Shown here in pieces: positions 1 through 38,917 of a stretch of DNA of 38,917 bases; positions within the stretch are counted from its first letter, which is position 1, and the number at the start of each line of letters is the position of its first letter. The notes under the pieces are model-generated. The model did not search any database and had not been told where the DNA came from. It saw nothing but the letters and a program-made list of their open reading frames with translations. A program made the position numbers and the translations under genes. This DNA is from Clostridiales bacterium. GTDB lineage: Bacteria; Bacillota; Clostridia; Peptostreptococcales; Anaerovoracaceae. Where the stretch lies: contig JALFNS010000009.1 in the NCBI GenBank assembly GCA_022773945.1, forward strand, positions 1 to 38,917. Direction: 5' to 3'.

Positions 1-72
1 CTGGGGTAGCAGGACTCGAACCTACGCATGACGGAGTCAAAGTCCGTTGCCTTACCGCTTGGCTATACCCCA
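1..72 (-). tRNA. tRNA-Gln (TTG)
   Basis: Read on the minus strand the cloverleaf starts TGGGGTA, pairs with TACCCCA and has discriminator G. The anticodon loop ACTTTGACT gives anticodon TTG (Gln). The T loop is TTCGAGT. The discriminator is the first base of the window, so any encoded CCA lies outside. It is the last visible member of the Tyr-Gly-Gly-Arg-Gln run. Confidence 0.95.
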
Positions 73-105
73 TCGTTATTTAAATTAAATTATCGTCAAA
101 AAAAT

Positions 106-182
106 TGGCGAGCCCACAGGGATTCGAACCCCGGACACACGGCTTAGAAGGCCGTTGCTCTATCCAGCTGAGCTATGAGCCC
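106..182 (-). tRNA. tRNA-Arg (TCT)
   Basis: Acceptor GGGCTCA pairs with TGGGCTC using G.U wobbles, then discriminator G and an encoded CCA. The anticodon loop CTTCTAA gives TCT, which reads AGA/AGG codons. T stem and loop (TTCGAAT) are intact. It lies 7 bp downstream of tRNA-Gly(TCC) in the same transcript. Confidence 0.95.
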
Positions 183-189
183 GCAAATT

Positions 190-263
<74 letters not shown>

Positions 264-267
264 ATAT

Positions 268-342
268 TGGAGCGGAAGACGAGATTCGAACTCGCGACCC
301 TCGCCTTGGCAAGGCGATGCTCTACCCCTGAGCCACTTCCGC
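268..342 (-). tRNA. tRNA-Gly (GCC)
   Basis: Acceptor GCGGAAG/CTTCCGC with discriminator T and encoded CCA. The anticodon loop CTTGCCAAG gives GCC. Only 4 bp separate its CCA end from the next tRNA, consistent with one precursor cut by RNases. Confidence 0.95.
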
Positions 343-356
343 ACATTTTATTAAAT

Positions 357-441
357 TGGTCGAGGGAGATGGATTCGAACCATCGAAAGCTCAGCTAACG
401 GATTTACAGTCCGCCCCCTTTGGCCACTCGGGAATCCCTCG
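357..441 (-). tRNA. tRNA-Tyr (GTA)
   Basis: A class II tRNA with a long variable arm. Acceptor CGAGGGA pairs with TCCCTCG, followed by A and encoded CCA. The anticodon loop CTGTAAA gives GTA. It is the first gene of its transcript, about 10 nt downstream of the start predicted from the promoter at 459-487. Confidence 0.95.
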
Positions 442-458
442 ACATCTCGCGCTCGAAT

Positions 459-487
459 ATTATAACACATCTGCGACAAATATCCAA
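459..487 (-). promoter_or_regulatory. Promoter of the tRNA Tyr-Gly-Gly-Arg-Gln operon
   Basis: On the minus strand a -35 box TTGGAT (482-487) and a perfect -10 box TATAAT (459-464) are 17 bp apart. Transcription should start near 452, just before tRNA-Tyr. It explains the 77-bp gap between the Thr and Tyr tRNAs. Confidence 0.75.
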
Positions 488-499
488 GTGCAAATTTAT

Positions 500-519
500 A
501 AAGGGATGAACCCTTTTTT
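500..519. terminator. Short hairpin after tRNA-Thr
   Basis: A perfect AAAGGG/CCCTTT stem with a 5-nt loop lies directly after the encoded CCA of tRNA-Thr. Its T tract is good only on the plus strand, where no gene arrives; on the minus strand the tail is ATAAATTT. It may be a weak terminator or an RNase processing signal for Val-Thr. Confidence 0.35.
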
Positions 520-593
520 GGAGCTGGCGGAGGGAATCGAACCCCCAACCTGCTGATTACAAATCAGCTGCTCTACCGTTGAGCCACGCCAGC
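519..593 (-). tRNA. tRNA-Thr (TGT)
   Basis: Acceptor GCTGGCG/CGCCAGC with discriminator T and encoded CCA. The anticodon loop ATTTGTAAT gives TGT. It is co-transcribed behind tRNA-Val, with 35 bp between the two. Confidence 0.95.
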
Positions 594-628
594 TTATTCT
601 CGTGACAGTTAACGCGCTTCCAGAAAAT

Positions 629-704
629 TGGTGGGCGCTACAGGGCTCGAACCTGTGACCCCCTGCTTGTAAGGCAGGTGCTCTCCCAGCTGAGCTAAGC
701 GCCC
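629..704 (-). tRNA. tRNA-Val (TAC)
   Basis: Acceptor GGGCGCT/AGCGCCC with discriminator A and encoded CCA. The anticodon loop CTTACAA gives TAC. It is the first gene behind the strong promoter at 741-769. Confidence 0.95.
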
Positions 705-740
705 TCCTTACGCGTCTTTAACTGCCCGACGCACTTACAT

Positions 741-769
741 ACTATACAGTAATTCCCCGCGTCTGTCAA
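741..769 (-). promoter_or_regulatory. Strong promoter of the tRNA Val-Thr operon
   Basis: On the minus strand a consensus -35 TTGACA (764-769), a 17-bp spacer ending in TG, and -10 TATAGT (741-746). Transcription should start near 734, about 30 nt before tRNA-Val. The -35 box begins 7 bp beyond the yigZ stop codon and no terminator separates them. Confidence 0.9.
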
Positions 770-776
770 CACTTTT

Positions 777-1412
777 TTAGTTATTTTCTATGAGCTTTTT
801 AATGTGTATATATTCTGTATTTTTAATCACAGCTCCTCCCGAGGTTATGTTCATGAGAAGGCTTCTCACTTCCTCCTCTCTGTCCCTGAGGCATTGTATA
901 TGTGCCGTAACCTTCTCGCCGTACTCCAGATTGTCGATGGTGTACATATCACCCTCAAGCTTTTGCAGCATGGCAAGAAACGAGTACTCTATCTCCGCTT
1001 CAACAGCACAGCCCTCGTACACGGCGCATATGCCCGCAGCCTCCAGAGTTGCAGCCGCCGTGGATGTGTAGGCCCTGACAAGGCCTCCCGTACCCAGCTT
1101 GATTCCGCCGAAATATCTGGTTATGACTATCACAACATTGGTGATACCTTCCTTGACGAGCATCTGAACCACCGGTGCTCCCGATGTGCCCTGAGGTTCT
1201 CCGTCGTCACTGCCCCACTGAATCTGGAATCCGTCGCCTATCACCATCGCCGGGACATTGTGTGTGGCATCTCTGTACTCCGCCCGTATGTCAGCGATGA
1301 AAGCCTCCGCCTCCTCACGTGTCTCCACCGGCATAATGTGCCCGATAAACTTTGATTTTTCGATTACCCGGGTTTCAGACGCCGGTTTCGCCACTGTCCT
1401 GTATAGTTCCAT
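777..1412 (-). CDS. yigZ: YigZ/IMPACT family protein
   Basis: A 211-residue member of the YigZ (UPF0029, IMPACT) family. The family signature is clear: IEKSKFIGHI near the N-terminus, then DATHNVPA, DDGEPQGTSG and RYFGGIKLGTGGLVRAY. Eukaryotic IMPACT regulates Gcn2; the bacterial role is not settled. I chose the ATG at 1412 (MELYRTV), which matches the usual family start. A TTG at 1445 would only add an unconserved tail. The chosen start overlaps the end of hflX by 38 bp, so the two are probably co-transcribed. Confidence 0.92.
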   Translation of the reverse strand: MELYRTVAKPASETRVIEKSKFIGHIMPVETREEAEAFIADIRAEYRDATHNVPAMVIGDGFQIQWGSDDGEPQGTSGAPVVQMLVKEGITNVVIVITRYFGGIKLGTGGLVRAYTSTAAATLEAAGICAVYEGCAVEAEIEYSFLAMLQKLEGDMYTIDNLEYGEKVTAHIQCLRDREEEVRSLLMNITSGGAVIKNTEYIHIKKLIENN

Positions 1413-2685
1413 ATTTCTCGTACCTGCCGAAATCTTCTCTGTCAAACATTCCTCTTATAACGGTTCCCCTCTCCTCATACTCCATGGACTCGATGCGTCC
1501 CTTCTCGCACAGCTCCGAGGTTATTCCGCCCTTATCATAAGGTATGACAAACTCAGCTCTGACTCTGTCGGAGAAAAGCATCTCCTCAATCTTTCTAACC
1601 AGGAGATCCATATTCTCTCCGGTCTTTGCGGAAACGGGAACCACATAATCTCCGCCGCTGCCCGTCATATCCGGCTGCTTCAGATCGCATTTGTTGTAGG
1701 CCATAATAACCGGCAGCCCGCCGGCGCCGATTTCACCGATGACCTTCTCCGTCACCTTAATCCTGAAGTCACAGTCATCACTTGAGCTGTCTGCAACGTG
1801 AATCAGCAGATCCGCAGCTCTGACTTCATCAAGAGTGGACTTGAAGGCTTCAACCAGACTGTGCGGCAGCCCGCTCACGAAGCCGACGGTATCTATGAGG
1901 AGAAACTCATTCCCCGGCTCGGGAACTATCTTCCTGTGCTGAGTGTCAAGTGTGGCGAAGAGCATGTCGCGGGAGCTCACAGTCTTCTCCTCGTCTCCCT
2001 CATCCGTCATCCTGATCATATAGTTCATTATGGCCGACTTGCCTGAATTGGTGTATCCCATGAGCGCCACAACAGGTACGCCGCTTTTGCTCCTGCCGGC
2101 GCTCTGGACCTTCCTGTTCTTCTCCAGCTTCCTGAGCTCCGCCTTGATATCGTCTATACGCGATGCTATGTGACGTCTGTCCGTCTCCAGCTTTTTCTCT
2201 CCCGGTCCTCTGGTGCCTATGCCGCCTCCCAGTCTGGACAGTGACTTGCCGAAGCCGGTAAGCCTTGGCATTCTGTACTGAAGCTGGGCCAGCTCAACCT
2301 GAAGCTTGCCTTCTCTGGACGTTGCTCTGTCCGCGAAGATATCGAGAATCAGCACTGTTCTGTCTATCACCCTGACATCGAGAGCCTCCTCCAGATTTCT
2401 TATCTGAACGCCGCTGAGTTCGTCATTGAACACAACGGTATCGGCGCCCATGTTCCGGCACACTTCCGCCAGTTCCTCAACCTTGCCCTTACCTATCAGC
2501 GTGGCAGTGTTCGGTTTCTCCGGATCCTGCACCACTCTTCCCAGAACGCTGATTCCGTCAGCCTCGCAAAGGCCTTCCAGTTCATCCATGGACCTCTCCG
2601 TATCTCTTCCCCGGTAGAGCCCCACTATTATGGCATCGTACTCGTCCTCGCGAATTATTTCATTATTTTCGTTAAATCTAAGCAT
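1375..2685 (-). CDS. hflX: GTPase HflX
   Basis: A 436-residue ribosome-associated GTPase. Family knowledge: HflX binds the 50S subunit and splits or rescues stalled ribosomes. The N-terminal HflX domain contains TLIGKGKVEEL and the glycine-rich GGGIGTRGPGE loop (about 153-163). The G domain has G1 GYTNSGKS (210-217), G3 DTVGF (265-269) and G4 NKCD (331-334). The start is the ATG at 2685; a TTG six codons upstream is possible. No Shine-Dalgarno is visible. Instead a -10-like TATTAT lies 6 bp before the ATG, so the mRNA may be leaderless. Confidence 0.95.
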   Translation of the reverse strand: MLRFNENNEIIREDEYDAIIVGLYRGRDTERSMDELEGLCEADGISVLGRVVQDPEKPNTATLIGKGKVEELAEVCRNMGADTVVFNDELSGVQIRNLEEALDVRVIDRTVLILDIFADRATSREGKLQVELAQLQYRMPRLTGFGKSLSRLGGGIGTRGPGEKKLETDRRHIASRIDDIKAELRKLEKNRKVQSAGRSKSGVPVVALMGYTNSGKSAIMNYMIRMTDEGDEEKTVSSRDMLFATLDTQHRKIVPEPGNEFLLIDTVGFVSGLPHSLVEAFKSTLDEVRAADLLIHVADSSSDDCDFRIKVTEKVIGEIGAGGLPVIMAYNKCDLKQPDMTGSGGDYVVPVSAKTGENMDLLVRKIEEMLFSDRVRAEFVIPYDKGGITSELCEKGRIESMEYEERGTVIRGMFDREDFGRYEKYGTIQDSGETGV

Positions 2686-2691
2686 GAATCT

Positions 2692-2720
2692 ATAATAACA
2701 CAAAAATGACCCGCAGCCAA
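2692..2720 (-). promoter_or_regulatory. Predicted hflX promoter inside the codY terminator
   Basis: On the minus strand -35 TTGGCT (2715-2720), 17-bp spacer, -10 TATTAT (2692-2697), then only 6 bp to the hflX ATG. The -35 box sits in the loop of the codY terminator hairpin and the spacer spans its 3' arm and T tract. Confidence 0.55.
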
Positions 2721-2737
2721 TTACGGTACCGCGGGTC
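2702..2737 (-). terminator. Terminator of codY
   Basis: On the minus strand GACCCGC (2731-2737) pairs with GCGGGTC (2708-2714), followed by ATTTTT. It begins 19 bp beyond the codY stop codon. It also overlaps the predicted hflX promoter. Confidence 0.75.
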
Positions 2738-2755
2738 TCTTCCCTTAAAACGATA

Positions 2756-3532
2756 TCAGATGTCCATCTTCTCCAGTTCCGACTTGAACTTAGGGTTGAT
2801 AATCTTGATTCTGGTTCCCTTCATTCCCAGAGATCTGGACTCGATTACACCGGCACTCTCCAGCTTCCTGAGAGCGTTGACGATTACGGATCTGGTTATT
2901 CCCGACTTGTCCGCAATTCTGCTGGCAACCAGGAGTCCCTCGTCCCCTTCAAGCTCTGCGAAAATCTGCTGCACCGCTTCTATTTCCGAATAGGAGAGTG
3001 TTCCTATCGCCATCTGTACCATGGCAACCTTTCTCTTGTCCTCTTCTTCCTCTACCGTCTTCCTTCTCTGAATTTCAAGACCTACTATTGTAGCTCCGTA
3101 TTCACCCAGAGCCAGATCCTCATCGGTAAACTCCGGGTTATATCTGGTCATAATCAGAGTTCCCCATCTGGTGCCTCCGCCTATAATAGGGATTACCGTA
3201 TGGAGCTTGTCAGACGTATCGTAGTCATACTTGAATATCTCCAGAGCCTCGTCTCCCGACATGTTGGCCATAGTTCTGTGAACATTCATAAGGCCTTCGT
3301 TGTATTCTCCCGGGAATGCCTCAACGCCCGTCTCTGTGTCCTTAATCGTCGAGCTGTCAGATTTAATCTTGTAGTTTACTCCTATAACCTTGCCTCTGGT
3401 ATTGGCTACATACACATTGGCATCCATAAGATCGCTGAGAATCTCGCACATCTCGTTAAAGGAGAAGGATCCCGTAGGACTCTCCTGCAAAAGCCAGTTC
3501 AGCTTCCTGATTTTAGTAAGTATGTCACTCAT
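2756..3532 (-). CDS. codY: GTP- and branched-chain-amino-acid-sensing repressor CodY
   Basis: A 258-residue CodY, the global nutrient regulator of Firmicutes. In studied species it binds DNA when GTP and branched-chain amino acids are high. The N-terminal GAF domain begins MSDILTKIRKLNWLLQE. The C-terminal winged helix carries IADKSGITRSVIVNALRKLE and ESRSLGMKGTRIKI, nearly identical to the Bacillus recognition helix region. The start at 3532 is decided by AGAGGAAT just upstream; an in-frame ATG 13 codons earlier has no ribosome binding site. It has its own promoter and terminator although it follows hslV-hslU, the arrangement known from Bacillus. Confidence 0.98.
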   Translation of the reverse strand: MSDILTKIRKLNWLLQESPTGSFSFNEMCEILSDLMDANVYVANTRGKVIGVNYKIKSDSSTIKDTETGVEAFPGEYNEGLMNVHRTMANMSGDEALEIFKYDYDTSDKLHTVIPIIGGGTRWGTLIMTRYNPEFTDEDLALGEYGATIVGLEIQRRKTVEEEEDKRKVAMVQMAIGTLSYSEIEAVQQIFAELEGDEGLLVASRIADKSGITRSVIVNALRKLESAGVIESRSLGMKGTRIKIINPKFKSELEKMDI

Positions 3533-3593
3533 ATTCCTCTTTACTCCTGTTCTATATTTAATATCTGACATTATTTACGCAACTACCTCATAT

Positions 3594-3622
3594 ATTATAC
3601 ACTCACACATATAGAAATTCAA
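3594..3622 (-). promoter_or_regulatory. codY promoter
   Basis: On the minus strand -35 TTGAAT (3617-3622), 17-bp spacer and a perfect -10 TATAAT (3594-3599). It gives a leader of about 55 nt before the codY ATG. It lies downstream of the hslU terminator, so codY can be expressed independently. Confidence 0.75.
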
Positions 3623-3634
3623 TCAATTAATTAG

Positions 3635-3649
3635 AGTTTTCAAAATCTT
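3635..3649. promoter_or_regulatory. Possible degenerate CodY box
   Basis: AGTTTTCAAAATCTT matches the published CodY consensus AATTTTCWGAAAATT at 11 of 15 positions. It lies just upstream of the codY -35 box. Four mismatches are not decisive, so it is only a candidate autoregulatory site. Confidence 0.25.
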
Positions 3650-3680
3650 TTACTCGTGAGGAACAATTATGTCCAGACAC

Positions 3681-3710
3681 AAAAAAAGAACTGCATCTTT
3701 GTGCAGCTCT
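3681..3710 (-). terminator. Terminator of the hslV-hslU transcript
   Basis: On the minus strand AGAGCTGCA and TGCAGTTCT form a 9-bp stem (one G.U) with a short loop, followed directly by a run of seven Ts. It lies 16 bp beyond the hslU stop codon. Confidence 0.85.
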
Positions 3711-3726
3711 TTGATTATTCTTGTTT

Positions 3727-5163
3727 TTAGAGAATAAATCTGTCCAGATCGTCCGGGTGAATTTTTTCTTCGAACTTCTCCTTGACGTAATCTCTGTCAA
3801 TTACTATCTTCTCTTCATCCATATCCGGAATGTTGAAGGATATATCCTCGAGAAGCTTCTCCAGAATTGTATGGAGTCTTCTGGCTCCTATATTTTCTGT
3901 CTGCTCGTTCATGAGAAATGCCATTGTGGCGATTTCGTCTATAGCTTCATCCGTAAACTCAATCTCCACTCCTTCCGTCTCCAGAAGAGCCTTGTGCTGT
4001 TTCAGCAGGGCGTTCTCAGGAACGGTGAGTATCTTCACGAAGGTTTCCTTGTCCAGGTTCTCCAGTTCAACTCTGATCGGGAATCTTCCCTGAAGCTCCG
4101 GAATCAGGTCTGTCGGCTTGGCTGTATGGAAGGCTCCCGCACCGATGAAGAGAATATGGTCTGTCTTTATCGGACCATGCTTGGTGTTAACCACGCTTCC
4201 TTCAACTATAGGCAGAATATCCCTCTGAACACCTTCTCTGGAAACGTCAGCTCCGCTCCTGTATCCGGAGCCTGAAGCAATCTTGTCAATTTCATCTATG
4301 AATACGATACCGTTCTGTTCGGCATTCTCAAGCGCTTCCTCTGTAACCTGGTCCATATCTATAAGGTTCTGAGCCTCTTCCTCTCTGAGGATTTTGCGTG
4401 CGTCCTTGACCTTGACCTTCTTGGTCTTCTTTTTCTTAGGGGCCATATCTCCGAAGATGTTTCCTATCTGGATCATGCCGCCCTCATTCATGTCGAGCGT
4501 GTTCTGCTTCGGAGCCTCAGTTACCTGTATCTCTATGTACTGCTCCTCGAGAAGACCGTCTCTGAGCTGCTGGCGCACCTGTTCTCTGGCAAGACCCGTA
4601 TCTGTGGCAGCGTCCTCTTCTGCCGCCTTCTGCGCCTGCTGCTGTTCGTACTGCTCCTTCTGGCTCACATAGCCGCCGTTGCCAAGAATGAAGTCAAAAG
4701 GACCTCTGTTCTGCTGGTCGGCAACCTTGCCCTTGTTGCCCGGAATGATGGCTTCTATTATTCTCTCCTCGACTATATCGTCGGCTATGGAGTATTTCTC
4801 CTCAAGCATTTTCTGCTTGGTTATTCTTATGGAAGCTTCCGCCAGATCCCTGATTATGGAATCAACATCACGCCCCACATATCCGACTTCCGTAAACTTG
4901 GTGGCTTCAACCTTGACAAAAGGCGCATCCATGAGTTTGGCCAGACGTCTGGCGATCTCCGTCTTACCGCATCCCGTAGGTCCCATCATGAGAATATTCT
5001 TCGGAGTAATCTCCTCTCTCATTTCATCTGACAGGAGACTTCTCCTGTACCTGTTTCTCAGGGCTATAGCTACGGACTTCTTCGCTTCGTCCTGTCCAAT
5101 GATATATTTGTCAAGTTCTGCGACTATTTCCTTAGGTGTCATCTGATAAAGCTGATTTCCCAT
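3727..5163 (-). CDS. hslU: HslU (ClpY), AAA+ ATPase of the HslUV protease
   Basis: A 478-residue unfoldase that feeds proteins into the HslV chamber. Walker A is GPTGCGKT, the pore motif is GYVGRDVDS and Walker B is FIDEID. A variable I domain of about 150 residues holds Gln-rich and Lys-rich stretches. The C-terminus ends DDLDRFIL, the tail that docks into HslV. The start at 5163 (MGNQLYQ) is set by AGGAGG 7 bp upstream; a longer frame to 5187 would overlap hslV and has no such signal. It follows hslV after 10 bp. Confidence 0.97.
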
Positions 5164-5173
5164 ACCCGTCCTC

Positions 5174-5710
5174 CTATAATTTCTCAACAGAAATATGATC
5201 GTTAGTGTACACGCATATGGAGGAGGCTATTTCGAGAGATTTTCTCACTATATCCTCCGCTCCCAGATCCGTATTGTTATAAAGAGCATTAGCCGCAGCA
5301 TATGCGTAGTTGCCGCCTGAACCTATTGCCACGAAAGGCTGATCCGGTTCGATAACCTCTCCCGTTCCCGAAACAACCAGGAGATCCTCCTTATCTGCAA
5401 CAATCATGAGAGCTTCCAGACTTCTGGCAGCCTTGTCCGCACGCCAGAGCTGAGCCAGTGCTACAGCCGCCTTCTTGAGATTGCCGCTGTGTTCCTCAAG
5501 CTTAGCCTCGAATTTCTCTGTGAGAGAAAAGGCATCGGCAACGGATCCTGCGAATCCGGTTATTATAGAATTTCTGTAAATTTTCTTGACCTTTTTAGCG
5601 CCGTTCTTCATTATTGCGGTTTCGCCCATGGTGACCTGTCCGTCACCGCCAATGCAGACATCATCGCCTCTTTTAACCGCACATATTGTCGTCGCGTGAA
5701 ATTGTCCCAT
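5174..5710 (-). CDS. hslV: HslV (ClpQ), peptidase of the HslUV protease
   Basis: A 178-residue proteasome-beta-type peptidase. It starts [12 protein letters not shown], so the conserved Thr-Thr pair sits at residues 7-8 behind a six-residue leader. [18 protein letters not shown] and AIGSGGNYA are typical family blocks. Bacillus CodW has the same kind of leader but uses an N-terminal Ser; here residue 2 is Gly, so Thr7 must be exposed by cleavage if it is the nucleophile. GGAGGT lies upstream of the ATG. Confidence 0.96.
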
Positions 5711-5750
5711 AGAGTTATACCTCCTTTATCAAAAAAAGAATATTAGGATT

Positions 5751-5756
5751 ATTATA
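5751..5756 (-). promoter_or_regulatory. Possible -10 box before hslV
   Basis: A perfect TATAAT on the minus strand lies in the 80-bp topA-hslV gap. No good -35 box is 16-18 bp upstream, so an internal promoter is possible but weakly supported. No clear terminator follows topA. Confidence 0.35.
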
Positions 5757-5790
5757 CACCTCAAAAGGGATAAAATCACCCCTCCGACTC

Positions 5791-7899
5791 CTATTTTTTG
5801 TAATTGCAGTCCGTATTTGAACAGGCGTATTCGCTGCTTTTAGTCTTTTTTTCAACGAGAAGACTGCCGCAGACAGGACATTTCTCGTTCACAGGCTTGT
5901 TCCAGTAAGCCTGCTTGCACTCAGGATAGTTGGAGCAGCCGTAGAAGATTTTGCCTCTCTTGGATCTTCTTACAATTATATCGCCGCCGCACTGAGGACA
6001 TTTGACTCCCGTCTCCTGAACCACAGTCTTAGTGAACTTGCACTCGGGATAACCGCTGCAGGCGATAAAGTCACCGTACCTGCCGTGCTTGAGAACCAGC
6101 GGTCTGCCGCACAGCTCACAGTTCTCCCCTGTAAGCTCAGGTTCTCTGGATGTTACATCTATTTCCTCATGTGCACGCTCAAGTTCCTCCTTGAGAGTGT
6201 CGTAGTAGTCTACTATAACATTCTTCCAGGAGCAGCCCGTCGCTTCTATATCGTCCAGCTTTCTCTCCATCTGAGCCGTGAAATCAACATCCACAATTTC
6301 CTTGAAATACTCGCTGAGCATATCCGTGACAGTGAATCCGAGATCCGTCGGCACCAGATACTTCTTTTCCTTCTTTATATATCTTCTGTCCGAAAGTGTA
6401 CCCACGATAGGAGCATAGGTACTCGGTCTTCCTATTTCCTTCTCCTCCAGCTCTTTTACCAGAGTGGCTTCAGTATATCTGGAAGGCGGCTGCGTGAAAT
6501 TCTGTTCTCCGTCCACAGACTCCACATCCAGCTTTTCTCCCTTCTCCAGTTCAGGAAGGAGCTTGTCCTCCTCAAGATCCTTCGAAGAGGAATAAACCCT
6601 GAGAAAACCGTCAAAAGTAATCTTGGAGCCTGTAGCCTTGAATCTGTAGTCTCCGTTGGCAATCACAGCCTTAACACCATGAACCATGGCCGCAGACATC
6701 TGGCTCGCCACGAATCTCTGCCATATCAGTCTGTAGAGATTGTACTGTTCCCTGGTGACCTGATCCTTGATTTCCTCCGGTGTAATTTCAACATTGGAAG
6801 GTCTTATAGCTTCATGAGCATCCTGAACCTCCTTCTTGCCGTTGCTGTACACGGTTCCGCCGTAATACTTCTCGCCCATGGTTCTGAATATGTATTCCTT
6901 CGCCATGGCTCTGGCCTCATCGGACAGTCTCACCGAGTCCGTTCTTATATACGAAACAAGACCCACAGTTCCTCTGCCCTTTATCTCCAGACCTTCATAC
7001 AGCTGCTGTGCAACCATCATCGTCTTCTTCGTGGTGAAGTTCAGCTTGTTGGACGCATCCTGCTGCAGGCTGCTGGTGGTGAACGGCGGCGCAGGCTTCC
7101 TTCTTCTTTCCTTTTCTTCCACCGTTTCCACTGTGAAATCGCCCTTTTTCAGGTTTTCGAGAACTTCATCACTCTCCTCGCGGCTGTGAAGTTCTGTCTT
7201 TTTTCCCTTATACTCAAAGAGCTTACCCTCAAAAGTCTTGCTCTTTCTGAACAGAGCCGTCACAGTCCAGTATTCTTCAGGAACAAAGGCCTGTATCTCC
7301 TTCTCGCGGTCGCAGATTATTCTCAGAGCAGCCGACTGTACTCTGCCTGCACTCAGGCCTTTGGAAATCTTCTCCCAGAGAAGCGGGCTGATCTGATACC
7401 CTACAAGTCTGTCCAGAACTCTTCTGGCCTGCTGGGCATCGACAAGATTCAGATCGATGGGACGAGGATTTTTAATGGCCTCCTTAACGGCCTTCCCCGT
7501 TATCTCATTGAATACGACACGACACGGCTCATGGATATCTATTCCCAGCAGGAATGCCAGGTGCCAGGATATGGCCTCTCCCTCGCGGTCCGGGTCTGTC
7601 GCCAGATATATTCTGGAAGCTTTTTTCGCTTCCTTCTTAAGTTCCTTAATTACATCTCCCTTGCCCCGTATATTAATATACTGAGGGTCAAACGCCTCCT
7701 TCCCCTCTTCGGCGTTCGCTTCCTCAGGAAGAACTATTCCGAGTCTGCTCTTGGGCAGGTCGCGCACGTGGCCCACCGAAGCTACAACCTTGTAGCCCGA
7801 ACCCAGAAATTTACCTATTGTCTTCGCCTTTGAAGGGGACTCAACTATCACAAGCTTTTTCTTAGCTGTGGTCTTCGCTTTAGCTTTTGCTGTCGCCAT
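5791..7899 (-). CDS. topA: DNA topoisomerase I
   Basis: A 702-residue type IA topoisomerase that relaxes negative supercoils. The Toprim domain begins KKLVIVESPSKAKTIGKF and has the metal site TDPDREGE (101-108). The catalytic tyrosine is Y317 in LVSYIRTDS. The C-terminus has three Cys4 zinc ribbons beginning CELCGRPL, CPQCGGDI and CPVCGSLL. A Lys/Ala-rich N-terminal tail of about 14 residues precedes the Toprim core. It follows dprA, an order conserved in many Firmicutes. The usual trmFO and xerC genes between topA and hslV are missing here. Confidence 0.98.
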   Translation of the reverse strand: MATAKAKAKTTAKKKLVIVESPSKAKTIGKFLGSGYKVVASVGHVRDLPKSRLGIVLPEEANAEEGKEAFDPQYINIRGKGDVIKELKKEAKKASRIYLATDPDREGEAISWHLAFLLGIDIHEPCRVVFNEITGKAVKEAIKNPRPIDLNLVDAQQARRVLDRLVGYQISPLLWEKISKGLSAGRVQSAALRIICDREKEIQAFVPEEYWTVTALFRKSKTFEGKLFEYKGKKTELHSREESDEVLENLKKGDFTVETVEEKERRRKPAPPFTTSSLQQDASNKLNFTTKKTMMVAQQLYEGLEIKGRGTVGLVSYIRTDSVRLSDEARAMAKEYIFRTMGEKYYGGTVYSNGKKEVQDAHEAIRPSNVEITPEEIKDQVTREQYNLYRLIWQRFVASQMSAAMVHGVKAVIANGDYRFKATGSKITFDGFLRVYSSSKDLEEDKLLPELEKGEKLDVESVDGEQNFTQPPSRYTEATLVKELEEKEIGRPSTYAPIVGTLSDRRYIKKEKKYLVPTDLGFTVTDMLSEYFKEIVDVDFTAQMERKLDDIEATGCSWKNVIVDYYDTLKEELERAHEEIDVTSREPELTGENCELCGRPLVLKHGRYGDFIACSGYPECKFTKTVVQETGVKCPQCGGDIIVRRSKRGKIFYGCSNYPECKQAYWNKPVNEKCPVCGSLLVEKKTKSSEYACSNTDCNYKK

Positions 7900-7940
7900 A
7901 GTAACCTTCTCCTTTACAGTAACCGATTATATTCACAAAG

Positions 7941-8798
7941 TTACCTGTTTGCAAGAAAAATTTTACCTATCTCCGAAAAAACGAGTCCCTTCATTTCAAG
8001 CACGGAAAGAATCCGGTTCACATATCCTGGCGGTTTATCCATCAGAATACACAGCTCATCTATGCTCATTTCTCCCCTGCCTCGCAAAAGCTCATACACT
8101 TGATATTCCGTGGAGCTGAGCTTTTCCCGGACGATATCCGGCTTCTCATAGCTTATTCCCAGCTCATGAAGTATATCGTCTATACTGACCACCGGCATTA
8201 CACCTTCTCTGATAATCTTATTGTTCCCCAGATTGTACTCACTGTCTATATTTCCGGGAACCGCCATAAGCCGTCTTCCCTGGTCCTCCGCCAGTTCTGC
8301 GGTAATCAGCGCTCCGCTTCTGTTTCGCGCCTGAACAACAATCGTCATCTCGCAAAGTCCGCTGATTATCCTGTTTCGCAGAGGGAAATCGTATTTCTCC
8401 GGCACTTTGCCCGGCGGCTGCTCCGAGACGATCACTCCCTTCCGTTCTATTTCGGCCTTGAGATTTCTGTTCTCTGCAGGATAGCACACATCCGTGCCTC
8501 CCGCGAACACTGCCGCAGTATTTCCTCCCGCTCTGAGAGCGCCTTTGTGAGCGAAGGAGTCTATTCCTCTGGCCATTCCGCTCACCACCGTTATACCGTG
8601 CTCTCCCAGCTTCCTCCCTATGGACTCGGCCACGTTTCTGCCATAGGGAGTCACCGTCCTCGAACCCACCACCGCCACGCATCTTCGCGACAGCAGGCTT
8701 ATATCCCCCGTATAATACAGCCTCTCCGGGCTGTTCTTTATCTCTCTCAGAAGAGGCGGATATTCCGCCATATCTCTTGTTACCACACCTTCATTCAT
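7941..8798 (-). CDS. dprA: DNA-processing protein DprA/Smf
   Basis: A 285-residue DprA. In transformable bacteria it loads RecA on incoming single strands. The Rossmann-like core shows VVGSRTVTPYG, VSGMARGIDSFAHKGAL, FAGGTDVCYP and FPLRNRIISGL. A winged helix fills about residues 225-285. The N-terminal SAM-like domain of longer relatives is absent. It starts 7 bp after comM on an ATG with a GGGGGA signal upstream. Its pairing with comM suggests a DNA-uptake role. Confidence 0.96.
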   Translation of the reverse strand: MNEGVVTRDMAEYPPLLREIKNSPERLYYTGDISLLSRRCVAVVGSRTVTPYGRNVAESIGRKLGEHGITVVSGMARGIDSFAHKGALRAGGNTAAVFAGGTDVCYPAENRNLKAEIERKGVIVSEQPPGKVPEKYDFPLRNRIISGLCEMTIVVQARNRSGALITAELAEDQGRRLMAVPGNIDSEYNLGNNKIIREGVMPVVSIDDILHELGISYEKPDIVREKLSSTEYQVYELLRGRGEMSIDELCILMDKPPGYVNRILSVLEMKGLVFSEIGKIFLANR

Positions 8799-8805
8799 AG
8801 TAATG

Positions 8806-10341
8806 TTATCCCCCGTAAAATTCTCCGCTCAGTCTGTAGGACAGCGCTTCCGCCACGTGTTCTTCTCTTATGCTCCCGCTGCCCTCCAGATCGGCTATCG
8901 TCCTCGCCACCTTGATAATCCTGCTGCATCCTCTCATCGTGAGCCCAAGCTTCCCGTAGGCTTCCTCCATCATTCGCTCGCCGGATTTCTCGAGGCGGCA
9001 GTAATCGGAAATCCCTTTTTCATCAAGTTCACCATTCGCCATATAGCCAGTTCCACTGTACCTTTCTCTCTGCAGCTCTCTGCAGCTTACCACCATCTCC
9101 CTCATCTCGCAGGAGCTCATGCCGAAACCTTCACGACCGGTAATGCCTGCATCTCCGAATTCTCCCGTATCTGCCGGCTGCATCTTCAGATGTATGTCCA
9201 CTCTGTCGGCGAAGGGACCCATTATCTTCCTCTTATAGCTGTTTATCTGTCCTGCTGTGCACGTACAAATACGCTTAGTGCTCCAAAGATTACCGCACTT
9301 GCACGGATTGGACGCTATCACCACCATCACCTGAGAGGGAAAGGTGACTTCCCCGTAGTTTCTCTTGAGCCGTATCACTCCCTCCTCCACAGGCTGTCTC
9401 ATGGAATCTATGGCCGCCGGCCGGAATTCTCCAAGCTCATCGAGAAACAGCACTCCTCTGTGAGCCAGAGAAAGTTCCCCCGGTCTCGGCCTGGATCCGC
9501 CTCCTACAAGTCCGGCCACAGTTATAGTGTGGTGCGGCGCTCTGAAAGGCCGCTCTCTGATAATTCCTTCTTCTCGTGACATCAGCCCGGCAACGCTGTA
9601 TATACCTGTAATCTCCAGCTGCTCCTCATAAGTAAGAGGCGGCAGTATAGACGGCAGCCTTCTCGCCATCATCGTCTTCCCGCATCCGGGTTCACCCATC
9701 ATCAGTATCCCATGGTTTCCCGCCGCTGCTATCATCATGGCGCGTTTGGCGTTTTCCTGCCCCCTGACCTGTGCGTAGTCGAGGCCGGAATCCTGTCTGT
9801 CCGTGCACTGCTCCCTGACATACGGTTCAATCTCAATTATTCCCATAACATGTTCTGCCACCTGCTCAAGCGTCTCAGCAGGCAGCACCGTCATGTCCTC
9901 CAGAATCGCCGCTTCATCCGCATTCGCCTTCGGAACCACAACCTTCCGTATTCCTTTCTCTCGCATAGCCATAACAAGCGGCAGTATACCCTGAACGGGG
10001 TTTATCCTGCCGTCCAGAGAGAGCTCCCCGAAAAACCCTATCTCATCAGCTCCGGCGGCAATCTCTCCCAGAAGAATTATCCCTATCGCCACAGGGAGAT
10101 CAAAATGACTTCCCACCTTAGGCCTGTCCGCAGGCACCAGATTCACCGTGACCTTGTCCATGGGAAAAGGATAGCCGCTGTTCTTCACAGCCGGTCTTAT
10201 TCTCTGACATGCCTCCTTGATGGTCATATCAGCCAGCCCCACTATATTAAAGGAGGGCATTCCTCTCTGCACATCAACCTCCACCGAAACCGGGTATCCG
10301 CTTACCCCTACCAGTGCGGCCGTATTAACCTTGACAAACAT
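8806..10341 (-). CDS. comM: ComM/YifB-type Mg-chelatase-like AAA+ ATPase
   Basis: A 511-residue protein. Family knowledge: ComM is a hexameric helicase that promotes branch migration in natural transformation. An N-terminal Lon-protease-like (ChlI) domain holds VGLADMTIKEACQRIR and SHFDLPVAIGIL-like blocks. The AAA+ core has Walker A GEPGCGKT (216-223) and Walker B VLFLDELGEF. A C-terminal domain carries RGCSRIIKVARTIADLEGS. The ATG at 10341 follows AGGAGGGG. Only 9 bp separate it from yraN. Confidence 0.95.
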   Translation of the reverse strand: MFVKVNTAALVGVSGYPVSVEVDVQRGMPSFNIVGLADMTIKEACQRIRPAVKNSGYPFPMDKVTVNLVPADRPKVGSHFDLPVAIGIILLGEIAAGADEIGFFGELSLDGRINPVQGILPLVMAMREKGIRKVVVPKANADEAAILEDMTVLPAETLEQVAEHVMGIIEIEPYVREQCTDRQDSGLDYAQVRGQENAKRAMMIAAAGNHGILMMGEPGCGKTMMARRLPSILPPLTYEEQLEITGIYSVAGLMSREEGIIRERPFRAPHHTITVAGLVGGGSRPRPGELSLAHRGVLFLDELGEFRPAAIDSMRQPVEEGVIRLKRNYGEVTFPSQVMVVIASNPCKCGNLWSTKRICTCTAGQINSYKRKIMGPFADRVDIHLKMQPADTGEFGDAGITGREGFGMSSCEMREMVVSCRELQRERYSGTGYMANGELDEKGISDYCRLEKSGERMMEEAYGKLGLTMRGCSRIIKVARTIADLEGSGSIREEHVAEALSYRLSGEFYGG

Positions 10342-10350
10342 ATCCCCCTC

Positions 10351-10689
10351 CTAAAATGCATCCGCCGTATGCTCCACGTAGATTTCCATCACATGAAAAC
10401 TGCAGCTGCCCGTCAGCCCTCTCCTGTCCTTCATCTCCTCTATAAAGCACAGGGCCGCCTTCTTCATATGCTTCCGCTTCCTCTCATCCACAGCCTCTGC
10501 AGGCCTGCCGTAGCTTAGACTCTGCCGGGTCTTCACCTCAACGAAAGCCAGTATCCCGTCCCGCAGAGCGACAATGTCGATTTCCCCGTGCCTGCATCTG
10601 TAATTCTGCTTCAAAATCCTGTAACCCTTGGCTCTGAGTACATCAGCAGCCGTATTCTCCCCAATCTGCCCAAGCAGTCTCTTATCCAT
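10351..10689 (-). CDS. yraN: YraN/UPF0102 nuclease-fold protein
   Basis: A 112-residue UPF0102 protein with the Holliday-junction-resolvase-like nuclease fold. HGEIDIVA (D38) and FVEVKTR (E51-x-K53) form the expected metal-site pattern. Function is not well established. The ATG at 10689 is chosen because GGGAG lies upstream; the frame runs 11 codons further without a signal. It is the first gene of the yraN-comM-dprA-topA run. The rnhB gene often found upstream is absent. Confidence 0.93.
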
Positions 10690-10730
10690 AATCCGTCTCC
10701 CTTTTATTTCATTAATTACCATTTATTTCT

Positions 10731-10758
10731 ATTATACTCAGTTTCCATATTTTGTCAA
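10731..10758 (-). promoter_or_regulatory. Promoter of the yraN-comM-dprA-topA operon
   Basis: On the minus strand a consensus -35 TTGACA (10753-10758), 16-bp spacer and a perfect -10 TATAAT (10731-10736). It is placed about 42 bp before the yraN start. Confidence 0.85.
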
Positions 10759-10785
10759 TTAGTTTCGTGAATTACATCGATATCT

Positions 10786-10830
10786 AAAAAAGCTTGCTAT
10801 CCCATCATTTCAATGGGCTAACAAGCTTTT
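10786..10830 (-). terminator. Long terminator hairpin
   Basis: An outer 9-bp stem AAAAGCTTG/CAAGCTTTT (10788-10796 with 10822-10830) encloses an inner CCCAT/ATGGG stem. On the minus strand it ends in six Ts. It lies about 290 bp beyond the HAD gene stop, so either that transcript has a long 3' tail or something else is transcribed in the gap. Confidence 0.75.
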
Positions 10831-10836
10831 GCGTTA

Positions 10837-11116
10837 GAATCGGAATTATATCGAACCTAATTGATTGGTTCCGGATTGTCCAATTTCGTTAAATATTTTC
10901 GCTAAGGACAATCCGCTGTCCATTTTCTCAAATCTTACATCGAATGGACAATTTCGAGCAAGTTATTCTTCTGATATTTCCATTTATTGTCCTTTCCTAC
11001 ATAAAAACGGTCTCTAAGGGGAAAAATCCCAGTATTTTTTGTCCATATCTTTAAGAACTCCGTGAACTGGACAGTAAATTGCCCCTTCGCCCGAATTAAT
11101 CGATAAATGGACATTC
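10837..11116. other. Non-coding gap with TGTCC/GGACA repeats
   Basis: No convincing gene is visible in either strand. The motif TGTCC or its complement GGACA occurs eight times in about 240 bp. Two pairs form clean inverted repeats: GGATTGTCC (10873-10881) with GGACAATCC (10906-10914), and TGTCCATT (10917-10924) with AATGGACA (10943-10950). CAATTTCG follows two of the copies. Single copies near 10988, 11040, 11068 and 11109 are less regular. It could be an RNA, protein-binding sites or decayed DNA. Confidence 0.5.
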
Positions 11117-11959
11117 CTACTCGACTCCACTCTTTTCTGTCAGAACAAACTTCCTCACCGCATCTGCAACACCGTCTTCGTAATGAGGCGCCGCCACATA
11201 TACGGCCTCCTTCTTCACTTCCTCCTTGGCATTGCCGACAGCTATCGGGAATCCTGTTTCTCTCAGCATGGCCAGATCGTTAGGGCTGTCTCCAACAGCC
11301 ATCATCTCCGACGGGCTGATTCCCAGAAGCTCTCCCATATGCCTGAGCGCATTGCCTTTGCTCGTGGTGCTTCCGCCGATTTCCAGATTGTGCTCGAAGG
11401 AGCTGGTTATGGTCACATCCGGCAGAGCCTCCAGCCTGACCTTCATTGCCGGCTTCTCGCTCACATCCTCAAAGTTTACGTTGATATTCTCAATATGCTC
11501 CCTGTTCTCCAGCATGAAAGCATAAAAATCATCCTTCGGTTTCCTCGTGTTCAGAATGTAGTTCACGTTTCTGAAGCTCTCGCAGGTTTCCTCTACCTGC
11601 CTGTAGTACCAGCCTTCGATGTAGGCCTCTCCGTTCACGAAGGTCTCGAGAACATAGTGCAAAGGCTCCAGCAGTTTCACTGCCGCTTCCACGGCATTAG
11701 GAGCCAGGCAGTTCTCGTAAAACGTCCTGTTCTCTCTGAGATCCACTATTCTGGCCCCGTTTGACGTGAGGACGTATCTTATGGGTTCGAAGTTCAGTAT
11801 ATCATCAGGCAGGGCGCAGAGAGGCCTTCCTGTGGCAACGAGTATTTTAACACCCCGCTCCGCAGCCTCCATCAGGGCCTGTCTGTTACCCTCGCTCAGC
11901 CTGCCGTTTTTATCCAGTGTTGTTCCGTCAAGATCCAGAGCTATAAGCTTAATGGTCAT
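11117..11959 (-). CDS. Cof-type HAD-IIB sugar-phosphate/nucleotide phosphatase
   Basis: A 280-residue HAD hydrolase of the Cof (IIB) subfamily, which dephosphorylates small phosphometabolites. Motif I is DLDGT (D9 and D11), motif II VATGRP (T43), motif III K201 in TSKGNAL, and motif IV GDSPND (223-228). A large C2B cap fills the middle. The substrate cannot be read from sequence. Its ATG immediately follows the stop of the MBL gene with AGGTGA as binding site, so the two are translationally coupled. Confidence 0.93.
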   Translation of the reverse strand: MTIKLIALDLDGTTLDKNGRLSEGNRQALMEAAERGVKILVATGRPLCALPDDILNFEPIRYVLTSNGARIVDLRENRTFYENCLAPNAVEAAVKLLEPLHYVLETFVNGEAYIEGWYYRQVEETCESFRNVNYILNTRKPKDDFYAFMLENREHIENINVNFEDVSEKPAMKVRLEALPDVTITSSFEHNLEIGGSTTSKGNALRHMGELLGISPSEMMAVGDSPNDLAMLRETGFPIAVGNAKEEVKKEAVYVAAPHYEDGVADAVRKFVLTEKSGVE

Positions 11960-12568
11960 CTATTTCACCTTCGTTTCTGTCATTTCTGTAAATTCTCTGT
12001 TTATGCGACGCACCTTCTTCATGTTCGCCAGATCCCCGTGTCCCGGATAGAGCATGATGTCATTCGGCCAGCTGTCGACAATGTTGCATATGCTGTCCCG
12101 CATTTCACTCTCGCTGCCGTCCTCCAGATCCGTTCTTCCCAGGTCCACATTGAATACAGTGTCCCCCGTGAAGCAAAGTCTGTCCTTCTCATCCATTATA
12201 CATATGCTTCCGTGAGTATGCCCCGGAGTGTTTATTATCTCCAGCCTTCGTGATGCCGCGCCTGTTCCCAGCTCAAGCACATCTCCGTCCTCGAGAAACC
12301 GGTCCACTCTTCCTCTGTATATATCCCCGTCTCTTCTGTGAAGCAGCACCGGGCACTCCAGCTCCGAAGCCACCGCATCGGCGGCCCCTGAATGATCGTA
12401 GTGATGGTGTGTCAGTATTATTCCCAGAGGCTCCAGATCCTTCTCTCTTACTTCCTTTATAAATCTCCCCGGATTGTACCCGGGATCAATTATGTAGCAC
12501 CTGTTTTCTTCGGATATGATATACCCGTTACTCTCCAGGTTTCCTCCGATAAATCTTTTTATTTTCAT
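11960..12568 (-). CDS. MBL-fold metallohydrolase (glyoxalase II-like)
   Basis: A 202-residue metallo-beta-lactamase-fold protein. All metal ligands are present: HHHYDH (54-59), H117 in TPGHTHGS, D136 in FTGDTVF and H177 in YPGHGDL. The pattern is that of the GloB-like thioester hydrolase group, but the substrate is unknown. The ATG at 12568 (MKIKRF) is the natural domain start; the frame runs 26 codons further. There is no Shine-Dalgarno and a -10 box lies 8 bp upstream, so the transcript may be leaderless. Confidence 0.9.
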   Translation of the reverse strand: MKIKRFIGGNLESNGYIISEENRCYIIDPGYNPGRFIKEVREKDLEPLGIILTHHHYDHSGAADAVASELECPVLLHRRDGDIYRGRVDRFLEDGDVLELGTGAASRRLEIINTPGHTHGSICIMDEKDRLCFTGDTVFNVDLGRTDLEDGSESEMRDSICNIVDSWPNDIMLYPGHGDLANMKKVRRINREFTEMTETKVK

Positions 12569-12576
12569 ATCGTTAT

Positions 12577-12606
12577 ATTCTAACACATGAAAAACCTTCC
12601 GGACAA
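12577..12606 (-). promoter_or_regulatory. Predicted promoter of the MBL-HAD operon
   Basis: On the minus strand -35 TTGTCC (12601-12606), 18-bp spacer, -10 TAGAAT (12577-12582), then 8 bp to the ATG. Its -35 box is one base from the -35 box of the divergent trkA promoter. Confidence 0.55.
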
Positions 12607-12607
12607 C

Positions 12608-12635
12608 TTGAATTCCTAACAATTCGTTGTATAAT
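12608..12635 (+). promoter_or_regulatory. Promoter of the trkA-trkH-trkH operon
   Basis: -35 TTGAAT (12608-12613), 16-bp spacer and a perfect -10 TATAAT (12630-12635). The leader to the trkA ATG is about 30 nt. Confidence 0.75.
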
Positions 12636-12672
12636 ATTTGTGTCAAATTATGTTTACACCCGTGAGGTTTTT

Positions 12673-14043
12673 ATGAAAGTAGCAATTGTAGGAGCCGGCA
12701 AGCTGGGAATGAAGGTGGCGGAAGCTCTTCTGGGCGGAGACCACTCTGTAACAATAATCGATACCAACGAAGCCTGGACCGAGAAAATAAATTCAATACT
12801 GGATGTCATGACGGTAACTGCCAACGCCAAGGAAATCAAAGTCCTTAAGCAGATTGACATTTCTTCCTATGACTTCCTGGTGGCAACCACAGGTGACGAC
12901 GAGGTCAACATCGTCGTATCCGCCTTTGCGAAAAAACTCGGCTGCAGCAAGGTAATCGCCCGTGTGAGAGATCCTGAACACATGCAGCAGATAGATTTCA
13001 TCAAGGACCTTATGGGTATAGACTACATTGTCAATCCCGATCTGGGTATCACGGTGGAGATATATAAATATCTGGCGGAGAAATACACTCTAAGCAACGG
13101 CATATTCAGCAGCGGACTGGCGTCGCTTCTGGAGTTCTACGTTACCAAGCTGCCGGAGATTATCGGCATGTCCATGAGAGACATTTCTTCTCTTATGCCG
13201 AACATGCTGGTTATTGCAATATCACGTTCCGGCAAGGTTATAATTCCTCACGGCGACACATGTATCGAAGAGGACGACATCATATATGTAATCGGCGAGA
13301 AGGAGCCTATTCTCAAGCTTGCCGAGAAAGTACACGAAAAGGGCAAATACACTGACCTTCAGAAGGTTATGATTATAGGCGGCGGCAAGACCGGTTTCTA
13401 TCTGGCCCGCATGCTGGCCGAGTTCGGTGCGGCTGTCAAGATTATCGAGAAGAGCAAAGACCGCTGTCACTACCTTTCGACGCATCTGGATGATGTTATG
13501 ATTCTTCACGGAGATGCCACAGACCTCAGCCTCCTCGAGGAGGAGAACCTTGACGGGATGGATGCAGTTGTCACCGCCACAGGCTTTGACGAGGACAACC
13601 TGTTGCTGGCGCTCACGGCCAAGCAGCACAAGGTTGAGGATGTAATAGCCAAGGTGAGCAAAACCAGCTACGTGGAGATTATATCCGCCATGGGTATAGA
13701 TATGGCTCTGAATCCTCTGGATATAACCACCAACGATATAATCCGCTACGTTCAGAGTTCCAGAACTGTGGTATCGTCCCAGCTCATTCAGGGACAGGCG
13801 GAGATTGTGGAGGTTATAGCCACATCCCACATGAAGATAATTGACGAGCCTCTTAAGAATCTGAATCTGCCGGATACCTTCCTGGTGGCCGCCATTCACA
13901 GGGGCAATAAACTCATAATACCTAACGGAGATACGATAATAAGAGAAGACGACAGGGTAATAATCATAAGTCTCATAAGCGATCTTAAGGTTACCGAGAA
14001 GCTTCTCAAAGATAACGGAAGGTTCTCCTTCCTGAGAAAATAG
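12673..14043 (+). CDS. trkA: Trk K+ transport NAD-binding protein TrkA
   Basis: A 456-residue cytoplasmic regulator of K+ uptake with two RCK halves. The first Rossmann site is VGAGKLG (6-12). The second is IIGGGKTG, near residues 234-241. Each half is followed by a TrkA-C domain ending in the pattern IPHGDTCIEEDD or IPNGDTIIREDD. The start is the ATG at 12673 with GTGAGG 5 bp upstream; the frame extends 11 codons further without a signal. trkH follows after one base. Confidence 0.96.
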   Translation: MKVAIVGAGKLGMKVAEALLGGDHSVTIIDTNEAWTEKINSILDVMTVTANAKEIKVLKQIDISSYDFLVATTGDDEVNIVVSAFAKKLGCSKVIARVRDPEHMQQIDFIKDLMGIDYIVNPDLGITVEIYKYLAEKYTLSNGIFSSGLASLLEFYVTKLPEIIGMSMRDISSLMPNMLVIAISRSGKVIIPHGDTCIEEDDIIYVIGEKEPILKLAEKVHEKGKYTDLQKVMIIGGGKTGFYLARMLAEFGAAVKIIEKSKDRCHYLSTHLDDVMILHGDATDLSLLEEENLDGMDAVVTATGFDEDNLLLALTAKQHKVEDVIAKVSKTSYVEIISAMGIDMALNPLDITTNDIIRYVQSSRTVVSSQLIQGQAEIVEVIATSHMKIIDEPLKNLNLPDTFLVAAIHRGNKLIIPNGDTIIREDDRVIIISLISDLKVTEKLLKDNGRFSFLRK

Positions 14044-14044
14044 C

Positions 14045-15508
14045 ATGAATTTGAATTTTGGCTCAATATTGCGAATAGTAGGCATCGTGATGGTTATAAT
14101 CAGCGCGTCCATGCTGCCTTCTCTTTGTGTTTCACTCATATACGGAGAATACGATGTGGCTGTGGACTTTGCGATTACCGTCGCTGTGGTAGGCTGTCTG
14201 GGCGCGTGCCTCGCCAGACTGACGAAGTACAGCCTTCAGGATCTCAAGGTGAGAGACGGTTTTTTTATTGTAACCGTCTACTGGTTTATAGCTGCGATAA
14301 TCGGAGCCGTTCCTTTTTATATATCCGGTGCTATTCCTGCACCTGTTGACGCCTTCTTCGAGTCCTGCTCCGGGTTCTCGACCACAGGCGCCTCCATTCT
14401 GACGGACATCGAAAGTCTGCCTCGCGGCATACTGTTCTGGCGTTCCTTCACTCACTGGATAGGCGGTATCGGTATACTGCTCTTCGCCATTGCCGTCATG
14501 CCTTCTCTGGGAATAAGCGGGCAGAACGTTGTTGTATCCGAAACTCCGGGCCCTATGCTGGATAAGATTTCTCCCAAAATGACGGATACAGCCAAGACGC
14601 TTCTTGTCATATACTCAATTCTTACTGTCACGGAGACGATTATGCTCCTTTTTGGAGGCATGAATCTGTATGACGCTCTGGTTCACACCTTCGGAACCGT
14701 TGGAACCGGTGGATTCTCAACCTACAACACAAGCATCGGTCACTTCGACAGCACGTATATACGTATTGTAATCACTGTCTTCATGGTGCTCTGCGGGATG
14801 AACTTCAACCTCTTCTTCATAGCTATGAAGAAAGGTCCCGCCACATTCTTCAGGGACACGGAATTCAAATGCTATCTGCTGATTCTGGCTATAGCATCTT
14901 CTTTCATATTCCTCGTTCTGCTGTTCACCGGCGAAGGGGAAAGTGCCGGTCAGGTGGCAACGGACGCCGTCTTCCAGACCGCCTCTATCCTCACCACTAC
15001 CGGATACGCCACCTGCGACTACGAAACCTGGCCTCAGGTATGCCAGATTATGATTCTCCTGCTCATGTTCATTGGAGGAAGTTCATCCTCAACAGCGGGA
15101 GGTATCAAGGTTATCCGTATAGTTGTGGTCCTCAAGCTTGTTGCCAGAGGATTCTACACGAGACTGCATCCGAATGTGTTCAGGACGCCAAAGATTAACG
15201 GCAAAACCATACCTGGAGATTCAGTATCTCTCATAGCAAGCCACATATTCCTGTACATATTCCTGCTGTTTATAGGGACCTTCCTCATATCATTCGAAAA
15301 CGTGGATATGACCACATGCCTGACCTCTGTCATGACCTGCTTGGGAAATATAGGTCCCGGATTTGTGGACATAGGCCCTTCGGGCAACTTCGCTTTCATG
15401 ACAGGATTCTCCAAGATGGTTCTCTCCGTGTCGATGATTGCGGGCAGACTTGAACTCTATTCACTGTTTATTTTCCTGACGCCTCAGTTCTGGCATCCGG
15501 ACAGATAA
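14045..15508 (+). CDS. trkH: Trk K+ transporter membrane subunit TrkH (copy 1)
   Basis: A 487-residue TrkH/KtrB-type channel subunit with four membrane-pore-membrane units. The four filter loops are close to the family: STTGAS (112-117), GTGGFS (220-225), TTTGYA (317-322) and GNIGPG (434-439). GIKVIRIV near 353-360 carries the buried basic residue near the pore. Start ATG at 14045 lies one base behind the trkA stop, indicating coupled translation with its TrkA partner. Confidence 0.95.
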   Translation: MNLNFGSILRIVGIVMVIISASMLPSLCVSLIYGEYDVAVDFAITVAVVGCLGACLARLTKYSLQDLKVRDGFFIVTVYWFIAAIIGAVPFYISGAIPAPVDAFFESCSGFSTTGASILTDIESLPRGILFWRSFTHWIGGIGILLFAIAVMPSLGISGQNVVVSETPGPMLDKISPKMTDTAKTLLVIYSILTVTETIMLLFGGMNLYDALVHTFGTVGTGGFSTYNTSIGHFDSTYIRIVITVFMVLCGMNFNLFFIAMKKGPATFFRDTEFKCYLLILAIASSFIFLVLLFTGEGESAGQVATDAVFQTASILTTTGYATCDYETWPQVCQIMILLLMFIGGSSSSTAGGIKVIRIVVVLKLVARGFYTRLHPNVFRTPKINGKTIPGDSVSLIASHIFLYIFLLFIGTFLISFENVDMTTCLTSVMTCLGNIGPGFVDIGPSGNFAFMTGFSKMVLSVSMIAGRLELYSLFIFLTPQFWHPDR

Positions 15509-15525
15509 AAACATATTATTGAATT

Positions 15526-16995
15526 ATGGTAAATGTAAACATCAACTACAAAGCCATGGTCAGAATCCTTGGCATTATAATTCTCATCACAGGACTGGCT
15601 ATGGCCATACCCTGGATTTTCGCTGAGGTAACGGGTGACACCGCCAGCCTCAAAGGCTTCAGGATAGGAGTACCGGTCTCTGTTGTTCTGGGAGGCCTTC
15701 TGTCTTTTTTTCTTAAATCCGACAGGGCCAAATTCAGAGTCAGAGAGGGTTATATAGTCGTTGCATCCTGCTGGGCCGTGGCAATTCTCGCAGGAACTCT
15801 GCCATATTATTTCAGCAGCTTCACGGACAGCTTCATAGATGCGCTCTTCGAGTCAACTTCCGGGTTCACCACCACAGGCTGCTCTGCAGTTGCCGGTGAT
15901 CCTCTCTCGGATTCACTTCTGCTCTGGAAGGCCATAACAAACTGGATGGGAGGCATGGGTATCCTGGTACTTGCCATATCTATCCTTCCCGCTCTGGGTG
16001 TCAACGGTCAGTTCATCGTCAGAGCGGAAGCGCCGGGCCCTGCATTCCAGAAGACTACCGTGCGCATGAGCGACTCAGCCAAGGTGCTCTACGTGACATA
16101 TTTTGCTTTCACACTTATCGAGTTTATTCTTCTGATGCTGTCAGGCAAAATGCCTGCTTTCGATGCCCTCATAGCCACGATGGGCAGCATAAGCACAGGA
16201 GGGCTTACCGTTCACCCTGAGGGAATCGCGTTCTATGACAGCATCTTCGTTGAAGTTGTCATCTCTGCCTTCTGTATTCTCTCGTCGGTCAACTTCGTTC
16301 TCTATCACTATCTGGTAACAGGCAAAGGTTCATACCTTCTCAAGGACATTGAGCTTCGCGCATACCTGATTATAATTCTGGCGGCTATTCTCATATGCAC
16401 CGCCGGCCTTGTTTTCGTAAACGGTGACGAACCGGGCACAGCCCTTCGCGATGCCGGATTCCAGGTGGTAAGCATGGCTACAACCGCCGGCTACACGAGA
16501 TCGCCTTATGTTGTCTGGCCTGTCGTGTGCCAGATTACTCTTATCGTGCTCATGTTTATAGGCGGCTGTTCCTCCTCAACTGCAGGTTCAATCAAGGTTG
16601 TCCGCGTTCTTGTTATGCTCAAGCTCATTTTCAGAGGCGGAACCAAGAGAGTCCACCCGCGTTCTGTAGTGGCCGTCAAGCTGGGAAGGAATGCCGTATC
16701 GGCACCTGTTGTCTCGGCAATAACAGCCTTCATTCTCACATACATGCTGGTACTGCTCGTATCAGTATTCATACTATCCTTCCAGGGATTCTCTCTGGAT
16801 ACGACATTGACCGCAGCCCTGGCCATGCTCTCCAACACGGGAGCCGCCTTCGGAGAGGCCGCAGCATCCGGCAACTTCTCCATGTTCCACCCTGTCCTCA
16901 AGCTCTACCTGAGCGGCCTGATGATCATGGGCAGACTGGAGCTCTTCACGATCATGATACTCTTCAGCAGAACCTTCTGGGGAAAGAATCATTAA
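15526..16995 (+). CDS. trkH: Trk K+ transporter membrane subunit TrkH (copy 2)
   Basis: A 489-residue paralogue of the preceding gene, 17 bp downstream. The filter loops differ: TTTGCS (115-120), STGGLT (223-228), TTAGYT (319-324) and SNTGAA (436-441). The fourth loop lacks the usual GPG. The basic pore residue region SIKVVRV is kept. No Shine-Dalgarno is obvious before the ATG at 15526, so translation may depend on copy 1. It may differ in ion selectivity, affinity or TrkA pairing; that is inference. Confidence 0.94.
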   Translation: MVNVNINYKAMVRILGIIILITGLAMAIPWIFAEVTGDTASLKGFRIGVPVSVVLGGLLSFFLKSDRAKFRVREGYIVVASCWAVAILAGTLPYYFSSFTDSFIDALFESTSGFTTTGCSAVAGDPLSDSLLLWKAITNWMGGMGILVLAISILPALGVNGQFIVRAEAPGPAFQKTTVRMSDSAKVLYVTYFAFTLIEFILLMLSGKMPAFDALIATMGSISTGGLTVHPEGIAFYDSIFVEVVISAFCILSSVNFVLYHYLVTGKGSYLLKDIELRAYLIIILAAILICTAGLVFVNGDEPGTALRDAGFQVVSMATTAGYTRSPYVVWPVVCQITLIVLMFIGGCSSSTAGSIKVVRVLVMLKLIFRGGTKRVHPRSVVAVKLGRNAVSAPVVSAITAFILTYMLVLLVSVFILSFQGFSLDTTLTAALAMLSNTGAAFGEAAASGNFSMFHPVLKLYLSGLMIMGRLELFTIMILFSRTFWGKNH

Positions 16996-17027
16996 GGTAC
17001 TAACTTCAATCCAAATATCACATTGTC

Positions 17028-17073
17028 AGAAATCCGGATTTTATCAGTTATAACTTATAAAATCCGGATTTCT
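17028..17073. repeat. 46-bp near-perfect palindrome
   Basis: The arms 17028-17044 and 17057-17073 are exact 17-bp inverted repeats, each containing the self-complementary AAATCCGGATTT. The centre AGTTATAACT is also palindromic. Only one pair (17045/17056) of 23 mismatches. It lies 33 bp after trkH copy 2 and 3 bp before the -35 box of the ATPase gene. It could terminate the trk operon, although no good T tract follows, or be an operator. Confidence 0.9.
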
Positions 17074-17076
17074 TCG

Positions 17077-17105
17077 TTGAATTTCAGTTGTATCTGTGGT
17101 ATTCT
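17077..17105 (+). promoter_or_regulatory. Promoter of the AAA_14 ATPase gene
   Basis: -35 TTGAAT (17077-17082), 17-bp spacer and -10 TATTCT (17100-17105) preceded by TGG, an extended -10. The gene starts about 24 nt after the predicted transcription start. Confidence 0.6.
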
Positions 17106-17135
17106 GTGCTCATAACAGGTAAGGAGGCTTATCTC

Positions 17136-18350
17136 ATGATAAAACGCGAAATGTATATGAAACGCATCCGACCCTTCATCGGAACGGATCTGATAAAGGT
17201 TATGACCGGCATTCGCCGCTGCGGTAAATCCGTCATGCTGGAGCTTATTAAGGAGGAGCTTAAGGAATCCGGCATCAGCCCGGCTCAATTTATCTCCATA
17301 AACTTCGAAGATTTGAACCACACACATCTGTTGACAGCCGAAGCGCTCCATGATGAGGTTAAGAAGAGAGCCTCTGAAATAAACGGCAAGGCCTATCTGT
17401 TTTTTGATGAGATTCAGGAAGTGAAGAATTGGGAGAAATGTATTAACTCTCTGAGGGTATCCATGAACTGCGATATCTATATAACCGGATCAAACGCCAA
17501 ACTACTGTCCGGCGAGCTCGCCACCTATCTTGGCGGGCGTTATGTAGAGTTTATCATTTATCCATTCTCTTTCTCGGAGTTTCTTGAGCTGTATCATTCC
17601 GTTGTACCTGATACGCCGGTTCATGAATGTTTCCGAAAGTTCCTTCGGTCCGGCGGCATGCCCTACCTTGCCAACATCCGCTACGAGGAAGACCCTTCCA
17701 AGCTGTATCTCAACGACCTGTTCAACTCCGTGCAGCTGAAAGATATTGTGAAACGGAATAAAGTCCGTGATGTGGATCTGCTGGAGCGTATCATCGCTTA
17801 CGTAATTGCTAATGTAGGCACAACCTTCTCGGCCACATCTCTGTCGAAGTTCCTCAAGAACGAGAAACGAACCGTTGCTCCGGAAACAATACTGAACTAC
17901 ATCAAGTATTGCTGTGAAGCCTATTTGTTCTACCGGGTTAAGCGTGAAGATTTGCAGGGAAAGCAGATTCTCTCATCCAATGAGAAATATTATATTGCCG
18001 ACCACGGCATCCGCGAAGCTGTTTTTGGCGGCAACATGCGCGATATAAACCTTATCCTGGAGAATATTGTTTATCTGGAGCTCCGTCGGCGTAACTACGA
18101 AGTTACAGTAGGCAAGATAGGAGATAAAGAAATAGACTTCGTATGCGACAGACATGGCGAGAAGCTGTACATTCAAGTTGCCTACCTGCTGGCATCAGAC
18201 GAAGTTATCTGCCGCGAATTCGGTGCATACGACAACGTTCGCGACAATTATCCTAAATACGTTGTCTCGCTGGACGAATTCGATATGAGCCAAAACGGAA
18301 TCAAGCACTGTAACATTCGGGATTTCCTGCTGGAAGAAGAGTGGACCTGA
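17136..18350 (+). CDS. AAA_14/DUF4143 ATPase
   Basis: A 404-residue protein of the AAA_14 plus DUF4143 class. Walker A is GIRRCGKS (25-32) and Walker B is LFFDEIQ (88-94). ITGSNAKLLSGEL is the sensor-like block. The C-terminal part ends with KEIDFVCDRHGEKLYIQVAY, which resembles a PD-(D/E)xK nuclease core. Function of the family is poorly known. ATG 17136 has AAGGAGG 8 bp upstream; an upstream ATG at 17088 has no signal. It stands alone between the trk operon and hppA with its own promoter and terminator, which suggests an accessory, possibly acquired gene. Confidence 0.92.
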   Translation: MIKREMYMKRIRPFIGTDLIKVMTGIRRCGKSVMLELIKEELKESGISPAQFISINFEDLNHTHLLTAEALHDEVKKRASEINGKAYLFFDEIQEVKNWEKCINSLRVSMNCDIYITGSNAKLLSGELATYLGGRYVEFIIYPFSFSEFLELYHSVVPDTPVHECFRKFLRSGGMPYLANIRYEEDPSKLYLNDLFNSVQLKDIVKRNKVRDVDLLERIIAYVIANVGTTFSATSLSKFLKNEKRTVAPETILNYIKYCCEAYLFYRVKREDLQGKQILSSNEKYYIADHGIREAVFGGNMRDINLILENIVYLELRRRNYEVTVGKIGDKEIDFVCDRHGEKLYIQVAYLLASDEVICREFGAYDNVRDNYPKYVVSLDEFDMSQNGIKHCNIRDFLLEEEWT

Positions 18351-18361
18351 TTACATACTCT

Positions 18362-18392
18362 AAAAGAGACCGCACAATGTGCAGTCTCTTTT
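18362..18392. terminator. Bidirectional terminator between the ATPase gene and hppA
   Basis: AAAAGAGAC (18362-18370) pairs with GTCTCTTTT (18384-18392), with an inner GCAC/GTGC stem and loop AAT. A/T flanks on both sides make it usable from either strand. It lies between two convergent stop codons. Confidence 0.85.
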
Positions 18393-18408
18393 AATTTCAG
18401 CGATTATA

Positions 18409-20448
18409 TTAACCGATCAGTCCGCCGATTGCTACGAAGAGCGGTGCGAATACAACTGATACGATTGTCATAAGCTTGATAAGAATGTTGATTGAAGGAC
18501 CGGATGTATCCTTGAACGGGTCACCAACTGTGTCGCCTACAACTGTAGCCTTGTGAGTTTCTGAGCCCTTGCCGCCGTATACTCCGCCTTCAACATACTT
18601 CTTGGCATTGTCCCATGCTCCGCCGGCATTAGCCATCATAAGAGCCATGAGTACGCCTGCCGAGAGAGCTCCTGCCAGCATTCCGCCGAGAGCCTCAGGT
18701 CCGAGTATGATACCTACTGCCAGAGGTGCTACGATAGCCATAACGCCCGGTACGATCATTTCTCTCAGAGCAGCCTGAGTTGAAATGTCAACGCAGTGAG
18801 CATAGTCCGGCTTGGAAGTTCCTTCAAGAATTCCCTTGTCTTCTCTGAACTGTCTTCTTACTTCGTCGATCATGTGGTTTGCTGCCTTACCAACCGAATT
18901 CATAGTGAATGCGGAGAACATGAACGGCAGCATAGCTCCGATGAAGAGACCGATAATAACGATAGGATTCAGAAGGCTGATTGCTGACAGTCCTGTAACT
19001 GATGCATATGATGCGAAGAGCGCCAGTGCAGTCAGTGCTGCGGAACCGATAGCGAAGCCCTTACCGATAGCTGCTGTAGTGTTTCCTACTGCATCCAGCT
19101 TATCTGTGATTCCTCTAACTTCCTCAGGAAGTTCTGACATCTCTGCGATACCGCCGGCATTGTCGGATACCGGGCCGTAAGCGTCAACGGCTACAGTCAT
19201 ACCTGTTGTTGAAAGCATACCTACGGCTGCCAGTGCTATACCGTACATTCCCATTCCGTCGCCTACTGTTTCTGTAGCAAAGTAAGCTGCGAAGATACCT
19301 ACTGCGATGCAGATAATCGGCCATACAGTTGACATCATACCTACGCCGAGACCGCTTATGATTGTAGTAGCGGCTCCTGTCTGTGACTGCTCCGCAATCT
19401 TCTTAACAGACTTGTAGTCTTCTGAAGTATAAATCTCAGTAATCTTACCGATAGCAACGCCTACAGCCAGACCTGCTATGATAGCAACTGCGAATGCCAG
19501 ACTTCCAAGCATTACCTTGGAGAGTATCAGGGATACGATGATAACGCATCCGCTGGCAATATATGTTCCCATGTTGAGCGCGTTTGCAGGGTTTGTTCCT
19601 TCCTTACCTCTGACAATGAGAATTCCTATTATTGAGGAAACAATTCCCACTGCAGCCATGATAAGAGGGAAGATTGCAGCCGTACCCTCATCAAAGAGTC
19701 CGCCTGAAGCTCCTGCTGCAACTGCTGCGAGAGTAATAGCTGATATGATTGAACCTACATAGGATTCATAAAGGTCGGATCCCATTCCTGCAACGTCACC
19801 TACGTTATCTCCAACGTTGTCGGCAATAACAGCAGGGTTTCTAGGGTCGTCTTCCGGAATTCCGGCTTCTACCTTACCTACCAGGTCAGCGCCTACGTCA
19901 GCAGCCTTGGTGTATATACCGCCGCCTACACGTCCGAAGAGAGCCATTGATGATGCTCCGAAACCGAATCCTGTAACACACTGAACAACAGTTGCCAGAT
20001 CGAGACATACAACAATCATTCCCAGACCGAAGAGTCCCAGTCCTGCAACAGCCAGACCCATAACGGCACCTGATCTGAAGGCCACCTTGAGGGCTTTGTT
20101 CATTCCGGATTCTTTAGCAGCGTTAGCAGTTCTCACGTTACCCCATGTAGCAACGTTCATTCCGAAGAATCCTGCGAGTACTGAAAGGAGTGCTCCGCAT
20201 ACATAGAGTATGGCAGTTGTGACACTCTGAAGACCGAATCCGATGAGAAGGGCCAGAACGATAATAACTATCGCCATAACCTTGTACTCTCTCTTCAGGA
20301 AAGCGAAAGCGCCTTCTCTGATATGTCCGGCTATTTCCTTCATTCTGTCATTACCTTCAGGACATTTCTTGATCCATGCCGCCAGAATGATAGCAACGAC
20401 AATACCAAGGATTGCTGCAAGTACAGCAACCACAGCTATAACTTTCAT
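18409..20448 (-). CDS. hppA: Membrane pyrophosphatase, K+-stimulated type (HppA)
   Basis: A 679-residue integral membrane ion-pumping pyrophosphatase that couples PPi hydrolysis to H+ or Na+ export. The substrate site shows [11 protein letters not shown] (184-194) and [11 protein letters not shown] (211-221). GNTTAA (455-460) has Ala where K+-independent enzymes have Lys, so it belongs to the K+-stimulated class. Which ion is pumped cannot be decided by eye. Its ATG follows GAGGAGG. It shares a transcript with secG, 38 bp upstream. Confidence 0.97.
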
Positions 20449-20471
20449 TAATAATACCTCCTCGTAAAATT

Positions 20472-20487
20472 ATTGATCTAAATCAAT
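20472..20487. promoter_or_regulatory. FNR-like palindrome between secG and hppA
   Basis: ATTGATCTAAATCAAT contains TTGAT-N4-ATCAA, the consensus half-sites of FNR-type regulators. It overlaps the first base of the secG stop and lies about 24 bp before the hppA ATG. A regulatory role is only a possibility; no -10/-35 pair is evident in the gap. Confidence 0.3.
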
Positions 20488-20717
20488 TACTCTATAGCGA
20501 CAAGAACCAGTGAAATCACTATGAAGAGCACAGCCGTCACTGTGGCAATCTTGCCGAGTATAGCATCATAACCTGAGCTTCTCTTCTTACCGAAGAGCTG
20601 CTCTGCTCCTCCGCCGATGGAGCCCGACAGTCCAGCACTGTTACTGGACTGTAACAGAATGCTGATAATCAGTATAATACTGGCTATTAAAAGCACGATT
20701 TTAAGAGCTAAAGCCAT
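20487..20717 (-). CDS. secG: Preprotein translocase subunit SecG
   Basis: A 76-residue SecG, the small helper of SecYEG. Two hydrophobic segments (about 2-20 and 51-74) flank the loop SSNSAGLSGSIGGGAEQLFG, the family signature. The ATG at 20717 follows AAGGAGGT; an upstream extension is unconserved. secG next to eno is the usual clostridial arrangement. Confidence 0.95.
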   Translation of the reverse strand: MALALKIVLLIASIILIISILLQSSNSAGLSGSIGGGAEQLFGKKRSSGYDAILGKIATVTAVLFIVISLVLVAIE

Positions 20718-20748
20718 TTGTCTTACCTCCTTGTTTATTAACCCACAC

Positions 20749-20777
20749 ATTTTACCACAGTGAAGTAGATAAATCAA
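20749..20777 (-). promoter_or_regulatory. Promoter of secG-hppA
   Basis: On the minus strand -35 TTGATT (20772-20777), 17-bp spacer, and -10 TAAAAT (20749-20754) preceded by TGG. It lies just beyond the eno stop, so secG-hppA can be expressed apart from glycolysis. Confidence 0.65.
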
Positions 20778-20779
20778 TG

Positions 20780-22090
<1,311 letters not shown>

Positions 22091-22837
22091 CTAAAAATCT
22101 ATTATTGCCATGAAATCTTCAGCCTTGAGGCTCGCTCCGCCCACGAGGGCTCCGTCGATTTCAACCTGATTCATTATTTCCGTAGCATTAGCCGGCTTGA
22201 CGCTTCCTCCGTACTGGATAATCACCTCGTCTGCGCTCTCCTCATCATAAATTTCGATGAGTGTGTTTCTGATAAACGCGCACATGTCCTCGGCCTGCTC
22301 CGGTGTGGCGGTTCTGCCCGTTCCTATGGCCCATATAGGCTCATAGGCTATAACTATCTTCGGCAGATCATCCTTCTCAACTCCTGCAAGACCTTCCTCA
22401 AGCTGAGTCCTGACGAAATCGTAGAGTTCTCCGGAATCCCTCTGCTCCAGACTTTCTCCCACGCACATGATAGGAGCTATGCCCTTCTCCAGAAGCTTCT
22501 TCACCTTGAGATTGACTGTTTCATTGGTCTCGGCGAAGTACTGCCTTCTCTCCGAATGTCCCACTATGCAGAAGTCAACGCCAATTTCGCTGAGCATATC
22601 AGCGGATATCTCCCCTGTGAACGCGCCCTCATCCTCGTAGTGCACGTTCTGGGCTCCGACGCCGATTCCCGTTCCTCTGAAGGCATCCACCAGATACCTG
22701 AGATCGGTGAACGGTGCGCAGATTGCAGCTCTCACATCCGTTCCGGAATATAGCTTCACGAATTCATTCGCAAAGGCCTCAGCCTCAGCCTGCGTCTTGT
22801 ACATCTTCCAGTTACCTGCGATAAAAGGAATTCTCAC
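22091..22837 (-). CDS. tpiA: Triose-phosphate isomerase
   Basis: A 248-residue TIM barrel. GNWKMYKT holds the catalytic Lys, VGHSERRQYF the catalytic His and AYEPIWAIGTG the catalytic Glu. VQYGGS-type block is IIQYGGSVKPAN. The start codon is GTG at 22837, with GAGGTGA 6 bp upstream; pgk ends 9 bp before it. Confidence 0.98.
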   Translation of the reverse strand: MRIPFIAGNWKMYKTQAEAEAFANEFVKLYSGTDVRAAICAPFTDLRYLVDAFRGTGIGVGAQNVHYEDEGAFTGEISADMLSEIGVDFCIVGHSERRQYFAETNETVNLKVKKLLEKGIAPIMCVGESLEQRDSGELYDFVRTQLEEGLAGVEKDDLPKIVIAYEPIWAIGTGRTATPEQAEDMCAFIRNTLIEIYDEESADEVIIQYGGSVKPANATEIMNQVEIDGALVGGASLKAEDFMAIIDF

Positions 22838-22846
22838 GACTTCACC

Positions 22847-24031
22847 TCATTTCTCCTCTATGCATGCTATTCCCGGCAGAATCTTCCCTTCAAGGAATTC
22901 CATGGATGCACCTCCGCCCGTTGAAACGTGGGTCATCCTGTCTTTGAGACCGAACTGCTCAACGGCCGCCGCCGAATCTCCGCCGCCTATTATGGTAACG
23001 CCGTCGCACTCAGCCATAGCCTCTGCCACAGCTCTTGTTCCCTTGCTGAAGTTTTCCATTTCGAAGACTCCCATAGGACCGTTCCACACGATGGTTTTGG
23101 CGGACATTATTTCCTTTCTGTAAAGCTCTGCAGTTTCAGGTCCGATATCCATTCCCATCATATCTGCAGGAAGCTCATCGGCCCTGACCACGACACTTCT
23201 GCTGTCATTGCTGAATTCCTCGGCGCATACCGTGTCCACAGGAAGCAGCATTCTGACACCTGCCGCTTCAGCCTTCTTCATCAGCTCTCCTGCCAGCTGC
23301 AGGCTGTCGTCATCTATAATAGACTTGCCAGTTTCACGGCCCATGGCCTTGAAGAATGTGTACATCATTCCTCCGCCTATTATTATAGTGTCAACCTTCT
23401 TGAGAAGGTTCTCTATTACAGGAATCTTGTCACCTACCTTGGCGCCGCCCATAATGGCGACAAAAGGTCTCTCCGGGGCTTCCAGAGCATCGCCCAGGAA
23501 CTTCACTTCCTTTTCGATGAGGAAGCCTGAAACTGTAGGCAGATATCTGGCTATGCCTGCAGTTGAACTGTGATCTCTGTGAGCCGTACCGAATGCATCG
23601 TTAACGAAGAGCTCACCCAGTGATGCCAGTTCGCCTGTAAACGGCTCTTCACTCTTGGTTTCTTCCTTCCTGTATCTCGTGTTCTCCAGGAGCATTACCT
23701 CTCCCGGCTTAAGCTCTGCTGCGGCTTCTCTCACCTTGTCGGATACAACCTGCGGATCCGAGATGAATTTAACATCTCTTCCCAGAAGCTGAGAGAGTCT
23801 CTCAGCCACAGGCGCCAGAGAGAGCTCCGGCTTGGGCTCGCCCTTAGGCTTGCCCATGTGTGACATGAGAATAACAGCCGCTTCCTTCTCCAGCAGATAC
23901 TCTATAGTGGGAAGAGCCGATACTATACGAAAATCATCCGTAATGGCTCCGTCCTTCATAGGAACGTTGAAGTCACATCTGACGAGAACCTTCCTGCCGG
24001 CCACGTCCACGTCTCTGACTGTCTTTTTCAT
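22847..24031 (-). CDS. pgk: Phosphoglycerate kinase
   Basis: A 394-residue PGK (1,3-bisphosphoglycerate to 3-phosphoglycerate, making ATP). [46 protein letters not shown] and [14 protein letters not shown] are all in place. AAAGGA precedes the ATG. It lies 18 bp after gap and 9 bp before tpiA. Confidence 0.98.
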
Positions 24032-24049
24032 TTTATTTTGTCCTTTCTC

Positions 24050-25072
24050 TTAAGCCTGTGCGCTGTCAACGGAATACATGTGTCTGATCAGCTCCAGAAC
24101 CTTGGTTGCGTAGCCGTATTCGTTGTCATAGTATGCTATAAGCTTGAAGAATTTGTCATTGAGAGCGATTCCCATAGTTCCGTCGAAGATTGAAGTGTTT
24201 GTGTCTCCGATGAAGTCACATGTTACGCACTTGTCCTCCACAAATTCCAGAACGCCCTTGAGTTCTCCCTCGGAAGCCTTCTTGACTGCCGCATTTATCT
24301 CCTCAAGTGTTGTCGGGGTCTTGAGCATTACGTTGAGATCCACTACAGAAACATCATTTGTAGGAACTCTGTATGCGAAGCCTGTCATCTTGCCCTTCAG
24401 TGAAGGAATTACCTTGGCTACGGCCTTTGCGGCTCCTGTAGTTGTAGGTATGATGCTGCCGAATACGGATCTGCCTATTCTCCAGTCCTTCATGTTTCTC
24501 TTGTCTACAACCGTCTGCTTGGATGTTGCCGCATGGATTGTGGCCATAAGTCCCTGATCGATTCCGAAGTTGTCTTCGAGAACCTTGCAGAGAGGTGCCA
24601 GACAGTTCGTCGTGCATGATGCGTTTGAAACCACGTTCATGTCGGAAGTGTATTCCTTATGGTTTACCCCAACAACGAAAGTAGGCGTGTCCTCGTCTTT
24701 GGCCGGAGCTGTTATGATAACCTTCTTAGCTCCTGCATTCAGATGCGCCTGACATTTCTCTGTCGTATTGTATGCGCCGGTTCCTTCAACGATATACTCT
24801 GCACCGCACTCACCCCAAGGGATTGTGTCAGCTTTCTCCTCACTGTATACAGGAACCTTCTTCCCGTCTATAATGAGACCGTTCTCGTACTTGTCCAGCT
24901 CTTTCGGAAAACGTCCGAACACTGAGTCGTACTTGAGCATATACACAAGATAGTCCAAATCTGCATTACGATAATTGATGCCAGCGATTTCAATCTCCGG
25001 CATATCCATAGCCGAACGAATCGCAAGACGCGAAATTCTTCCAAAACCACTGATTCCAATCTTAATAGACAT
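24050..25072 (-). CDS. gap: Glyceraldehyde-3-phosphate dehydrogenase with atypical cofactor site
   Basis: A 340-residue GAPDH of the E. coli GapA-like type. The active site SNASCTTNC has C153; H180 is in MATIHAAT. The coenzyme site is odd. The third glycine of GFGRIG is Ser14, and the Asp that follows AIN in NAD enzymes is replaced by Tyr34-Arg35 (GINYRNAD). Loss of that Asp plus a nearby Arg is the pattern expected when NADP is used. GGGAGG precedes the ATG. It is first in the glycolytic run. Confidence 0.96.
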   Translation of the reverse strand: MSIKIGISGFGRISRLAIRSAMDMPEIEIAGINYRNADLDYLVYMLKYDSVFGRFPKELDKYENGLIIDGKKVPVYSEEKADTIPWGECGAEYIVEGTGAYNTTEKCQAHLNAGAKKVIITAPAKDEDTPTFVVGVNHKEYTSDMNVVSNASCTTNCLAPLCKVLEDNFGIDQGLMATIHAATSKQTVVDKRNMKDWRIGRSVFGSIIPTTTGAAKAVAKVIPSLKGKMTGFAYRVPTNDVSVVDLNVMLKTPTTLEEINAAVKKASEGELKGVLEFVEDKCVTCDFIGDTNTSIFDGTMGIALNDKFFKLIAYYDNEYGYATKVLELIRHMYSVDSAQA

Positions 25073-25107
25073 AATAATCCTCCCGAAAACTAAAAAAACA
25101 TTTTCAC

Positions 25108-25135
25108 ATTATATATTGACTTCTCTCGAAGTTAA
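25108..25135 (-). promoter_or_regulatory. Promoter of gap-pgk-tpiA-eno
   Basis: On the minus strand -35 TTAACT (25130-25135), 16-bp spacer and a perfect -10 TATAAT (25108-25113). The spacer contains the small inverted repeat ACTTC-GAGA-GAAGT. The -35 box overlaps the end of rpoN. Confidence 0.65.
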
Positions 25136-26559
25136 TACCTTCTTCTTCCGGATGAAGACAGGATCCCCATCTCATCCCTGTATTTGGCCACAGTCCTCCT
25201 GGATATGTTAAAGCCCTTCTCCTCGAGCTTCTCAACGATTTTCTGGTCGCTGAGAGGTTTCATAGGATTCTCATCCTCGATAAGCTCTCTGATAAACTCC
25301 TTGACGCTGTTGGAGGAAATCCCCTCTCCTCTGGCATCGGACACTCCCGCCGAGAAGAAATACTTTATCTCGAAAACACCTCTCGGACACTGGAGATACT
25401 TGCCGCTTATGGACCTGGAGACGGTTGATTCGTGAATGCCGACCTCCTCGGCTATATCCTTCAGAGTCAGCACCTTCAGATGCTTGCTTCCGTACTCGAA
25501 GAAATCACGCTGGAACTTGACCACAGCCGTCACCACATTGAATATGGTCTGCTTGCGCTGCTCGATACTCTTGATGAGCCATAGCGCCGAGCTGACCCTG
25601 TCTGACAGATATTCGGCCAGCTGTGTGTCCGAATCCGCCTCCTTGAGCAGCTTCCTGTAGTAGGAGCTCACATTGAGATGCGGTGTGCTGCTGTCGTTAA
25701 TCGTGACAACATATTCATCATCAACCTTTTCGACGATAACGTCGGGTATGACATATTTGGTCTCCGCCTCACTGGCAAACTGCCTGCCCGGTTTCGGTTC
25801 AAGACTCTTGACCACATCGGCCATCTCCTGAACCTGATGCACCGTTATACCCAGCGCCCTGGCCACATTGCCCAGCCTGTTGGCTGCCAGATCCTCGAGA
25901 TGATCCACAACGAGCTTTCTCATATCCTCCGTGAGCTGATTTCTGCTCTCCAGCTGAATCAGGAGACACTCGCGCAAATCCCTGGCGCCCACGCCTGCCG
26001 GCTCAAGACCGTGTATTATATCCAGAGCCTCGGAAACCTTGCTTTCGGATACGCCCGTAGCTCCGGCAATCTCCTCAACTGTAGACGTCATGTATCCGTT
26101 CTCATCCAGCGATTCGATAATGTACTTGCCCACGCGTCTGCAGGCATTGTTCTTCGCCTGGAACTGAAACTGGAACATGAGATGCTCAGGCAGAGTCACG
26201 TCTCTGGAAACCACTCGATCGTATATGCTTGCCCGTTCGTCGTCCTCTTCCCTGTCCCTCGGCGAATACTCCCTGTATCCCGAGTCGTCATATCTGCTGT
26301 TTCTGATGTATTCCTTCCAGTCAAGCTCCTTCTGGAGCTCTCTGTTCTCACTGCGGTCATCCACCTGAGATGAAGATGCCTCGCCATCACCACTGTCAAG
26401 GCTGCTCTGCTCGAGAACCGGGTTCACCAGAAGCTGCTCCTGTACATAGGATTCAAGCTCCTGAGTGTTGAACTGAAGTATCTGTATAGCCTGGATAAGC
26501 TCCGGCGTCATAACAAGTTTCTGGGTCTGTTCAATTGTCAGGTCGTATCCAAGCTTCAT
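25132..26559 (-). CDS. rpoN: RNA polymerase sigma-54 factor RpoN
   Basis: A 475-residue sigma-54. The Gln/Leu-rich region I starts MKLGYDLTIEQTQKLVMTPE. Region II is acidic with EED-rich stretches. The core-binding and HTH region contains LKDIAEEVGIHESTVSRSI. The RpoN box is ISRRTVAKYRDEMGI. The ATG at 26559 follows GGAGGTAG. In Clostridium a cggR repressor gene usually stands between rpoN and gap; here they are adjacent. No sigma-54 activator is in the window. Confidence 0.97.
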   Translation of the reverse strand: MKLGYDLTIEQTQKLVMTPELIQAIQILQFNTQELESYVQEQLLVNPVLEQSSLDSGDGEASSSQVDDRSENRELQKELDWKEYIRNSRYDDSGYREYSPRDREEDDERASIYDRVVSRDVTLPEHLMFQFQFQAKNNACRRVGKYIIESLDENGYMTSTVEEIAGATGVSESKVSEALDIIHGLEPAGVGARDLRECLLIQLESRNQLTEDMRKLVVDHLEDLAANRLGNVARALGITVHQVQEMADVVKSLEPKPGRQFASEAETKYVIPDVIVEKVDDEYVVTINDSSTPHLNVSSYYRKLLKEADSDTQLAEYLSDRVSSALWLIKSIEQRKQTIFNVVTAVVKFQRDFFEYGSKHLKVLTLKDIAEEVGIHESTVSRSISGKYLQCPRGVFEIKYFFSAGVSDARGEGISSNSVKEFIRELIEDENPMKPLSDQKIVEKLEEKGFNISRRTVAKYRDEMGILSSSGRRRY

Positions 26560-26578
26560 AACACTACCTCCGAGTTTC

Positions 26579-26607
26579 AGTATATCATATCAACTGTTGT
26601 TTGTTAA
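26579..26607 (-). promoter_or_regulatory. rpoN promoter
   Basis: On the minus strand -35 TTAACA (26602-26607), 17-bp spacer and -10 TATACT (26579-26584). A small TAACCT/AGGTTA hairpin lies just upstream, after the trmL stop. Confidence 0.65.
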
Positions 26608-26629
26608 CCTCGCGGCAGGTTATTTAAGC

Positions 26630-27106
26630 CTATCCCAGCTCGGGAAATCCCAGCTGTCTCAGGGCTTCGAAGAGTATGATATTCACAGAGTTCGCAAGAT
26701 TCAGGGAGCGGAGTCTCGCATCCTCGCCCATAGGTATTCTGATGGCGTTTTCCTTTCTCTCCTCGATGAAATCCCGGGGTAGTCCCGCCGTCTCCCTGCC
26801 GAAGAGTATCATATCCTCATCCGCAAAATCTATCTCTGTATAGAGCTTGTCGCCTTTGGTTGTTGCCAGGAACATTCTGCCCGACCCTTCCCCGTACTCC
26901 TCCAGAAAGTCCTCCAGACTCTCATGCACCTGAAGCTTGACGAAGGGCCAGTAATCAAGCCCCGCACGCTTAAGACTCCTGTCGTCTATGCTGAAGCCGA
27001 GAGGCTTGACAAGATGGAGCACCGTTCCCGTGGCGGCGCAGCTTCTGGCAATGTTCCCCGTGTTTGGCGGTATCTCCGGTTCAACCAGAACCACATGTAA
27101 TGCCAT
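26630..27106 (-). CDS. trmL: tRNA (cytidine(34)-2'-O)-methyltransferase TrmL
   Basis: A 158-residue SPOUT methyltransferase that methylates the wobble ribose of leucine tRNAs. EPEIPPNTGNIARSCA at the N-terminus, LFGRETAGLPRDF in the middle and IPMGEDARLRSLNLANSV at the C-terminus form the AdoMet-binding knot. Length is normal for the family. AAAGGGA precedes the ATG. Confidence 0.95.
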   Translation of the reverse strand: MALHVVLVEPEIPPNTGNIARSCAATGTVLHLVKPLGFSIDDRSLKRAGLDYWPFVKLQVHESLEDFLEEYGEGSGRMFLATTKGDKLYTEIDFADEDMILFGRETAGLPRDFIEERKENAIRIPMGEDARLRSLNLANSVNIILFEALRQLGFPELG

Positions 27107-27129
27107 ATTAAATCCCTTTCATATAAACA

Positions 27130-27151
27130 GCTGCCGCATAAACGCGGCAGC
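27130..27151. terminator. GC-rich hairpin between the SEC-C gene and trmL
   Basis: An 8-bp GC-rich stem GCTGCCGC/GCGGCAGC with a 6-nt loop. On the minus strand the tail is TGTTTATAT, a poor T tract. It may attenuate rather than terminate. Confidence 0.5.
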
Positions 27152-27170
27152 CGCCTGCTGTATACTGTAT

Positions 27171-27677
27171 TTATTTGTTCTTTCCGCAGCAGTGCTTGTA
27201 CTTTCTGCCGGAACCGCAAGGGCACGGATCGTTACGTCCAACCTTCGGCTCCTGTCTGCGCACCGTACGCGAATTCTTGTATTCCTTAGCGATGGAAACC
27301 ATCTTCTCCTCACCCAGGATATTCTCCCACTGAGGCAGTCCGTAAAGATAATCCGCATCTGCCTTGAGCATGTTATAGAACAGGGTTTCCGGAACAATCT
27401 CCACTTCAACCTGTGAAGTCTCATCCATGTTCTCATAATCATTAGGAGTTTTGATGCTTTCATTGATTCCGTCCAGGAATCCCATGAAAATTACCGGTCT
27501 CACCTGATACTTCTCGGCCAGTTCGCCCAGAGTGCCTGTCATCTTCTCTTCAGGTCTGTCCAGTATATCGCTGTATATCTTCTTCTCAGCTCCGCTGTAT
27601 TCCTCCCAGAACTCCTGAAATGTCTCTTCTGTCTGGTTCTCTATGAGGTTTTTCCACTGTTCATATAAAGCTGACAT
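27171..27677 (-). CDS. SEC-C motif protein
   Basis: A 168-residue protein. The C-terminal [17 protein letters not shown] is a textbook SEC-C zinc-binding motif, also found at the end of SecA. The first 145 residues are acidic, helical-looking and not recognised. SEC-C proteins are proposed to contact ribosomes or partner proteins, but no activity can be assigned. AGGAGGAG precedes the ATG. It lies 12 bp after hom. Confidence 0.9.
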
Positions 27678-27689
27678 TATCTTCTCCTC

Positions 27690-28661
27690 CTATTTCGAAA
27701 TCCATTTGCATATTTCCATCACATCGCCCATAACGGCGCTTCCCGTCGGCAGAGGGCCTGCTCCCGGGCCGTAGAACATGAGCTCGCCCACAGCATTGCC
27801 TCTGACAAAGACCGCATTGAACTCTCCGTCCACTCCCGCCAGCGGATGAGACTTCTCTATCCTCATCGGTTTAACCGCATATTCCACACCGTCATCGGTT
27901 CTGGCCGCTCTGGCTATAAGCTTGATCACGCAGCCCTCCTTGTCAGCAGCCTCTATATCCTCCGCAGTGATGCTCTTTATTCCCTCTGTCGGAATTTCTG
28001 TCGGAGGAACGTATTTGTCGAACATGAGAGCCATCAGAATGCTCAGCTTGTTGGCAGCGTCAATACCTTCAACGTCAGCCGTAGGGTCCGCCTCCGCGAA
28101 TCCTCTGGCCTGTGCGTCCTTGAGCACAGTATCATAATCCAGTCCCTTAGCCGTCATGTTGTAGAGAATGTAGTTGGTCGTGCCGTTGACGATTCCCATA
28201 ACCTCTTCGAATCTGTTGGCTCTGAGAGATCCTGCCAGAGCCGTGAGAACAGGAATTCCTCCTCCCACACTGGCTTCATATCTGAGAATGGCGCCGCCTT
28301 TCTTCTCCGCCTCGTGGAGACGCTGCCAGCTTGCGGCCAGAGCCGCCTTGTTGGCCGTAACCACATGCTTGCCTGCCAGCAGAGCCTTCTCCATGAAGGT
28401 GCTCGCCGGTTCAATTCCTCCGAGAAGCTCAATTACTATATCTATGTCCGGATCACCGGTTATATCCTCTATATCGGATACAAACTGATCCTTAGTCACC
28501 TTTATGTCACGCTCTCTCTCCGTATCCTTCTCCAGAATCTTGACAATGTTCACAGAAGCTCCGAGTTCAGCCTCTATGGCATCTTTGTTCATCTCCAGAG
28601 TTTTGTAAGTTCCCACGCCTATATTTCCCAGGCCGAGAAGTCCGATTTTGAATTCTTTCAT
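27690..28661 (-). CDS. hom: Homoserine dehydrogenase without ACT domain
   Basis: A 323-residue homoserine dehydrogenase (aspartate semialdehyde to homoserine). The nucleotide site is GLLGLGNIGVGT, then TANKAALA, ASVGGGIPV, GIVNGTTNYIL and a GFAEADPTADVEGIDAANK block holding catalytic residues. Most Firmicutes enzymes are 400-430 residues with a C-terminal ACT domain for threonine feedback; this one stops after the catalytic part. GGGGAGG precedes the ATG. Confidence 0.94.
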   Translation of the reverse strand: MKEFKIGLLGLGNIGVGTYKTLEMNKDAIEAELGASVNIVKILEKDTERERDIKVTKDQFVSDIEDITGDPDIDIVIELLGGIEPASTFMEKALLAGKHVVTANKAALAASWQRLHEAEKKGGAILRYEASVGGGIPVLTALAGSLRANRFEEVMGIVNGTTNYILYNMTAKGLDYDTVLKDAQARGFAEADPTADVEGIDAANKLSILMALMFDKYVPPTEIPTEGIKSITAEDIEAADKEGCVIKLIARAARTDDGVEYAVKPMRIEKSHPLAGVDGEFNAVFVRGNAVGELMFYGPGAGPLPTGSAVMGDVMEICKWISK

Positions 28662-28704
28662 TTATATTTCCTCCCCAACTATAACGCCGGTTGTCACCAT
28701 GCCA

Positions 28705-31068
28705 TTATACAATAATCATTCCTGCCATTGCAACGATAAAAGATACTATCCAGGCCACGGCACACTGGCCCGCTACTATAACGAGCGCCCAGCCCGTACC
28801 GAGCTCTCTCCTCACTGCCGCCACTGCCGCCACGCAAGGTGTGTAGAGAAGGCAGAATACCAGCAGAGCCATCGCGCTCACCGGATTAAGCAGCTGTATC
28901 AGCGCAGTCGTACTGCCGAAGAGAACCGACACTGTGGAAACCACGCTTTCCTTGGCTATGAAACCTGTAACGAGCGCCGTGGATATTCTCCAGTCCCCGA
29001 AGCCCATCGGGGTGAATACCGGCGCGATAAGTCCCGAAATCACAGCCAGTATGCTATCCTGTGAGTCTGTCACCACATTCATATGAATATCGAAGGTCTG
29101 AAGCACCCATATAACAATAGTCGCTATGAAGATTACGCTGAAGGCTCTCTGAAGAAAATCCTTCGCCTTGTCCCAGAGCAGTCGTCCCACATTCTTCATT
29201 CCCGGTAGCCTGTAATTAGGCAGCTCCATAACAAACGGCACCGCCTCCCCCTTGAAGAGAGTTCTCTTAAGCACCAGTGCAACGAGAATTCCTACTGCGA
29301 TACCTGTGAAATACAGGCATATCATCACCAGCCCTCCGTATTCCGGGAAGAAGAGTGCCGTGAAGAATGCATAAACAGGCAGCTTGGCCGAGCAGCTCAT
29401 GAACGGCGTCATCATTATGGTCATCTTCCTGTCTCTCTCAGACGGGAGAGTCCTGCTGGCCATAATGCTCGGCACCGAGCATCCGAATCCTATAAGCATA
29501 GGCACTATACTTCTGCCCGACAGACCGATTTTTCGCAAAAGCTTATCCATCACGAAGGCGACTCTGGCCATATATCCGCTGTCCTCAAGAAGGGACAGAA
29601 AGAAAAAGAGCGTCACTATGAAAGGCAGGAAACTTATTACCGTTCCCACTCCCGTGAATATTCCGTCAGTAACCAGAGACATCACCACACGGTTCACACC
29701 CGCGCTCTCCATGCCTGCACTGACCGCACCGGACAGCGCCTGTATTCCCGTGTCCAGAAGTCCGGACAGCGCCCCTCCGATTACATCGAAGGTCAGCCAG
29801 AAAACTATGGCCATTATAACCGCGAAGGAAGGCAGTGCGGTATGCTTGCCCGTGAGAATTCTGTCAAACTTGCGGCTCCTCATGTGCTCCTTGCTCTCTC
29901 GAGGCTTGATTACGGCCCTGCTGCATACCTTCTCTATAAAACTGAATCTCATCTCGGCTATAGCCGCAGCCCTGTCCAGGCCTCTCTCAGCCTCCATCTG
30001 AACGATCAGATGCTCTATGGCCTGTTTCTCATTCTCGGTAAGGTTGAGCTTCTCATATACTATGGCATCACCTTCCACGACCTTGGATGCCGCGAAGCGG
30101 AGAGGGATGTCTGCAGCCTTTGCATGGTCCTCGATGAGATGCATTATACCGTGAAGACACCTGTGAACGGCACCGCCCTTCTCTTCAGCATCGCAGAAGT
30201 CGTGCCTCCCCGGTCTCTCCTGAAACCTGGCCACGTGTATTCCGTGATCCACCAGCTCATCTATACCCCAGTTGTTGGCCGCCGAAATAGGAACCACAGG
30301 GATGCCCAGCATGTTTTCCATTTCATTTACGAGTATCGAGCCTCCGTTGTTCTTCACCTCATCCATCATGTTGAGTGCCAGCACCATAGGCACATCCAGC
30401 TCCATGAGCTGCATGGTGAGATACAGGTTTCGCTCGATGTTGGTGGCATCTACGATATTGATTATTCCCTTGGGCCTGCTTTCCATTATGAACTCTCTGG
30501 ATACCAGCTCCTCGCTGGAATAGGGAGACATGGAGTATATGCCCGGAAGGTCTGTCACCAGAGTACCTCCGTGGCCTCTGATACAGCCGTCCTTCCTGTC
30601 AACTGTAACTCCCGGGAAATTGCCCACGTGCTGGTTTGATCCCGTCAGCTGATTGAAGAGTGTTGTCTTGCCGCAGTTCTGATTTCCCACCAGTGCGAAG
30701 GTCAGTGTTTCGCCCTCGGGAAGCGGATTCTCATCCGCCTTTGTATGGTACCTGATACCGCTCTCTCCCAGGCCGGGATGCTCGATCTCCGTCTTCTTGC
30801 CGCGAGGCCTTCTCGTTTCTCCGGGGCTCCTCTCCTCCCGGCGAATATCCTTCACTTCTATTTTCTCCGCGTCATCAAGGCGCAGAGTCAGCTCGTAGCC
30901 ATGTATTCTGAGCTCCATGGGATCTCCCATGGGCGCATATTTTATCAGTTCAACATCAGCCTCGGGTATTATCCCCATATCCAGGAAGTGCTGTCTGAGA
31001 GCGCCTTCACCTCCCACGGAGACAACCGTCGCCGTCTGGCCAATTTCAAGATTTTTAAGTGTCTGCAT
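28705..31068 (-). CDS. feoB: FeoA-FeoB fused ferrous iron transporter
   Basis: A 787-residue Fe(II) uptake protein. Residues 1-75 are a FeoA SH3-like domain (LEIGQTATVVSV ... GYELTLRLDDAEKIEV). A basic linker of about 45 residues follows. The FeoB G domain has G1 GNQNCGKT (128-135, Gln for the usual Pro), GNFPGVTVD, DLPG and NMMD. The membrane part has Gate motifs such as PFMSCSAKLPVY and GFGCSVPSIMASRTL. It overlaps the end of yihY by 14 bp, with AAGGAAG upstream of its ATG. Confidence 0.97.
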   Translation of the reverse strand: MQTLKNLEIGQTATVVSVGGEGALRQHFLDMGIIPEADVELIKYAPMGDPMELRIHGYELTLRLDDAEKIEVKDIRREERSPGETRRPRGKKTEIEHPGLGESGIRYHTKADENPLPEGETLTFALVGNQNCGKTTLFNQLTGSNQHVGNFPGVTVDRKDGCIRGHGGTLVTDLPGIYSMSPYSSEELVSREFIMESRPKGIINIVDATNIERNLYLTMQLMELDVPMVLALNMMDEVKNNGGSILVNEMENMLGIPVVPISAANNWGIDELVDHGIHVARFQERPGRHDFCDAEEKGGAVHRCLHGIMHLIEDHAKAADIPLRFAASKVVEGDAIVYEKLNLTENEKQAIEHLIVQMEAERGLDRAAAIAEMRFSFIEKVCSRAVIKPRESKEHMRSRKFDRILTGKHTALPSFAVIMAIVFWLTFDVIGGALSGLLDTGIQALSGAVSAGMESAGVNRVVMSLVTDGIFTGVGTVISFLPFIVTLFFFLSLLEDSGYMARVAFVMDKLLRKIGLSGRSIVPMLIGFGCSVPSIMASRTLPSERDRKMTIMMTPFMSCSAKLPVYAFFTALFFPEYGGLVMICLYFTGIAVGILVALVLKRTLFKGEAVPFVMELPNYRLPGMKNVGRLLWDKAKDFLQRAFSVIFIATIVIWVLQTFDIHMNVVTDSQDSILAVISGLIAPVFTPMGFGDWRISTALVTGFIAKESVVSTVSVLFGSTTALIQLLNPVSAMALLVFCLLYTPCVAAVAAVRRELGTGWALVIVAGQCAVAWIVSFIVAMAGMIIV

Positions 31069-32083
31069 CTGTTTCTTCCTTATTATCTTCTGCTGTCTCC
31101 TCCGTTGCCGCAGCGCCCTTGGTCAGTATATCCTTAATCATATGAAGATCCACCTCTTCCGGGTCTATATCGTATTTGCTCCTGGTGTGCCCGTATCTGC
31201 CTTTGCTCCCGTAGCGCTCCAGATGCTCAGGAGGATTCTTCTTGCTGAAGGGAACGCTCGTATCCTCACATACCTTGTTGCACAGCACTCCCAGTATGAT
31301 AACCCAGGAAATGAGCAGGAACCAGATCATGAGCGCCACCACCGATGACAGGGCACCGTACATGATGCTGTAGTGAACAAGAGACGTGTTGTAGAATGAA
31401 TATGCCGCCGTAACTATTATCATGCCCACCGCGGCGAATATCCCGCCCGGTATGCACCTTCTGAATGGTCTTCTCACCGTAGGTGTTATGTAGAATATCC
31501 AGCTGACCACTGCGAAATAGAGCATGAATCCCAGAGGCCACCTGAGCAGCATCCATATGCTGTCCACATAATGGCCTGTATTGTCAACTCCGAAAAGACT
31601 GAGTATGAGAAGCAGTATAACCTTGCCGTAACAGAGTATGACCAGAGCCAGAGCCAGAGATATGACTGTTATAAATGTTGTTCCCAGAGCTCTGATTCTC
31701 TCGATGAAATAGTTTTTACCTGTGGTGTGGCCCTCCGTTATGGTATAGTTGGTAATTCTGGATATGGCGAAGGTCGCCCTCGATCCTGCCCACAGGGCGA
31801 TGATCAGAAATATGACATTACCGAATCCGATGGAATTGAATCGGAAAAGATAGTTTATCAGAGAAGCCGTCTTCCTGTCAGTATACTGTTCGATAAGCCC
31901 CAGCGCCCACTCAACGTTAATGTCGAAGAGGCCCAGCAGCTGGGTTATGAGTATGAGAAGAGGGACTACGGACAGCAGCAGATAAAAGGATATCTGCGCC
32001 GCGAAGCCGTGATAATAGGGATCCTGAAGCTGCCGTATCCCAACGACACACATTCTTTTGAATCTGTTAAAGTGTTCCGTCAA
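31055..32083 (-). CDS. YihY/BrkB family membrane protein
   Basis: A 342-residue polytopic protein of the YihY/UPF0761 (formerly BrkB or RNase BN) family with about six membrane helices. The family block FAAQISFYLLLSVVPLLI is near residues 28-45 and IMYGALSSVVALMIWF lies in a later helix. The soluble tail is charged and Glu/Asp-rich. Function is unknown. The frame opens at a TTG at 32083, inside rdgB and preceded by GGAG; an ATG at 32053 is the alternative start. Confidence 0.9.
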   Translation of the reverse strand: MTEHFNRFKRMCVVGIRQLQDPYYHGFAAQISFYLLLSVVPLLILITQLLGLFDINVEWALGLIEQYTDRKTASLINYLFRFNSIGFGNVIFLIIALWAGSRATFAISRITNYTITEGHTTGKNYFIERIRALGTTFITVISLALALVILCYGKVILLLILSLFGVDNTGHYVDSIWMLLRWPLGFMLYFAVVSWIFYITPTVRRPFRRCIPGGIFAAVGMIIVTAAYSFYNTSLVHYSIMYGALSSVVALMIWFLLISWVIILGVLCNKVCEDTSVPFSKKNPPEHLERYGSKGRYGHTRSKYDIDPEEVDLHMIKDILTKGAAATEETAEDNKEETDADT

Positions 32084-32720
32084 GTTCTCCGATCTCCTTC
32101 TGCAGCTTGAGCCTCAGAACCTTAAGAGCATTGGCTCTGTGGCTTATGCGGTTCTTCTCCTCCGCGCCTATTTCTCCCATGGTCTGCGTGTATCCCTCGG
32201 GAATGAACATAGGATCGTATCCGAAACCTCCGTCTCCTCTCAGTTCATCGGCCAGATATCCCTCGACTGTTCCTCTGGCAACGATTGTCCTGCCGTCGGG
32301 GAACACCATAGTTATAACCGATACGAACCTGGCAGTTCGTTCCTCGTACGGAACACCCTTCATGAGCCTGAGAAGCTTCTCATTGTTCTTCTCATCCGTG
32401 GACTCCCCGTCCTCATCACCTTCCTCCGGGAAATTTCCCGGGAAGGCGGCGAATCTGGCGGAATAAATGCCCGGCGCCCCGTCAAGCCGGTCCACTTCGA
32501 TTCCCGAATCGTCGGCAACCGTTATTTCACCGCAAAGCTCCATAATACCGTGAGCCTTCTTGTACGAATTCTCCTCGAAGGTGCTTCCGTCCTCGACAAT
32601 CTCCACATCGGGAACTCCCGCTTCATCCCTTGAGACGATGTTCATGCCGAATTCCTCTGTGATTGCCTGTATTTCCTCTATTTTATGTCTGTTCTTTGTT
32701 GCTGCTACTATTCTTTTCAT
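32067..32720 (-). CDS. rdgB: XTP/dITP pyrophosphatase (RdgB/HAM1)
   Basis: A 217-residue housekeeping enzyme that removes inosine and xanthosine triphosphates. ATKNRHKIEEI, FEENSYKKA, TVADDSGIEVDRLDGAPG, GYDPMFIPEG and ISHRANAL are the family blocks. A Glu/Asp-rich insert around 95-112 is longer than usual. No Shine-Dalgarno precedes the ATG; a -10 box ends 8 bp upstream, so the mRNA may be leaderless. Confidence 0.96.
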   Translation of the reverse strand: MKRIVAATKNRHKIEEIQAITEEFGMNIVSRDEAGVPDVEIVEDGSTFEENSYKKAHGIMELCGEITVADDSGIEVDRLDGAPGIYSARFAAFPGNFPEEGDEDGESTDEKNNEKLLRLMKGVPYEERTARFVSVITMVFPDGRTIVARGTVEGYLADELRGDGGFGYDPMFIPEGYTQTMGEIGAEEKNRISHRANALKVLRLKLQKEIGELDGTL

Positions 32721-32728
32721 AATTTATT

Positions 32729-32737
32729 ATTGTACCA
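32729..32737 (-). promoter_or_regulatory. Extended -10 promoter of rdgB
   Basis: On the minus strand TGGTACAAT forms an extended -10 (TACAAT at 32729-32734). No good -35 box is present. It lies 8 bp before the rdgB ATG and overlaps the divergent promoter of the dehydrogenase gene. Confidence 0.5.
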
Positions 32738-32746
32738 TATCGCAAC

Positions 32747-32775
32747 TGGACTTTCCATTGTTGCTGATGTAAAAT
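32747..32775 (+). promoter_or_regulatory. Predicted promoter of the D-2-hydroxyacid dehydrogenase gene
   Basis: -35 TGGACT (32747-32752), 17-bp spacer and -10 TAAAAT (32770-32775). The leader to the ATG is about 25 nt. Four of six -35 positions match consensus. Confidence 0.5.
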
Positions 32776-32806
32776 TGTTCTGTTGGAATTCTTCAGGAGG
32801 ATATTG

Positions 32807-33727
32807 ATGAAAATAGTAATTTTAGACGGATATACAATCAACCCGGGCGATCTCAGCTGGGAGAAGCTTGAGCTCATGTGCGACAAGCTCACTGTGTTCG
32901 ATGCGACTCCTCAGGACAAGATAGTATCCAGGGTCGGAGATGCTGAGATAATGATGACCAGCAAGTGCAAAATAACCCGTGAAATCATGAAGCAGTGCCC
33001 GAATCTGAGATACATCGGCTCCACTGCCACGGGATACAACAACATAGATGTTAAAGCGGCTTCCGAGCTTGGCATTGCCGTTACCAATATACCGGCATAT
33101 GCCTCGGACGCGGTGGCACAGCACACCTTCGCCCTGATTCTGGAGCTGACAAACAGTGTGGGACTTCACAACGAATCCGTTCATGACGGAGACTGGACAG
33201 ACTGCAAATACTTCTGCTACTGGAAGAAGCCGATTTCTCTGCTGGCGGGAAAGTCTCTGGGAATTATCGGATACGGGGCAATCGGCAGGAAGGTTGCCGA
33301 GATAGCTGAAGCCTTCGGCATGAAAGTCAACATCTACAGCAGAGACCCTGAGGCGACCATGAAATCGGACTACGTATCGCTCCACTGCCCTCTGACAGAG
33401 GATAACGCAAAAATGGTAAACGCCCAGTTCCTTGTAAACATGAAACCGGGCGCCATTCTCATCAATACAGCCAGAGGCGGTCTCGTGGACGAGAGAGCAC
33501 TGGCCGATGCGCTTAAATCGGGATTCATCGCCGCAGCTGCGACGGACGTTCTGGAGCATGAGCCTCCCGAGGCCTCATGTCCGCTTCTGGGACTGGACAA
33601 CTGTATAATAACTCCTCATCTGGCGTGGGCCCCTGAGGATATGCGCCGTCAGGTCATAGATGTTCTGGCAGAAAACCTGGACAGCTGGCTGAACGGTCGG
33701 GTGCTCAACAGAGTCGAGGACCTGTAA
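32807..33727 (+). CDS. D-2-hydroxyacid dehydrogenase (glycerate dehydrogenase-like)
   Basis: A 306-residue NAD(P)-dependent enzyme that interconverts 2-keto acids and D-2-hydroxyacids. The nucleotide site is GIIGYGAIG (152-160). The catalytic set is R223 in TARGGLVDE, E252 in DVLEHEP and H271 in ITPHLAWA. The stretch between the nucleotide-site beta strand and SDYVSLHCPL is about 15-20 residues shorter than usual (YSRDPEATMK). ATG 32807 follows AGGAGG. Substrate is uncertain; hydroxypyruvate/glycerate is likely. Confidence 0.92.
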   Translation: MKIVILDGYTINPGDLSWEKLELMCDKLTVFDATPQDKIVSRVGDAEIMMTSKCKITREIMKQCPNLRYIGSTATGYNNIDVKAASELGIAVTNIPAYASDAVAQHTFALILELTNSVGLHNESVHDGDWTDCKYFCYWKKPISLLAGKSLGIIGYGAIGRKVAEIAEAFGMKVNIYSRDPEATMKSDYVSLHCPLTEDNAKMVNAQFLVNMKPGAILINTARGGLVDERALADALKSGFIAAAATDVLEHEPPEASCPLLGLDNCIITPHLAWAPEDMRRQVIDVLAENLDSWLNGRVLNRVEDL

Positions 33728-33738
33728 CAGCTCCCGTC

Positions 33739-34473
33739 TCAGCGACAGTTGAAACATTTACCGCACACTTCCGGGTTGGGAGTGTGCGAATTTATTTTCT
33801 CACAGTAATCCTGACACTTCTTCCTGTCTATTCCGTCACGGTCTATAGCTCCGGCCGGACATGCGGCAATAAGCTCATCACTGCACTCGACGCCTTCCGT
33901 TCCCTTGAACCGGCAGTCTTTCATCATCTCATTAAACGCGGCCTCCAGCTCCTCGGAAGTCATTTCCGGAGGCTTCTCTCCGTAGAGTCCGTCGGTTATT
34001 ATCGTCCCTGCAATACCCCGGTCTGTTTCTCCCGGCACGTGAAAAGAGCCTGCAGGGCCGAAACTTCCCATGCCGGCCATCCAGGCCGTATACTTGCTGC
34101 ACCATTCCTCTCTGCACTGTTCGCAATCCCAGTCGATAGGAATACATGTGTTTGATGTGAGTCTTCCCAGCTTGTCCAGATATCTCCTTATGTTGCCGTT
34201 TATAGCCATGGTGAGTTTGACAGCATCGAAGAATGCGTTCTCACCCTCCTCGTAGGGCACATAATGAACTATGACCGTGTATCCGGGTCTGTATATGTTC
34301 TTGGGATGGTCGTTCACTCCTCTGGCGAAGAGTGTATCGTAGAGAGGATGATTCGCGCTGACGAATCCCACCCGTGGTTTACCGAAGGCGGTTTTCACGT
34401 CTTCTGCCTCACGGAATTCCGCTACTGTGTCTTCCACCGTTTTAAATATATCTGCTTTTACGTCTCTAGGCAT
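33739..34473 (-). CDS. 4Fe-4S protein related to epoxyqueuosine reductase
   Basis: A 244-residue protein with 12 cysteines. CIPIDWDCEQCREEWC (110-125) and the C-terminal group C187, C197, C205 (CPAGAI), C220, C224 and CGKCFNC (237-243) suggest two Fe-S clusters. GMGSFGPAGSF resembles the glycine-rich loop of QueG and reductive-dehalogenase-like enzymes. The reaction is not known. The ATG at 34473 follows AAGGAGAGG, which is buried in the inverted repeat at 34474-34529. It converges on the dehydrogenase gene with 11 bp between stops. Confidence 0.8.
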   Translation of the reverse strand: MPRDVKADIFKTVEDTVAEFREAEDVKTAFGKPRVGFVSANHPLYDTLFARGVNDHPKNIYRPGYTVIVHYVPYEEGENAFFDAVKLTMAINGNIRRYLDKLGRLTSNTCIPIDWDCEQCREEWCSKYTAWMAGMGSFGPAGSFHVPGETDRGIAGTIITDGLYGEKPPEMTSEELEAAFNEMMKDCRFKGTEGVECSDELIAACPAGAIDRDGIDRKKCQDYCEKINSHTPNPEVCGKCFNCR

Positions 34474-34529
34474 AAATTCCTCTCCTTTCGTGCATTTTAT
34501 TATATTATAGCACGAAAGCAGAGGAATTT
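34474..34529. promoter_or_regulatory. Long inverted repeat covering a ribosome binding site
   Basis: The arms 34474-34493 and 34510-34529 pair at 19 of 20 positions; the 16-bp loop is all A/T except none. On the minus strand the 3' arm contains the AAGGAGAGG of the 4Fe-4S gene. A full read-through mRNA would fold and hide that site. Confidence 0.85.
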
Positions 34530-34532
34530 TCA
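34504..34532 (-). promoter_or_regulatory. Promoter with its -10 in the repeat loop
   Basis: On the minus strand -10 TATAAT (34504-34509) lies in the loop of the inverted repeat, with a poor -35 TGAAAA (34527-34532) 17 bp upstream. A transcript from here would start near 34497 and lack the upstream arm, leaving the ribosome binding site free. Confidence 0.5.
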
Positions 34533-34540
34533 TTTAACTG

Positions 34541-34966
34541 TTATTTTTTGTCTTTTTCGTAGAGTTTAAGGAAGAAATCGTAGAGTTCGGGATTCTTCTT
34601 TTTTAGAGGAATAGGTCTCAGATTCGCATCGGTGAATCCGTGACGGCTGCGCCCCTTAACGTGAACCTCATCCGTCTCCGCGTTCCTGATGACATATTCC
34701 ATCTCGAAGGATGCCGGTCCCAGCTTGTCGATTCTGCAGTCGATGGCAATGAGTTCATCATAGACCGAAGGCGTCATGAACTTGGCCTCCACTCCCAGCA
34801 CGGGAATCTGAAAATCTCCCTTCTCCATGTCCGAGTAGGCCAGACCTTCGCTTCTGAGGTACTCCGTTCTGGCGGTCTCATAAAACCTTATGTAGTTGGC
34901 ATGATGTGTCACCTGCATCTTGTCAGTGTCAAAGTACTGAACTCTCTGTTTATGTGTATATGCCAT
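34541..34966 (-). CDS. YbgC/FadM-like acyl-CoA thioesterase
   Basis: A 141-residue single hotdog domain of the 4-hydroxybenzoyl-CoA thioesterase type. RVQYFDTDKMQVTHHANYIRFYE contains the catalytic Asp. The enzyme should hydrolyse an acyl- or aroyl-CoA. Its AGGAGAG binding site overlaps the stop codon of the upstream ligase, 12 bp away, so they are coupled and may act on the same CoA ester. Confidence 0.9.
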   Translation of the reverse strand: MAYTHKQRVQYFDTDKMQVTHHANYIRFYETARTEYLRSEGLAYSDMEKGDFQIPVLGVEAKFMTPSVYDELIAIDCRIDKLGPASFEMEYVIRNAETDEVHVKGRSRHGFTDANLRPIPLKKKNPELYDFFLKLYEKDKK

Positions 34967-34978
34967 ATTCTCACTCTC

Positions 34979-36826
34979 CTATTTCATAGCCAGCTTGAGC
35001 TGTCCCATTTCCTGATCGGTAAGAGCCATCTCCTTAACGATGTAGTGCTGGAGTTTACCCGTCGGAGTCATAGGAAGCTCCTTAACGAATCTGTAGAAGC
35101 GCGGACGCTTGTACGTTGACAGCATATCAGAACTGTTGCAGAAGTCAACCAGTTCTCCTACAGTCAGGCTTTCATCCTCAGGCACTATATAAGCCACAAC
35201 CGCTTCTCCTCTCACCGTGTCAGGAATTCCCGTAACCGCTGACTGGGCAACCTTAGGATGAGTGTTGAGTGTCTCTTCTATAATAGGCGGATAGATATTC
35301 TCTCCTCCGGAGATGATCATATCGTCTCTTCTTCCCGCTATCGTTATGAACTGGTTCTTGTCCCATGTAGCCAGGTCTCCCGTGTACATCCAGCCTTTGT
35401 AGAATTTGTTCTTCTCCTCTTCCGGATTCTTGAAGTAGCAGTAGGATGCCTTCGGCGAACGGATAATAACCTCTCCCACTTCGCTCTCGTTCATCTCTGC
35501 CAGCTCGTCCGGCTCAGCTCTGCGGTCCTCGAAGGTCTTAACCACGCGAACCTCATCGTCCGTGCACGCTCTGCCCGCAGTTCCCGACATTTCAGGAAGG
35601 TCGAATGGTCTGAGGAATGAATTCCAGAAGGTCTCCGTTGTTCCGTATCCGTTGAAGATGTTAGGTGTGAGCACTTCCTGTACTGTGATGCAGTCAGCTC
35701 TCTCGAAAGGTGCTCCCATAGTGACAACGCCCTTCAGGCTCGAAAGATCCGCTTCATAGCGCTGCTGCTCTCTCACAAGCATCTTCATTATTGACGGCAC
35801 TCCGATGAGGAATGTGACCTTGTACTGCTCAACGTACTTGAGAGCCAGCTTCGGCATGAACTTTCTCATTATTACAACGGTTCCGCCTGCATAGAATGTA
35901 GGTGCCGGTCCGCCCGAGTGAATTCCGCCTCTGTGGAACCAAGGCGTGGTGTTCATTGTTGAATCTGTAGAGTTCATAGGGAAGTGCATGAGCACGTCGT
36001 GGCATGTCATTACCTCGTTCACGTTGTTGAGAGGAACTCCCTTAGGCTTGCCTGTAGTTCCCGAAGTGTAGAGTCTCATGCATTCATCGTACATATGCGG
36101 TACGAAATCCGTAACCGGCTCCTCCTCGGAGCATCCGGATACAAAGTCTTCATATCTGATGTGTCCCGGCGGAAGTTCACCGTCTCCGACCATAACGATT
36201 GTCTGAGGCTTGAACTCCGACTCGGCAACCGCCTTCTCGGCAGTCGTCTTCAGTGACGCGTCATATATATACACCTTAGGTCTGCTCATCTCGAAGCATA
36301 CCGCCGTCTCTCCCGGCGAGAAATTAGGATTTGCCGGATTGTTAATAGCACCCAGCTTCTGAGGCGCCAGATAACTGAATATGTAGGCAGGGCTGTTAGG
36401 CATCTGGTATGTGATTACATCGTTCTCAACAACGCCCACCTTCTGGAGAGCTCTGGCCAGCTTGTTGACTTCTCCGTTAAGCTGGTCATATGTCCAGCTC
36501 TTCTCTTCGGCAGGATCCAGAACAGCCAGCTTGCTTCCGAATTTCCTTACCGTTCTCATGAAGCCTTCGATATATGTGAAATCTCTCTCGAAAACCTCTC
36601 TGAACATATCCTTCTCAGGCTCGTAGTTGAGAAGCTCGTCTATGGACACTCCCAGAGCCTTTGCAATCTTGAGGGCATAGCTCACGGTAGGGTCCGCTCC
36701 GCCGCTGCAATATTTTTTTATCATGTTATAAGTAATGCCGGTTTCATTGGCAAGTGCTGTCATGGTCATATTCTTCTCTTCGAGTCTGGCCTTGAGATTA
36801 GCACCAAAATCAGTCTGTACTTCCAT
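34979..36826 (-). CDS. XRE-type HTH fused to acyl-CoA ligase (copy 1)
   Basis: A 615-residue fusion. Residues 8-66 are a Cro/C1-type HTH (MTALANETGITYNMIKKYC, ... SIDELLNY). Residues 75-615 are a complete class I adenylate-forming CoA ligase: TSGTTGKPKG (254-263), GYGTTE (393-398), YTGD (481-484), GRRDDMIISGGENIYP (498-513) and the adenylation Lys K591 in PTGKLQ. It should activate a carboxylic acid to acyl-CoA and also bind DNA. Substrate unknown. The start at 36826 is fixed by AAGGAGG 6 bp upstream; an ATG ten codons earlier has no signal. Confidence 0.92.
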   Translation of the reverse strand: MEVQTDFGANLKARLEEKNMTMTALANETGITYNMIKKYCSGGADPTVSYALKIAKALGVSIDELLNYEPEKDMFREVFERDFTYIEGFMRTVRKFGSKLAVLDPAEEKSWTYDQLNGEVNKLARALQKVGVVENDVITYQMPNSPAYIFSYLAPQKLGAINNPANPNFSPGETAVCFEMSRPKVYIYDASLKTTAEKAVAESEFKPQTIVMVGDGELPPGHIRYEDFVSGCSEEEPVTDFVPHMYDECMRLYTSGTTGKPKGVPLNNVNEVMTCHDVLMHFPMNSTDSTMNTTPWFHRGGIHSGGPAPTFYAGGTVVIMRKFMPKLALKYVEQYKVTFLIGVPSIMKMLVREQQRYEADLSSLKGVVTMGAPFERADCITVQEVLTPNIFNGYGTTETFWNSFLRPFDLPEMSGTAGRACTDDEVRVVKTFEDRRAEPDELAEMNESEVGEVIIRSPKASYCYFKNPEEEKNKFYKGWMYTGDLATWDKNQFITIAGRRDDMIISGGENIYPPIIEETLNTHPKVAQSAVTGIPDTVRGEAVVAYIVPEDESLTVGELVDFCNSSDMLSTYKRPRFYRFVKELPMTPTGKLQHYIVKEMALTDQEMGQLKLAMK

Positions 36827-36864
36827 AGATTCCTCCTTGTTTGAACTAAATTTCATCTATTTCT

Positions 36865-36893
36865 AGTATAAACCTTTATTATTTCGATTTCAA
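36865..36893 (-). promoter_or_regulatory. Promoter of the copy 1 ligase operon
   Basis: On the minus strand -35 TTGAAA (36888-36893), 17-bp spacer, -10 TATACT (36865-36870). Hexamers and spacing are identical to the copy 2 promoter. The word GAACTAAAT occurs on the plus strand at 36843-36851, just downstream of the start site. Confidence 0.75.
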
Positions 36894-36905
36894 GTAAAAT
36901 AATAT

Positions 36906-38753
36906 TCACTTCATCGCCAGCTTCAGAAGACCATCTTCCTGATCCGCCAGAGCCATTTTCTTAACCATGAAGTGCTGCAGCTTTCCTGTGGCAGTCATCG
37001 GCAGTTCCTCCACGAATCTGTAGTATCGCGGGCTCTTCTGCGCGGATATGACATCCGACTCCCCGCAGTAGGCGACAAGCTCTCCCACCGTCAGACTTTC
37101 ATTCTCCGGAACAATGTATGCAGCCACCGCCTCTCCTCTGACGGCATCGGGGATACCCACAACAGCCGAAGCCCTGACCTTCTCATGAGAATTCAGCACT
37201 TCCTCTATCACCGGCGGATATATGTTCTCTCCTCCCGATATAATCATGTCATCCTTCCTGCCGGCTATGGTTATATAGCCTTCTTCATCCCATGTGGCCA
37301 CATCGCCCGTGTACATCCATCCTCTGTAAAACTTCTTCTCGGCTTCCTCCCTGTTGTTCAGGTATTTATAAGAAGACTTCATCGACCGTATTATCACTTC
37401 TCCCTGCTCGGCTCCGTCACGTCTGACCATGTCATCGGGATTTCTTCTTCCATCTTCGTTCATGCGGACCACTCTGACTTCATCATCCACACAGGCTCTC
37501 CCTGCAGCTCCGGCCATCTGCGGCAGGTCAAAAGATCTCAGGAAAGTATTGCAGAAGGTCTCGGTAGTTCCGTACCCGTTGAGAAGATTCGGCGAAAGCT
37601 TTTCCTGAACCAGCACACAGTCAGCCTTCTCGAAAGGCGATCCCATGGTAACAAGTCCTCTCAGCCCGGAGAGATCCGCCTTGTAGTTTTCCTGTTCTCT
37701 CACAAGCATCTTCATTATTGACGGCACTCCTATCAGGAAGGTTACTCCGCACTGTTCAACATATTTAAGAGCCAGCTTCGGGAAGAACCTGCTCATTATC
37801 ACCACCGTTCCTCCTGCATAGAACGTCGGTGCAGGCCCGCCTATATGTATTCCTCCCCTGTGAAACCAGGGCGTTGTATTCATAGCGGTGTCCGTGGAAT
37901 TCATAGGGAAATGCATGAGAACATCATGGCATGTCATCACCTCGTTGACGTTGTTGAGCGGCACTCCCTTAGGCATCCCCGTGGTTCCCGACGTATAAAG
38001 CCGCATGCACTCATCATACATGTGCGGCCGGTAATCCGTCTCCGGCTCCGAAGGCGAACACCCTTCCACAAAATCCGCAAAGGCTATATGTCCTGTCGGC
38101 ACTTCTCCTTTTCCTGTCATTATTACCGTCTGAGGTTTGAACTCAGCTGCAGCAAGCGCCTTGACGGCATCCTCCTTCAGAGACGAGTCATAAACGAATA
38201 CCTTAGGTCTGCTCATATCCAGACATGATGCCGTCTCCACCGGCGAAAAAGCCGGGTTGGCCGGATTGTTCACTGCGCCCAGCTTCTGGGGCGCCAGATA
38301 GAAGAGTATGTATTCCAGGCAGTTCGGCATCTGGTAGGTAATTACATCACCCTTCCTGACCCCCGCTCTCTGCAGAGCCCTCGCCAGCCTGTTCGCCTCT
38401 CCGTCAAGCTCACCATAGGTCATGGATATGTCCCCGGCAGGATCTATGACAGCCGTCTTGTCTCTGAATTTTCTCACCGTTCTGCGGAAGCCCTCCACGA
38501 AGGTAAAATCCCTTTCAAAGATCTCGTGAAACATATGCTTCTCAGGCACATATCCCATAAGACTGTCCACCGACACTCCTAAAACACCGGCAATCTTAAC
38601 CGCATATCCTGTTGTCGGTTCCCCCTCGCCCCTACAGTACTTCTTAATCATGTTGTAGCTTATACCTGTACGCTCAGCAAGCGCGCTCATGGTTATATTG
38701 CATTCTGAAATAAATTTCTTCAAATTCTCGCTAAACGAACTATTATTGCCCAT
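36906..38753 (-). CDS. XRE-type HTH fused to acyl-CoA ligase (copy 2)
   Basis: A 615-residue paralogue aligning with copy 1 without visible gaps. The HTH block is MSALAERTGISYNMIKKYC and the ligase motifs TSGTTGMPKG, GYGTTE, YTGD, GRKDDMIISGGENIYP and ATGKLQ (K591) are intact. Differences cluster in the HTH, in the 185-240 region and around 430-450. The start at 38753 has AAGGGAG upstream. It ends 80 bp before copy 1. A recent tandem duplication is likely. Confidence 0.92.
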   Translation of the reverse strand: MGNNSSFSENLKKFISECNITMSALAERTGISYNMIKKYCRGEGEPTTGYAVKIAGVLGVSVDSLMGYVPEKHMFHEIFERDFTFVEGFRRTVRKFRDKTAVIDPAGDISMTYGELDGEANRLARALQRAGVRKGDVITYQMPNCLEYILFYLAPQKLGAVNNPANPAFSPVETASCLDMSRPKVFVYDSSLKEDAVKALAAAEFKPQTVIMTGKGEVPTGHIAFADFVEGCSPSEPETDYRPHMYDECMRLYTSGTTGMPKGVPLNNVNEVMTCHDVLMHFPMNSTDTAMNTTPWFHRGGIHIGGPAPTFYAGGTVVIMSRFFPKLALKYVEQCGVTFLIGVPSIMKMLVREQENYKADLSGLRGLVTMGSPFEKADCVLVQEKLSPNLLNGYGTTETFCNTFLRSFDLPQMAGAAGRACVDDEVRVVRMNEDGRRNPDDMVRRDGAEQGEVIIRSMKSSYKYLNNREEAEKKFYRGWMYTGDVATWDEEGYITIAGRKDDMIISGGENIYPPVIEEVLNSHEKVRASAVVGIPDAVRGEAVAAYIVPENESLTVGELVAYCGESDVISAQKSPRYYRFVEELPMTATGKLQHFMVKKMALADQEDGLLKLAMK

Positions 38754-38767
38754 AATATTCTCCCTTC

Positions 38768-38783
38768 ATGAATCATCATTCAT
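38768..38783. promoter_or_regulatory. Possible operator upstream of copy 2
   Basis: ATGAAT-CATC-ATTCAT is a perfect 6-bp inverted repeat in the leader, between the -10 box and the ribosome binding site. A repressor bound there would block transcription. Binding by the HTH ligases is only an idea. Confidence 0.3.
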
Positions 38784-38790
38784 TTAGTTC

Positions 38791-38819
38791 AGTATATTAT
38801 GGCCTTATTTCTCTTTCAA
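38791..38819 (-). promoter_or_regulatory. Promoter of the copy 2 ligase gene
   Basis: On the minus strand -35 TTGAAA (38814-38819), 17-bp spacer, -10 TATACT (38791-38796). GAACTAAAT follows the -10 box directly. Confidence 0.75.
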
Positions 38820-38845
38820 GAACATCTTATTTCAATTTGGTGCGC

Positions 38846-38880
38846 ACACAAAAGAGCCGCCGCTTTCGCGACGACCCTTT
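38846..38880 (-). terminator. Terminator of a gene beyond the right edge
   Basis: In minus-strand RNA, 38868-38880 pairs with 38851-38863 to give a 13-bp stem with several G.U pairs closed by a GAAA tetraloop, followed by TTTTGTG. The G.U pairs work only in this orientation. It implies a minus-strand gene ending just outside the window. Confidence 0.65.
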
Positions 38881-38917
38881 CGCCTCTTCCCCTCATTAAC
38901 AGTTTATTTGCTTCGAT

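Follow-up and report, generated by a model that had tools for sequence, protein, structure and literature searches.

Tandem clostridial acyl-CoA ligases with an N-terminal HTH domain as candidate BirA-like trigger enzymes acting on their own promoters

The group II biotin protein ligase BirA has an N-terminal HTH, makes an acyl-adenylate and represses the biotin genes, and HTH-less group I biotin protein ligases also exist (PMC4016012). PutA, a trigger enzyme, unites an enzyme and a transcriptional repressor in one chain (PMC6978683), and MbcS, a 2-methylbutyryl-CoA synthetase, is an acyl-CoA ligase that supplies fatty-acid synthesis (PMC10026030). The window analyzed here, a stretch of 38,917 nucleotides from a Clostridiales bacterium, carries two genes, A and B, whose products can be set beside these systems. 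With BirA they share an N-terminal HTH on an acyl-adenylate-forming enzyme, and both families include HTH-less forms, whereas BirA has another catalytic domain and transfers biotin to proteins, and its operators lie at biotin genes rather than, as predicted for the A/B type, mainly at the enzyme's own promoter. No biotin ligase catalytic domain was detected in A or B by Pfam, which places them outside group II BirA; the resemblance is one of working and not of kinship. The design of enzyme and regulator in one chain is shared with PutA-like trigger enzymes, and MbcS belongs to a different subfamily from A and B. We know of no DNA-binding domain in MbcS. The acyl-CoA ligase fold is very common among enzymes. 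The initial annotation had allowed that the fusion might already be characterized; among the matches listed in the open-access literature there was no acyl-CoA ligase with a DNA-binding head and no characterized example.

Genes A and B are adjacent open reading frames on the minus strand (34979-36856, 625 aa, and 36906-38753, 615 aa) whose products are 71% identical across 615 aa. An AAGGAGG sequence precedes Met11 of the 625-aa ORF, so gene A probably begins at the ATG at 36826 and not at 36856, residues 1 to 10 being leader. The genes, their domains and the adjacent thioesterase gene are as follows.

34541 to 34966, minus strand: 4HBT (YbgC/FadM family) acyl-CoA thioesterase gene, 12 bp after A
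34979 to 36826, minus strand: gene A, HTH-acyl-CoA ligase, stop codon included, 615 aa when counted from its probable start codon
35054 to 35281, minus strand: AMP-binding_C of A (Pfam), which contains the catalytic Lys found invariant in the alignment
35432 to 36556, minus strand: AMP-binding (adenylation) domain of A, residues 101 to 475 of the 625-aa ORF
36632 to 36796, minus strand: HTH_3 of A, recognition helix ITYNMIKKYC, residues 21 to 75 of the 625-aa ORF
36906 to 38753, minus strand: gene B, HTH-acyl-CoA ligase, 615 aa
36981 to 37208, minus strand: AMP-binding_C of B, residues 516 to 591
37380 to 38489, minus strand: AMP-binding domain of B, residues 89 to 458
38541 to 38726, minus strand: HTH of B, recognition helix ISYNMIKKYC (HTH_26, residues 10 to 71; HTH_3, residues 17 to 64)

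Pfam analysis gave E-values for HTH_3, AMP-binding and AMP-binding_C of 2.2e-13, 1.3e-64 and 8.8e-19 in A and of 2.2e-10, 2.5e-65 and 9.3e-17 in B. All three domains exceeded Pfam's own cut-offs in both proteins (for HTH_3, 50.4 and 40.8 bits against a curated cut-off of 23), and apart from one weak antidote-family match in A, only HTH and AMP-binding families were found. Both proteins contain TSGTTGxPKG, GYGTTE, TGD, GRxDDMIISxGENIYP and PTGK or ATGK, which we take to be the functional motifs of acyl-CoA ligases. The catalytic Lys is K591 in the numbering of the listed 625-aa ORF, and it is invariant in 32/32 aligned relatives. With both domains and the catalytic motifs in place, including the C-domain Lys, A and B are AMP-forming acyl-CoA ligases by sequence, and each joins a DNA-binding-type domain to a motif-intact enzyme in a single chain, the architecture of a trigger enzyme. 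The initial description of both tandem genes as an HTH followed by a complete acyl-CoA ligase, with every catalytic motif including K591, was thereby borne out. An assembly or frame artefact was ruled out, since the identical HTH-ligase junction recurs across many contigs.

The enzyme family closest to A and B by profile is that of the PRK06187/FadD/4CL-like acyl-CoA ligases; against the PRK06187 profile (NCBIfam NF004837) the two proteins scored 374.5 and 382.1 bits, under the curated cut-off of 476, and they are not assigned to that subfamily. By PDB sequence, too, this is the closest enzyme family (8weu, 3a9u and 3r44). In the 60 solved relatives listed of 200, the match begins no earlier than residue 71 of the 625-aa ORF and leaves the HTH uncovered. 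On the substrate side, B differs from A by S304 to I and W401 to C, and both changes also occur in the B orthologue L011-B, in agreement with the earlier reading that such residues differ between the copies. S304 aligns to Ser240 of 4-coumarate-CoA ligase 3a9u, which presumably lines the acyl pocket; in the distant HTH-less row L067 the position is alanine. Judged from the alignment, different substrates for A and B are plausible.

Roughly two dozen Clostridia, Parasporobacterium paucivorans among them, carry the HTH-ligase fusion. A search for related loci with six patterns returned 26, of which 24 carry the same HTH; one of the exceptions has no HTH (L034) and the other ends at a contig end (L032). 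One pattern was taken from the HTH, so the locus list is biased toward fusions, and the invariance of YNM[IV]KKYC arises partly by selection because this motif served both as search pattern and as sorting rule. The tree indicated one gain and one loss of the HTH, and its four rows without HTH include a fabK-D-G-F-Z-F2-ligase-thioesterase operon. Three types of N-terminal domain (XRE-YNM, XRE-SRI and D3) are fused to related ligases at about the same junction. From the sequences, the second XRE type (XRE-SRI) and D3 joined related ligases independently, which makes at least three fusion events overall.

A 14-bp palindrome, TGAA-N6-TTCA, occurs upstream of 22 of the 26 fused genes (34 sites, compared with a mean of 0.33 and a maximum of 3 in 300 shuffles). 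The upstream regions come in part from related species; after removal of six close relatives the palindrome preceded 16 of 20 fused genes. The four fused genes with no exact site have either a site with one mismatch (L023 and L031) or weaker sites only (L028 and L011-B, 13.4 and 11.6 bits; exact sites score 13.7 to 21.9). In 10 of the 26 regions the palindrome lies between the -35 and -10 elements, with a spacer of 17 in every one, and overlaps the last -35 base as the -35 was assigned; nine regions have further sites spaced 21 to 22 and then 20 bp, the middle site being imperfect. The exact palindrome was absent upstream of all HTH-less homologues (0/11), which is weak evidence for the five of them (L060, L061, L062, L065 and L066) that lie inside operons, each behind a ketoacyl synthase gene, and may lack a separate promoter. 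Weak 11-bit motif matches precede two HTH-less genes, L060 and L061. With a predicted target placed before the enzyme's own gene across many related species, the enzyme may also be the switch for its own production. The regulatory role proposed for the fusion, taken as probable action of the HTH on its own promoter, is well supported by comparison, through the upstream conservation of the palindrome, its lack before HTH-less homologues and the lack of its strict form in same-genus genomes without the fusion.

In the window, each gene is preceded by a predicted operator and a promoter-like element.

36842 to 36855, minus strand: predicted operator of A, TGAAATTTAGTTCA, rank 2 by motif score
36865 to 36893, minus strand: promoter-like TTGAAA-N17-TATACT of A (consensus match only)
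38769 to 38782, minus strand: predicted operator of B, TGAATGATGATTCA, rank 1 by motif score
38791 to 38819, minus strand: promoter-like TTGAAA-N17-TATACT of B (consensus match only)

When scored with a motif derived from 30 sites of other species, those of the window and of L011 being excluded, the sites before B and A come first and second among 50 listed of the 58 TGAAN6TTCA sites of their own genome. The promoter-like element of A lies in the 79 bp that separate B from A's probable start, and the stretches first suggested as binding targets, 36840-36905 and 38754-38830, contain the predicted operators. These predicted operators are diverged and located past the -10, and the strict motif TGAAYTATRRTTCA was absent from this genome in a whole-genome pattern search. 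Of seven further TGAAN6TTCA sites examined in the genome, all outside the four best-ranked, six are in reading frames and one precedes panB. The initial annotation had also credited the two copies with different HTHs, and a difference in specificity was unsupported: the recognition helices are near-identical and both sites are TGAA-N6-TTCA, and for these reasons the reading that A and B bind operators of different kinds was rejected.

We judge it rather probable that A and B are both active acyl-CoA ligases and autoregulators, that is, BirA-like trigger enzymes repressing their own ligase-thioesterase operon. A dimer of the N-terminal XRE domain would bind 14-bp palindromes of the form TGAA-N6-TTCA, best as TGAAYTATARTTCA. 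Its targets would lie in the operon's own promoter and, now and then, in that of a paralogous operon, where the bound dimer would repress transcription by keeping RNA polymerase out. Once acid and ATP are bound and acyl-adenylate or acyl-CoA is formed in the ligase, DNA affinity would change, such that occupancy or the acyl-adenylate state may control DNA binding and the acid handled by the enzyme may set operon output. This acid would enter or leave fatty-acid metabolism; candidates are short or branched-chain acids that prime fatty-acid synthesis, and fatty acids of greater length. Sequence comparison supports an operator at the own promoter, which in one clade is placed as for a repressor, as well as the integrity of the catalytic residues and a fatty-acid-synthesis context; we infer that the protein dimerizes, binds directly, represses and is catalytically active, and likewise the substrate, the ligand coupling and the direction of that coupling.

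The strict motif TGAAYTATRRTTCA was present in 9/15 same-genus genomes that carry the whole fusion or part of it, and in 0/28 that lack it (Fisher p=9e-6, not corrected for relatedness of the genomes; 7/13 versus 2/30 before G402 and G847 were reclassified, which was done after the hits were seen). Twenty of 23 distinct strict sites precede a fused gene or a fragment of one; the others lie upstream of an HTH-less paralogue (G848, with a pair of sites), inside a reading frame (G829) and before another gene (G833). Fatty-acid synthesis in Firmicutes has dedicated regulators, and the palindrome might be the target of an unlinked FabT- or FapR-like lipid regulator, with the HTH a structural or dimerization module. 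The link of certain relatives to fatty-acid synthesis would fit; we nonetheless consider this highly improbable given the absence of the strict motif from the 28 same-genus genomes that lack the fusion, its concentration at the fused gene and the lack of exact palindromes before HTH-less homologues, five of which possibly have no own promoter.

That concentration is also what a simple feedback loop would give, in which the HTH acts on its own promoter to hold the ligase level constant and the state of the ligase is irrelevant to DNA binding. Such a ligand-independent autorepressor would produce an identical promoter footprint and leave the same traces as a ligand-sensing trigger enzyme. We regard it as unlikely, because the joining of different N-terminal domains to related ligases, at least three times near the same junction, is easier explained if the fusion brings information, and because there are possible targets in trans, the G848 paralogue and a P. 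paucivorans ligase. The latter emerged from a one-mismatch scan of nine genomes, in which forward plus reverse matches, strict ones included, were compared with a reversed-pattern control (matches/control: G829, 15/0; G845, 8/3; G410, 6/2; G835, 6/0; G827, 6/0; G369, 5/4; G370, 4/3; G828, 3/1; G396, 3/5). Of 19 matches away from the fused promoter, 11 were within reading frames and 8 elsewhere. In P. paucivorans, two operator-like sites with one mismatch precede an MbcS-like ligase gene (418 bits, below the NCBIfam cut-off of 850), which itself precedes the fusion, and one match precedes a lactate/oxalate-type transporter gene; in G845 one match precedes a second YbgC-type thioesterase gene.

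The trigger-enzyme reading places ligase and thioesterase under one operator, and a thioesterase gene is immediately downstream of the fusion in 19 of 23 loci (L064 counted). Some HTH-less relatives lie within a fatty-acid-synthesis operon, and a cluster that includes a FabK-like gene and ketoacyl synthase genes is oriented divergently to the fused gene in L016 and L036. These clusters, the thioesterase partner and an HTH-less form that closes a fab operon would also suit a fusion that chiefly senses a fatty-acid-synthesis intermediate (acyl-ACP or acyl-CoA), its ligase fold being an acyl-binding sensor with little turnover. This seems to us quite improbable, as the catalytic motifs and K591 are retained in the 32 aligned sequences, unlike in a decayed sensor domain. 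Conserved neighborhood as a pathway marker was mostly ruled out, since neighbors beyond the thioesterase vary between clades.

If confirmed, the trigger-enzyme reading would make the fusion a second adenylate-forming ligase known, beside BirA, to monitor its own intermediate and set transcription, and would provide a ready-made carboxylic-acid sensor; the gain, loss and replacement of the HTH on one enzyme would be a natural experiment on enzymes becoming regulators. More tentatively, and as a possibility that we would not yet expect to hold, acyl-CoA ligases of one family, some in fatty-acid-synthesis operons, may repeatedly have become one-component sensors through three N-terminal domains. 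Their adenylation and thioester-forming conformations would set DNA affinity, so that an acid is measured by activating it and fatty-acid supply is tuned, and the duplication of A and B would have yielded sensors for two acids.

D3 is an undescribed domain of about 75 aa that to our knowledge is not known to bind DNA, and a ACAATATTT-N3-AAATATTGT-like inverted repeat lies upstream in 3 of its 7 members. Many hosts of the fusion are, by their record titles, animal-gut Clostridia; the animal gut is rich in short and branched-chain acids.

Both open reading frames described in the initial annotation, the adjacent minus-strand genes A and B, were present as stated, and each encodes an HTH and an acyl-CoA ligase in one chain, with HTH_3, AMP-binding and AMP-binding_C above the Pfam cut-off in both products (71% identical). 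The start assigned to A proved ten codons too early: AAGGAGG lies directly 5' of Met11, at 36826. No further close copy was found in the window genome (1.83 Mb, 50 contigs), the remaining matches being partial and 23 to 38% identical. Across the 32 aligned relatives, the ligase keeps its main motifs as well as K591, and YNM[IV]KKYC was common to the 24 members with this HTH (XRE-YNM), an invariance partly due to selection because the motif served as search pattern and sorting rule. At S304, the counterpart of Ser240 in 3a9u, B and its orthologue carry I, and at W401 they carry C; both residues are kept in the remaining 30 rows, except that L067 has A at 304. The HTH-ligase junction is short, HTH-less relatives beginning a few to about 12 residues before a common MFxEVFE-like stretch.

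Upstream of the fused genes, a palindromic predicted operator, TGAA-N6-TTCA, was found at 34 exact sites in 22 of 26 regions (L030 has no upstream sequence), compared with an average of 0.33, and never more than 3, in 300 dinucleotide shuffles of these regions. When six close relatives were removed, 16 of 20 fused genes had an exact site; no exact site was found upstream of L011-B, L023, L028 or L031 (4/26). Nor was one found before any of the 11 HTH-less homologues with upstream sequence. Five of these (L060, L061, L062, L065 and L066) sit behind a ketoacyl synthase gene and may lack a promoter of their own, and six do not; weak partial matches occur upstream of L060 and L061. A pattern written specifically for this form matched 10 regions: an imperfect site is followed by a -35-like TTGnnT whose last base is overlapped by a further site, and then by TATGAT or TAGGAT, with a 17-bp spacer in all 10. 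Successive sites in nine regions are spaced 21 to 22 bp and then 20 bp. The promoter-like sequences of A and B read TTGAAA-N17-TATACT, with the palindrome 8 to 9 bp further on. These comparisons support the view that a dedicated operator at the gene's own promoter goes with the HTH, and the operator position suggests that the fused protein may act as a repressor.

One scan of 15 fused genomes found the strict form, TGAAYTATRRTTCA, in 10, standing before the fused gene in 8 of them, the matches in G829 and G833 not being in front of it. In a genus scan as chosen, it was present in 7/13 genomes with the fusion versus 2/30 picked as lacking it. In the two exceptions, G402 (the L035 contig) and G847 (carrying the remnant L171), the strict site is the promoter of a fused-gene piece bordering a contig end or a gap. 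With both reassigned, the comparison, which covers 43 of the 49 genus members, became 9/15 versus 0/28 (p=9e-6, relatedness ignored), the 28 consisting of nine genomes without a relative at E<=1e-150 and nineteen with HTH-less relatives only, many incomplete. The strict form is absent from the window's own genome; there, of 58 TGAAN6TTCA sites 50 were listed, and among these a motif trained on 30 sites from other species placed the two before A and B at ranks 1 and 2. In G848, two such sites 22 bp apart (L076:455-490, G848:C124) lie 155 to 190 nt before an HTH-less ligase paralogue, a possible target in trans. In the window genome, a weaker TGAATGCTGATTCA site (L167:2635-2648, G000:C41:28634) precedes panB, a gene of pantothenate/CoA synthesis, by about 80 nt.

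The architecture and the parallel with BirA, as outlined in PMC4016012, suggest that the ligand state of the ligase may control the regulator, and we class the fusion as a variant of the trigger-enzyme kind. An acid would induce the operon encoding its consuming enzyme, a sign that we guess from the consumption of that acid by the enzyme. No HTH-acyl-CoA ligase was found among the papers that the open-access literature searches listed, one search listing 20 of 1,009 and subscription journals being largely outside the coverage.

A YbgC/4HBT thioesterase gene lies 3' of 19/23 fused genes with enough sequence (L064 counted; three short ends and, in each of the two tandem pairs, the upstream member were excluded) and also 3' of 6/12 rows sorted as HTH-less, L032 among these. 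The fused gene of the named strain Parasporobacterium paucivorans DSM 15970 (L023) has no following thioesterase gene. One-mismatch sites in this strain precede a neighbouring MbcS-like ligase and a lactate/oxalate-type transporter. Since MbcS is described in PMC10026030 as producing branched-chain primers for fatty-acid synthesis, and sites precede the MbcS-like ligase, fatty-acid primer acids are our leading guess for the substrate, with long-chain acids as the alternative. Adjoining the window thioesterase is a 264-aa protein (33739-34533) that has a cysteine-rich C-terminal part and matches neither Pfam nor NCBIfam at E<=0.1.

Whole-protein searches, whose genome counts include the window's own genome as well as relatives without the HTH, gave relatives at E<=1e-150 in 20/393 genomes of the order and 3/398 of the phylum, and at 1e-60 in 3/148 of a family sample; the L064 relative as query matched 38/49 genomes of the genus and 14/291 of the class. 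A pattern search of genome contigs, with one of its six patterns derived from the HTH, found the same HTH on 24/26 loci, the exceptions being L034 (no HTH) and L032 (cut off).

On a quick IQ-TREE tree of the ligase part only (61 rows, SH-aLRT support), the XRE-YNM label requires two changes, interpreted as a single gain at the clade base (support 100) and a loss affecting four rows (support 95). Three of these four HTH-less rows (L060, L061 and L062) sit behind a ketoacyl synthase gene, L060 in the order fabK-fabD-fabG-fabF-fabZ-fabF2-ligase-thioesterase, and the DNA preceding the fourth, L123, is similar by eye. According to this tree, two other N-terminal domains, XRE-SRI (L064) and D3 (7 rows, support 100), were each acquired separately. 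At L064:8784-10655 (G312), a canonical XRE domain (SRSTISRIEAG) is independently fused to a ligase from a subfamily that is more remote (52%); no TGAA-N6-TTCA was found within 250 nt upstream. Seven genomes of the class encode related ligases fused to D3, a domain of about 75 aa (ETKKxRFxRI...NCSNxxNYEYT...):

D3 genes: L125 to L131, e.g., L125 (G900:C13)

Pfam yielded no match to D3 below E=0.01, and a PHROG of unknown function matches the domain weakly. An inverted repeat resembling ACAATATTT-N3-AAATATTGT (AATATTGT-type) lies upstream of 3/7 D3 genes, with 8 half sites in all versus a shuffle mean of 0.42 and maximum of 3. Distant, standalone-looking D3 relatives occur on 5 plasmid records; of two examined, one is near restriction genes and the other adjoins a DNA methylase gene. 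Elsewhere in the window (12640-16995), a TrkA-type gene is followed by two TrkH-type cation transporter genes in tandem.
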